Below, piece after piece: positions 1 to 64,000 of a stretch of DNA of 64,000 nucleotides. Source of the stretch: Rhododendron vialii (lineage: Eukaryota > Streptophyta > Magnoliopsida > Ericales > Ericaceae); contig NC_080557.1 in NCBI RefSeq assembly GCF_030253575.1, forward strand, positions 39,105,001 to 39,169,000, read 5' to 3'. Position numbers and translations under genes: made by a program. The number at the start of each line of letters is the position of its first letter. Position 1 is the stretch's first letter. The notes below the pieces were generated by a model. It was not told the origin of the DNA and ran no database searches. It saw nothing but the letters and a program-made list of their open reading frames with translations.

Positions 1-286
1 TTCCTAGGCTTTCTGGGATTTTTGGATATCCCTGAGTTAACTTCCTTGGATTACAAGTACTAATGGATTATAAATCTCGTAATCTGTCTCTTCATTAATC
101 GTTCATTCATCAAAGAGATCCTCTCATAAGCTTTTTCCAAACCCTAGCCTCTTTCACGTCTCGTCTTCAAACAACACCCAAAATCAGAAACCTTCATTGT
201 TCTCCGGCCTTATTGTATCGTGGTCAATTTCCCATTCGCACTCGAAGGTTTCCCCCCAAACCCTAGCTTTTAGCTTCTCTAGTAAG

Positions 287-622
287 ATGGCGGTATCGGG
301 AAGAAAACTAATTCCCTCGCTCCTAAACAAGATTTGCAAGAGCAGCCGCACAAAGAAAGCCATGCATAATATAGCTGACGAGAGAGCCCCCAAGGGTTCT
401 TTTTTCGTGTACGTGGGTGAAGAACACAAGAAGTATGTAGTTCCAATAGCTTTGTCCTCGTCGTTAAATTTCAAGGGATTGCTTGAAGAGTACGAGGAGG
501 AAATCCAAGCAGCGGGGCCGTTAACCATACCTTCATGCCCGACAAGCAAGTTCGAAGCGATCTTGAACGATGAGAAGAGCTGCTGTGTCCATGAAGAATT
601 CGAGAAGACTAGATTGCTATGA
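287..622 (+). CDS. SAUR-like auxin-responsive family protein
   Basis: A single-exon gene encoding about 111 residues. I start it at the ATG at 287 (MAVSGRKLIP...), not at the in-frame ATG at 197, because the SAUR family normally begins with a short basic N-terminus and the 30 extra residues are low-complexity and UTR-like. The core 'PKGSFFVYVGEEHKKYVVPIAL' region matches the SAUR signature (PKGhhaVYVGe...ryvVPv), followed by 'FKGLLEEYEEE' and 'GPLTIPS'. SAURs are small, intronless, auxin-induced proteins; many promote cell expansion by inhibiting PP2C.D phosphatases at the plasma membrane. Oddities: the usual IPC motif is IPSCP and the C-terminal part is divergent, so this is a diverged member. 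Family assignment is fairly secure; the specific role is not. Confidence 0.72.
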   Translation: MAVSGRKLIPSLLNKICKSSRTKKAMHNIADERAPKGSFFVYVGEEHKKYVVPIALSSSLNFKGLLEEYEEEIQAAGPLTIPSCPTSKFEAILNDEKSCCVHEEFEKTRLL

Positions 623-1714
623 TCAAGATTTATAGCAATTAACTTAGGACTATATCAGGTGATGGCGTTCCAGACCATATCATAAGTTGGTGCTCAATGC
701 GAATTTTTTGAACGTATTGCCAAATTTGTCTTAGTACAGTTGAATAGACTGTTCAGTTTGCCCAGAATCTATGGGTTGTAAGTTTACATTGTTGAAGTAA
801 TATTCATGCTCGCAATTGTTTAGTTCAACATATTTTTCAGGCAAGGAAGTTTTTTTATTCATGTTTGCAAATTCGTCCTTTGTTATTTTTGATAACTCGA
901 ACCGATCTCACTATTGACCTAATCGTTTAGGTTCTCGAAATTCATCCTAGTATAACGACTACAGTATTCAGTTCTTTCATAATCTTGTTTTTGTGTTCTA
1001 TTGGTCTCATTTGCTTTGGTTTTAAATTTTGCAAATCTACACAAAAAAACTATTTTTATCAGTGGAGGGCTCACAGCAAACATAGAGGTCTCATCTACAT
1101 AATCAGGAAACTATGCAGCTCGTTCGGAAATCTACACAAGTCCAATCTTCGATTCCGACCAGAATCAATTACACCCCTAAAATTATGCCCTTCAATCTAT
1201 GTTCAACCAGAAAGGATTATCAACAAATGACAAAAAGGAGTGCGAGTAACGAAGACATGTTTGGAAAATAGTATAGAAACCAGAGAAGCTTTCATGCACC
1301 TGCGTATCACACAGATGGAACAGATTGAGTTGGCAACAAATTGAATCAAATCTTGATATTATCGCTGCTCTTATATGGCCATACATATGATATCATATTA
1401 CAGAAGGCAGAATCTGAGCTTAGACCACAATCAATAAAACAAAAAGAAAAATTCTAGTACCTACAGAATACAGAGATGATGTACGATACTATCATAAACA
1501 CTCATCGGACTTCCCACAATAACCGCCCAACTACTGCAACAAGAATAAGAAAATCGACGAAATAACCTAAGGGGACCTTTGAAAGATGGAAAGAATATAG
1601 ATCAAACACACCTTGGACCATGAGACAGCCAAGGGACACAATAATCAGGCGCAAATCATTTTCCAAGTCCAACGTGCATGTCTCAGCAGAAATGAACAGT
1701 GGCAAAGTTGGAAA
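623..1714. other. Intergenic between SAUR-like and VAMP714-like genes
   Basis: AT-rich sequence holding the 3' flanks of two convergent genes: the SAUR-like gene on + and the R-SNARE on -. Short open frames here show no recognisable protein similarity. I see no mobile element with clear ends. Confidence 0.5.
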
Positions 1715-4700
1715 TCATGATCGGCAGGATGGTAGAGTGATTCCCCCACAACAAGCAGCAATTATTATGTACAGAAGCACGACAATCACGCATGTCAACA
1801 CGGCCCTGTCATAAAACAAAGGCTAAAGTTTCTCCACATGAAATAAGAAAAAGCCCAGGCTTCCAAATTTTAACTGCTTCGAGATTGGGAATATGGCGTA
1901 ATTCATTCAGACAACTACATGGTTAACAGACTAACTAAAAAACAAAATTAAATACACAGTATATGTCGTGCTCATGCATCTTAAGCAAATTCAGCTCGAT
2001 AGGACTATTTGCACCCAGAGCTTAAATGTAAGTTTTCCCCTATTTTGCTTCAACTCCATCTAATGCTATACCATCTACATATCACATATGCATTTCCATT
2101 GAAAAACCCAACAATACACAGACGCAAATGCTACCAGAGGCAGGCGGATGCTAGGGAAATCCTCTTGCCCTTGTTGCTTTTAAACTTCAATCAAATAAAA
2201 TGAATTTGCTCTAGTTGCATTATTTACGAACGGACTTTAATATTTTAATCATGCCAAGTATTTGCTTCAAAATTGATTCTAATGTGAGAATTTCTATTAC
2301 AAACTCTGTAACTCATTCACCCTAGGAAACCTCCCTCACATTTTTCACCTTTCTGCAGTTCAAGGAACAGGAATGACAAATTTAACAAGATAGCAATATA
2401 ACTTTATAGCAGGAGACTAGGACTTACAAGAGTTTGGCATTTTTCATCCAAAGAGCACGTCTGAGACGCTTAGACTGTTTCTTAAAATGAAAAGCACCAT
2501 CTTGCATTGTTGCAGTTTTGTCGACAAGAAGCTCAATTCGGTCACCCCTTTCCAGTATCTTCTCAATGTTATCCACCATGATAGTGCGTACCTGCATTTA
2601 ATTTTACCAGTTGTGATCATAAAACAAACATAATGACTAACATAAAGGGAAACAAAAAGACTTGAAAGAAAAAAAAATCTAGAAAATGGTTACAAATTGC
2701 CATCTTTCCAGAATCTCAGGTGTTTAACCATAAGCAAAAAGAGTAGCACTCCCTTTGATGCATTTTTCGGATGACAGTTTCTATGCATGGCACTAAAAAA
2801 CAGAAACAGGATCAAGAACCTGTTCAGTTCATTATTGATATAACTGCTTAAGGAAATTTAGTTACATGGGCCAATATCCAGAAACATCAGAACTTCAGAG
2901 CAAGTGTATAGGTATGATTAAGGGTACAGGTAAGATGGGACATGTTGAGATGGAAAATCATATGTACATAGGCAGAAGAATTATGCAAACAACTACTACC
3001 GGAAATGATACGGTTTCAGACATGCCCATTGCTTCATAGCATCAGAATGATAATTTCTAATATCAAGTTTTCCTGATACCTAGAATGATTGTTCCGTAAA
3101 GCCCAGACAGAATTCCAATTGCAAATTAGCTAAAATAAGAACACAAGCGGTAAGGTCAGAAACATATGAAAGGACCAAAAGTGTCATCATTTATATTGAG
3201 ATAAGAACCAATTCGGATTTTGGAACTTAGTCATAAGTATCTTGGTCATTCATGCATCCTCTCATGTCACCATAAGACGATAAAAATAGGGTAATCCAAG
3301 GTAAAAAGAAAAAACTAGGAGAAACTACTACAGAAGACAGTTCCAAACTTCCAGTAAATGAAGAACCAGACACTACCTCATTAACTTCACCTCTCACACG
3401 ATTGAGAGTATCAGCACTTGGGTTACTGGAGAAAAATTCCATTTGCTGATGCAAGACCCTAGAAAATTCATCATTCATGGCATAAGCAGGAGCATAGGGT
3501 GCCACTTTGCCATAGTTTTTCATGAACCTCATATGAATATCCTCCAAGTATGAAAATGGGATTCTCCCTGGTTATGCAATCAAAAGAACAATTAGCAGTC
3601 CAGCAAATGAGAGCTAGAAATCGAGTGCTAGCCTAGTTATGAGCAAAGCAAGAAGTAATTATTACTATATGTTGGGGAGAATATGATATAGACTAGAAAG
3701 ACTACATGAATAAAGACAAAACAGGAGGATATCCCAGATAAAGAAACAAACCAACCACAATAGAGGCGGATGTGGTGAACTCCATTCTCAAACCCAGTAA
3801 ACAAGTAGAAAATCATCTGCAACTAAACATTCTATCTACTTGAGTTGTTGAAAACAGCTCAAAGAAAAAGGAGGACGATGCAACACAATCATGACTCATT
3901 ACTCATTAGAGCTGATTGGTTCTTCTCCAGTGTGGCAACCTTAGTATTTGTCAAATCTGCTGCAAGTCACCAAAAATGAGAATTCTTGGTCGGAGAATGG
4001 ATGGAGAAAGATTGGAATATCATAGCCTACAGACATCACCATCCCAGTTGATAACATCAGCTTTTGTGATGCCATTAGGTGGTTTTAAATTATTGTTATT
4101 GCCACCATTCATAGATCTCAAGATCAAATAGACGTTCTAATAATATGGATCTAATAAAAATGTGGAGTCACTGCCAATGCCAAGTGGAAAGAGCATATTG
4201 TGAAACCAAGTAGGCAAACCTTTCAACTACGAATTATTCTCCAATGCAACCCCAATAAAAGAGACTTTAGCTCTCGGTTATGAAGTACCTTTTGAGTGGT
4301 TTTTCATTATACCTTCCATGAATTTTAGGAATACTTTTGCTAAAGCAGTAGTTTGGTGGAAATGACCAAATTGTAATCCAACTGGATCTTCCTCGGCCAT
4401 TCTTTTGCCAAGCGCCTTTTCCCATTTTCACTAAGTTTTGAAGACACTTCCCAAAACTTTAACACCACCATCCAGAAGACAGTCACCAACTGATCGTGCA
4501 TCATCCAAGATCTAGTAGCAAAACATACCATTCAATACATGAAGCTCAGATTTCCATGTATCAGCATGTACTCACACAAAATCTAGGATCTAAACTACTC
4601 CAAGTTTTTCAACTGTAAATAGCACTAGGTTTTTCCATACACGAAGAAACTCCATTCTTACCTGCAACAATCATAATTGGACTTCCCAAGCCCTCAAGTA

Positions 4701-5603
4701 GAGGGCCACAAACCCAATAACCTCATCAAGAAGCATTTGACATGCAAAACATACCATCAAAACCAACTATCTGTCTATCTCAAATATCCCCTCCATAACC
4801 CATAAACTGGAAAGACATGAAACATACTCCTGAATCACTTCGACCTTAGAAACTACTCAATTCAACTGTGTTCACTTTTCTAATTCTAACAAAACCTAGG
4901 CTTAGTTTACAACCATCCTCAAAATTCAACATTACCCGTCGGCCCTCACAAGCAGAGATATATAGTAGCTAGATACTCATCAGGGTTGCAAACGAGTAGA
5001 GTTTTTATCTGTTTGAGCTCGGCTCGTTCATTATCAACATGTTCGAGCCCAATCCGTCTACTACATGAGCCTCTACAGACGAGCAGAGGTACAACTAACT
5101 CAAGATCAACTTGTTTACCAAATGAGCTTAAAACTGGAGCTCGTCCCGTTCACCAAACAAGCTTAAAACTCGAGCTCAACTCATTTACTAACGAGCCAAG
5201 CCTCAATCTACTCGCAAAGAGCTCGGCTTGTTTGCAGCCCTAGGTCATACGATCACAAGATGGGAACATAAAACACAAACATACATAACGTGAAAGACAT
5301 GTCAGCGCATAGATACAGACAGACAGACAGACAGACATACGCGTACAGATACATATGGAGTGAGGAAGACGGAGAGAATTACGGACTTCCAAAGGTGTCG
5401 TTGGCCATACAGAGGAAGGTGAGGCCGTCGGATCTGAGTATGTGGAATATGTACCGGTCCTGGGAGAAACAGAGCCTCGAATCGGCCTCCGACGGCAGCT
5501 TCTCCAGTATCCTCCGCGCCACGGCGCCGGTGTTCCCCGACACGGCGCTGAACTCCGCCAGCACCGTCGTCCCCCTCGCCACCACCGCGTATAGAATCGC
5601 CAT
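1715..5603 (-). CDS. VAMP714: Vesicle-associated membrane protein, VAMP71 clade (VAMP714-like longin R-SNARE)
   Basis: Complete four-exon gene: exons 5603-5387, 3567-3377, 2591-2428 and 1805-1715. The lengths (217+191+164+91) join in frame to 220 residues, as expected for this clade (about 220). Exon 1 encodes the longin domain start (MAILYAVVARGTTVLAEF). Exon 2 continues with RIPFSYLEDIHMRFMKNYG. Exon 3 carries the SNARE motif with the zero-layer arginine in ILERGDRIELLVDK (about residue 151). Exon 4 encodes a C-terminal membrane anchor (VLTCVIVVLLYIIIAACC) and the family ending TLPSCRS. VAMP71 proteins drive fusion at the tonoplast and late endosome; VAMP714 has been linked to PIN trafficking and auxin polarity. 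Intron 1 (3568-5386) carries a foldback repeat, and a 37-base poly-C tract (sense strand) lies about 170-200 bases upstream of the ATG. Confidence 0.95.
4981..5242. repeat. GAGCTCGGCTCG foldback element, copy 1 (in VAMP714 intron 1)
   Basis: Begins CAGGGTTGCAAACGAG and ends TTGTTTGCAGCCCTA, so the ends are inverted copies of each other. The interior alternates GAGCTCGGCTCG-like and complementary runs about every 25-40 bases. Two relatives lie at 20292-20542 and 55320-55866. Those show 8 bp target duplications; here the flanks match poorly (TCAT on both sides), so the end assignment is less certain. A non-autonomous hAT-like element is the best fit. Confidence 0.6.
5315..5337. repeat. (AGAC)n microsatellite
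   Basis: Five to six tandem AGAC units in VAMP714 intron 1, about 50 bases from the exon 1 donor. Confidence 0.8.
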
Positions 5604-5770
5604 TCCCTCGCGATTCTCAGATTGCTCTATCTCTATCCCTCTCTAGTTTGATCGACGAGGGGTAGACATGAAGGGATCGTGGTCAATTTTGGGGTTTCTC
5701 GATGTCTATGCAGGGTTTTGTACAGAGAGATGATGTTTATCGAACTGATCGAAGAGAGAGAGCGGGGTGT

Positions 5771-5807
<37 letters not shown>
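5771..5807. repeat. 37-base homopolymer G tract (poly-C on the gene's sense strand)
   Basis: An unbroken run of G, followed by GGGTGGTGGGG-like sequence. It lies about 168-204 bases upstream of the VAMP714 start, probably in the 5' UTR or core promoter. Exact length should be treated as uncertain because such runs sequence and assemble poorly. Confidence 0.85.
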
Positions 5808-5808
<1 letters not shown>

Positions 5809-7781
5809 GGTGGGGAAGAGAAGAGACGGCAAAGGCCGCTATGTGACCGGGAAGTCCACGATAATTTAGGACGTTGAGTTTTTCGTGATATTTGTGTAAT
5901 TTACGACCACCTTCCCTTGGGATTATGATAATTTCATTAAAGTCCTAATGATTAGATATTACAACAGGCATTGTAAAATTGCCTAATGTCCTCACCAATA
6001 GAATATTCATCATACAATTAAAAATTTAACATTTCGTTTTTACATTTAATGATATCACCAAATTTTTTTCTCTAAACAAATGTTTGATTCGTGGGCAAGT
6101 GTCATGAAAGTCTATACCTAAGTTCAATAGTATTTTAGAACTTTTGAGCTCTCACAATGTATATTTGTCAGAAATCTTACGGTCCGTGTAAAATGCAGAA
6201 AAGAGAGGAGGATAAGGGCCTCGGAGATAACTTAATCCGAACCCTCTCTAATCTGGTTTGGTTCTCATCATTGCACTCGAACTGCTTATTCATAGATAAG
6301 CAAAAACCTTGTTAGGGTTCTTATATAAAACCCATCCCACCCCAAGGATAAGCTTATCTGGGTGGGCAAAATAATTAATTGGTGCACCTCTCAAATCTTT
6401 TCAAACCCTTTTTGCATTTTTGTTACAAGGAAAAACTAAGTAAACTCTTACATTATCTCCTTATCTTCTCACTTTTATCTGTTCATTTCAACTACCAAAC
6501 AAGCCATTTCTTAATTAAAGCCCTCTTTTTTAACTACAGCTCCAATGTAATAATATTAACCTATTATCTTTTCTTCTTCATTATCCCAAAAACCTTATCC
6601 TCCCTGGATAGGGTGCTACTTTTGTCAATACTTTCAACCTTGGGAGTTTTTTGGTCAGAAACTAATTAGCTTTCTTTTAGTCTTTTTTCTTTGCTTCTCT
6701 TTGGGTGGAGGAGAGAGGGGGAAAAAATTAGGAGCAAAATAAAAGATATATTCGATCTAATGCAATGGTAAGCTTGATCCAGACGAAAGATACACAGTTT
6801 TGTTTTAAAACATTGTATATATGGTCTTCGAAGTAAATATATAATGGGATGATCTAATCTGCAATTAGATTATTCTTCTGCCAATAGTCTTAGGAGTAAT
6901 GGCCCAATGGGGAAAACTGGCTTAATTGTTAAGTAAACTCGTGAGTTTCTTGTTTCAAAATACAAATTAATATATTCTAGTCAAAATAGTACTCTATTTT
7001 TTTTTTAATTATCGGCAATTCTTGTCAAATACTAGTTGCACAAACTATATTATAAAACAAAAAACTATGCGCACAAACTGATTTGTACGCAGAGCATTTC
7101 TGATAGTAAAATAATTAAGGTTTCGAATTGAATATATACTCTTAATTGTTTAATCTAAAATCAATGGTTTAGAGCGATTTTTGAATATTTCGATGACCGA
7201 AATAAGTTTGGAGGCAGATTAGATCGAGTATTGCGATCATATCTCTTCTTTAATCCTATATTTAGGTCAAGGGGTTACCTGATGCAAATGCAACCGGATA
7301 CAGATGTGTTTTGGACCGTACGTCTGACACTTGGTCCAGAATACATATGTATTGCAAGCACTACAATGATGCACGTACGCAACTAATGTGTCCCAGTATA
7401 TGTTCATTTTAGCTATTGAAATTAACTACGAAGATCATGAAATAATGAAAGAAATTAAAGAAAAACATGCCGTGAAGAAACGTAATTACTACTTTTACTG
7501 AAGGAATGGGTGCTTTTTCTATCGGCATAAGCAATTACGTAGAGATACCTCAACTTACCATAACAAACCAAGGTACGACGTAGCATATATATATATAAAG
7601 GAAAATAACCCAGTTCCACACAACAAACCTACAAACAAAACCATATACATAGTATATATAAGAGCAAGACTAAACATCATCTTCTCTTCCTGGCACTCAG
7701 CACACAACTTACTTACTTACTTAACAAACCCCCATCGCAACATGCCACTAAACTTAGCAACAACATGCAGTACTTAATTAA
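5808..7781. other. Intergenic upstream of VAMP714 and downstream of the Ole e 1-like gene
   Basis: AT-rich, no recognisable gene. The open frame near 6379-6669 is low-complexity (F, L, S, Y) with no family signature. The 7540-7780 part is probably the 3' UTR and flank of the minus-strand Ole e 1-like gene. Confidence 0.5.
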
Positions 7782-9711
7782 CTAAGGTATTCCGATGATG
7801 GGCATAAACGGAACATAGAAGCTCGACGGGGCCAGGCCCCACTCCCGCGGCAGAGGCAGGTCGACGGTCTTGGACGAGCCGAGGTCCGCGTTGTGGGCCC
7901 CACACTTCGCGTCCTCCTTCTGACCTGACACGGGGCACGATGTGTAGAAACTCAGAGGAGCGGAGATGGTGTAGGAATCTGCAGAGTCGTGGGCTTTCGC
8001 AGTTTCGGAGACCATGTTTTTTCTTGAGGCGTAGAGCTGGGTTGGACCACCGAGGATTTTGGTTTGGCAATTGAGAGGAGGAGAAGTTGCTGTAGCAGTG
8101 TCCGAGGGAAGCTCGGTCTCGAAGGCTCCATCTTCTGTTGTGGTTGCCACAGCCAGCTTTTTCACTTGGCTGCACTTCACTAGAACCTTGATGTCTGAAG
8201 CCAAAATGTGATGAAGAAATTAGAAGGAATCGCGAGGTAGTTACCATGTACTTCCTAGTTATGCATCCAATAACCGTGAACTCTTTACGTCACCAAGAAA
8301 GTCGAAATTGGCTGACGTGACACGTGAGTCATACCCGGAATGATCTAGTCCATATATAGCTTCTTTAAAATGTTGAAATTGTTTTTGCCTGTTTAGTATT
8401 AATTGTTACACTATAGAGAGATCGAGGTATGCTACAATTGAATTTGGAATGACCGAGCTAGGCTTGTTTGCATTTATCCGTCAGAAAATATGAAGTCTTT
8501 GACAGTAGCCACTCTACATGATACATCAATCACTATTTATATATGTATGGGCAGATATGGTTACGTTCTTCCTCAAACATAAAGTACCCAGTACTTATCT
8601 CTATTTATAATAATATTGACTTCTTCTTCTCTTTTTTTTTTGCAATGCATGGTGTTCCGAGCCAACTTGCACAGACCTCAGACTAATTCCTACCACCCAT
8701 CCCACATCCGTTTCTCATGCTTACGCGTGGAGATGAGGTAAGTCTAAGAGTTACTGGCGGAAAGAATCGAACCTGGTCAGATCTCAAGAGGAAATAAACT
8801 CCTAAGTCTCAAGTCAAAACCACCCGACCACATCTTAGGAATTCTATTTGGAAATTGTACAGACAAAGTTTTAACCATAAGTACTTGGGAAAATAATTAC
8901 CAACAAAACTTGCATCCAGAAAAGTTTTACATCTAAAACAATTAATCGGTTGTACATTTTTAAACTTAATTAGCCAATAACAGGTGCTATGGTCAGAAAT
9001 GAGAGGACCTAAAAAAGCCATAGAATACTGTATGAAAATCATGTGCACTTCTGTTCACAAAACATTAGCCTATTCCCTTACCTAAAATGGTAAGATATGA
9101 AAGAAAAGCTGCTCTTTTTTTTTTCGATTTCTTATTTTTCTAAAAGAGAAAATAAACGAACAAAAAGACAAGAGGCAACCCTTGGAGCCACTCCACCCCA
9201 CGAATAAGCATGTGAAACGTCTATGGAGAGACTGTAGGGATTAGTTCGAGTGCGCGTAAGCTAGCCCAAAAAATCATATATTACCTAGAAAAAGGCAAAA
9301 GGGAAAGACGAACTAGGACTAAAGTACTGGTCCATGGATTCAGGGACTCTGTAGTGCAGGGGTGTAATCCACCATCTCAACCGTTTGAACGTAATTTCAA
9401 TGGTCCAGATAAAAAAAAATATTTTACATGTAACAAACTTTTTAAAATCTAAATCATTAATTACAGGGATGGACAGATGGGATGTTGCACTACATCTCTA
9501 GTGCACCCCGCATTACAGGATCCCCGTGTCCCTGGTCCAGACAAAAGAAAAGAAGAGTTAGGAAAAAACCAGAAAGATCGGAGAGGGAGTTGCAGTCAAG
9601 GCAGGTGACAGAGCCTTTCAAGACATGGCATGCCGAGAACTCAACCCTTGCAAAAACCAAAGCAAGCAGGAGAAGAGCTGTGACAACCTGATGGAGATGA
9701 TGAATCGCCAT
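7782..9711 (-). CDS. Pollen Ole e 1 allergen/extensin family secreted protein
   Basis: Two exons, 9711-9570 and 8194-7782, join in frame (GT-AG; 142+413 bases) to 184 residues. Residues 1-27 (MAIHHLHQVVTALLLLALVF...) form a clear signal peptide. Mature sequence starts near CHVLKGSVTCLDC, the 'G-x-V-x-C-x-x-C' start typical of the Ole e 1 domain. The domain continues with DIKVLVKCSQVKKLAVATTTEDGAF and ELPSD, and further cysteines lie at FYTSCP and AKCGAHN. Members are secreted, cysteine-paired beta-sandwich proteins of the cell wall; many have no defined function. The 1375-base intron contains a MITE close to the donor side and a probable SINE. A TATA-like AATATTTATATC (minus strand) lies at about 9786-9797. 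The family call is good; which paralogue it is remains open. Confidence 0.88.
8630..8836 (-). mobile_element. Probable tRNA-derived SINE, minus strand
   Basis: Read on the minus strand, from about 8836: a box A-like GTGGTCGGGTGGTTTTGACTTG, then a box B-like AGGTTCGATTC (forward GAATCGAACCT at about 8766-8776), then about 120 bases and an A-tail, seen as a T-run at 8630-8640. The spacing and order fit a plant SINE inserted in the intron of the Ole e 1-like gene. I could not find a convincing target duplication. Confidence 0.5.
9329..9538. mobile_element. MITE with long terminal inverted repeats
   Basis: Left end GGTCCATGGATTCAGGGAC...CTGTAGTGCAGGGGTG is mirrored by right end CACCCCGCATTACAGGATCCCCGTGTCCCTGGTCC. 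About 210 bases with an AT-rich centre and no coding capacity. It sits within the Ole e 1-like intron, ending about 32 bases from the splice donor at 9569. No clear target duplication, so the superfamily is undetermined. Confidence 0.7.
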
Positions 9712-9785
9712 TGGATCAAGCCAAATATTCCAGTGGAAAGAGAGACACAGTTATGAGTTGAGAAGAGAAGATGGCAAAGCAATGG

Positions 9786-9797
9786 GATATAAATATT
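9786..9797 (-). promoter_or_regulatory. TATA-like box of the Ole e 1-like gene
   Basis: Minus-strand AATATTTATATC lies about 75-85 bases upstream of the start codon at 9711. The position suits a TATA box with a short 5' UTR. Sequence-based inference only. Confidence 0.4.
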
Positions 9798-10445
9798 GGG
9801 AAATATTGTGGTAGTATGGATACAGTTAATGAAAGGCCCCACAAGCCTGAAATTGGTAGTTGGTGCTGTTGATCATTGAATTAAAGCCTGCACAGGTACA
9901 TATACAGGTTTTATTTACCACGTTCTACTGCTAACAGTTAATGTTTTAACTGTAGAGCATCTAAGGAGTTCCATGTGCATCAAATTAAATGGAATTTCAC
10001 TAACACAGATTAATGACAGTGGTTGTCGCTGCTGCGAAATATCGTTAAACTAACAAATACACGATTACGAAGAACGATTAAAAACCGTAAAGAAGCACGC
10101 GCGCAAGACACTGAGATTTTTACGTGGTTACACAACAACTCGTTTAGTACATCCGTGTTTGACACCAGTTTCCACTATTTTTTCGAATTAACAAAGAGAA
10201 AATTACATCAGCTCCTACGTGTACGTAAGTATTTATATTCTATGGTTAACTTAATTTGCCAATTACATTTATTCTGTTTAGCTTTCGAAGCTGCCTCACC
10301 ATGCCCCCCCCATGGCCCCATTTCACCGAGCATATATCTCAAACCTTGAAACCTCAGAGAAGCGCAAACCCAATTGAATCAGACTTCGCGAGTCCAAAAC
10401 TAGCTCGTAGACCTGGTTGGTGTGCTATTCGGACTCCCCTATATA
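9798..10445. other. Intergenic upstream of the Ole e 1-like gene
   Basis: No recognisable coding or RNA gene. The open frame at about 10023-10349 has no family signature. Confidence 0.45.
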
Positions 10446-11354
10446 TATATTTTTCGGTCAAATGAAAATTCATTAAAGATTACAAAACAGAGTACCACAT
10501 AAAAAGTATACACATAATCATTAGTCTTACAAAGATATAATAAAACCTAGCACTTGCCTGATGTTCAGGCTAATCCCTTATAACAAACTCTCTCATAGCA
10601 TTGTCATGTCCATAACATGCACAAGCTCATCAGTGTGTTCAACTTCCATTTTGGCAAGGTGATCTACACATTGGTTGGCCGAACGGTAGGTAAGGCCAAT
10701 CAAGGTGTTGGTCCGAGCCATGATGCATGTGGTGGGCTCCATTTATCTACACACTTTGTGGATGATAACTTGGGTTGCCTTCCGTAATCAAGTTTACTAC
10801 TGTAAGGGAGTCCGATTCGATTGTCACATTGGCTAGCTTCCTTTCCAAAATGATTTTGAGTCCCTTGTAAATGCTCCCATGTACGCTTCCAATCTTGAGG
10901 TAAATGTTCTCATACTGTAAAAACCCATAATCCAGTCACCCTTGTGATCTCTGAACAAGCCTCCAAATTCTCCTCTCTCATTAACCTCATACTCCCTCCG
11001 TCCCAATGAAATGGTCCTTTTTGGGAGTTTTTGTTATTTTTTTATTAATTATATCTTGTAATTTATAATATTTTATGTGATTTCGAAAACACTGTATGAA
11101 AGAACTAAACAAGATCTATCAAACAAGAGTCATATTCGATATGAAATTCATTACAAATTTAAAGATATAGCAAGTTTTTTAGTCGATTAGAATAGAATAA
11201 GGGACAATTAAATTCGGACGAATAGAGTATATACCAACAGCCATCCGTATTAAGCTTGATGTTCCCTGTAGTTGGGTTAGACCAAGAGTTAGGCATGCCT
11301 GTTGAGAGCCCGTAATGAGGGAGGACTTAAAAGCTTCAACAATTTCATAGGAGT
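10446..11354 (-). mobile_element. L1-type LINE 3' fragment (RNase H domain), interrupted
   Basis: On the minus strand the translation shows the RNase H start KLNTDGCW (about 11235-11260), a later IESDS block, then MARTNTLIGLTYRSANQCVDHL (about 10720-10650) and a downstream region ending near TTTTCATTTGACCGAAAAA, typical of the C-terminal RNase H domain and 3' end of plant L1 ORF2. The usual AE dyad of the second catalytic block is not visible, and stops are present. A Stowaway MITE at 10992-11227 splits the domain, so the fragment is dead and older than the MITE. The 5' part of the element is absent. Confidence 0.75.
10992..11227. mobile_element. Stowaway-like MITE (TA target site)
   Basis: Begins CTCCCTCCGTCCCAATG and ends ...TTCGGACGAATAGAG, flanked by TA at 10990-10991 and 11228-11229. 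About 236 bases, AT-rich, palindromic, non-coding. Terminal sequence and TA duplication are those of Stowaway elements (Tc1/mariner). Inserted inside a LINE RNase H relic. Confidence 0.88.
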
Positions 11355-11799
11355 GAGCATCTGCAATGGTAATAATTAATCAAAATCAATAACCAAAATG
11401 TGTCACGTCAGCATTTGATTATCTATTTAGTTCATAGTCAAATTTAACAACCTCTACCTCCACATTGGTTATTTTTGCATTCCTAACCCAAAAAAAACCC
11501 CCACAATACATAATGCACATTTGTCCAATCGTAAACGAGTTTCAATCACGCACCCGGCCACACCAAATTATGTGTCTCGATAAGACGATTCCAATGTAGG
11601 GTGTTTTTGAGTTATTGAGTTTGATTATTGAGTTTTGGTTATTGGTAAAAGTTGTTAAGTTTGGTTATGGAATTAGTAAAATTTGGTTATTTGCTAAAAG
11701 ACTTGTAACTTTACTTATTACAATGTGAGATATTTTTTGAGCATTGTTGTTAAATTTGCTTATCCATACTCATTTACTTATTACAATGGGGATGTTCTA
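11355..11799. mobile_element. MITE with GAGCATCTGCAATGG...CATTGGGGATGTTCT ends
   Basis: Left end GAGCATCTGCAATGGTAATAA is matched in inverse by TTATTACAATGGGGATGTTC on the right. About 445 bases, AT-rich, with internal repeats of 'gttattgagtttggttattg' type. The termini resemble the GAGCATCTCC elements at 40172 and 57559, suggesting a PIF/Harbinger (Tourist-like) origin, but a clean 3 bp duplication is not seen. Confidence 0.6.
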
Positions 11800-13315
11800 A
11801 AAAATAATATTTCTGGCACCGCCTGGTATTGGCATCTCAAAGTTCTCAAAGCTCCCCATATATGCATAGGTAACATGTGTGTCACTATTCATTTATGGCA
11901 AGATTTTAAAGGGACGGGTGGTAATCGCGAATTGGATGAAAGACAGGGTCTGCCCTAGCACACATATATACTTGGTTATAACCAGTGACACCATGTGAAT
12001 TTTGCTATCAACCCCACGTTAGAGTTCATGGTTTTGTTGCCATCTTTTGCTCCTCCTTGGTGAGACTTGAATTGATCACCTGGGTGTTCCAGCAGAAAGG
12101 GAACTTCACATTCTATTCATGATCAGGTAGGTTTCAATCCCAACCACCCACTACTGTATATAAATTGTTTAATTTATCTGGTGTTCTTACATGTAGTTTA
12201 AAAAAAAACACAAACCGCGGCAAAAGATATATAAGTGAAAAGAATCGGAATAAATGAAAAGCGTCCATTGTCTAATGCGTCGGGGCAGGTAGGGTTCATG
12301 ACGAGTGGGCATGTCTCTCAACCTAGTAGCATTTATATACCCACAAGTACAGTCCATTTCTATAATCGCTGAGTATGATCATTTGCAGTTTATTGTTACC
12401 TCATGATATACACGTCTACTTGTTTTTGCCTAATATACATAAGGATGAGAATTTTATTGTCAGAATTTCGTAAATACGAGTGGGCTGGCCCTCCAAGTCA
12501 GAAACTCGTAAAATACACGTGGTTTGGCCCTCCCAAGTTGGAAATTTTGTATCTGCCACTGCTCCTCCCACTATGGTTTCATTTTCATTTTTCTATTTTA
12601 TGAGAATAAATTAAATCTATAGTCTAGACAACCATAGAACTATCTATACCACTTGAGTTACTAATATCAATTGGCAGAAAACAGGGAATATCAGTACGAA
12701 GATTCATACGTACTGCACATCCTTACCTGTAGATATTGTATTCTTAGACGTTTGTTTTCCTGTAAATTGAGTGATAAGAGCCTTCCTGAGTGCATAGAGA
12801 GCAACCCATTTGTGTCATGCTAACTAGCTCTTGTAGGATGAAGCATGCAAGTTTCATGACCATCTCTAGATCCTAAAATCAAGTACCATTTTGAATGATT
12901 TCAATATTTGAGTCTTTTATGACACTGAATGTTGCGCATATCCCGCAAGTTTATTTTTAAAGCGGTCTTATGAAGTGATTTTGTAGTAGACTTTGTGGCC
13001 GGTAAGCAAAATGAGTTTTTGGGACGTGTTTGGTAAGCTGATCATATATATGTTGATCTATTACGAACTATTGCGGTGCAGTTACAAAAACAAATCACGC
13101 GGTGTGTGCACTTGTAAAGTAGCCTTTCCCAACTTTTAATTGCGGTATTCATGACAATGTAGATCCAGCCGCAGCTTATTGTTGAGGCCATTTAATCCAA
13201 TCTCGAATGGTTGGTGAACGAAAGAAATCAAGAACGTACTGATCAAGCCATTTCTGGGCACAAAACTTGCACTATCTAGCTGTAGTTGGAAAGTCTAATA
13301 GTACCAAACTGAAGT

Positions 13316-13357
<42 letters not shown>

Positions 13358-13647
13358 CATGAGTTGCAGATTAGCTCCCAACCACAAGCTCTCCTTATCA
13401 AGATTTGTACAACTATGTAGTGTACAAAATAATCCAAAAGACCAAATACAATTCCAAAGTAGTACTACTACATTAAATTTATATGCGTGAAGGTAGATGG
13501 TCTCCTTCCTGCCTCACTGCACCACATTGAATACCTACGTACCAATATCACCCTTGTCATATCTTTCTTCATGATCTCCTCACAAGGATCTCAACGTTTC
13601 AGTTGAATGCAATAATTGGTCGGTACAAGAACCTAGAAATTCACACT
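11800..13647. other. Intergenic, no gene recognised
   Basis: AT-rich. Contains a (GA)n microsatellite at about 13320-13354. Short open frames (for example near 11725-11958) show no family signature. Confidence 0.45.
13320..13354. repeat. (GA)n microsatellite
   Basis: Roughly 17 perfect GA units. Confidence 0.9.
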
Positions 13648-13883
13648 CTCCCTCCGTCTCAATTTGCTTGTCATTTTTTGGAGTTTGTGCCACTTTTTAA
13701 TTAATTATATTTTGTAATTTATAATGTTTTAGGTGATTTTGAAAACATTGAATTATAAAACAATTCGAGATCTATCAAACAAGATCCATATTGAATATAA
13801 AATTCACTACCACTTTAAAGATATAATTAGTTTTTTAATCCAGTTAGAATATAACTGAGACAAGTAAATTGGGATGGAGGGAG
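13648..13883. mobile_element. Stowaway-like MITE
   Basis: Begins CTCCCTCCGTCTCAATTTGC and ends GGGATGGAGGGAG followed by TA. About 236 bases and similar throughout to the 10992-11227 copy (shared 'ttaattatattttgtaatttataatgtttt' type interior). The left TA is degraded. Confidence 0.85.
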
Positions 13884-14493
13884 TATTAATTAATGGACCA
13901 GAGGTAAGTTTCTCCTAGCTAGATAAATTAATGCACTTGGTAAAGAAAGTCACTCTCATTTTCTCTCAAGCAAGTACTAATATTTTGCAGGTCATGATAA
14001 TTTGTGCTAAAAGGTGGGTGTGGATACCATTTTAGGGCATATGCAGGAACACTCGTATAGGGCCTTCGAGAGTAGATCAGATTAGATATGGTACTGGGTT
14101 ATGAAGTACTTATGTGCTTGAAAAATCGTTTTCGATATTTGAAATGCAACAATTGATAGAGGATTTATCTGTTACGTGAAGAATTAATTTTACAAAATAT
14201 AGGACACACATATATTATACATAATACAGTATGCATAATCTTTGCATAGATTCATCCAATTACAGAATTACTTGTGTTAAGATTATGTCCTTAATTTAGC
14301 ATTAGTCCTGCCATTTATCACCGGATTTGCTTTTTCTTCTAGGTTATGAAAATGACGATTAGGGCTTGAATGAGTCGTCTTGTATTCTCTCTCAATAAAG
14401 TCACGAATTCTTGATGTTTACATCCACACACCAAATCAGGGAAAGAAATAGAGAGAGCAAAATGAGGAAGAAGGAATGTTTTTCGAAAAATCT

Positions 14494-14668
14494 AAGGATC
14501 TATTTGGAACATATGGAAAATAAAGAAAATGAAAAGAAAAATGGTGGAAAATAGAAGGGAAAAATTACTATTCACTAAACCTAAAATTTTTATTTTCTTC
14601 TCTCTTTTCTTCCAACCAAATAGTAGAAGAATTTTTTTTTTAATTTTTCTTTCTTTTCCAAACATAGC
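14494..14668. mobile_element. Short MITE, GGATCTATTTGGAACA...TCCAAACATAGCC ends
   Basis: Inverted ends GGATCTATTTGGAACATATGG and TTTTCCAAACATAGCCT flank an A/T- and purine-rich interior. Lies about 350 bases upstream of the first LEA_2 gene. Superfamily not determined. Confidence 0.5.
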
Positions 14669-14772
14669 CTAAAGAAGCCGACCGGAGAAGACCGATCGTG
14701 CTTACTGACAGCACGCAAGGCCACGGTCAGTTTCGTAGCAGAAGTGGTCCAATTGGATGTTTCTAGCCTCCG

Positions 14773-14782
14773 TTGACGTCAA
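14773..14782. promoter_or_regulatory. TTGACGTCAA palindromic ACGT element
   Basis: A perfect ten-base palindrome that combines an as-1/TGA-type ACGT core with a TTGAC W-box core, about 240 bases upstream of the first LEA_2 gene. Candidate bZIP/WRKY site; inferred from sequence only. Confidence 0.4.
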
Positions 14783-14832
14783 AGGGCGGGCTAGTTTCGG
14801 TGTGATTCGTGTGAACACAAATCGACGTCGTT

Positions 14833-14840
14833 CCACGTGT
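14833..14840. promoter_or_regulatory. G-box/ABRE-like CCACGTGT upstream of the first LEA_2 gene
   Basis: CCACGTGT lies about 180 bases upstream of the start codon at 15022. ACGTG cores bind ABF/bZIP factors and are common in ABA- and drought-induced LEA promoters. The second LEA_2 copy has a transposon instead of this upstream sequence. Confidence 0.5.
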
Positions 14841-15021
14841 AAGATTTACTACTGATTTCTGTGGTGGCATATTCTCAGCCTTTAGATGAAGTCATCAATG
14901 TCGTGGCACTCTGAAGTTAAAAGCTCCAGACGATGTGGAGAGAGAAAAGCTGGAGCGAGGATCCAGCTAACCCTCTCTCTCTCTCTCCTTGTCTCTCCCC
15001 CACAATAATCGCGTAATTATC

Positions 15022-15558
15022 ATGTGGAGCTGGACCTCCGCCCTCGTCGGAGCAGCATCCGCCACAGCCGCGGCGGCGATAATCTCGGCCAAGCCAAGAG
15101 ACCCCACTTTCCACGTAATCTCCATCACTCTCAACTCCCTCAAGCTCAATTTCCCCGTCCTCGACGCCGAGCTAATCCTGACCATCCACATCACCAACCC
15201 CAACATCGTTCCCATCCGCTACTCCTCCACCGAGATGTCCATCTTCTACGACGGCTCCCTCCTCGGCTCCGCCCACGTCGACGCCGGCTCCCAGCCGGCC
15301 AAGTCCGGCCGGATCCTCCGGCTCCCGGCTAGGCTCAGCGGCCTCGAGCTGGCCCACCACGCCGCGAAGTTTGTCGCGGACGTTAGGCAGCGGGAGATGG
15401 TTCTGGACGCGGCGGTGGATATTCTGGGGGCGGCTAAGGTTTTGTGGTGGGACCATAAGTTTAAGGTGCACGTTGATAGTCATGTGGTGGTTGATCCTGT
15501 GTTTCTCGATGTGATTGATCAGGAAAACAAGGCGGAGATGGAAGTCATGTTAGTGTGA
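15022..15558 (+). CDS. LEA_2 (group 2/WHy-type) late embryogenesis abundant-like protein, copy 1
   Basis: Single exon, 178 residues. I start at ATG 15022 (MWSWTSALVG). Upstream in-frame sequence aligns with the untranslated leader of copy 2 (both have CAATAATCGCG). After an Ala-rich N-terminus (residues 3-20), residues 25 onward give the LEA_2 domain: FHVISITLNSLKLNFPVLDAEL, the classic 'NPN' turn in TNPNIVPIRYSS, then DGSLLGSAHVDAG and a basic/hydrophobic beta-rich C-terminus ending VDPVFLDVIDQENKAEMEVML. LEA_2 proteins are mostly folded beta-sandwich proteins related to NDR1/HIN1 and LEA14, linked to desiccation or defence. The ORF is strikingly GC-rich at third positions compared with its AT-rich surroundings. 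ACGT elements upstream suggest ABA or stress control. Confidence 0.85.
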   Translation: MWSWTSALVGAASATAAAAIISAKPRDPTFHVISITLNSLKLNFPVLDAELILTIHITNPNIVPIRYSSTEMSIFYDGSLLGSAHVDAGSQPAKSGRILRLPARLSGLELAHHAAKFVADVRQREMVLDAAVDILGAAKVLWWDHKFKVHVDSHVVVDPVFLDVIDQENKAEMEVMLV

Positions 15559-17645
15559 GTTGTGTGGAATCGTTAATTCGCACACAACCGTCTTTTACTG
15601 CATTTGAATTATTGAATTAACTTGAGAGTATACTTGTTCACGCACATGAAGTGTTTGATGAAATGTGACGGTGGAAATTTATTTGTTCGCTTCTCTCTGC
15701 ACAAGAATGGAAATGGAGGACGTGTAGAGGAAATACGAGAAACCAATTACTAGGAAAGATTCCTCATCTACTCGATACTTTGTATCGTACTAAGTCTATC
15801 TATTTCTTGTTTTTGTTACGACTCACCTTGGTTCTAGTTCTGATTGATGGTGGTAGTACTGATGCTAGTAATTGGATCTTCTCTCTTTGTTTTTGTTTCA
15901 TCTTTCTCCTTTGAGTGGTAGCAGATCAAAGGATTTTTCAAGAGAAGCTTCATGAGTTAACGAAGGTACTGGATTATTGCGATTTGAATTGAGTTTAGAA
16001 TTATTCATACCCTTTGATATTTATAACAGAAATTGCAGCTTTACTCATAGATTTGTGTAGATAAATGTTTGGTAAAGTAATAAACTTTTTCCCTTTGGGA
16101 TGATGTCAAAATTGGATTGCTATCCATAAAATTGGATGAAAAGGTAAGACGTGTGACATGCTGACAAATATATAACTATATATGGTTAATTGATTTCCTG
16201 GTTTAATCCATTTTATTATGTTCACCTCAACATGTTTCGTCTTATACCTTCCATGGAATCACTTGTCTGTGATCTTACCTTCAGAAAATGAGTGAACCAT
16301 ATTCTCTGTTAGGCTTCATGTGTGGCCTCATTTTGTCCTCAGGTATAGTATTATTTTCCCTCTATGTTTATGAGAGTATATTCTTGTCTTTGCAAAGGGA
16401 TTAGCTAATTCTTGATCCTCGATGAGAATTTAGTTATCATAGATATAGTAGGAGTAATAAGTGGAGAGAGATAGAGAGAGAAATGTTGAAAGTAAGAGGA
16501 ATTTAGGAAAAAAAATTTGAAAAATGCTTTTTGAATTGTAAAGAGAACAAGGCATTAATAATTTCAAGATAATAATGTTCGGATAAAGCACTTAATGATA
16601 TTTGAATGAGCTGATTTTTGGTACACTTGTTCTGCTCGACGAGCTCTACGAAATGAACGTTTTCAATCATCAAACTGAGACCGGAGCGGCAACGATTCGT
16701 CCCACACAGCACGCTACGCAGCACAGTCCCTCAGTCCATCTACAATGAGGGACATGGATACGAGACAGAGACAATTCTACAAAATGGGAATTGAACATAA
16801 CACGGGACACCACAATATTTTGAAATAATTCTTTTAGTAGTTCAAACAGACATTGTAATCACCCATTCCCATAATAGCTTTGATGTTAAAATATCCGCTA
16901 ATGATATAGGTACCGACGGCAGGGGAGGAAAATCGTACCGATCGGCCACGCCGGGTAGTCTCCTGCCACCGAACGGCTGGTCGGGCAGTACTCATAGCAG
17001 TACTCTAAAATATCCCCATACAATTGTGCTTCTCAAAAGGTCCAACGGAGGAAAAACTATTTGTGATTTTAGTTGTGCTTCTCAAAAGGTTTGAGGAAGG
17101 AAAAATTATTTGTGATTTTAGGGCATCGCCACATGATATCCTGTGGCGGTGTCCAACACTCTTAGGCTCCGTTCCGGAACCTAAAAAAGTTCTTATTTTT
17201 TGAGAAGGTAATTTCAAACTCAAATATTATGGGCCTATTGAAATCTAAAAATATGCAATATTTAGCTTTTCTGGAAGATCTCGATGAGATCTTTTATACG
17301 ATGCAAAAAAAATTTGAAAAATTATTTTTCATTTACTTTATTTTTGAATTTGAAAATATAAAATAAGCTGCTTATTTTTTAAGAAAGTTTCTAGAATGGG
17401 ATGGGGCCTTATTCTTTTCTTTTTTTGTCTTTTTATATTTTATCCAGGTCAAACAATCTTATTCACCTCGGTGAAGTCCAATATCAAGTGTATAGACCGT
17501 GCAAGAATATGTGGTAGAAAATATTGTTGCTGCGGTGCCCAAGACCATGCAATAATTACTCCTGTACTATGGAAAAAAATTGTGAGGGTATTTTTTTGTT
17601 TTTATCTGATTTTGCTAGCTAGGTGCTTTTTCTGATCATCTGCTA
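15559..17645. other. Intergenic between the tandem LEA_2 genes, first part
   Basis: Contains the 3' flank of copy 1 and AT-rich filler with no recognised gene. A 49-base tandem duplication lies at about 17024-17121. Confidence 0.45.
17024..17121. repeat. Two-copy tandem duplication, period about 49 bases
   Basis: 'TTGTGCTTCTCAAAAGGT..GGA.GGAAAAA.TATTTGTGATTTTA' is repeated twice with a few substitutions. Confidence 0.75.
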
Positions 17646-18149
17646 GGGCTCGATTGGATAGTGTATTGGATGGGTGTATTACACAAAACACCTGGATGAG
17701 GAGTCAATACACTATTTGGCATTCAATTCTTTCTCTGTATCAATTAATCCCCGTATTCACTAATACACCAAGAACAGCCATAAATTATTGCTACCCTCCC
17801 AGGTAGCAATAGCTAATCCGGGTGTATACGCCTGATTTTTGACCAAAACACCCCTCCTCATCCCCTCCCCAACGGCTCTCCCTCTTTCTGTCTCTCTGTC
17901 TCTAACTGCTAACAGAGATAGCAACGAAAAAGAAGAACAGGCCACCATCACCACAAAAACACACACACACATATGTATGTATATGTGAGACTAGAGAGAG
18001 ACATACCTGGGTTCTGTACATATCGGAGAGAGAGACGATCGGAGAGACAGAGAGAGACAATCGGAGAGACAGAGAGAGATGATCGTAGAGTGAGGACCAG
18101 TGGACCAGTGGCCGCCGCTGCTTCTTTTTTCTTCATCGTTTTCTTCATC

Positions 18150-18191
<42 letters not shown>

Positions 18192-18698
18192 CGGAGTAAA
18201 CGATAAGAACGAGAGGAAAAAAGAAAAATGATTTGGTGTATTGGAACACAGGATAAATAAAAATGAACGGTTGGATGGAAACATATAGATGACTGGAAAA
18301 AATTGAAAAAGTTTTTTAAACTAAATAAAATTCTAAGTTTTTTTTTAATAATGTGTACATAAATTTTATATTTTAAAAAATTGTGATATTATTTAATTTA
18401 TTGGTATAGTAAATTATTATAACTTAGAATTGTCGAAAAATCATTAAATACATTAACTTTTGCAATTATATAATTAATGTTAGGCATAATAAAGTTTGGA
18501 ACTGCATAAGGGCAAAAGAGTCATTTGATAGTTTTTTACATCATCTACACTTCCTTCTAATACATCATCCAAACCATCTATTTTTTAATACCCTCTCTAT
18601 AAATGTCACATCACTCCTTTCTTAACTAATTTCCCTTAGTATCTTATCACCCCTTCATAAATAATACACCTCAAATACATACCGCATCCAATCGGCCC
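17646..18698. mobile_element. About 1.05 kb non-autonomous DNA element with GGGCTCGATTGGAT ends
   Basis: Left end GGGCTCGATTGGATAGTG and right end GCATCCAATCGGCCC are inverted copies. Subterminal repeats such as 'tgtattggatgggtgtatta' recur in inverse near the right ('taataccctctct', 'aataatacacctc'). No transposase frame is visible; open frames inside derive from GA/TC microsatellites. The right end lies about 150 bases upstream of the second LEA_2 gene, so it forms part of that gene's promoter region. Target duplication unclear. Confidence 0.65.
18151..18187. repeat. (TC)n microsatellite
   Basis: About 18 TC units within the GGGCTCGATTGGAT element; yields spurious RE-repeat open frames on the minus strand. 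Confidence 0.9.
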
Positions 18699-18850
18699 AG
18701 TGTAATCACCGAAACAAAACCTTGGTGCCTCCGCCTGGGAACAAAATCATCAATTATTCAACCAGCTGATACCCACCTAACCCTTGAATTTCTCCTTGTC
18801 TCCCTCCTCTCTCTCTCTCTCGCAATAATCGCGTTTATCCCCCTAAAACC

Positions 18851-19414
18851 ATGGGCAAAAACAAAAAGGTGAAATGGGGCTGGACCACCGCCCTCCTCGG
18901 AGCAGCATCCGCCACCGCCGCGGCGGCGATAATCACGGCCAGGCCAAGAGACCCAACTTTCCACCTAATCTCCATTAGTCTCAACTCCCTCAAGCTCAAC
19001 TTTCCAGTCCCCGTCCTCGACGCCGAGCTAATCCTGACCGTCCACGTCACCAACCCCAACATCGTCACCGTCCACTACTCCTCCACCGAGATGTCCATCT
19101 TCTACGCCGGCTCCCTCCTCGGCTCCGCCCACATCGACGCCGGCTCCCAGCTGCCCAAGTCCTGTCGGCACCTCCGGCTCCCGGCACGGCTCAGCGGCCT
19201 CGAGCTGGCCCACCACGCAGCGAAGTTCGCCGCCGACGTCGGGCGGCGGGAGATGGTTCTGGACGCGGAGGTGGATATTGAGGGGGCGGCGAAGGTGTTG
19301 TGGTGGGACCACAAGTTCAGGGTCCACGTGGATAGCCATGTGGTCGTCGATCCTGTGTTTCTCGATGTGGTTGATCAGGAAAACAAGGCGGAGGTGGAAG
19401 TGATCGTGGGTTAA
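18851..19414 (+). CDS. LEA_2 late embryogenesis abundant-like protein, copy 2
   Basis: Single exon, 187 residues, tandem duplicate of the gene at 15022. The two proteins align end to end with mostly conservative changes. Copy 2 differs by a longer basic N-terminus (MGKNKKVKWGW) and a two-residue PV insertion (LNFPVPVLDAEL). The LEA_2 features are kept: NPN in TNPNIVTVHYSS, GSLLGSAHIDAG, and VDPVFLDVVDQENKAEVEV. It is also GC-rich. Leader homology to copy 1 reaches about 70-80 bases upstream of the ATG and then breaks at the transposon ending at 18698, so the promoters must differ. Likely role: stress-protective or membrane-associated LEA_2 function, as for copy 1; not provable from sequence. 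Confidence 0.85.
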   Translation: MGKNKKVKWGWTTALLGAASATAAAAIITARPRDPTFHLISISLNSLKLNFPVPVLDAELILTVHVTNPNIVTVHYSSTEMSIFYAGSLLGSAHIDAGSQLPKSCRHLRLPARLSGLELAHHAAKFAADVGRREMVLDAEVDIEGAAKVLWWDHKFRVHVDSHVVVDPVFLDVVDQENKAEVEVIVG

Positions 19415-19486
19415 GAAGAATGTACTCGTACTCCTATAATGGCTAATACTGCATGGTTTCTAGTGTGAACCGGAGTGTAATTTGTG

Positions 19487-19552
19487 TGGACTCGTTATAA
19501 CTTTTTTTTATCGGGAAAGAAAACTCAAGTTACATTGGACTCGATATAACTT
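19487..19552. mobile_element. Tiny retroposed insertion with 17 bp target duplication
   Basis: TGGACTCGTTATAACTT (19487-19503) and TGGACTCGATATAACTT (19536-19552) flank a 32-base insert that starts with a T-run (TTTTTTATCGGGAAAG). This is the pattern of an extremely 5'-truncated LINE or SINE 3' end inserted on the minus strand. Confidence 0.65.
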
Positions 19553-19670
19553 GACACAGATCATCTTTTCTCCTTCATTTATGAATGGATTGTCACCTCA
19601 GGGCGACATTTAAACGGCTGTTGTTTGTGAGAAATCATATTCTTTGTCGAGATGGTTTGTCTCATCTGCT

Positions 19671-19828
19671 TTTCCAGTGGACACATGAGTTTGAGCCACA
19701 CGGAGCGTGCGACTAGTGTTCAGGGCTATGAATAGCTTTTGGACCTATCTTTCCAGTGGGCACATGAGTTTGAGCCATACGGAGGGTGCAACTGGTGTCC
19801 AGAGCTATGAATAGCTTCTGGATCATTG
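19671..19828. repeat. Two-copy tandem duplication, period 79 bases
   Basis: TTTCCAGTGG.CACATGAGTT...GGCTATGAATAGCTT occurs at 19671 and again at 19750, with scattered substitutions. Downstream of LEA_2 copy 2, non-coding. Confidence 0.85.
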
Positions 19829-19910
19829 TGTGCTAACATACTAATTACTAACACCTCGATCTCACTGATGTATAAAGGTGAAAAAAAAAAACCAGCTGTT
19901 GGTTGCACAT

Positions 19911-20019
19911 ATCGCGTGGTTTTTTTTATAGCAAAAGATCATCTCAGTTATATTCAAACGAAAACAAAATATAACAACAATAAAAATAACAAAACAGAAC
20001 AATAACACATCGCGTGGTT
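19911..20019. mobile_element. Short LINE-type 3' insertion with 11 bp target duplication
   Basis: ATCGCGTGGTT at 19911-19921 is repeated at 20009-20019. The 87-base insert between begins with a T-run (an A-tail on the minus strand) and continues AGCAAAAGATCATC. A 5'-truncated non-LTR retroposon, minus strand. Confidence 0.75.
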
Positions 20020-20291
20020 ATGCACGCTCACTGTTCTATGAAATGTGTCACTGTAGTTGCGTTGGTTCACTTTTTTTTTTTTTCAAAATAACATGGAAAA
20101 TCCAAGCTGCCAAAAATGAAGCAAATTAGATCAAGTCCATCTTTGTGACAAATTTCATGTCAAAGTTAAAATTTGGCATAAGAATGGCAAAATCTTCACC
20201 ACCAAAGTGGCGAATCCAATCTAAAATTTTGGCAATATCGCCTGACGTGGTGTTTTCCGACGTCGTGATTTTGGTGAACCCCAAGTGCAAG

Positions 20292-20542
20292 TAAGGTTGT
20301 AAATGAACCAAGCAGCTCGCGAGCTCGGCTTGGCTCATTTAGTAAATAAGCCGAGCTCGAAATCGAGTTTTTTGCTCTTTACTAAACAGGCTATGTGAAA
20401 CTCTGCTTGTTCGACAAAAGCTTGGCTTGTTAAGAGAGGCTCGGCTCGATTAAAGAGGCTCGTATAGTAAATGACTAAGCTCGGCTCATTAAGGGCTCGA
20501 CTCGTTAAGGCTCAAGCTGAGCTCGGCTCGTTTACACCCCTA
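20292..20542. repeat. GAGCTCGGCTCG foldback element, copy 2
   Basis: TAAGGTTGTAAATGAACC at the left is mirrored by GGCTCGTTTACACCCCTA at the right. Flanks AGTGCAAG and GGTACAAG look like an aged 8 bp target duplication (two mismatches). Interior is runs of GAGCTCGGCTCG and its complements. hAT-like, non-coding. Confidence 0.75.
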
Positions 20543-20819
20543 GGTACAAGTTAGAATTTGACACCAATGTGGTGGCAACCAACACCCATCCAATGTCTAA
20601 GTTATATTTGTAAAAAATGTATGTAAAGCTCTAGTAAATTGATGGTACTAGAATTGTGTATCTACCCCTGGCGAAACTTTTGCATATACCGGGGATAGGA
20701 GGGTGGTTGTGTCCCTCTGCAATTCATTTTCAATTTTTCGGCCATTTTTCGAAGACAATATGATAATCGGCTTCGTTCATTTTGTTGAGCTCAACAATAA
20801 CACTAATCTTGTCAAAAAT

Positions 20820-20982
20820 AATGTTCATCGGATTTCAGTAGATACATGATCGACACACGTGAAAAATGAAGAAAAACAAAAATTGGGTTTCTAATTCAGT
20901 GTGTTTTTTGGATCCAGTTTTTATTTTTTTAAAATTTTTATGTGTGTCGATCATGTATTTACTAAAATCCGATGAACATGAA
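20820..20982. repeat. Hairpin (foldback) element
   Basis: TGTTCATCGGATTTCAGTAG...ATACATGATCGACACACG on the left is the inverse of CGATCATGTATTTACTAAAATCCGATGAACA on the right; arms of about 55 bases with an AT-rich loop. The hAT element starting at 20983 is inserted in or beside its right end. Confidence 0.7.
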
Positions 20983-21421
20983 CAATGACGGAACTGTGTA
21001 TGGGCATATGGGGGCCACGGCCCCCGCGTTGTTTTGGTTTTTTTTTAATTTTAATTTCAATATTAATACTGTATTAGTTTTTTTAATTTGTTAAAAATAC
21101 CTAAATATTGTATTTTGTATTGAGTATTATCCAGACATTTAAATACTTTAAGAATGTAATCATTTTGGGTCTCAAAATTCAATTTCTCTCTCTGCACATT
21201 GTCTGCCATAAGTTTTTCTTTAATTATTAATTTCATTTCTCTTTCTATCTCTTTTTTTTCCTCGGAAATTTCTCTTTTTATCTCACTCCATTTATTATCC
21301 AAAAAAACATCTCTCAAAATCTAAACCAAACAAACTATTATATTTTTTGAACCTTGAAATTTTTAAATTTTTGTTTCCATAGTTCGACCCCCGCGTTTAT
21401 AAAATTCTGCTTTCGTCTCTG
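20983..21421. mobile_element. hAT-like non-autonomous element with 8 bp target duplication
   Basis: Ends CAATGACGGAAC and GCTTTCGTCTCTG are inverted matches of the hAT type (CAnnGACGnAnC). Flanks AACATGAA (20975-20982) and AACATGAT (21422-21429) match at 7 of 8. Subterminal GGGGGCC...CCCCCGCG also pairs. About 439 bases, AT-rich, non-coding. Confidence 0.8.
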
Positions 21422-21681
21422 AACATGATGCCCCACCGGCCTCTGAAATGCAATTCCCCCTACATAGAACAGATTGAACGGTAGTTATGTCGTACTACTT
21501 TAATGTACGTAGTTAATTAGGCTCGGCATTTCTAGGTGCACAAACATCCACATGACATGTAGATTCCGTTGCCTATTACGTGTTTCTGTGCTGGGATTTT
21601 GTCAGTAGTGTACAACGGGAAAAATTTTTAGCTGTTACAGCGTACCCAAATACAAATACTATCATTAGACAGATAAACTAA

Positions 21682-22090
21682 GACTCCGTTTGTTTGAGCG
21701 TAATTTTTCGAAGTTTGGTTATGTAAAAAATAGAAAAATATTTTACATGTAAAACATTTTTCATTAATTGGATGAAAATAACTTATCTTTAAATCTTTCG
21801 GAAGTTATTTTCCGAAATGAACCCGATACTTTCTACTACAATTCTCACTAGTCAGTTTCTTCGATCATCAGTACTGACCCATGTTCAATTCCAATATTTT
21901 CAGATCTTTCCACTGTTTAAACCCCCCCCCCCCCCCCCCCCCCCCCCCTTTCTCTCTTTACACTATTTTGTCGATTTCTGAAAATATTTTTCAAATGCCA
22001 ACCAAGTACCAAAAAAATAAAAATTTAAAATTTATTTTCTGAAAAAACATTTTACATATAAAATGTTTACATGGAAAACAAATGGGGCCT
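21682..22090. mobile_element. MITE with CTCCGTTTGTTT...AAACAAATGGGGCC ends
   Basis: Inverted ends and inverted subterminal motifs (TTTTACATGTAAAACATTTTT left, AAAACATTTTACATATAAAATG right). Contains a 27-base poly-C run at 21922-21948. Non-coding, about 410 bases, upstream of the IF1-like gene. Confidence 0.6.
21922..21948. repeat. 27-base homopolymer C tract
   Basis: Unbroken C run inside the MITE at 21682-22090. Confidence 0.85.
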
Positions 22091-23537
22091 TTAGAAAAAA
22101 ATAAATAAATCATAACCCGCCTTGTTTTGTTTGGTTAAGGCCAGATCTGAATGGCCCAATTCGGAGCCCAACTCGACCACATCGGAGCCCAAACTCAAAA
22201 CCCGTCTCACAAGTTTCAGCAGGCCAGATTTGGTTTGAACCTATCGCACCGTTGCATCCGGTCCGCAGAATCAACCCGTTTCTTCAATCCGACGGCTATT
22301 AGCTTTCCCTCTCTCAACACGAGAATTGATCATCCTTTTAAAACCCCCAAAACCCTGCAAACGAAGCAAAACATCTCTTTCTACAACATTCTCTCTCTCT
22401 CTCTCTCTAACTACGACCTCCAATTGCTTGGTAATCAAGTTCACTCAAATACAAGATTAATTCCGCTTATACACATAGAAACATGTTTTATTGCTATTTG
22501 TTTTCGTATCGATCTTACTGTTCTCTGTGTTCGGTTTGGTTGAGCAAGTAGATCCGTTGGTAAAATGATCTTATTCTGATTTATCACCATGTTGTTCTTG
22601 TTATTATGGAGTATTTTACCAGTATATTGCGATTATCAGTAATTCATAGAATGTCCGTAAAATGTGCTTATTCAAACTGGTAATGTTTTCTCTTGTGCCT
22701 ATATTTTGTATCTGTATCAGTTGATTTCTTTTAGTAGATGGACCTATTTTGCGTTACATTACGTGTATTTCTGTATTCATATTTGTGTGTGTGTCTGATA
22801 GCTGTATCAATATTTGTGTGTGTGTGTTTGAGGGGTTTTGTGCGTGTCTTCAAACTTAGATGAACCTACATGTGATTGATGAACCTACATGTGATTTTAC
22901 TGCTTTTCCTGGGAAGGTTTGCTTGTTGGACTCCAAAAATAACCACCCTCGAAGTTTTTACCATGGTTTTAGAGCTGAAACCTGCAAAACAATACGATGT
23001 TGGAATTCTAGAAATCAAATGCGACAACATGAAAGCTTGGACCATAATAGTACTCATTCCTAAAATTTCCTTTCCTTGGCCATTTGAAAGGAGCATGTAT
23101 GAAAGAAAATTAGGGAGGACAAAGTGACATAGAGAGCTAGATGTTCTTAATGGTACCCCTTGTGGAATTCATCTGACTATTCGTTCAGGATCTTTTTCCA
23201 TTTGGATCTGAAATGGGATTGGATATCACAGTTTTCTGGTCCCCAGTGGCACTGAAATTGGATTGAATTTTACAATTTTCTGGTATTCGAATTTGATTGT
23301 TCACTATATAGCTTCCACCAAGAACCTTGATCTAAGGGGTAATGGAATTTCCAATATTTGACGGATTGTGTATGAGCTATGGATGATACAAGAGACCTTG
23401 TTAAAATGCTTCCCTACTGTTTTCAGTAGCCTGGTTCTTGGACGAAACCGCTGCTCTTATGTAACTAGATACTTAGTATTCATGTTTGTTCTGTGATATC
23501 AAGGTGTGAGAAAGGAATGTTGTCAGCCAATTCGGGT

Positions 23538-23731
23538 CAATGTTCTAAAAGTCGCTCGGCGCTAGTCGGGCGGTCAGCCACCTTCGAGCGATTAATCGGA
23601 TTAGTCGACGATTAATCGGTGCATATTAATTAGTAATCGGCGATTAATCGTTAATCGGACCTAATCGGATAGGCCCTGCCAGCTATTAATCGGTGATTAA
23701 TTGCCGATTAATTCCTTGTTTTAGAACACTG
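23538..23731. mobile_element. hAT-like MITE, perfect 8 bp target duplication
   Basis: Ends CAATGTTCTAAAA and TTTTAGAACACTG are inverted copies. ATTCGGGT occurs directly on both sides (23530-23537 and 23732-23739). The 194-base interior is made of repeated CGATTAATCG palindromes. It lies in the likely 5' UTR intron of the IF1-like gene. Confidence 0.9.
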
Positions 23732-23818
23732 ATTCGGGTAGCTTTTGATCGACATACCTCTAGATATTCATAATTTTTCTTTTTACAGCAAAATAACTGT
23801 ATCTGATTCCTAGCTGCA

Positions 23819-26372
23819 ATGGCGACAAGGCTTGCTGCAAGATATGTACCCCGTAGGCTCATGAGCAAAGGTAAAGTTCTTGGTGAGGAGGAAAAGGCTG
23901 CAGAGAATGTCTACATTAAGGTCTGCTTTCTCTCTGTTCATATGCTAGTTTATTGTAATTTTGCGATGTGCGTCTTGTTTTATCTTTGCGAGCTGGTTAT
24001 ATTGCTATCTTATATAGAGGGACAGGAAATCCCATGGAAGTATTTGTTTCTTGTGATTTCACACGCGGAATTTGTAAGCTTCAGCATGCAATAATTTATT
24101 TTCCAGAGAGTACCTAACTAATTTCTTCAAGCAATTTGCTGTTGATATTTGCAATTGCTTGATTGTATGTCACCGCCATGAGTTTTCGTCTATGTTTCCC
24201 AGACTAGTTGCATCTTTTCATGCGAGTGTGAACATTAGTACTGGCTTTGTTCGGTTCTCAACTTAGTTTTAGTTTTGTTTTCAATCATTACCCTACTTCT
24301 TTCTCCAATCATTACCCTATTTCTCCAATTATTACTTTCACATCTCTTTCTATCTCTCTCCAATCATTACCCCTATCTTCAATCATTACTGTATTTCTCT
24401 CTCTACCCACTACCAAAACTAAACTAAACTAAACTCTCAACCAAACACTACCAGTATACTCAACTTTCTCCATGCTAGGGGTTGTGAATTTGGGGAAAAG
24501 GACCAGATGTCTCATATAATTTAGCTGCATTTATGAAGCATGGACATTATGTGTTTCCATACTATTATGAATAAGGAACAAACCTAAGTCACGGCTGTGA
24601 ATTTGTGGTGGATTGGGGTATAGTTTTCCTATGAACGATAGATGCAAGTGGCTTTTCATTGGTGGTTTTCCTTCACATATCTGTGATTTTAACCAGCATT
24701 CTGCCCTCAACTTTGAGATGGATATCCATATTAAGGGAAGTATATCTGCTTATTACGTGTTTTGTCCAATATTTTGTGATGTCTTCTAAAACTATGTGTT
24801 CTTTTGCAGAAAATCGAGCAAGAGAAGATGGAGAAGCTTGCTCGCAAGGTACGATCAAGAGTACTTAGAAAGACTCTAACTGAAGAAAAATAAGTTAGTA
24901 GTTTATTCATCTGGTTGGCCTTTCCTGACATGGACTGATGGACCTTAGATGCTACTTAGTATTCTATACTGATATTTTTGTCGAACTAGCACTCAATTAC
25001 TTTATTCTTTAAATGCTAAGGTTTCCTTCAATATTACACTTCCCATACAAGATAAAATAGCTCTGCAGATTTACTTGGGCAAGATAAAATAGCTCTGCAG
25101 ATTTGCTTAGACAAGTGCATGTGGACCACGTAAAAGTACAAGTATTAGTTGTTAGTTGTTACATACTGAGTTTCCTAGAATCTTTCACCACTAACTGCTA
25201 TAACAAGTGAACGACTGGTGCTGAATACAAGTATTACTTGTTATACATCTCTATGTGTTCAAGTATCTAATAGCAACTTATGGACCGAACACTCGAACAG
25301 TTATATTTATATTGTTGTTGGCTTTGGTCGCCTAGGTTTTCCAGCTTTGCAACAGTTCATGATGCCTAGTTCTCCTTTTTCTGATTTTCTTCTCCCACAT
25401 AGTTTGCTTGGGGTTGTTGCGATGCACCGCTTGTTTTGATATGGTGGAATACTAGTTGTTAGTATTATTTAGTCAAATTCAGTTTGACCCTATATAATAC
25501 AAATCTAGTGGCCAATGTCATATTGGGAATCGTATGCTTCATGAATCATGACTTAAGATGCTATTCATGCGGTTTTTTTGTTTGACTTTTTCAAAAATGT
25601 TAGATCTCCTCTTTTTACAGGTTTTTCCTTCTTTAAATAACCATTGAAGACATTTTGAGGTGTTTAAGCTTGTATCTAGTAGTCCCGCTTTCCCCTACTT
25701 TTACTATAGGTGTTCTATAACACTCCTTTTAAGTGACCAAAAAGACATTTTTTCATTCATTTACATAATCAAAAATAAAAAAAGTTTGTCTTTTCACAAA
25801 GCCCAACATGCAAAGAGATCTTTTAGGTTTTTGATAATGATCTTGAATGGTTCTTTCCTTTACTTTTCAGTTAGCTAATTGTTTTCTTGCAAGTAGATTA
25901 ATTCACAGTCACATGTAATTCACATTGCTCCAACACATCTTTTGACATGAAGGAAAGCCCTCCTACTCAGCAACATGTCAGTTGTCTCTGCTCACAGCCA
26001 TTTTAATGTTAATATATATCTGACCATCCAGATCTACAATTAGGTCTTACATTTTTTGTTTTCTTACCTGTTTTAGATAGTGTTACCGCATGTTGTGATG
26101 CACGATTGGATTCAAAATTCTCATATTGATATGATAACTTGTGGGTTAAACGGTATCAGGGGCCTAAACCAGAGGATAAACCACCGACGGCAAATGATGT
26201 TAAGACCAAGGCAACTGATGTTAAGACTAGCGATCCAGCTTCCTCAACATCTGGGGTATCAACCGACAAGTACAGAAACTTTGCAGTTGCAGCTGCCTTG
26301 GTGACTGGCTTGGGTTCTCTGGGCTGGTACCTCTCATCCAGGAAGAAGAAGACCGAAGAAGTGCATAACTAA
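23819..26372 (+). CDS. Mitochondrial IF1-like (ATPase inhibitor-like) small membrane protein, At2g27730 type
   Basis: Three coding exons, 23819-23920, 24810-24848 and 26160-26372 (102+39+213 bases), join in frame with GT-AG introns to 117 residues. The N-terminus MATRLAARYVPRRL is a basic, Ser/Ala/Arg-type mitochondrial presequence. Residues about 16-47 (GKVLGEEEKAAENVYIK + KIEQEKMEKLARK) form a charged helix resembling the IF1 ATPase-inhibitor motif. A low-complexity linker follows, then one membrane segment at residues 87-105 (NFAVAAALVTGLGSLGWYL) and a basic tail. The order matches Arabidopsis At2g27730, a little-characterised mitochondrial protein; classical IF1 lacks the membrane anchor, so inhibition of ATP synthase is not certain. 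A 5' UTR exon near 22340-22430 with donor at about 22431 and acceptor at about 23813 is likely. Confidence 0.85.
24241..24451. mobile_element. MITE in IF1-like intron 1 (GGCTTTGTTCGGTT... ends)
   Basis: GGCTTTGTTCGGTTCTCAACTT on the left and CTCTCAACCAAACACTACC on the right are approximate inverted copies. Interior is a TC-rich tandem of 'CAATCATTACCCTA' units, as in the element at 39926-40167. Confidence 0.6.
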
Positions 26373-27067
26373 TGTTGAAACTGCTTTGGATAATCTGACT
26401 TTTGTGGTGCCTGAAATGGTTGCTTCCATATCATGGCTTCCTTATGGTAGTTACAAATAAGTAAATAGCATATGTTGGAGACAGTGACACTGTCTTTCTC
26501 CCTCAATTACATCATCTGGTTTTAGCTGGAGATCAGATAGTTTTTTTTTAGTTTATCCACTGTTCTATCGGAGTTGAACCAATCTGTTTTGATCCGGGTT
26601 ACAATTTATGCTCGATAGATAGAATTCTCTCCCCCTCTCTCTCTCTGTGGCTTGGGTAAACTTCTAATTTGGTGTTGATGAGATCAAATTATTAATTGAA
26701 AAACAAAAAACTTAGAACATATTTTAGCCATGGTTCGTGCCTGAAATAAACCATGCAAACAGCCGATGAATTTTATTACAACTACTTCTTTGTGTTTGAC
26801 GAAGTATTGTGATCTTAAATCATTTTTTTGGACTCTCAACCAACGAAAATATTCTTATACTGTAGTAGTAGTAGTAGTAGTAGTACTACTTTGGTTGGTA
26901 CTAAAGGTTGGACCTAGGTAGATTTTGGTAAAAACCAGAATTAGAACAAAAATACTACAGTAATTGGTTCGTCACGATAAACTTTAAACGAGGCTCGTTT
27001 AATTGATTGATATACACAAGTGGGGATTCGACCTACCTTCCCCGGTCTCCTCCTACTGCCTCTACTG

Positions 27068-27095
<28 letters not shown>
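26373..27095. other. Intergenic between IF1-like and carbamoylputrescine amidase genes
   Basis: Same-strand neighbours. Holds the 3' flank of the first and the promoter and leader of the second, a (GTA)n run at about 26862-26885 and a (GA)n run at about 27067-27095 just before the next start codon. Confidence 0.6.
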
Positions 27096-27098
<3 letters not shown>

Positions 27099-28715
27099 GA
27101 GGGAAGGAGAGTAGTGGTCTCAGCCCTGCAATTCGCTTGCACCGACGACGTCTCCACTAATGTCAACACCGCCGAAAGGTCTCTCCTCCTTCTCCCTCCT
27201 ATTTGTATACTGGTCATGTCAAAATTCTAGGTCACGAAACTCAGAAAAAATAAAAAAGCAGCACTAGTTTCCCTTTCCTTCACCATTTATCTCCGATTCT
27301 AAGTAGGGTTTGCGTACAACGAAATACTTTCACTCGTTCTGTAATTTGCTGACATCGATTCCAACAAATTCTAAGTGATCTTTTTTCGGTGCAGGCTGGT
27401 TAGAGCTGCCCATGGAAAGGGTGCCAACATCATTCTTATTCAGGTAACTGATATTTTTCATTTCAATCGATATGTGTAGCTCTGTTTAATTTGTTAGGCT
27501 CTATTCGGATCATGGATTACTAGTTGAGTAAAGGCTTCATTTTTATTTTGCACGGCAAGTAAAAGCTTCATTTGGTATTAGGAAAATGCTAACCTGTGTG
27601 CAAAGGGAGGAGGATAATAGGTAAAATGTGTATTGATATCCGAGGAAATGTGTATAGATATTTGTGGGAAAATACTAATATCCGTGACATGTATATTGAT
27701 AGTTGAATTTGTTTGGAATTATTGGCATATTATCCTCCGCCTAGTGGGCGGGGGTTTAGCAAGATGGTTGTTTACTTGAATTTAAGATTGGTCAAGATTT
27801 GAGCAAGGGATGGACATGCCCTATCGGAGAGAATAAGCCATAGTTATTCTTTTTCATTGGTATATCTATCCACAAATCCACGATCAAAACATGGCCTTTA
27901 TGTTGCTTTCTGTTCTTGACGACAATTTCTTCAATAGGTGCAATGTTGTGCTGAATTTATCCTTGCGCTATTTGATGGCTTTTTAGTTTATTTGTTTATA
28001 AGAAGCTTACATATTATTCAACTCACATTTTGATCTCAATGCAGAAATCCCTTGACCCTCTTCTCTATTTTAACTGTCAGAATTTTTAAACTGCAAGTTA
28101 TTGATTCATATTTGTGGAATTGAAGACCTTTGAAACCAATACGAAGAGAATTTCAGAATATTCAGTTTCTTTACTCTTTTCTTCAGTCCATGTAACTCAT
28201 AAGCCCCTATTACTTGATCACTTCAATTATAACAGCATCGTAGATCCTACTAGTTGCGTTGAGAGATGTTAGCACCTGTTATATTTGGTTGGTCAAAAGA
28301 ATTGACAAAATATAAGAGTCTGAGGAAATTAGAATTCACAAATTGAATGATGTGCTTTTGTCTTTTGATGGACCACAAAGTAAAGAATGATAACTGCAAA
28401 TCTTGACCACTGGCTACTATGAAATACTTACTCATTTCTCATGGCTGGGGCAAGCTTATTGGTTGATGGTTTCTCTTGGTTATAGGGTTATGAGCCAATT
28501 ATTCAGGCCGTAACATAGTCATAGAGAGCATTACTCTTCTAAGTTTTAACCTGAAACTCCAAACACTAGATGGTCCAGTTGGTATTGTGTAAATTAAGTT
28601 TCCTTTGGCATTTTTGTGTCTTTACCTTGGAAAGAGTTGTAATGAGAGTTTATTGCAAACAGTTTACGTGCATAATGATGTAGTTATGAACTCATGAGTC
28701 ATGGCATGCCTTTGT

Positions 28716-28773
<58 letters not shown>

Positions 28774-30681
28774 TACACACACACACACAAAATTTTACGC
28801 TTTGATTCCAATAGTCTTGTGGACCAGTGGTTTTCTACGTCTTTCTTCAGTTGACTGATCGCTAAACTCCCTTGTTTCTGTATCTTATTTCTTTGGAGAT
28901 TCTGAGTCTATATCATCTGAAGTTCATTTTCATTTCCATGTGGGTGCATGCAGGAACTATTTGAAGGTTATTACTTCTGTCAAGCACAAAGGGAGGATTT
29001 CTTTCAGCGAGCCAAGCCTTATAAGGGCCACCCCACGATTCTAAGGTAGATAACTAAGGTTGTGGTCAGTTATAAACTGTGGTCAGCTGATTGAATGATT
29101 TATGCTATTGAGGCCCTTGCTATTATTGCCATATAATAAAACAACACTTCCATCTGGCATGCTATGTAGGATGCAAAAGCTTGCAAAAGAGTTGGGGGTA
29201 GTTATACCAGTTAGCTTTTTTGAAGAGGCAAACAATGCTCATTACAATTCAATAGCCATAATTGATGCTGATGGGGCAGATCTTGGACTCTATAGGAAGT
29301 CCCATATTCCAGATGGACCAGGTTTGTGGACGACCAACTAACCTTGAAGCTTCTAAGTTGGTGATTTCATTTTTTCGCTGAAATGAATAGTTCCTTTTGT
29401 CAGGCTACCAGGAAAAGTTCTACTTTAATCCAGGAGACACTGGCTTTAAGGTGGCTGTTTAATATAGTTGAAACATAGTGGTATTTACAAAGTTTGATGA
29501 TGGCTTGTGTCCTAATGGAACTTCTTTTTGCGGTTATGGTTTTTGTATACAGGTTTTCCATACTAAATTTGCAAAAATTGGAGTTGGTAAGAAATTTTTT
29601 CCTTTTCCATTCATTGTTTTGGCTCTCTGTTTGTTCAATAGTTTGTGGTAATTTATATGTGCTTGTAAACTTTTTCAGATACGGCTTTTAAGTATGTTCT
29701 CAAATATGAGAAGCTAAAAAAGTAGTAGATCTCTAATCGACTTTTGCGTAGTGTTTGTCAGCAATTTGCTGGGATCAGTGGTTTCCAGAGGCAGCTCGAG
29801 CTATGGTACTCCAAGGTGCAGAAATATTATTTTACCCAACTGCTATTGGTTCTGAACCTCAAGATACTGGACTTGATTCTTGTGATCACTGGAAGCGAGT
29901 CATGCAAGGGCATGCCGGAGCCAATTTGGTTAGTTCCATATTCTGGCAAGTCAATACTTATTAGGCTAGGATATGTGCATCTTCATCCTGTCTGCTTACT
30001 CTTTCTAGTTCCTATGAAGAGTTGCTGAGTACCCTTATTTACTTTGTAGCTTACCTCCCTAGACGTGATCGAAATTACTTCCTCCCTATACTTTGTCTTT
30101 CAAGAAGGAATACCAATTTGGGACATCTAAATGGAAAGATTGACCACGGGACCAGTAATATTGGTCTTTTTCCTAATTGTTACTATGTTATGGCCGAAAG
30201 TATTGCTTTGACATTTCCATTATACGTTATTGCATCATGAAATGCTACCCACTCACACAGGACCAATCAATTTGGATAAATTCAGGTACCTCTAGTCGCT
30301 TCAAACCGCGTTGGTAAAGAGATAATCGAGACTGAGCATGGAAAGAGTGAGATCACATTCTATGGGAACTCTTTTATAGCAGGTAAATATTCAACAGTTT
30401 CCACCTTTTTTATTTGCGCCAATTTTAGAGGTGAAAGTATGATATTGCTGTATTTGAGGGTTTTATAGTTGATCGATGGTTGAACACTTGTAACTTGCTG
30501 AACAGGACCCACTGGAGAAATCATTGAAACTGCTGATGATAAAGAGGAAGCTGTTCTCGTAACCCATTTTGATCTCGACATGATAAAGTCCAAAAGACAC
30601 AGTTGGGGAGTATTTCGAGATCGGCGTCCTGATTTATACAAGGTGCTTCTGACATTAGATGGCAGCAACCCCCAACTCTGA
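27096..30681 (+). CDS. NLP1: N-carbamoylputrescine amidase (nitrilase-like protein 1)
   Basis: Complete nine-exon gene: 27096-27178, 27395-27443, 28954-29045, 29170-29321, 29404-29450, 29553-29586, 29762-29928, 30286-30382, 30506-30681. All introns are GT-AG and the exons join in frame to 298 residues, the usual length. It converts N-carbamoylputrescine to putrescine, CO2 and ammonia, the last step of the arginine-decarboxylase polyamine route. The carbon-nitrogen hydrolase triad is intact: Glu45 (QELFEGYYF), Lys118 (YRKSHIPDGPGY) and Cys155 (ICWDQWFPE). ATG 27096 sits just after a (GA)n tract and gives the conserved start MEGRRVVVSALQFAC. The last exon ends GVFRDRRPDLYKVLLTLDG. Intron 2 (27444-28953) carries a compound TC/AC microsatellite. 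Confidence 0.96.
28721..28790. repeat. Compound (TC)n(AC)n microsatellite
   Basis: About 15 TC units followed by about 19 CA units with one interruption, inside intron 2 of the carbamoylputrescine amidase gene. Confidence 0.9.
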
Positions 30682-32029
30682 ACTTAACACATGTTACTGT
30701 TATCCTATTTTAGTTACTTGTTGTATGCTCAATATCCAAGATTTTATTCTGCCGTCTCTGTGGCATGCGTGTGCCCACACTTTTCTTTAGCTTTCTTTCT
30801 CCCTCATATTTTGACACTCTTCTTCTTGTTTTTTTGGTACTTCGGAATATTAGACACTCATGTTGTTGCTCAGCTGGTTTGGGAGATATGGCAGACACAT
30901 ATAGAACTTGACCATTTCGCTGGCACTTGAACCGAATAAATACGAGAATTACTGTGTTCGGATCTTCGATACAATGTGGCAAATCATGTTTATATGGGTG
31001 TCACAGAAAGTTGTTCCGGTGCTTTTCCTTGATTGAATCACATAAATTACACCAAGCTGTATTTTGGTTCTTGGTTGATCCTTGCACACATGCTGCCTAA
31101 GATGATCTTTCAAAGACCTGGGACTCGTATTTCGCCACGTGTCGTGGTAGTTGTCATTGTGCATAATATCTGCATGATTTTGGTGAAAGAATGTAATAAA
31201 TGAAGTATCTGTTGTCGTTCTGTCCCATGGCCTTTCCATTGAGTGACCCCAGTCCTTGCATCTGTTGTTGGGTTCATGGTAGTATTTAGTGAGAGATACT
31301 TCTAGACCCCTTTTTTTTTTTTGGTCCAAATTACTTACAAGGACCACGCATATGTGGAGGTCGGGATGTCACTACATGTGGCTAACCAAAGTCAAAACTT
31401 GGGTGGGATTTCGAGGTCACATGTCATGGGAGACCAAATTCACTCAGATTTCTATGCTGAGTTGTCATCTAGAAGGTTGCCATGGTGTTGGATTGCGCAG
31501 CATGATTTTTTTTGTATTTGCATTATTGAATATTTCCGCCACCGTATCTGTCCTCAACCTGCTGGAATCTTTCCTCGAAGTTTCTTATTTTATAAGTACT
31601 AATTTTTTATTTTATGAGACAGATCATTCTTTTATAATATATTATTTTTAATTTAAAATTAAGTACGTTATTATTTTTTCTTAGCGGAACGGAGCCCAGT
31701 TTCACAATTTTACCCTATTTTCCAGCCTTCAGCTTGAAAAAACAATTTTCTCTCCTTCATTTCCGCAAGTTTCTTGAGGATTTGGACTTAAGCAATGCCA
31801 TAAACACACTTTCAAAACACAATTCTTGACACAATTGTGTTCGGAATTGTTAGATGCACATAGAATCACATACATCTAATAGTACCGGATACAGCTGTGT
31901 TCAAACATTACCGTCATTGTCACCAACATCAATAATTTTTTCTGCCTCATGGCCGTTCACGGGGCACTGTCGCACCGTCGTGTGGTAATAGACTTCACAT
32001 AAATTTGTGATGGTGAAGAATATGAGTGC

Positions 32030-32240
32030 AATTTTGTTCACCCTCCTTAAAAGAGGGTGAACATTACCCTTATTCCTATTGGTTGAAATAATGTGGATTC
32101 CACCACAAAGTGATGTCATACTTACCATACAATACACTTTTTTGTAATCATGACATCACTTTGTGGTAGGATACACATTATTCCAACCAATAAAAAAAAG
32201 AGTAATGTTCAACCCTCTTAAGTGAAGTGTGAACAAAACT
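32030..32240. mobile_element. Palindromic MITE (about 210 bases)
   Basis: The left arm (TTTTGTTCACCCTCCTTAAAAG ... CCACAAAGTGATGTCAT) is inverse to the right arm (ATGACATCACTTTGTGG ... CTCTTAAGTGAAGTGTGAACAAAA) almost throughout, giving a hairpin with about 90-base arms. No clear target duplication. Confidence 0.75.
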
Positions 32241-32487
32241 AACTCGAAGAGTATTGGGGCACCACCTGAGACCACTAAATAACTCTCTCGGACGAAGTCG
32301 ATAGTTTAAGCAATGAAAAACAAGGTATCCGAGGCATTTTGTCTTAAAATCAGACCGCTGCTTGGCTGTCGTTATCTGGATTGATTTTGCGGAGAACAGT
32401 CGGAAATTATTCGTAGGAAATAAAATGCTCGTTGTTTTCATATTGTTACGAACTCAAGGGCGAAAATTGTTTTCAATAGGCTCAAGT

Positions 32488-32612
32488 CCCGTTCTGCTAA
32501 AAGAAATAAATACTTATTTTTGAATTAAAAATGATGTATTATGAGAGAATGATTTTTCTCGTAAAACGAAAAATAAATACTTATAAAATAAGAACTTTAG
32601 CTGAACGGAAAC
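32488..32612. mobile_element. Short MITE with CCCGTTCTGCTAAA...TTTAGCTGAACGG ends
   Basis: Inverted ends and inverted AATAAATACTTATTTT / AAAATAAGTATTTATT subterminal parts. A half-copy with similar ends (CTTAGCGGAACGGAGCC) lies at about 31570-31698. Confidence 0.6.
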
Positions 32613-33029
32613 AATTATATAATGTTTTTCCAAATTGTTACGGAGTATTTTGTTGAAATAATCAGGAAACAAGTTTCTAAAACCATAAACCAAATACGGA
32701 GTAGTTTTCGAAAAGTGTTCCCTCATCCCCAAACATGTTTGTCTACCTTTCACCCTTTCCAGTAAGTTAAATTAGACATTCCAAAAGCAAACACTTCGCT
32801 GAAAAAATTTGACAAAAGTTTAGGAACTGCATCAAGAACATAAAGTCCGACCCAAAATAAAAAAAAAAAAGAAGAAGAAGAAGAAGAAGACAAAATCAGA
32901 TGCATCCTCTTATCCATTTTTCTTATTTGCACCTTTTCATGGATATGAGACCATAAACCTAACCTTTGGAACACAAAAAAGAAATCAAATTCAAACCTTG
33001 ATCTTTACCCTTGAACCCTTCCCTACCTA

Positions 33030-33866
33030 TCAACAGTCCCCACCTCCATCGTTATTAAGCTTCAAATTCTTGCCATCGCCATTTTCTCCTTCCTTTTCAC
33101 TTCTTACATCAATGTCATTATCACAATCATCATCACCATTATTTTCTTCATCTTCGTCTTCATCATCTTCTTCTTCTTCTTCGTCCTCGTATATTTCCTC
33201 ATCTGACATACAAAGCTGCAGCTTCAATCTACCATTCTCTCTCTTGGCACGTAGGAATTCTTGAGTTGGCATTCTTATTTCCTTCAACACAAACCTTCCC
33301 TCGTTCCGGTATGACTTGAAGCACACCCACGGCTTTCCACCCTTCCCAATGCTAGAGATTGGCGGAGGAAAGGTTCTTCCAGTTGACCTTGATCTCCTTA
33401 ATTCCCCTGTTGTATGCCTTGTAATTCTTATCTTGTTTTGCCAATCAGAACCCATTTCGTCGTTCAAATCCTCGACTTCGTCTGAGCTTTCGAATCCGAG
33501 ACCCTCCGTGCAATGTTGTAGGCTTTCTGAATTCATAGACGAGAAACTATCACTGTGTTTATGAGAACCCATATATTGTGTTCTTGAAAAATAATCTGGT
33601 GACTTTCTGTTGTCATTTTTCTCAAAAGCAGGTTGCGGGTTTTGATGTATCTGTGATAATGATGAGGACGAGGACGAGGAGGAGAGAGGAAGAGGGGATT
33701 CTTGATTATCTTTGAAATGTAATTCGCCAAAGATTTCGGTGAAGGAGGAAGCTTCGCTGGGTCTGGGGGACTTAATCTGATTCCATGGAGATAGGGACTC
33801 GAGGAGGGTTGGGTTTTCAGGCAATGGCTTCTTGAAGATGTGTTGAAGGCTTCCACAGGCAGCCAT
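33030..33866 (-). CDS. FANTASTIC FOUR (FAF)-domain protein, FAF-like
   Basis: Intronless, 278 residues, starting MAACGSLQHIFKKPLPENPTL. The N-terminal half is Ser/Pro-rich and probably disordered (polyserine at about 62-69). The FAF domain lies around residues 166-218: it begins FPPPISSIGKGGKPWVCF, continues with EGRFVLKEIRMP and ends with LRAKRENGRLKL. It is followed by a strongly acidic tail (YEDEEEEEDDEDEDEE) encoded by a GAA/GAT-rich stretch. FAF proteins are plant-specific regulators; the Arabidopsis FAFs affect shoot meristem size through WUS/CLV3. This protein resembles the FAF-like subgroup (At5g22090), whose role is poorly known. A (GA)n tract at about 33963-33987 lies in the probable leader. 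Confidence 0.88.
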   Translation of the reverse strand: MAACGSLQHIFKKPLPENPTLLESLSPWNQIKSPRPSEASSFTEIFGELHFKDNQESPLPLSSSSSSSSLSQIHQNPQPAFEKNDNRKSPDYFSRTQYMGSHKHSDSFSSMNSESLQHCTEGLGFESSDEVEDLNDEMGSDWQNKIRITRHTTGELRRSRSTGRTFPPPISSIGKGGKPWVCFKSYRNEGRFVLKEIRMPTQEFLRAKRENGRLKLQLCMSDEEIYEDEEEEEDDEDEDEENNGDDDCDNDIDVRSEKEGENGDGKNLKLNNDGGGDC

Positions 33867-35000
33867 GGTTTGGCTCTCTGATGCTCTGTTTTCTCCTTTT
33901 GTTTTCTTTGTTGGTGCCCTGTTGGGTGGTGATGATTACAGAATAGGGATTAAATATGGGTGGAGAGAGAGAGAGAGAGAGAGAGATGCACGAGATGAGC
34001 ATGGGTTGTGGGTGAAGTCAAGTCAAAGGGAAGTTGAGATTTATTAGGGATGCTGTTCTGTTTTGTTGGGTTAGCCAGCCCTCCCTCATCAGTACTTGAG
34101 GGAGTGGAATAAGGATGGGTGGTTGTGGTTGTGGTTGTGGTTGTGGTTTTGGAGCCATTTGGTGGTCTTAATTTTGTGTGGATTGTGAATGTGTATAAGC
34201 ATATGTATAGCCTATATTTGGTCTTTTTGGCAAAGACCCAGACTTAAAATTTTAACTGCAAGAGATCAAAGGTTCAAAATTCGAACACGCCTTAAGCATA
34301 ACGCACTGAGGCCCTGCCCTGGTAGCAAATGAAAAACGGTTCAAGTAGTTGATTGTTTAAATTTGGTTTAATTATGGTTATTTTGAGTGTCTTGAAATCA
34401 AGATTGACTCGAGCTGATCTGATCTTGAACAAGTTTAACATATAACCACCGATAAACCAAACTCGCCATGAAGTGGCTATATGCCTACATCCATGTAGGC
34501 CTAGGAGCCAAATTTGCAGCAGCTCCAAAAACATTACTATAAAGTCAAAAAAAATTACGCTTAGTTCCTTGACAAGATGAGTCAATCTCATACGAGCTTT
34601 GCACCGGACTAAGCACAGAGTCCAAAGAATAACTTGATTAGCACAGAGGCTTTGAAAGCCTTCGGTTTTCTGATCTCCAACTGGACGTGATACCAGCTCC
34701 TCTCAGCTCTTTTCATCTCCAGATATGGTGATCTAATCCTTTTTTTTTTCCATAGCCTAATACTGCGGCCTCTAGTGGCAACATCACTCAACCATTCTAG
34801 GGGGGGGAAAGGCAGAAAAGAAAAACAAATAAAGAGACGGGCATTGTCACATCAAACACATTCGATTTGCTTAAAAATAGTGAGCACCAAAGAGGTCCCA
34901 AACATCCTAATCCGTAAAACATCTTCAGACTGCAATAGCAAGTTTCAAACCTCACCAAATACCCTTTCCCTACACTGATTCAGACTGATACGATACACAT
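33867..35000. other. Intergenic between FAF-like and ferredoxin genes
   Basis: Promoter and leader of the FAF-like gene (with (GA)n at 33963-33987 and a (GTGGTT)n run at about 34118-34147), then AT-rich sequence and the 3' flank of the ferredoxin gene. No further gene recognised. Confidence 0.55.
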
Positions 35001-35453
35001 TCAGTAGAGATCAGTCTCCTTGTGAGTCTGAATAACGCAATCTGAGGTAGGGTATGCAATGCAAGTGAGCAAATAACCCTGCTTCATTTGGTTGTCATCA
35101 AGGAATGACCCGTCGGACTGATCCACTGAGCCTGACACCAATTGGCCCGCGCAGGTGGAGCAAGCGCCTGCCCTGCACGAATATGGCAGCTCAATGCCAG
35201 CGTTTTCCGCGGAGTCCAATACATAAGCGTCGTCGGGGGCTTCAAACTCGTGCTTTTCACCTTCTGGGGTAATTAGCTTGATCTTGTACATTGCATGTGT
35301 TCTGAAACCGGAAGAAGATTTCAAACCCAAGGATTTGTTGGAGTCGCACTTTAGGAGTGCTAGAGATGATGGGGTCTTGACAAAGGCATTGGAACATCGG
35401 GGACGGGGTGCAGTTGCAAACATGCACAGAGAGGCGAGTGCCGTGGTTGACAT
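35001..35453 (-). CDS. Plastid [2Fe-2S] ferredoxin, root (non-photosynthetic) type
   Basis: Single coding exon, 150 residues. I start at ATG 35453 ([16 protein letters not shown]): the preceding bases TTTCGTGCAG look like a splice acceptor of a 5' UTR intron, and the upstream in-frame extension is hydrophobic and unlike any ferredoxin. Residues 1-53 are a Ser/Ala-rich plastid transit peptide. The mature part begins near [17 protein letters not shown]. The cluster ligands Cys93, Cys98, Cys101 and Cys131 follow the plant CX4CX2CX29C pattern ([12 protein letters not shown] ... LLTC). It carries electrons between ferredoxin-NADP reductase and plastid acceptors such as nitrite and sulfite reductases. 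The end [15 protein letters not shown] is like Arabidopsis FD3, the root isoform. A leader exon may lie about 4 kb upstream (39370-39480). Confidence 0.94.
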
Positions 35454-37874
35454 GCTTACCTGCACGAAAGAAGCAAGATTCAGATGGTTAGGAAATGCAA
35501 TCGTCCAGAAGAAAGAGATGGAAGAAGGTTTTAAGGAAAATGGGGTGAAGTAGACATAAAAATTAAAGAACCAGATAGAAAGCATCATGCATTAGATGAA
35601 CATAGGATGATGAATCATTCAGCGATTCCGCTTGAATCAAGAATTTGGGTAAGAAAGGAATAGAAACTGTGTAGGATCTAACTGCTCAACGGTTAAATCC
35701 TTCAAATTTTCCTTCAATTCATCCAAATCCTTGTTTCAAAATACAGCATTACTGGGCGTTGCATGGAAAAGTCCCAAAATTGGACACTAGAATAAACAAA
35801 AATGCAGAAAATGCATTACCTATGGTTATACTTTACCCTTTCAAATGTTCACTATTGTTATAACCTCTGATTGGAGATGGGGTGCTATGTTACACGCACG
35901 TGGGTACGTGAATTGGATATGGGTGTTTTTCTAAGGGTCAGACACTTCAAGCCTAAAAATTGAAGATTCGTGGACATGTATCCAAATTTGAATATGGACA
36001 CAGCCACCTGATTTATAATACTTCTAGTATATTTATATTTGTAGAAACTCAGCCTTACATTAATGGCCCAAGCCATTAAAATAGAGAATGAAGAGTTAAA
36101 AAATGGGAGGATTAGTAATGACCCAAGCCCACTTAAATGGCCCAACCACATTCCTCTTCCTCTTCCCTTTCCCGCGTCCGGATTTGGGCAAATCCGATGT
36201 GTATCCCACACCCGTATCCGTGTTGTATAGACACGACAGGGATACTTCCCCCAAAATCAGGGACCCACATAACATAGATGGGCAGTAATGGAGCAACACG
36301 ACAATGGTTCTTCCCCCAAAATCAGGGATCCATTTAACATAGATGGGCTGTAATGGAGCAAAACAAGAGTTTTGTGTCCAGATAATCACAAGTTTCAGAA
36401 GCAACCACATTTGTCTAAGTGGAAGAACAGCCTCCGTCATCCCAACATGATAAACTAAATCTATGAAGTGATTCCCATAAGATATAGGCAAGAAAGAAGG
36501 TTTCTGCTATTCACAGTAAGAAGCCCTTCAATCGATACTCCAAAGTATTCTAACCAATGGAAGGCTTCACAATAATTAATGCATAAAATTGAATACGTAT
36601 TGAAGATTCCAAGAGGTTGGAGGTCAATTTCTTTCACTGTCACTGTTGGGAGAACCAAGTGTTCTGCTGAAAATACGAAACAGAAACAATTGCTTAAAAT
36701 GCCAAGCATTACTATCAAAAAGTGCACTTTCTGACCGACACAGTTTACATAGAGTTTTGTAAACATGAACAGTGAGCTAATGAACTAAATTTTTATTAGG
36801 AGTTTAGGATGCTGGCAGCAGGGCTTGCTTAACCGGATACACGGAATTGGGATCCCTGTCGCATGCAAATATTTCTATCGGGAAAGCTTCGCTTATTCAA
36901 AGGGCTGATTATTTAGAACCCGTTTTGCTCATAAGAAAGTAAGCGTTGGGAGGAGCGGCAGGGTGATGAGTATATAAATCAATAAAGACCCTAATTATGG
37001 ACAAAACTTCCAGAAACCCCTTTCATTAACAAGGATCTCAATTTTGATTTTAAGACTTTACAGGAAAGTTCAGGGTCTTAGATTAGTTGATATCAATGGG
37101 AAATGGGGAGTCCAGAGTTTCAGAGTACCTGAAGAGAATTTAAAACAGAATAGAGTTTTAGTACCCATCAATCAGCTCTTTTTCTATTCTTCTATTTAAT
37201 TTTTTCCCCTTTCTAACCTAAAAAAGAAATATCAGCACGTAATAATTGATAGGGTGAAATCAATTTCTCAATGCAGGCGGTAGCTACTGTTCTTTGAAGT
37301 TTCAACAAAAAACCAATTTCTCAATGCAGACGGTAGCTACTTTTCTTTGAAGTTTCAACTATATCACTAGTTTATTGGTGAGTTTAAGAGTCATTCAACT
37401 CACAATATTCTCTTCTCAACACCAATCCTAGCAAAAGATAAAGATAAGGGATGCTACCTAGCACATAACATGTTGCCTTGTTGATTTTTGTAAGGAAATG
37501 GAACTTAACCATCCATTTCTACAACTAAAAGGACACAGCTGTAGGAGCACTGTGAGAAGAAGCAAAGCAAGAAGCTCCCTGCTCTTCAATCTAGGCTCCA
37601 TCTCATTCCCACTGAGAGCAACGACAAATAAGTTTGTTCCAATCGCTACTTAATCACTAATATCAAAAACATAAATTGATCAGATTATGCATAGCAAACT
37701 AAATTTCAAAAGTCAGCTGCAGGAACCTCCTGTATCGGGTGACAAACCCACCTAGGACTTCTTTTTGTGTGGTATGATTAGTTCTAAAACACACTTCTTT
37801 ACAAGAAAGTCCAGTAACTTAATCTAACGAACAAAGGCAAGTATCCTGAAAGGTCTGATTAACATAGGCTATAC
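35454..37874. other. Region upstream of ferredoxin; probable 5' UTR intron
   Basis: Starts at a splice-acceptor-like TTTCGTGCAG (minus strand). No coding exon is recognisable. A short tandem copy of 'CTTCCCCCAAAATCAGGGA.CCA...AACATAGATGGGC.GTAATGGAGCAA' occurs at about 36245 and 36310 (period about 65), and 'AATTTCTCAATGCAG.CGGTAGCTACT.TTCTTTGAAGTTTCAAC' is duplicated at about 37262 and 37317 (period about 55). Confidence 0.5.
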
Positions 37875-38371
37875 TTTGGGGGTATTCAGGTGGATCCCCA
37901 ATGTGTTCTGTGTCTCAATGATGTTGAGTCATATTCCCATCTTTGCTTTTCCTGCAGCTATGCTTTGCAAGTTTGGTCTTTTATTTTGGAGCGTAATGGG
38001 ATTAAAATAGTGGCTTGGTTGATTTGTCTGGAGTTCTGTAGTGGGCAAGGCAGTATAGGGTTGGCTCTTCTATGGACTATGCTCATAATGTCTTCAAGTT
38101 GTGTTTGGCAGCAACAGCTTACTGGCTGTGGAGGGAGCGTAATGATTGGATTTTTCAGCATCAGGTTTGGGACTCTTCTTCCACATAGGGGATCATCACA
38201 AGGGATATTCGTGCTTGTATGTGTTCTTGGAGGGGCGTTAAAGCCTCTACTCAGAACCAATCGTAGGAGGATTTTCCCCCTAATTGTTTTGGGGTTAGTA
38301 GCTGTTTTGCTTGTTGTTATGTTTGTAGTTGGTTCGCTTTAATATGATTTTAGTTTACCAAAAAAAAAAAG
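37875..38371 (+). mobile_element. 5'-truncated L1-type LINE fragment (zf-RVT domain and tail)
   Basis: Translation begins VDPQCVLCLNDVESYSHLCF, with the C-x2-C-x7-H-x4-C pattern of the zinc-binding domain that follows plant LINE reverse transcriptases, then SYALQVWSFILERNG. Later ATAYWLWRERNDWIF appears in another frame, so at least one frameshift separates the parts. The fragment ends with an A-run at 38361-38371. It lies in the probable ferredoxin 5' UTR intron. Confidence 0.8.
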
Positions 38372-38813
38372 TTCAAAGAAAATGACATTAAGAAATATTT
38401 TTTGGGATACCATTCTTGAAAAGATTGGCGATGGGAGAAGTTAGCCAGAACTTTACAATTCGTTCTAGGTTTTGAATATATCTTAAAAGCACTAAATTCT
38501 TGTAAACAAAACAAAACCAGGTGTTTTTCAAACACAACTCAAGCATAAACAGCCAAAAACAGATTTTGAGAGAACAAAAGATGCTAAATTCCTTTAATCC
38601 CTCCCCGTCCGACTATCAATAATGTAAATAATATATATATACTAAGCACGCGTACAACGCACTGCACATTCTCCTTTTTCCTTGCTAAAAATTAGAAAAT
38701 CCCACGAGAATTCCACATCGGCCACTAACATGCAATCTCCCTCTGTTGGTCTTCTACTTAAATCAAAACAAAAACTTCCAAACTTCCCCTCACATTCAAA
38801 CTTTCTCTTTTAA

Positions 38814-38955
38814 ACCTTGGGGTTTGGTCCAATGGTTGTGCTCGCATGAGGTCTCCGATTCAACTCCGATGGACAGGAGTTTGGCCCTCGTAGTAATCTA
38901 ACTTATACTAACAACTAACATCCTATTGTCTGGAAAAAAAAAAACACTCTTTTAA
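38814..38955 (+). mobile_element. tRNA-derived SINE with 9 bp target duplication
   Basis: CTCTTTTAA at 38805-38813 recurs at 38947-38955. Between them is a box A-like GGTTTGGTCCAATGGTTGTG, a box B-like CCGATTCAACTCC about 35 bases later, and a terminal A-run (38934-38944). Total about 130 bases, a complete short plant SINE. Confidence 0.8.
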
Positions 38956-39369
38956 TAAAATTTTCACATTTAGTATTAAATCGTGCATTGATGAAGGATA
39001 AATATAATTAATCCTAATCTTTTTCGCGCTCCCGTACTACGTACGGATACCGCGCTTGTTGATCATAAACAGCGGTGACACCATAATTCTATCCAGAAGT
39101 TTCGGCAAGCCAAAAACAAAAGGCAAATAAAATCAACAGAAACTGCTGAAATGCTTCCACCAAATACTAAAAAATTACCAGTCCACCACGAGCAATCGAT
39201 AGTTTTAAATCATGCACAATTATATGAACACACGCTCACGCTCGTATCAACCAAAAGAATGTTGAACATGAACAGAACAAAACAGCGAAAATGTAATAAA
39301 AACAAAAAACCTACAACAGATTGCAGAAAGGCAAGGGCCTTATGTAGATCGCAGAGTGAAAATCTTACA

Positions 39370-39421
39370 GAGAGTGATGACTGATCGCCGCCGGGGAGTT
39401 AGTTAATACGGAGATTGCTAC

Positions 39422-39464
<43 letters not shown>

Positions 39465-39500
39465 TTTGGCAACAGTGGAGTGGAGAGTGGACAGGTATTT
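39370..39500 (-). other. Probable non-coding leader exon of a minus-strand gene (ferredoxin candidate)
   Basis: On the minus strand a TC-rich leader (a (GA)n tract on + at 39426-39461) runs into CTCTCT|GTAAGATTTT, a strong splice donor at 39368. No start codon opens a recognisable protein. The next minus-strand acceptor followed by a real start codon is that of the ferredoxin (about 35463), giving a 3.9 kb intron swollen by a LINE and a SINE. This pairing is inference; a transcript would decide it. Confidence 0.4.
39426..39461. repeat. (GA)n microsatellite
   Basis: About 18 GA units, followed by a shorter GA-rich run at about 39503-39524. Confidence 0.9.
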
Positions 39501-39925
39501 AAGAGAGAGAAAGAGAGAGAGAGAAGATGCCCTAAATTTAACTACCCGGTGACAAAACCGCCTATAATTTTCCCAGGGGGCGCGGCCGCCCCTTGGTTCT
39601 TTCTTTATTCCGGCGACGATTTCAACCCATTTTAAATTAAATGCCCACACGTTTATTGTTTTTCCTTTTCTAGGTTTTTTTTTTTTTAATCCGTCCTTTT
39701 CTAGTGTTTATTCCCAGCCCTCAATTATTCCATTCATTCTCTGTCAATGAACAATTGTTTAGTACTCCCTCGGTCCCAATTTAAATATCTCTTACGCTTT
39801 TTGGTGCATTTTTAAATCTCAAAAATATATATTTCTACATATTATTTTTTTTAATTTTCTTCCACCAAATTAAAGTACTATTCCCTCCTTCCGTCCCTAA
39901 ATAAGTATCCAGTGCGCAAACCTAA

Positions 39926-40167
39926 TGCCTTGTTCGGATTTGTATTTGAAAAAAAAATTCAACTCAGAAAAAACTTATTATCTCTATTTTCAATCATTAC
40001 TCTCATTTTTTTCTCTCCTCTTTCATATCATTATTCTCATTTCTCATTTCTCATTTCTATCTCTCTCCCCTCATTATCTCTATCTTCAATTATTACCTTA
40101 ATTTCTCTTTCCACTCATTACCCAAAAACCAAATTCAAAATTTTTTAAAACACCATCTAAACAATGT
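39926..40167. mobile_element. MITE with GCCTTGTTCGGAT... ends inside inner Stowaway
   Basis: GCCTTGTTCGGATTTG on the left and CACCATCTAAACAATGT on the right are approximate inverted ends. The TC-rich interior of CAATCATTACTCTCATTT units matches the 24241-24451 element. Confidence 0.55.
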
Positions 40168-40171
40168 ATAA

Positions 40172-40475
40172 GAGCATCTCCAGTCTTGACCCATTTTAAG
40201 ACTCAAACTTAAAAATGGAGCAAAAATCACAAAAATCACTCTCCAATCTTTGACCCAAACCCTTCCCCATTTTGGGTTTTACCCATTTTTTTGCCCAAAT
40301 TTGAGACAACTTTTGCCTTGACCCATTTCTCCAACGGCTAGTTAGAGAGAGAGAGAAAGAGGGAGATGTGTAAAATTTGGGTCTAATGGTTGGAGATGTG
40401 TCTACCCAAAATGGATTTTTACCCAAAATTTGACTCAAATTTGAGGAAAAATATTGGTGAAGGATGGAGATGCTC
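40172..40475. mobile_element. Tourist-like (PIF/Harbinger) MITE, TAA target duplication
   Basis: Ends GAGCATCTCCAGTCTTGACCC and GGATGGAGATGCTC, with TAA at 40169-40171 and 40476-40478. Interior is made of inverted 'CTCAAATTT' and 'GACTCAAACTT' type motifs. A second copy lies at 57559-57849. About 304 bases. Confidence 0.85.
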
Positions 40476-41408
40476 TAAGCCTTTCAAAAGATGCATTTGT
40501 TTCATTAATTTTTTTCACAAATCAATAGATAACAATGAGTTTTATTAGATTATGGGAAAAACATAGATTTTTTAACGAAAAATATGCATCTTTTGTAAGG
40601 TCTAGATTTGCGCGCTGGACACTTATTTAGGGACGGATGGAGTATTAAAGTACTCAAGCCCTTTAATTTGGTGTAAGAAAATAAAAAATAATATGTAGAA
40701 GTATATTTTTTGGGTTTGAAAATTAACAAAAAAAAAACTATAGGGAACATTTAAATTGGGACAGAGGGAATATTAACAATTCTAAACAATTTATTTGGCT
40801 TTTGATTTTTAAAAAAAAAAAAAAAACGAGCTCTTGAAGAATTGGCCAAATCGCAAGATACATAACTCGAGAATTGGCCAAATCGCAAGATACATAACTC
40901 GGGAAGGAATTCAAACAATTTTTAAGTTGCATAGTTTTCTCCAATTTTTAAAAACAAGTTACATCGTTGGCGTATAACATGTATTTATAATCTGGAGTTT
41001 ACATCACCAATTATCTTAATACCGTTGTTTAGGTTACGAGAACCTGACCGGGCAAATCAAACCTCGAAATTCTAGAAAGCGGTAGTGGAGCTAAATCAGG
41101 CTTCACTAACTCAAAATTTTAGTTTCTTGTAGTTCCATTCCTTCACTACATAGTGAAAAATGCCAGAAAAATTTAACAAAAAGACTGAAAAGTTATGTCC
41201 ACTTGAGGAAAGTTGGCAATTTCTTGTCATTGTTAGCATTAATTGAACCAATGAAGTTGGTTTACTTGAGCAATGGAAGTTGGTTTTCGTTTTTGGATAG
41301 AACACATATTTAAATGCACACGCGAAGTGCCTGCACCACCAAAATACTGTACTAAAACTAAATTGAATAGTACTACAACATTTTTTTCTCACAAGACAAA
41401 GAAAGGAC

Positions 41409-41550
41409 AACAAAATTTGGGTGCTGATAAATACAACTGCGAATTTGCTACATGTAACTAATTCATAAGAGGAAATTTTTGGATTCCTCCTTATAAATTG
41501 GCTACATCTAGTAAATTCGCAGTTGCATTTAGCTGGGCCCCAAAATTTTG
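41409..41550. mobile_element. Foldback MITE, about 140 bases
   Basis: CAAAATTTGGGTGCTGATAAA... ACTGCGAATTTGCTACATGTA pairs with TACATCTAGTAAATTCGCAGTTGC ... CCCCAAAATTTTG across an 8-base loop (ATTTTTGG). Arms of about 65 bases. Confidence 0.75.
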
Positions 41551-41836
41551 TTTTTTTCTTCCAATACATGTTAGAAGGATGTGATGTAAACCTACAGCCA
41601 GCTGGTATGTTTATTGCAAATGTGTGCCATAGTTTGTTTGAGGGCCATTTCTACAAACCGGCGACCTTGTAGTGCAGGAATACTGCAGCCAAGATGAAAT
41701 TTCATTCATTAAATACCGAGAAGGACGACTCATATCAAGCACTGCACTTCTGTGTGCACATTTTATGTATCCAATTGCATGCGTACAAGTAGCACATGTG
41801 CATGCGATCTTATACGGAGTATTTTTTTCGGTACAC

Positions 41837-42195
41837 AGACGGAGCCAGGAATTTCACCACGCAGGGGCTACCGTGCATGCGAGAAAAAAATATAAATACA
41901 TTAAAATTCAAAATAACATAAATACATAAATCGATTTAACTAATGAGATTGATATTGATGTATGTGTCTTGTTTTTCTTTATTGTTCATCTTTTTTTTTT
42001 CATTTATCACAACTGGACGAATTCGGTACATGGGCTTTCATGTTACTTGATTTTACTAGTCAAAAAATAAAGAATTAGACATACCTACAACTTAAATTTC
42101 ACCAAAATTACTTAAGGTTTTCAAAATCTCTTCTCCTCTGACTCTATTTTTTTCAAAATTGCCTTTGAAGTCTTAATAATTGGGAATGTTTGTGC

Positions 42196-42236
<41 letters not shown>

Positions 42237-42562
42237 ATGCCATTGAGATTTTAGGACAAAAAAAAAATAAAACTGTAAAACACTAAACTCATCTAACAAA
42301 ATGTGAAAGTTTATTACTTGAATATTCACAATATTAACCGTATAGTTTTATTTTTTGTTATATTTTAGCTCTTAGCATTTAGTAATTAATGTTGGTATCC
42401 TCATAATTCAAAGGTTACAATTATTTTTGTTTTTCAAAATTCTACACATGGGCGAGCCTATATACTTTCATAAGATATTTTTTTTTACATATAATAGTAG
42501 TGTTTCTTTTTCTTCTTGCAGGGGCGACTGCCCCTACTGGCCCCTCTCTAACTCCATCCCAG
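41837..42562. mobile_element. Possible hAT-like element with CAGACGGAGCC ends
   Basis: Left CACAGACGGAGCCAGGAATT ... GCAGGGGCT and right GGGGCGACTGCCCC ... CTCTAACTCCATCCCAG are approximate inverted matches, like the 20983-21421 element. The ends are diverged and no 8 bp duplication is clear. Contains a (GA)n run at about 42199-42230. Confidence 0.4.
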
Positions 42563-43024
42563 GGTCTATTGTGCTTTTTTTTTAGGAAACGAAAACTAGT
42601 CATATTTAAGAAAGAAAAGAACAAAGGGACACTACCGGTCCAGAAATACAAGAAATAACAAAACAAAACAAAAAAATGAAACCAAAAAGCCGCTCCGCAT
42701 CGATGTCGAACCTAGAACTCCGCTCACAGAGGTGGGTGGATGGATGATCGTCACCGGATCTGCACTAAGATGCCACAAGATCGCCACTCCCACCGCAAGA
42801 TCGCCACCGGATCTACATTAAGACACCTTCATCGCCGCCATTGGAGAGCTCAGGAAACCACCGCCCGAACAGAAGCCGACCAGGATCTCCATGCAAGAGC
42901 CAGAACCCAGGTCTAGAACTCTAGATTTGGGTTTCCAAAGCCCAAAAACGATGGGAAAAGTGGGAGATTTGCTCACCCACAGGGGAGCATCTCGACCATC
43001 TCACAGAGCCATGGTCTACTGTCC
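42563..43024 (-). mobile_element. Non-LTR retroposon (5'-truncated), minus strand, 12 bp target duplication
   Basis: GGTCTATTGTGC (42563-42574) and GGTCTACTGTCC (43013-43024) flank a 438-base insert. Read on the minus strand it ends ...GACTAGTTTTCGTTTCCTAAAAAAAAA, an A-tail, preceded by TTCTGGACCGGTAGTGTCCCTTTG. The body contains repeated GATCTTG(C/T)GG...GATCCGGTG units. No intact reading frame. LINE tail is the best guess. Confidence 0.6.
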
Positions 43025-43858
43025 TTAGAAGTGTGGATCATAAGCAAAAAGAAATGTGTACTGCCCGAGGTACTCTGTGCAATTCTGTATTGTGCATAAT
43101 GTACACTCCTAAGATTATATTTACATCAACTCAAAGGACAAAGAGTTGGTTACCTTTGACGAAAACAAGTACCTTGCGAATACAAATCTCTAGTTTAACT
43201 CCCACCAAAAGCATTGTTCTGAATGTTCCATTAATCTTTGTTATCTAAATCCAGGTCATTCGAACTGTGCAACCCTTGTATTCACAACCCAAACACAGTC
43301 TAAAAGTGATGGAATAGCTATCCAATTGGAGGATAAGGAACTCTTGGGACCAAAGGAAAGTGATTTCACAAACCATAATCCGGTCTCAGCTGTCTGTTTC
43401 ATATATTTGTTCAGAAGGGCAACAGTCTGAATAATAGCAAACCTGACAAAACTGAACACAATTCAGATCGGCTGCATGAATACGTTTTCCCCATTGAACT
43501 CTGTCAAGGGTATTGTGTCCCCTCTAAAAAATCTAGGTCAGTCGGATTAGTATGGCAACCAAAAGCGACCTATATCATTTCCCCTGTTTAACCCAACAAA
43601 AATCTCATGCAAACCCAGTTCAACTATTTAACTATAAAAGATTTACTAGTTGTTTTAACTTTCTTGAATGGATGATTTATAGTTCCTCTCCATAAAAACA
43701 TAGCATACAAAGCATTACAAAGTTCTAATGGCATTTCAAGAAGTATCACAAACTAGGAAGCTAACAAAAACGGGGAAAAATGTTCAATCCAGGAATAACT
43801 TTTCTCGGAATTTGCTCAAACTAAATTCCTCGGTAGAACAGCTCAAATAAAAGACTCC
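43025..43858. other. Intergenic, 3' flank of RPL10a
   Basis: AT-rich. No gene recognised; the 43500-43858 part probably includes the RPL10a 3' UTR. Confidence 0.5.
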
Positions 43859-46800
43859 TTAGAAGATGCGAACCGGCTTCCCCATTGTACTCTTCAGATA
43901 CAAGCACCTAACCTGATATCCAATTACGAGTAGAATATTGTTAGAGATAGTTCAAAGTTAATCTACGTTTAGAATTCAAGCTCTGCCTTAGAGTTGTACA
44001 TTATGTTGTTGTTCTTGCTTGTACCAAAAAAAAAAAAAAGGCCAAGAAATCCAACTACCTACTTCAACTAAGAAAAAGAACTCCTTGACATCCATTCATA
44101 GATTCATTGCTAGCCAGTCAATCATGACAAGAATCATTAAAGAGCCTAATGCATTGGCAGAAATGGACCAGAACTATAGTATGTTACAAAAATAATGGTA
44201 ATCAACTTTTTTGTTTCCTATTTGGGGAATTCTAAAAACTGCCGCCACTGTTTGAAATTTGAGACCAAAAAGGTGTACATGCTTGTTTCCAGTTTTCCGA
44301 TTTCCTGCACAAGCACTGTACCAAAAAAACTAAAATGCTATGGAAATTACCATATGAACTACTACTGATCAGAATAGCTATTTCATGATTCTACCCAAAA
44401 TTTCCTCCAAGCACAAAACTAGAAAACAAAAATGTTACCAAACAAGCCCTTGAGTGCACCACACAGAGAACTAGAGTCCCAGACATGAGCCACAGAGAAA
44501 GGCATTAAGTTTAATTAACTACCAACAAGGCAACAAGAATCACTATTATTCAAATAAATTATTTAAAAAAGTTATCTTCCCTTGTTTGGTTCTTTAAGAA
44601 AGAGAAGGGAAAACTTCAAAAACAAAAGCAACTTTCCCTCTAATTTCTCTTTAACTTTCTCCTTCATTTCCTTCTTAATCATTTTCCCTTCTTTTCCATT
44701 TCTTCCCCCAAGTTCCAAACAGAATGCAAATGTTTAGAAAGCAACGGACCACATAATTAAACACTAGTTTTCTACAAATCTAAGTGTTTAACGATGGAAG
44801 AATAATAGTTATCGGGATAGCCAAGCCAAGAAAAGGAATGACTAGAATAGCTAAATAGGCAAGATATGCAAGATAACACTATCCTACACGTAGAGAACAG
44901 TATGTGTGAGGAGGGAGGACAAACTCACATTTTGCCAGTTCTTCTTCAACAATGAAACAAGAAAGTTGACGCTCATTTGAACATTTTGAAAGATCTGCTT
45001 ATCCTCCATACTGCAGTTGCCAACAGCAACTCCCATGCAGAGAACCTTCTTCAGTTGAAACTTCACTGTGGCCTTAGTCTCATTTACTTTGGACTCGAGA
45101 GACTCCTGGTGTGAGACAAGGGTGGGAAACTTCCCTGAATAGACAGAAGTGGTACCAGTCAGATACATGCAAAGACACAAGACGGAACTCGCACATACGA
45201 ATCAAGCAACTGCAAAAATCAATAAATCCTTTCACAATTAAGCAAATAACAAAGTGGGTTTCTACGCCAACCCTACGATCAAACAGAAAATCAATTCCCT
45301 TCTACTGGGAGGCTGTGTTGGATCCAGTTCTTGTCCCATCAACTTAAAAAGCAAATAAAATTGCACCAATAGTGGAACACTCTTTGTACAACCAGCCTAG
45401 CCTCATAAATGCACCCACTCAGTACTGCTGCTAGGCCATTGGAAACCAAGTACAGCATTGGAAAATAAAATCTACTAATATGGGGAAAAAATGCCTAGGT
45501 AGTTCATACATCGGTAATAAGTGCCAGCACACAATAAAAGAAAGCTTAAACTTAGTACTGCCTAGCCTCATAAATGCACCCACTCAGTACTGCAGCTAGG
45601 CCATTGGAAACCAAGTTCAGCATCGGAAAATAAAACCTACTAACATGGGGAAAAAAAATGCCAAGGTAGTTCGTACATCGGTAATAAGTGCCAGCACACA
45701 ATAAAAGAAAGCTTAAACTTAGTACTGCCTAGCCTCATAAATGCACCCACTCAGTACTGCAGCTAGGCCATTGGAAACCAAGTTCAGCAACGGAAAATAA
45801 AACCTACTAACATGGGGGAAAAAAATGCCTAGGTAGTTCATACATCGGTAATAAGTGCAAGCACACAATAAAAGACAGCTTAAACTTACACAATACACAA
45901 ATATGTTTCTAAATCCGACCAGATTATGTAAAACCTGTGAGTCACTGAAAAGAGAGAATAAAAAAATAAAAGTGGAAAAAAATGGATACAGTGCTTGAAG
46001 ACAAGAAAGTTAGCACTGCTTCTCCAATAAGCAACAGAGAGACTAGCACCATCCAGAAAACTGTTTTCAGATGCAGCAGTAAAAGAACAGAAAAGCAGAA
46101 AAAGAAATGTTGATGTCAAATAACAAGATAACAGAGTCAACAGACTATTCATTTTTGATTCGTAAAGCACACTTGCCTGCTTTGTTGAGACCAGGGCCTA
46201 GTAGTCGGGGAATCTGCTTGATAACAGCTTCTGATGCTAAGAAGGCATGGTATTTCTTAGCAAGTTTCTTGACCAGTTTCTTGTTCTTGTTAAGCTTTTT
46301 CAGCCCTTCCACATCCATATACTCCAAGCCTATCTTTTCAGCCTGCAATTCACGAAAAAATGATCAGCTCAAGATAAAGGACACTAGATCCTGACCCAGT
46401 TCTGAAACAACCATAAGCAGAAACATTCCTTCTTAGGATCCAAGTAATTGGCAACATTAGGCATATTGTTACAAATAAGAATGTGGGATACCAAGAATTG
46501 CAGCACTATGCTGTTTCTCTCACATGCAAAAAGGGAAGTTTCCAAGAAAAACATCCTTGCAAGTTTCCCCAGTTCTTTCGGGCTTGTTCGTTTTGGGTTT
46601 TGAAGGGGAGAGATAGATAGAGAAAATGTATTGAGGACTAGAGAAAAGTATTGAGGACCAGAGAAATGTATTGAGGACCAGAGAAATGTATTGAGGACCG
46701 TGCTCAGGGGCTTTAAAGCCCCCAAACGAACAAGCCCTTCATGATTTTGCACAGTTCCTTCCCCACCAGCGCGCAACAGTTAGCCAAAACAAATAAATGA

Positions 46801-48622
46801 AAAAATGGACAATCACCACCAAAAGATATGGTGAAGACATAATTCCACACCCCAAAAAGTACAAGTCCAGTCTCACTATGGCGTTTAAAATTAAACTTTT
46901 CCCAATTTGGTCATTAAACTAGTAGGGTTTTGTCAATTTGGTCTAGATGGCATGGAATGGGCGAAATGGCACCAACTAGAAGAGCCAAAGTTGATAAGTG
47001 AAAAACTACCAAAGGGGGAAAATTTAGTACTTAATTGGCCAAGGTAGGAAAGTTTCCTTGCCACGTGGAGTCTTTTGGTGGAAAGTGGACAGAAGTTGCC
47101 AACTGAACCAAATTGACAAAAATTAGGACGAAATTTTATAATTGAAGTTGAAGGGACAGTGAGGAATGGATGATCTTGAACATGATTAGTGTTGTTTTGC
47201 AGGTAATCGCGTGGAGATAACATTGCTCACTCTTCTCCATTGAAGAAGAGTTCAAACAAAAAAAGTCACTATTAAGAATGAGGAAATATAGATTCCATTC
47301 TAAAAAAATGTAAAAATTTGAAAGTCCTAGATTCATTACTTTGTCAATGTAGGATTACCTCTTCCACATGCTGAGCATCACCAAGCATGCAAACCTTCAT
47401 TTTGGGACGAGGAATGTGAGGCAACTTAACGGAACCACTGAAACGCTTATCCTTCTGAGGATCATAGTTTTTCAGCCCAATCTGGAGCTCAATGGATTCA
47501 GTGAAGTTGCGCTTTTTCTCCTTGACATCCTTGCCAATCTGAGTGATTGCTTCCCTCAATGCATCACTTTGAAGCTTACTATACATTTTTAAAGAGAAAA
47601 CAACTACATGGTTAGGAAGGATAAAAACGAGATTGCCATGAAAGCAAAAATCAAGACAGTTGCATTTCCAAAACATAGAAAGTGCAGTAGAGCACTCATG
47701 ACTCATGAATGAACACTGCGTGACAATAAATAGCTATAAAGAAGTGCCAACTTTTGATTACCAAATCTGGTAAAATATGGAAAAGAATCTAGATTCATCT
47801 AGAGTTTAACACCAACCAACAAAATGCAAACATATTAGATATAGCCACCAGAGCAGTAAAGAACCTCAAAGAACTCCGAGACTACATGGCCAACAAATGC
47901 ACTGACACAACAATGTTTTTCCAATTTCCAGCAAACCCAAATAGGCTGCTCGTATACCCCATAAACAACGTAATTCACAAATTAGGAAACTTAGAGCATT
48001 CTGCAGCCATGGAGATCCCAAACTACTTTGAAGGCTCATCTGGAGATCCCAAAATTTTTGGAGAACTTGTGTGGCAATTTGGCAGCCCTCAGGTTAACAT
48101 CCAAAATCCCTCAACTCCAAACAAAGAGCCAAATCTATATTTCATTATTACCTGCTTAAATACTCATCTTTTTTTAGCATTAAGAGCATTTTCTACTCCA
48201 AAATCCAGTTGCAATTCACTCTTTTGGCTTCACATTTGACCTAGGAGCCTTCATGCCAATTGGCAACAGGGATTTGAGTTTGACATATGTTTTGCAGCTT
48301 CGTTGAAATTAGAAACGAGCCATTTGCTGCAGTGTAATTCCTTTGGATTTAGGATGTGTGTTAGAGCAGCTCTAACTAAGGAGCCAAACTCATTGCGGAT
48401 CTCCAACGGAAATAAACGTCTCCCACCAGATTCATTAAAACAAGGTGGACCGAGACTTAACATCACAAAAAATTGCCGCCTAGAATCATCTTCAGATTCA
48501 TATAAAAGGAATTCAACCCTCAATAAATCTAAAACCTTCAAGCCACCACGACAGCGGAGCAAACATTCTAAATCACGAAACAGGGGACACCATCCATAAG
48601 ATCATAATTTCACATACCTCAT
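43859..48622 (-). CDS. RPL10A: 60S ribosomal protein L10a (uL1)
   Basis: Complete five-exon coding region: 48622-48618 (only ATGAG), 47578-47359, 46342-46177, 45134-44929, 43912-43859. The lengths 5+220+166+206+54 join in frame to 216 residues, the family length. Exon 2 gives [19 protein letters not shown] and the conserved [20 protein letters not shown]; exon 3 [20 protein letters not shown] and [11 protein letters not shown]; exon 4 [16 protein letters not shown]; exon 5 [17 protein letters not shown]. uL1 forms the mobile L1 stalk of the large subunit and helps release E-site tRNA; plant RPL10a genes also affect leaf polarity and NIK1 antiviral signalling. Intron 3 uses a GC donor (AG|GCAAGT at 46176). 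The upstream region carries a telo-box and site II motifs. Confidence 0.96.
44577..44726. mobile_element. Possible MITE in RPL10a intron 4
   Basis: CCCTTGTTTGGTTCTTTAAG on the left and CCCCAAGTTCCAAACAGAATG on the right look like degraded inverted ends around a purine/pyrimidine-biased interior of TTTCCCT and AAGGGAAA blocks. Weak. Confidence 0.35.
45395..45889. repeat. Three-copy tandem repeat, about 166 bases per unit, in RPL10a intron 3
   Basis: Units start GCCTAGCCTCATAAATGCAC at 45395, 45560 and 45727. Each contains CATCGGTAATAAGTGCCAGC and ends AAAGCTTAAACTTA. Units 2 and 3 are more alike than unit 1 (for example CTGCAGCTAGG versus CTGCTGCTAGG). Non-coding. Confidence 0.92.
46175..46182 (-). 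promoter_or_regulatory. GC-type 5' splice site of RPL10a intron 3
   Basis: Minus-strand AG|GCAAGT. Only the GC donor joins exon 3 (…LNKA-G) to exon 4 (G-KFPTLV) with the conserved residues in frame. The strong flanking match to U1 snRNA is what GC-AG introns require. Confidence 0.85.
46580..46737. mobile_element. MITE with GGGCTTGTTCGTTTTGG ends in RPL10a intron 2
   Basis: GGGCTTGTTCGTTTTGGG and CCCCCAAACGAACAAGCCC are inverted ends; TTC flanks both sides. The 158-base interior holds four tandem variants of GAGAAATGTATTGAGGACCA (period about 20). Confidence 0.75.
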
Positions 48623-48912
48623 GGCTGAAAAAAATTCCTTGCTTCGGCTTACACCCTGCAACCAAAACAGAAAAATCATCATCAAACATTGAATAAGAGT
48701 TTAAGCTTCAACATCTTCCGACCATAGTCCAACTGTAAAGTCAAGTTTCCATTTACCACCAATAACACTCGTTTATATTATTAGAAAACCGAAAATTATC
48801 AAACAGAAAAAGCAAAATAAAACTTCATTTCTGTTAGTTTTCGTCAGATTTCCTCAGCATCTGCTAGCTTAATACACAGATCCAAATGAAAATTTCTAGT
48901 GACACGAGGTTT

Positions 48913-48946
<34 letters not shown>

Positions 48947-48970
48947 TGCACCTGAGGAGAAAACCCTGGA

Positions 48971-48979
48971 TTAGGGTTT
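48971..48979 (-). promoter_or_regulatory. Telo-box (AAACCCTAA) of RPL10a
   Basis: TTAGGGTTT on +, AAACCCTAA on the gene strand, near the probable transcription start. Telo-boxes are typical of plant ribosomal-protein promoters and leaders. Confidence 0.6.
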
Positions 48980-49114
48980 GTGATGGCCGATGAGTTAGAA
49001 GAGAGAGAGAGAGAGAGAGAGAGAGTACACTGTTCGGTTTGAGCTAAATAACTTCCAACGGCGCGAACCCTAAACACGTGATAATTTCTCCCCTACGCGT
49101 GATCCAACACTTAC

Positions 49115-49163
49115 TGGGCCTCCGTAAAAGTTTGATTGGGCCTGTAGTAATAACTAGGGCCCA
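49115..49163 (-). promoter_or_regulatory. Cluster of three site II (TGGGCC) motifs upstream of RPL10a
   Basis: TGGGCCT at 49115-49121 and 49137-49143, and GGGCCCA at 49157-49163. Site II elements bind TCP factors and, with telo-boxes, drive ribosomal-protein genes in growing tissue. Confidence 0.6.
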
Positions 49164-50689
49164 GATCTGATTCGTCTAGGGGGTATTTTTTTTTTTTTCC
49201 CTTTTATCAAAAAGAAAAAAAAGCTCAGGCAGGTCTCTTGATAGTTCAAGAAAAAAATTCATACTTTTCATTTAAATAAAAATTTTATTGTTTATCTGAA
49301 CTTTTTTTTTTGGGTGTTTACACAACTCGCGCTAGAAATATACATGTGGAATTTGCCATTACAATAATACTAATAGAATTCACCATGGCACATAGGGAGC
49401 CACATGATAGGTGAACAAGTCGGTATATAAAACAACCATTACATGTGCTTATGAAAAAGTGTAAATACATATAAACCGAAGTAAGATCGTATAATGTTTG
49501 GTTGAACATTTTAGAGCAAATGTTAGGTATAACGGTGATATTACGTGATAGTATCATCAATCAATGAGAAATCTCGTCATTTACAGTAATGAATGTGGTT
49601 GTTTTAGTAGGAGACGAGAAGTGTTCAACTAATCTTATTTGCAGTATTTCAATGGCGCATCACTATTGGACTCAGTACTCATTTATGTGTTGGAATCTTT
49701 GGTTATGAAGAGAAAGGACAAAAAGGAAAGAATAGACAAAGAAAATACAAAACAGAAAGGCAAGTTTAGTATTTATTGTTTGGTTAAAAAATTGAGGGAA
49801 AAAATGTCAAATAGTTTTCGAAAAAACTACCCTCAGCAAACTGCAAATACAAAGATTCATAACATAGCCTACTAAAGCTAATAGCTAGGACTCTTGTTGT
49901 AAGTAAATTATGAATAGTTCTGATTATACAAGTGACTCGAAAACAAGCAACTCAAGCACATGTTCATAATCAGAACAAAGGAAAATGATACAAAGAAAGA
50001 GAGTAAAGCAAGACTTGGAGTGCCGTTAAAAAAAAAAAAAAAAAAAGCAAGACTCGGAGAAAAAAGATTTAGAATAAGCGCGTCTGGATCTTGGGTGCGC
50101 GGAGGGATTTATAATGGAGAATAAAAGCATCGGGGAAAGGTATTCAAACATATCCGTTAACAAAAGTTTGTATATTCTTCCCTTGCTTCTTTTTTTTTTT
50201 TTGCCGCCTCTGTAAATCCGAGATCAAACACAGCCTGAGTGCTGAATTTTGAACCTAAAAATCCAATCAAAGCTTCTTCTAAACTAGGATATGTGAAAAC
50301 AGTAAATGCATAATCAAGAAAGAAAATTTTAAGCGCCATAAAATTAACACGCAGAGTATTCTGCTGAGAGTAAGAACTTTAGCAATTGAGTCTACATCGG
50401 ATCCATTGTTCACTGCTGTCGATTCTGCTAGACCCATAAAAAATACAAACCAAGCTTGAAGAGTAAGAACTTTAGCAATTGAGTCTACATCGGATCCATT
50501 GTTCACAGCTGTCGATTCTGCTAGACCCACAAAAAATACAAACCAAGCTTGAAAAATCCGACAATATAAATGATATGAACCACAACGGTCAGATTGCTCC
50601 AATAAAGGACTACTTATTCAAGGATCAAAAAGAAATGTTCAATGTTCCATTTTTCACTCCAGGGAGACAAGAAAAAATAGATTGGCAAC
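49164..50689. other. Intergenic between RPL10a and QCR9
   Basis: Same-strand genes. Mostly AT-rich with no recognised gene; includes the tandem duplication at 50368-50553 and the QCR9 3' flank. Confidence 0.5.
50368..50553. repeat. Two-copy tandem duplication, period 93 bases
   Basis: GAGTAAGAACTTTAGCAATTG...ACAAACCAAGCTTGA at 50368-50460 and again at 50461-50553 with only a couple of differences, so it is young. It lies 140-320 bases downstream of the QCR9 stop, possibly in its 3' UTR. Confidence 0.92.
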
Positions 50690-53054
50690 TCATTCAACTG
50701 GCCTCTGTCCCAGAACTGGAATATCCTCGTACCGCTTCTGCATTATACAGTTTATAAAAATCAGTCAGAAATATAAGTAGACAACAAGTATGGACAGTTG
50801 AAACAGCAGCAAGCATGATAAAGAAGGGCAACAGATTCAACTATTGGCCGGAATAATTAAGGAGTAAGCATTCTGTATACATTGGCCCCACGTGCACAGT
50901 CACGCACAGCAATAAGATTAGAAACCAGTCCTATAGAATCCTGTATAGTGTGTATGAAAACCAATGAATAGATATACTGCTATCAGCTATGTAGTTTTGG
51001 GCATCATTTTCTCTCCCTGATCACTTCAATGTTCCAAGATCAAAGTGAACACAGACCCACTTGACCAAAGTGAGTTGTCATATCTGTCATGAATTTCGTT
51101 AGTTGTGTTGATTGTGGAGTTCTAAATCCTAATGTATCAAAGGAGCTAAATTTGCAAATAAATTCAAGTTTCTTTATTGATGATGTTCACAAATTATAAT
51201 TCTATTCGCATAGCAATGTTTACAATTTGGATGTCACATACACTTTGGCACTAACATGGAGACCTAAAATTATACAGGTCTTGGGTTTTAAGAAGTGAGA
51301 TGAAATTTGACATTGGATATGATAGGAAAGAGTCTGCGTCCATTACAATAAGGTAAAGAAAACAAGAATGTGAATCGCGCAGAGTCTTGTATGCTTTCTA
51401 GTAAATTAAGTTTAGGCTTTAGAGCGACATCAATAACAAGGTTCTTTCATACTATTTCTTTCGTCTGTAGGATATGGAGGGCAAGCTTGTCAATTCCAAA
51501 TATTCAGTTTGCAAAACTAACCAAAAGTTCATCAATCAAATGCGCACTACATACTGAGTTTGTATGCAGTCAATCAAAACCTTCTTGGCCGAGTAACACA
51601 AAAACACAACCAGCTAGTTACAGAAATTGATGCTTCAAAAACAAAATATGAAATATAAGAAAAGATTGTCCAATGATGAAGGGAACAAAGTTGTTGTGCA
51701 TCATGACAAACAAGCTAGATTTATTGACAACTATTTTACCTTAGATCCGTGGAGATTAAAAAAAAAAAAAGAAGTCATACAACAATGTTCCTTATCAAGG
51801 AAATTTTATTTTGTAGCCAAACGGCACTTACAAGGATCCCAACAAAATATAGCGGAAAAATAATCTTCGCCATGTAATACACAAAATCACAACCAGCTAG
51901 TTGATAGAAATCGATTCTTAGGACACACTAGGCTATAAGACAAGATTTGTGTTCCAAAATCAATTCTTACAACCTAGACACAAGCTTCATGCTCTCTTAA
52001 CACATACTTCATCAAAAACCAATGCTTCAAAACAAACGGAAAAATGGTTTAAGCCTTGTGTCAGTCAAGAGAAGAAGGAAAAATTAGTTAGGCTCTAACC
52101 AAAGAAAAAGAACCTGTACGGTGGTTGAAATTCATCACCTACTAGCTTCCAAGTTACCAACGAACTACATAGCATGAATATGCATGGCAGGGGAGACAGA
52201 CATGGATACTGGACACCACAATTATAAAAAAATGGAGACACGAACACAGTAATTTTACACCACTTAAAAGTCATACCACGACAAAGATACAAATCAAATC
52301 TTCATCTAAAGTTTGTATTAATACACATCAGAGATTCAAACAGGGGCTGAATAGCTGGCCAGTTTCCCATCCAAGAAAATTAGTTGTAACAAATCATGCA
52401 CGTCTGGTCTTTAGCATATGACAGTAGTACCACAACAGAACGGTGATTATATCATAGAACTATTTCAGTTAAAAGAAATGAAATCAATATGCACCAGAAC
52501 AAATACAAACTAAATCGTGGTATGATTATAATGGAAATACCCCAACGTTGTTGTACTCCCAGAGCTTGTGAACTCCATAATCCACTGCCTGCATAAACAC
52601 ATAAATTGAACACTTCATCGGAAACGATTCGAATAAGTCAAACTCCGACCAATCTAGTCATCAAAGCACAACTTCTCATTTTTTTTTGGTAAAGAAGATC
52701 ATCAAAAACACAACTTATTAACCCTACATGAGCAAATCCAATCAAATTTCCCAATGTCTGTCACGCTTGGTGATGTAAATCCTAGGTTATAATACTTGCT
52801 TCACGTAAAAGTCTATGTGTCTAGCGTTCTTGTTTTCCGTTCTTGATAATTCTTTGCGCGTTGGTTTGGCCGAATTCTCAACAATGTCTACTGGTACGAT
52901 ATAACCCTACACGTCTATCTGAGGCTCAATTATACATCTCAACAACCAAAATGTTAGGATGATGTCGAAATTCAGATCCAAATAAAATTCAGCAAAACCG
53001 ATCTCAGAACCAACTTCGTGAGTATTACTCATCTCTAGATATGTGTAAGTAAAC

Positions 53055-53097
<43 letters not shown>

Positions 53098-53258
53098 CAA
53101 ATTAAAAAGGAGTGAACGAGAGATGAGATTTGAAAGCTAACCCGTTCTCCGGCGAAAGCGCCAGCGATGACGAATGTGGCGTAGACGGAGGTACGGCGCA
53201 TAAGGACCTTGTATAGACCTTCGAATAGTCCTCCGCTTCGTATCGCTGTCAAATTCAT
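50690..53258 (-). CDS. QCR9: Cytochrome b-c1 complex subunit 9 (QCR9, complex III)
   Basis: Three exons, 53258-53142, 52588-52541 and 50737-50690 (117+48+48 bases), join in frame with GT-AG introns to 70 residues, the usual 70-72. Exon 1 encodes MNLTAIRSGGLFEGLYKVLM and RRTSVYATFVIAGAFAGER, which includes the single membrane helix. Exon 2 gives AVDYGVHKLWEYNNVG and exon 3 KRYEDIPVLGQRPVE. QCR9 is a small inner-membrane subunit of mitochondrial ubiquinol:cytochrome c reductase that stabilises the Rieske protein and cytochrome c1. Intron 1 has an (AT)n microsatellite near the donor. A MULE inserted at 53309, about 50 bases upstream of the ATG, separates the gene from its original promoter. Confidence 0.93.
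53058..53095. repeat. (AT)n microsatellite
   Basis: About 18 AT units in QCR9 intron 1, 47 bases from the exon 1 donor. Confidence 0.9.
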
Positions 53259-53308
53259 CGTCTCTCTCTCTCTCTCTCTCCTGTGTTGAGGTTTGTCGAA
53301 TGCGCGAT

Positions 53309-54749
53309 GGAGATTACTAATCGCCCCCCTCCGTGTCAGGCCCCCCTCCTGACACGGCTCCCCTTTTCCCCTTTTACCCCTACCCCTCTCTCTCTCTCTC
53401 TCACTGCACGCCCTTTCTCTCTTTCTCTCTTTTTTTGTAAAATTTTAAATACTAATAATTTTTTTCAAGTATTTTTTTAATAAATTATATATTTTTAAAA
53501 TCTACTCAACGAAATCTATCAAACGAGCCTAATATTGATAGTGTAATAATGTAAAACGAAAAAATTATATTTTTGTGGTAGTTTAATATTAAGGGGACGT
53601 TCGGCTAAATAAGCCACTTGGCTTATTTTTTTGTATTTATTCAAATTTTTTTTGCATTTGTTAGTTTTTAGTCAATTTTTTAAGAATTATTGCTTCGTCA
53701 TGATGAGAGGAATCTAAAACAAAAAATTTGCTTCCAACCATCGGCACCAGAGGATCATTGGATGGATTTTATAACGTTGGGACTTGTCCGCATCAAGGTA
53801 CAACATTGTACTACATACATTCAATATGATTGGCTTCGAGTTGTCTCACTCACTTGCCGTTGAGCTCCCATCCAGTTCCATTCGCAGCGCGCAAACATAT
53901 AGCTATTGGCCATGTTAATGGAAATCACTTCGTGCAAGTTTTCCTATACCATCATTATCCTCCTGTACCACCCATTTTCATATGGTGGAGGCGAAATGCA
54001 TCAAATGAAGCACACAGATGGACTCATCCTTATGAAGCACGCCTCCAATTGTGGTATGAAGTAATGGGGATAGAACCGCCGGGACGAAAAAAAAAAAAAC
54101 AAAGGACAAAAAATAAAAATAAAGAGATATTATACTGGGCCCAAAAAAATCATTTAATTTAAACACGTTATTTCATATTCAATATTTGACTTGTTTGATA
54201 GGTTTCGTTGAGTAGATTTCAAAAATATAAAATTTATTTTAAAAAAATATGTGATTTCAACATCTTTAGACAATTTATATATTAAAAAATATAGTTAAAA
54301 AATTAAGTATTTCAAATTTCAATCCTTTTGAACCGGTGGAAAGATGTTAATTTTCTGATCATTTTATCCTAAATGGTCATAATTAAATTTTGACTCTACG
54401 ATCTCGTTGATTAACCCTAAGAGATATTTGATTCAAACGGATTGAAATTTAGGACACTCAATTTTTCAACCTCTTTAGACAGTCTAAACTACCAAAAAAT
54501 ATAATTTTCCCGTTTTACATTATTTCACCATCAATATTAGGCTCGTTTGATAGATTTCGTTGAGTAAATTTTAAAAATATAAAATTTATTTTAAAAAAAT
54601 ACGTGAAAAAAAAGTTATTAACATTTAAAATTTTATAATAAAAAATAAAATAAAAGAGAGAGAGCTTGGAGGACCAGGGGTAAAATGGAAAATTAAAGGG
54701 GACCGTGTCAGGGGGGGCCTGACACGGGGGGGTGCGATTAACACATCTC
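53309..54749. mobile_element. MULE-like transposon with 9 bp target duplication, upstream of QCR9
   Basis: ATGCGCGAT flanks the element exactly (53300-53308 and 54750-54758). Ends GGAGATTACTAATCGC and GCGATTAACACATCTC are inverted copies. The subterminal region holds its own palindrome, CCGTGTCAGG-CCCCCC-CCTGACACGG, then long AT-rich inverted arms (about 250 bases; both contain the CGTTTGATAGATTTCGTTGAGTA motif, inverted on the left). A further direct copy of part of the right arm lies at about 54165-54262. The 1.44 kb element has no MURA transposase frame, but encloses a protease-like relic at about 53700-54050. Long inverted arms plus a 9 bp duplication are typical of Mutator-like elements. 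Confidence 0.85.
53700..54070 (+). pseudogene. Relic of an OTU/cysteine-protease-like domain carried inside the MULE
   Basis: One frame at 53830-54060 reads LTHLPLSSHPVPFAARKHI-AIGHVNGNHFVQVFL, then PPIFIWWRRNASNEAHRW. The 'IGxVNxNHFVQVF' block with its histidine resembles the C-terminal catalytic part of plant transposon-associated cysteine-protease domains (OTU- or Ulp1-like). Just upstream, EDHWMDFITLGLV and SRYNIVLHTFNM appear in two other frames and fit the same domain, so at least two frameshifts are present. No catalytic cysteine region is seen. It is either a decayed element gene or a captured host fragment. The family label is from memory of similar sequences. Confidence 0.5.
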
Positions 54750-54973
54750 ATGCGCGATCGCAGATCAGTTCAGGTCCCCAGGAGAGGAAAGCGAACCGGT
54801 TTAAACCGGGTTTTTCCGGTTCAGTGAGGTACTGTATATAAATTAAAAAATGATACACACACAACCGTTGTGTTGATTGTGAACCTAATTCTGGCCTTCC
54901 AGATGTGTTTGAATGGTCTAGATTTAAAAAAAAAACTCTTTTGGGAAAAGTTTAACTTTTGATATAAATTATT

Positions 54974-55186
54974 CTCTCCGTCACATAATGTTTATCCGGT
55001 CTGCAAAACAAGAATGTAAAAATAGTACAATTTTTTAAAGAAAAATTTAAATTTTTTTCAACAATTCACTAGATATCGATGAATTTTTTTAATTTATAAA
55101 AAAAGATTGAATTTTTTCTCGAAAGAAGTGCATTATTTTTTAGCCTTCGTTTTACGGACTATACAAACATTTTGAGACCAAAGTAG
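54974..55186. mobile_element. Stowaway-like MITE
   Basis: CTCCGTCACATAATGTTTATCCGGTCTGCAAAAC on the left is inverse to GTTTTACGGACTATACAAACATTTTGAGACCAAAGTAG on the right, about 213 bases, AT-rich centre. Ends are diverged. Confidence 0.65.
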
Positions 55187-55319
55187 AAGTATAAATTATT
55201 GTTCTTTCTATTTTCAGTCCACACGTGTCATTTGTCAATTTAGGTTCGTATCAACATGAAAAGTGTTACATGTGACGTTTGAGATATTGCAAAATTCATG
55301 CAAATTGGTGGGTTAGAAG

Positions 55320-55866
55320 TAAGGGTGTAAACGAGCCGAATCAAACCGAATATCGGCATGTTCGAGCTCGGCGCGATTAGAATTCGTTTGGCTCGAGCTC
55401 GGCTCGAGTTCGAATCGAGCCGAAAAAGTTCAGCTCGAGTTCGGCTCGACAAACATGTACAAAGCTCGAGTTCTGCTCGTTAGTATTCGATCTGGAATAA
55501 ACGAGTTGGTTTGGCTCGAATTCGTCAACTTTTTGGCCTTGATATTAAAAATTGGCTAAACGAGCCGAGTCGAACCGAATATTGGCATATTCGAGCTGAG
55601 CCAAGTAGAATCTATATATTTCGAGTAGAGACAAACCTGTTCGCAAAACCTATATATTGGTATGTTCGAGCTGAGCCGAGCCGAATCTATATATTTCGAG
55701 CCAAGACGAACCTGTTCGAGCCGAGCCCTGCTAGGTTCGAGCTCGGCTCATTTATCAAACAAGTCGAAAAATTGAGCTCGAGCTCGGCTCGTTTATCCTT
55801 AGAACCAAGCCAAACGAACCATTACCGAGTCGAACTCGCGAGTTGCTCAGCTCATTTACAGCTCTA
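55320..55866. repeat. GAGCTCGGCTCG foldback element, copy 3, with perfect 8 bp target duplication
   Basis: GTTAGAAG flanks it exactly (55312-55319 and 55867-55874). Starts TAAGGGTGTAAACGAGCCG and ends GCTCATTTACAGCTCTA. The 547-base interior has many forward and inverse GAGCTCGGCTCG blocks and a tandem of 'CCGAATATTGGCATATTCGAGC' / 'CCTATATATTGGTATGTTCGAGC' units (period about 78 and 57). The 8 bp duplication and TA(A)GGG termini suggest hAT. Confidence 0.85.
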
Positions 55867-56105
55867 GTTAGAAGAACTATCAAGCTAGCAAGAATTTACT
55901 CAAATTACAAATGATGCTACTTTTGCACGTATTTACATCTCTCGTCGTTGAGAATTACTGTAATTAATAAAATGACAGTTAATAAGTGTGCTATTTAAGT
56001 TGTTATTGTCTAACAATCGTCTCTTTTCTTTTACAAAAAATTCAAAAATAATAGGTAGTATTAAGACAACACGATGGTTTCAGCCGTGTCAGGCCTAGAT
56101 TATTC

Positions 56106-56690
<585 letters not shown>

Positions 56691-57139
56691 TTCTAAAGCT
56701 CGTCGCACAGTACAGTTGAAGGTCGGGTTCTAGACTTCTAGTTTTGAGAAGCAGGCATTTTATTGAATAATCCAGGTCTTCGTTTGGTCACTATTGCATC
56801 TTCGACCATGATGAAATCAAGCCGTGCATTTTGCAGTTTGGAATGAATATCATTTTGTTTGGTATTGTTCGTCTATTTTTAGAAGTAACGGGTGTCATGG
56901 GTCAGTTGTTGATGATTCGAGCAAGATCAACTAAAAAGCAGTGCACTTTCGGCTGAACCTAGCTTGTGTAAAATTTGGTGTTGTAATGTACTAATGCATA
57001 GTATTATGTTTGCAGTACCAACACAAGCTTCCCAAATAAATTCCAAGACAAGGACCAAACAAAATCCGTATCCTGGGATTATTTCTCATTGTTCAACTTA
57101 TACAGCACATTATCATCATCCATTATTGAAGGAATTTAT

Positions 57140-57415
57140 TTAAAACGGCACGGACCGACCCGACCCGGCTAAGTAAATAGGCCGGCACGTCTTGACACGA
57201 TTGAAAATGGCACAACACGACACAATTTAAGAAAATAGGCCGGCACGACACAACACGATTGGAAAACGGCACGGCACGGCACGATTGACAAACAGCACGG
57301 CATGACACAATTTGAGTAAATACTATAAACGGGCCTGCACGGCACGAAGTACAATTAGCACAGAGTTAAACGGGCTGGCACGACACGGTACGATACGACC
57401 CGTTTGACACCTCTA
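57140..57415. repeat. ACGGCACGG/GGCCGGCACG-type repeat element (hAT-like end)
   Basis: Tandem variants of 'AACGGCACGGCACG', 'AATAGGCCGGCACGACACAACACGATTG' (period about 57) run to a terminal GACCCGTTTGACACCTCTA. The right end resembles hAT termini (TAGAGGTGTCAAACGGGTC when reversed). A matching left end is not evident, so it is probably truncated. Confidence 0.6.
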
Positions 57416-57502
57416 GTCACAAATTTACACTTCTACTTATCCTCCCGAAATTTCCACAAAAACTCCTCGCATATAAGCAAAACAACATGCCTTAATCGCA
57501 GT

Positions 57503-58056
57503 CTAGTATTCATTTTGGGTCTTAAAATCCAATCTCTCCCTCTGCATATGGTCTATAAGAGCATCTCCGCTCTTTCCTCAAATCTTGACTCAAACTTAAA
57601 TTTGAGTTAAAAATTTTCCAAAACCCTCCTCCACTCCTTACCCAAACCAAAACTCAATTTGGTTATACTCAAACCCTTACTCAAATTTTTGAAGGCAAAT
57701 TTCACACGTTTAAATTTACAATATTTCCATTAATAAAGTTTTTACTAAAAAATGTGCATATTTGTGCTTGGGCACAATACCAAATGAAGCTTTTACTCAT
57801 ATTTCTACTCAAATTTAAGTGAAAATTTGAATAAGGAGCGAAGATGCTCTAATAAACATTGTATTTCTCTCTCTCCGTTCATTATCCAAAAAACCTTTCT
57901 CGAAATTCAAAACGAGCTATTTGGTTTGAGTTTTGAGAGAGGTTTCTTGGATAACGAGTGGATAGAGAAAATAGAGTAATAATTTAGAAAAAAATTATTG
58001 AGAACCGTGCGCAGTAGATAGGTTCGATTTTGTCGTTTTGAGACCCAAACCGAACA
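57503..58056. mobile_element. MITE (GTTCGGTTTGGGTCTCAAAA ends) interrupted by a Tourist-like element
   Basis: Left CTAGTATTCATTTTGGGTCTTAAAATCC is inverse to right TCGTTTTGAGACCCAAACCGAACATAG. The inner arms also pair (TTCATTATCCAAAAAACCTTTCTC with GAGGTTTCTTGGATAACGAGTGGA). The GAGCATCTCC element at 57559-57849 sits in its left arm. Confidence 0.65.
57559..57849. mobile_element. Tourist-like (PIF/Harbinger) MITE, copy 2, TAA target duplication
   Basis: Ends GAGCATCTCCGCTC and GAGCGAAGATGCTC, flanked by TAA at 57556-57558 and 57850-57852. Same family as 40172-40475 (shared CTTGACTCAAACTTAAA motif). Confidence 0.85.
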
Positions 58057-59078
58057 TAGTAGGGGTTTGATTTGTTACCATGGTCAAAACCTGGGATTTT
58101 CACGTAATTTTTCCAAAATAGTAATTAAAAAGAACAAGAAAAGGAAAAAGAACGGGAAAATCCAGAAAAAACCAAGAGAGGAAGAGGAAGTTAAAAATAG
58201 TTGCTTGCACTCCCTCTCTCCCTCTCTCTCTGGGTTGTCGGATCTCGCTCCCAAAATTGCGCTATAATCAATCTCGTCTTGACCCTATCAGCCATCTACC
58301 TCGTCCAACCAATCGATTCCCTTCTACACACTCTTCCTTCTCCAAAACGTGCTCTCTCAATGGTGCGTGTACACGTCATTTCAATCCCTTTTGGTGATCT
58401 CTGGCAAGGTCTTCCAGGTATAACTGTTCTCTATTCAATCGATCAATCAACTCCAGCGTTTTTCTCACCTGAGTTCGCTTGAATCTCCCATTTTTATCTC
58501 CTTATTCTGAACTGAAGTTCATTGTTGCAACTGGGTTGGAACTCTTGTGTTTCGTGGGTTGGTTTCATATGATGGCATGTTGCACACATGTTTCATGTTT
58601 TTCGTGATATCGAATTTGTTTCGGTACTGTGCCTTGGTGTTTTCCGGATGTCCACTTGTTTGTGTTTGAACTCAGATCAGTTTGCTGGTAGATTATCTTC
58701 TTCCCTTACGTGAATGCCAATATTTCAAGCATCTGACTCGAAAATAATTGCCAATAAGTGGAGAGGTCGCTCATGTGCGGGTTTGGAGGTGATAATATAA
58801 CGGGTGTGGGATAACGGACCATATCCTCTTTTGGATAGCACTTGGTTGGCTTAATTCAGAACCTAGATACCATGTTTTCCAATTTTCTTTATCATTTTTT
58901 CGATGTTCCCAGCTTTTGGTAGATAGGATCATTTTGGTGAATTGGGTGTTGGTACGAGACTTTGCCAAGGCTTTCATATTGACAGTTTGGTTGTTGCTAT
59001 CTGAATTTGATTGATCCCCTGGGGAAAAAAAAAATTTCAAGTTGTGGATTTGAACAACTTGGTGGTTGTTTTTTTCAC
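58057..59078 (+). promoter_or_regulatory. Promoter and 5' UTR region of the F-box/LRR gene, with a probable leader intron
   Basis: A TC-rich leader near 58200-58240 and a donor-like CTTCCAG|GTATAAC at 58417/58418 suggest a 5' UTR exon followed by an intron ending shortly before the start codon at 59079. The small open frames here are not conserved proteins. Confidence 0.45.
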
Positions 59079-60338
59079 ATGGAGTACCTTCCGGTGGAAG
59101 TAATTGGGAACATATTATCGCGGCTAGGAGCAGCCAGGGATGTGGTGATAGCATCTGCAACGTGTAGGAAATGGCGAGAAGCTTGTCGCAAACACCTCCA
59201 CACACTGTCATTCAGTTCTGACGACTGGCCTGTCTATCGTGATCTCACAACCAGTCGGCTTGAGATCCTGATTACTCAGACCATATTTCAAACAGCAGGA
59301 TTACAAGGCCTGTATATTTTTATGGATGATGTTGATGAATTTTCGGCTTCCACGGTTATTGCTTGGCTCATGTACACAAGGGAAACCTTACGTGAGTTGA
59401 TTTATAACGTCCGCACTACTCCAAATGTTAACATTCTTGACATATGTGGGCGGCAGAGACTGGAAACATTGGTCTTGGCTCATAATTCAATCACAGGGGT
59501 TGAACCTTATTACCAGAGGTTCCCCTGCTTGAAATCCCTTTCTTTGAGTTATGTTAGTATCTCAGCATTGGATCTGAATCTGTTGCTCACTGCTTGCCCT
59601 AATATTGAGAGGCTGACACTTATCAATCCTGAGATTGCAATGTCTGATGCTCAGGTTACTGTTGAGCTGAATAGTCCAACACTAAAGACCATATATGTTG
59701 AAGCAATTAGCTTGGACAAGTTCATGTTGGAGGCTGATAGCCTTGAGACTCTGCATTTGAAAGATTGTGCTCTTGAAGTTTTTGAACTCGTTGGAAAGGG
59801 GAGTTTGAAGCATTTCAAGATCGATGATGTTAGTGTTATACATCTTGATATTGGTGAGACTGTTGAAAATCTTGAGATCGTGGACGTCAGTAATTTCACT
59901 ATTATTTGGTCAAAATTTTACCAAATGATCTCCAAATCATCCAAATTGCGAAGGCTTCGGCTTTGGGATGTGGTGTTTGATGACGAGGATGAGATTATTG
60001 ATTTGGAAACAATTGCGCTGTGTTTCCCACTGTTAAGCCGTTTGTCGTTGAGTTATGACTTGAGAGATGGGCTGCTTCACTATGGTTTGCAAGGCTCCTC
60101 TTATTTGGAGAACGTGATTGCATTGGAGCTTGGATGGACAGTAGTGAATGACCTCTTCACGGATTGGGTTTCTTGTCTGCTTATACGGTGTCCAAATCTT
60201 AAGAAATTGGTCATTCATGGGGTTGTTTCAGAGGCAAAAACACATGAAGAGTGCCAAATGTTTGCAAAATTTACTTCATCTATTGTGCAGCTTATGAGGA
60301 AATATATGCACGTAGAAGTGCACTTTGAATATGAATAG
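59079..60338 (+). CDS. F-box/LRR-repeat (RNI-like) protein, At1g67190 type
   Basis: Single coding exon, 419 residues. Start at ATG 59079 (MEYLPVEVIGNILSRLGAAR), which opens directly with the F-box. The 24 in-frame residues upstream are leader sequence. The F-box spans residues 1-42 (LPVEVIGNILSRL ... ATCRKWREACRK) and would bind SKP1/ASK in an SCF ubiquitin ligase. The rest is a run of degenerate leucine-rich repeats, for example LETLVLAHNSITGVEP, LKSLSLSYVSISALDL, LETLHLKDCALEVFEL and LSRLSLSYDLRDG, ending with VQLMRKYMHVEVHFEYE. It matches recalled Arabidopsis At1g67190 along its whole length; the substrate is not known to me. The intact frame and start-to-end similarity argue for a functional gene. 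Confidence 0.92.
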   Translation: MEYLPVEVIGNILSRLGAARDVVIASATCRKWREACRKHLHTLSFSSDDWPVYRDLTTSRLEILITQTIFQTAGLQGLYIFMDDVDEFSASTVIAWLMYTRETLRELIYNVRTTPNVNILDICGRQRLETLVLAHNSITGVEPYYQRFPCLKSLSLSYVSISALDLNLLLTACPNIERLTLINPEIAMSDAQVTVELNSPTLKTIYVEAISLDKFMLEADSLETLHLKDCALEVFELVGKGSLKHFKIDDVSVIHLDIGETVENLEIVDVSNFTIIWSKFYQMISKSSKLRRLRLWDVVFDDEDEIIDLETIALCFPLLSRLSLSYDLRDGLLHYGLQGSSYLENVIALELGWTVVNDLFTDWVSCLLIRCPNLKKLVIHGVVSEAKTHEECQMFAKFTSSIVQLMRKYMHVEVHFEYE

Positions 60339-62869
60339 AGATACTGGATGTTGCCTTGGTAGAGTAATGGATTCAAATTCTTACTCTGTGAATTATAAAA
60401 GCACTTAGGCAGGTAAATTTGTTGCTTGCGGAGCCCGAGGGCTGAGCCTTGTCTTGTGATTAAAAGATAGTGGAAATTGTTTCTGTTTGGATTATTAATG
60501 TCATAGAAGGACGACTATTCATTTCAAATTCATATCATTCGGTTAATTTCATGCCTACGGATTTTATTTTATTTCTCTTGAATATTCTTGTTACGTGTGA
60601 AGCTTGGAGAGGGCAACCATGGAAGGAGTAGCACCAGTTGCAATTTTTTTATGAGATCTACACTGCCTAGTTGAAGTGTACAATTGGTCTTACTTTTATC
60701 ATTCAAATCCTCCTCTTTTTTCTCGCTTCTGCATTTCAAGAAACATCAAATAGAAATTAAAATGTGAAAGTTAGTTTCATAAAGTTGACGATGGTCTGCC
60801 TTATTCGCTACATTTGTTTAATAGGTAAGGTAAGTAGACTGGAACTTGAATCTCCTAATTAATTAAGGTTCTTGCATTTCATTCACGGTGATTTGAAGAA
60901 TTGTTCTGAAATACACATCATTCTACTTCGAACAGTGGAAAAAAGTACAACATTTGATGGCAGGCACTTTGAGATGAAGGAAATACGAAGTATCAGTTTT
61001 TGCTCTGGGCTCTCCATACTTTCTTGTGTCTTCTATTTTTTAAGGTTTGTTTAGCTTTAGCTGCATTATCTGCTCAGCATTGGTGTCCACATTTACTGGG
61101 AGAGAGGTGCTGCATCCCAGTGGCTGTTTTTATGTTTAGTACATGAAAATCTTGACCAGAGCCTTAAGAATGAGGATTACTGTAATATCTTGGTTTACTG
61201 TCATTCTGCGTGACATTATCCTGGCCACTAGATTAACTGTTGCACTCTTAACTTGTCCAAAGGAGAGTATTCTATAGGGGCAAAAGATAAGGTCTTGAAA
61301 GGTGTTATACTTACAGGTAACGAGTTCATCTCTGCCTTGTGCTGATATTCTGTTCTCCAATTACACACACACCCACTAGAAAGCAAAAAAGGGGAAAACT
61401 GGATACGCTCCTTCGTTGCTATTGCGTTTGACGTGCCTAATAATGGTTAGACTTTTGTTCCAAACTGAATGACATTGTAAAAAATCATAGAACGAATTTT
61501 CATTGGTGATGAGCAATATACGATACTCAACCCTTTCTTTTTGCTTCTAGTAAGACACTATCTAGTTCAACAAATATTTGTCTATTGTTATACTGTGAGG
61601 TCTTTTCACTTTGGCAACTATTTAAATTTCAAAATACCAGCTTGAGCTCATTTGTCTCTTTTAATTTCATTAAAAACTAACACCTTTTCAAGTGGAAGCC
61701 TCTTTCTTTCCACTTCCCCAAAACTGTGCTTTATCTATGGAGTTGAGTATAGACACAAGAACTCTCTGACTTTGTGTCCCTCATGTTTCCATCTATTGAT
61801 AGGGTCTTTATTCCTTCGCTTCTTACTTTTTCCTATTGCAAGGTATACCTAACTGTTAAGAACTCAAGGGCATTTCACTATTCACTGTGGTTTTCTCAAC
61901 TTTGAGACCAAGTCTTTCCCAATTTGCATAAATATTATATATAGCCTTTGCAAAGATGGGAGTAAGTTAGACATTTTCTAATGCAGCACTTCATTGAAAT
62001 ATGTAATATAGCTTTCCTTTGCTAGTCTTTGATTCTTACTGACAGTCTACTCTCTTATGTTGAGTGATCTTTGTTTCTTCTCTGTCTTAACAGCTGATGG
62101 TAGGTTTATCCACTTTCAGCATACATGACTCTATATTGCTTAACTTACGCTGCAAAGCAGATATAATGTAAATCCCAGAAGTAAGTTATGGAAATCAGCT
62201 TTCACTATTTGAATTTCATGCGTGACTTTGTTGTTTATTGTTGTTCTATTCATTTATTACCGTGTACCACTCAAATTGCAAAAAATAAAATAAAGTTCAA
62301 GACCAGCTTTTTGAAGGCCATGAACATTTTCACATTCATTACTATTTTTTTTCTTTACCAGCAGAAGCGTAAATATCTCCATCCTGGTGCAAATTTTGTG
62401 GGATCTGTATTTTGCATGTTGAAAAACGTCTTTAGGTCAATGATGTATGATTAGACATGGTTTTATGATTTATCCCGTCCCTGCGGCAGCTTATAAAAGT
62501 TAATGATGGAACATTTATTAGGAGGCTTCTTATACATTCAAGTACTAAAAGCCTGCAATTGAACTGGTTTCTGGAGTATTTAGCAAAGTCATCACAGAAT
62601 GTCCAAAAGCACTTTTCTTAGTCAGATACAACAATCGGCATGTGATGCGATAGAGGTAGGTAACTTTCCTTTGTTGCTGGTTCAAAGATGCTGAATTTCT
62701 AATAGACCAATTATATTTGCGTTGTTTTATGTTTTTGAGGAAATTGTCAATTGGAGATAATTTCTTGGCTTCTTGATGAATTTGTCAGAACCCCAACACT
62801 TTTCAGCTTGAAATGTGATAATGGTCTGCTTTTCTGTTATGCTCGGATTTTCCTGGAGTACCTGATCCA
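60339..62869. other. 3' flank of the F-box gene and AT-rich intergenic sequence
   Basis: Beyond a probable 3' UTR I see no recognisable protein, RNA gene or bounded element. Scattered open frames lack family signatures. Confidence 0.45.
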
Positions 62870-62879
62870 TAGTGAGATA

Positions 62880-63254
62880 AAAAATGCTACTGGTACAGCA
62901 GCTGCATACAGATCCCCTTTGCGCTCGCCTCGGGTCCCACAAAGATGATCGGAGCCGCTCATTTTGTTCAAAATACGTCGTTTAAGGTCCCAAAAAAAAA
63001 TTACCTCAATCCGATATCGGGAAGGGTGTTTACGAATCATCCAACTTTGCTTCAAAATCCGATCATCTGGCTAAATTTTGAAGCAAAGTTGGATGATTCG
63101 TAAACACCCTTCCCGATATCGGATTGAGGTGATTTTTTTTAGGGACCTTAAACGACGTATTTTGAACAAAATGAGCGGCTCCGATCATCTTTGAGGGACC
63201 CGAGGCGGGCGTAAAGGGGATCTGTACGCAGCTGCTGTACCAGTAGCACTACTC
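62880..63254. mobile_element. Near-perfect palindromic MULE-like foldback element with 9-10 bp target duplication
   Basis: TAGTGAGATA flanks it (62870-62879 and 63255-63264). Arms run 62885 to about 63058 and 63075 to 63248: TGCTACTGGTACAGCAGCTGC at the left end and its inverse at the right. The inner 110 bases (GATCGGAGCCGCTCATTTTG ... GCTTCAAAAT) differ by about two bases between arms; the outer 60 bases differ slightly more. Loop of about 17 bases. No coding capacity. The duplication length fits Mutator-like elements. Confidence 0.9.
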
Positions 63255-63264
63255 TAGTGAGATA

Positions 63265-64000
63265 GACATTTGCATTTGATTTATGTAGCTGTGTAGAATT
63301 TAGCTGCATTAATACGCGTAACTGATTTTGTACATTAGAACAAAACCGAGTTTTAGCTTGCAGCCGGGAGGATTACAAGTTCAGATGTATCTTTTGTCCC
63401 TCCTTGTACTTACGTGTATTCATGTACATTTGTGTAAGTATGTGCTATATACCTTCTAACATTTAAAGCCCTTTATGGCTGAATAAGTCAACTATAAAAA
63501 AATAATAATATGGACCTGAAATAGGGAATTATTTCTTTTTGTTTCTTTGTTCTAGTAATGTGAAAAAGATTGCTTCTTGTTTTTGCTATACCTTAAGTTG
63601 GCAAAAGTAGAGATTCCTCTTTTTCAAAGCATTTGTGGAAATTTTAGTCCGGGGAAGTAATTATGATGTTTATACTTTTGTTGCTTGGACAAAGGCACAT
63701 TTAAAACTTGCTTCTGCTTGTTTTGCATTTTAGTCCAAACTCGGATTCTATCTATACCCAATATTGGCACCGGTGCATGTCCAGTCATTCGATCACGTGA
63801 GAATCTTCAAGCTGATATTTATAAGAAGTTGTGTCATAAAGATACAAGTTGGCCTCAAGCTGTATACTGAAGTTTCATGGTACTCTGTTGTTGGGTTGTC
63901 TATAATTGATATTATTAGTAGCTGACATTTATATTTCTTCTTCTAGTATGGTATCGTGGTGATGTAGGTTGTACAGGTTTAACATATTTTACCTTTGAGT
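63265..64000. other. Terminal stretch, no gene recognised
   Basis: AT-rich. A splice-acceptor-like TTTTGCATTTTAG at about 63725-63737 is followed by an open stretch to 63870, but I recognise no protein family, so no gene is called. Confidence 0.4.

Follow-up and report, generated by a model that had tools for sequence, protein, structure and literature searches.

A MULE-type element directly upstream of an intact QCR9 gene in Rhododendron vialii

In maize, Barkan and Martienssen reportedly described in 1991 a Mu1 insertion at hcf106, in which an outward-reading promoter is located near the Mu end. Further observations on plant MULEs concern their promoters and their preferred positions: transposase promoters are contained in MULE terminal inverted repeats (TIRs; PMC6446971), the occupancy of Pack-MULEs in maize and rice peaks just upstream of start sites (PMC7337890), and 62 of 75 Mu insertions in glossy8 have been located in the 5' UTR (PMC545602). 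A natural MULE insertion in a promoter region is OsMULE-JSS1, which lies 0.4 kb upstream of rice PsbS1 and is flanked by a 9-bp target-site duplication (TSD), and the promoter type bearing it has shown higher reporter activity (PMC4178011). MULEs near start sites as well as Mu ends acting as promoters are known already. The QCR9 gene described here is found in a 64-kb window of Rhododendron vialii DNA (the whole stretch that was analyzed).

As in the reported hcf106 insertion, a Mutator-type element lies near the gene start, in a position that would allow its end to act as promoter; there, however, the promoter is said to have been shown by experiment, whereas at QCR9 we infer it. With OsMULE-JSS1 the element shares the 9-bp TSD, the natural origin and the location in a promoter region, but the rice element is about 2.7 kb long, has 80-bp TIRs, lies farther from its gene and contains FAR1 and MULE domains, and cultivars lacking it are known (PMC4178011). 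The position just upstream of the gene and the diverged TIRs are likewise seen for Pack-MULEs and other non-autonomous MULEs near plant starts (PMC7337890). Pack-MULEs carry a captured host gene fragment between their TIRs; in the element at QCR9, none has been identified in two frames compared with Pfam and one with PDB. A literature search, with most subscription journals outside its reach, has returned no description of the locus.

The gene itself is an intact nuclear QCR9, encoding subunit 9 of complex III. It is complete on the minus strand, with its start codon at 53258-53256 and 70 amino acids encoded in three exons, and its GT-AG introns are both in phase 0 with all four splice sites intact (Table 1). 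The product of exons 1 and 2 matches PF05365 (UCR_UQCRX_QCR9) with E = 1.4e-16 and 60.6 bits at a cut-off of 27, and the protein aligns with three solved QCR9 chains at E-values from 1.4e-32 (7jrg_J) to 1.1e-31, two of these chains presumably being those of mung bean and Arabidopsis. Five residues (L11, T23, A27, A36 and Y51) differ from all three aligned chains, which among these five positions are mutually identical at T23 and A27, and given these differences the constraint on QCR9 may be relaxed. Apart from the three exons, all matches within the 64-kb window have E-values of at least 2.8, and no second QCR9 copy is found there. Intron 1 contains a (TA)n run of ~38 bp at 53057-53095, ~50 bp past exon 1.

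Upstream of this gene, the sequence-only reading had placed a MULE of 1.44 kb with an exact duplication, about 50 bp before the start codon, and size, duplication and distance are all borne out: the element measures 1,441 bp, is flanked by two exact copies of the 9-bp ATGCGCGAT, and is separated from the start codon by 50 nt (Table 1). Searched on both strands, ATGCGCGAT has two occurrences in the 64-kb window, compared with a mean of 0.14 in shuffled sequences, of which 1 in 100 contained at least two. The TIR arms, each about 270 bp in length, pair between 53318-53585 and 54740-54485 with 81.2% identity over 276 columns (BLAST, E = 1.9e-66), and the matching core ends at most 10 bp from the TSD copies on both sides; when the terminal 292 and 280 bp are aligned globally, 238 columns are identical, 29 mismatched and 38 gapped, and the outermost bases of the element are GGAGAT and GAGAT. 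A scan for exact 9-bp direct repeats spaced by 150-6000 bp and flanking inverted ends, from which low-complexity words had been dropped, has given five rows for the window, corresponding to four distinct elements with the QCR9-upstream one among them, and zero structures in all eight second-order Markov controls. That the flanking repeats match by chance and no insertion took place, for which one may point to the shortness of the TSD and to the one shuffle in 100 with two or more copies, can practically be dismissed in view of the TIR pairing immediately inside both TSD copies and the empty controls.

MULEs are characterized by a TSD of 8-11 bp and long TIRs (PMC6446971). Both features are present here, in the form of the exact 9-bp TSD and the TIRs of about 270 bp, arms of hundreds of bp being common in MULEs, and the segment 53309..54749 is almost certainly a MULE. 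As no transposase has been recognized in the two longest internal frames of the plus strand, it is taken as a non-autonomous or decayed member. A MULE moves by a transposase with a DDE/MULE domain, either its own or that of a related element. The divergence of the TIRs gives no date for the insertion, because the arms need not have been identical when the element inserted. A second full copy of the element is absent from the rest of the 64-kb window, and a pattern derived from the TIRs gave 0 matches to viral contigs, as expected for plant-like DNA.

Table 1. Positions of the features discussed, in coordinates of the window; negative positions are counted from the QCR9 ATG.
Feature	Position	Strand	Remarks
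QCR9 exon 1, coding, 39 codons	53142..53258	-	exon 1+2 product matches Pfam PF05365
QCR9 exon 2, 16 codons	52541..52588	-	
QCR9 exon 3, 15 codons + stop	50690..50737	-	
Leader between element and ATG, 50 nt, one TSD copy included	53259..53308	-	(GA)10 at -22 to -3, mRNA sense
TSD, QCR9-proximal copy, ATGCGCGAT	53300..53308	.	exact repeat; -42 to -50
MULE-type element, 1,441 bp	53309..54749	.	9-bp TSD and long TIRs
QCR9-proximal TIR	53309..53589	.	inner edge approximate; BLAST core 53318-53585
Subterminal perfect 10-bp hairpin CCGTGTCAGG/CCTGACACGG, proximal arm	53331..53357	.	7-base loop
G-quadruplex motif, four G4 runs	53360..53386	- (QCR9 sense)	-102 to -128; loops 2, 5, 4
Two overlapping open frames	53690..54162	+	possibly remnant of a protein carried by a MULE
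TGGGCCCA, palindromic site II-type motif in element	54136..54143	.	-885
Internal third copy of TIR segment	54165..54254	.	88% to 54517-54606
Distal TIR	54481..54749	.	inner edge approximate; BLAST and global alignment
Subterminal perfect 10-bp hairpin CCGTGTCAGG/CCTGACACGG, distal arm	54703..54727	.	5-base loop
TSD, distal copy, ATGCGCGAT	54750..54758	.	exact repeat
Pyrimidine patch CTTTCCTCTCCT	54780..54791	-	-83 to -72 in rejoined empty site; from -1533 now
TATA-like box, TATATAC	54834..54840	-	-132 in rejoined empty site, -1582 now

Rejoining the flanks in silico, with a single TSD copy retained, restores an empty site in which a TATA-like box and a pyrimidine patch precede the leader (Table 1). 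A TATA[AT]A match between -165 and -95, an interval chosen after the box had been seen, occurs in 42 of 2000 shuffles. Relative to the start, the TATA box is positioned at -50 to -20 and the Y patch at -100 to -1 (PMC1832190). Based on these ranges, the TATA-like box implies an old start between -112 and -82, so that the insertion would have occurred inside the old leader. For the pyrimidine patch the start comes out at -71 or later, and the insertion would then coincide with it or lie close by on either side; the two motifs disagree on one start site. Judging from both, the element sits at most about 70 bp away from where transcription used to begin, a location inside the leader being the likelier one. 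The old upstream motifs are intact and, although shifted by 1,450 bp, might still be effective through the intervening element. Regarding the proposal that the insertion had separated the gene from its ancestral promoter, the probable old core promoter has indeed been moved by 1,450 bp, but the TATA-like box puts the insertion downstream of the old start, and promoter capture would be one of several outcomes.

The earlier statement that neither TGGGCC nor a telo-box is found in the first 100 bases beyond the element can be extended to the 692 bp before the ATG of the rejoined empty site, from which TGGGCY (either strand) and AAACCCTA/TAGGGTTT are absent; missing site II motifs are weak evidence in either direction. 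A site II-type motif is absent beyond the element yet present within it, as TGGGCCCA (Table 1), at a distance from the QCR9 ATG that is too great for it to carry weight. As a transferred regulatory motif TGGGCCCA has been set aside, TGGGCC occurring 7 times and GGCCCA 9 times in the window.

The leader had been described as TC-rich, which applies to the plus strand only, and in mRNA sense the tract reads (GA)10. GA elements can act as core element in place of a TATA box (PMC3782648), and the tract could serve as such a GA-type core element. An old start within the GA-rich leader, downstream of the insertion, might on this basis have stayed in use with only the upstream control region changed, and the start at -71 or later that follows from the pyrimidine patch and the positions in PMC1832190 would agree with it. 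Had the old start been fixed downstream of the insertion by the GA tract or the patch, no shift of the start would be required. We give this course of events little credence, as the TATA-like box implies an earlier start and a distance of <50 nt from the ATG would make for a very short leader.

The distribution of ATGs bears on where transcription of the occupied allele may begin. An unspliced transcript from the old upstream motifs would contain 28 upstream ATGs between -1493 and -399, one of which straddles the junction of TSD and element, and the rejoined leader has no ATG from -277 to the QCR9 start codon. In the occupied allele, the 397 nt before the QCR9 ATG are free of ATG, compared with a mean of 3.07 in shuffles and zero in 23 of 1000. 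The near arm alone lacks ATGs as well, which happens in 59 of 1000 shuffles; taken in the outward direction, the distal arm contains a single one at a shuffle mean of 2.82, which is not unusual (at most one in 153 of 1000). The ATG-free stretch is only nominally unusual and is one among several features inspected. The near arm also has a TATA[AT]A match at -233, and in sense orientation it contains no pyrimidine run of at least 9 nt. As an unspliced read-through would contain 28 upstream ATGs and a start within the last 398 bp none, a shift of initiation to the near arm or the GA leader is the likeliest outcome.

The reading that we tentatively favor begins with a non-autonomous or decayed MULE, which inserted at positions -42 to -50 relative to the ATG of the intact nuclear QCR9 gene, presumably either directly at the old transcription start or a short way downstream, the motifs not agreeing fully on this start. 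The old promoter motifs now lie ~1.5 kb from the ATG; unspliced transcripts beginning there would carry the upstream ATGs of the element, so present starts would most likely be located in its near arm or in the GA-rich leader. Such a new start may be caused by outward promoter activity of the TIR, or by the GA tract already being a core element. The element landed at a usual MULE site, and in this course of events the gene tolerates the insertion. To the reading as a whole, relocated start included, we assign a probability of roughly 45%, and not a higher one because the TATA-like box and the pyrimidine patch imply different starts.

Removal of the element from the transcript would provide another way of dealing with its ATGs: the old promoter beyond 54758, with its motifs intact, could still drive QCR9 if most or all of the element were spliced out as a 5' UTR intron. 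Potential splice sites (247 donors and 215 acceptors) have been ranked with a frequency matrix that serves for ranking only, with donors listed for 53136-53143, 52540-52556 and 54700-54840. Beyond the element, donors are present at 54806 (rank 48 of 247) and 54796 (rank 66 of 247), and the leader offers an acceptor at 53281 (rank 52 of 215), ahead of which the sequence is not U-rich. For excising precisely the element from the leader, the available sites rank below those of QCR9 itself: in the same scan, the acceptors of the gene occupy ranks 1 and 10 of 215 and its donors ranks 11 and 27 of 247. The near-arm acceptors 53502 and 53529 rank well (14 and 15 of 215), therefore a partial removal of the element by splicing is possible, and from 53501 or 53528 down to the QCR9 ATG no ATG is encountered. 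Taken together, continued use of the old promoter with such an intron is unlikely, if by no means negligible.

Within the near arm, in which the favored reading places possible starts, two structured motifs lie close to the leader. Each arm carries a subterminal perfect hairpin (Table 1), with predicted folding energies of -22.6 kcal/mol for a 57-nt stretch around the proximal and -20.1 kcal/mol for a 60-nt stretch around the distal one. Shuffling generates a motif with four G4 runs, like the adjacent G-quadruplex motif, 8 times in 2000 for the 112-bp end and 0 times in 1000 for the element. A less strict version built from G3 runs arises in 502 of 2000 and 9 of 1000, respectively, and therefore the G-rich end alone often yields the weaker kind of quadruplex. 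In the window, the search for the G4 motif has given two further matches, both of them long poly-G runs. The G4 motif, the TATA box and the ATG-free stretch had been spotted by inspection first, and their shuffle counts are uncorrected for the number of features viewed. At the DNA level, the G4 motif might promote an open chromatin state of the promoter; as part of a leader it might obstruct scanning, and together with the hairpin it could impede translation of a longer leader.

In a further explanation, the insertion weakens or silences this QCR9 copy and the protein is supplied by another copy or by an element-free allele. A Mu1-derived element in the 5' UTR blocked expression from a maize construct (PMC545602), and siRNAs have been linked to long MULE TIRs (PMC6446971). 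The five residues unlike all three aligned chains would fit as well, and the search, which covers the 64-kb window, has found just this copy. On the other side, neither the reading frame nor any of the four splice sites is damaged, as would also be expected if the insertion were recent, and we regard a weakened copy as possible but rather improbable. In the opposite direction, the near arm, with its G4 motif, GA tracts, TATA-like match at -233 and freedom from ATGs, might constitute the core promoter and leader of the only QCR9 gene of the genome, which would have left the site II-type co-regulation with its partners; this far-reaching version of the relocation we consider unlikely. Should starts be located inside the element, the locus would represent a clean natural replacement of the promoter of a housekeeping respiratory gene by a transposon end; from the sequence by itself, it is one more MULE at the 5' end of a gene, where such elements are expected.

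The interior of the element contains a third copy of a TIR segment as well as two overlapping open frames, which may resemble the OTU-like proteins associated with MULEs. These two, the longest plus-strand frames wholly within the element, have no Pfam match up to E = 10, and the frame 53830-54162 has no match in PDB.

Further repeats surround the locus. Another MULE-like element, a miniature one measuring 232 bp and bearing the 9-bp duplication AGATTATTC, is located at 56097-56346, ~1.3 kb past the first, its inverted ends sharing 69 identities in 96 columns, and a near-palindromic MITE-like stretch, which resembles Stowaway, extends over 54980-55178 with 65 identities in 90 columns between its arms; together they make the upstream region of QCR9 crowded by repeats. 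Two more elements with inverted ends are found at 39870-40654 and 62870-63263, flanked by direct repeats of 10 bp and 9 bp, respectively. The TIR motif CCGTGTCAGGCC has four matches in the window, two of them within the QCR9-upstream element, against 0.07 expected; the other two, at 56084-56095 and 7922-7933, are one exact and one with a single mismatch, and may be TIR fragments. At 56303-56599, an isolated frame encodes part of the ATPase domain of an ABC transporter (PF00005, E = 2.8e-07, best stretch at profile positions 102-137 of 137), which is probably a piece of a pseudogene.
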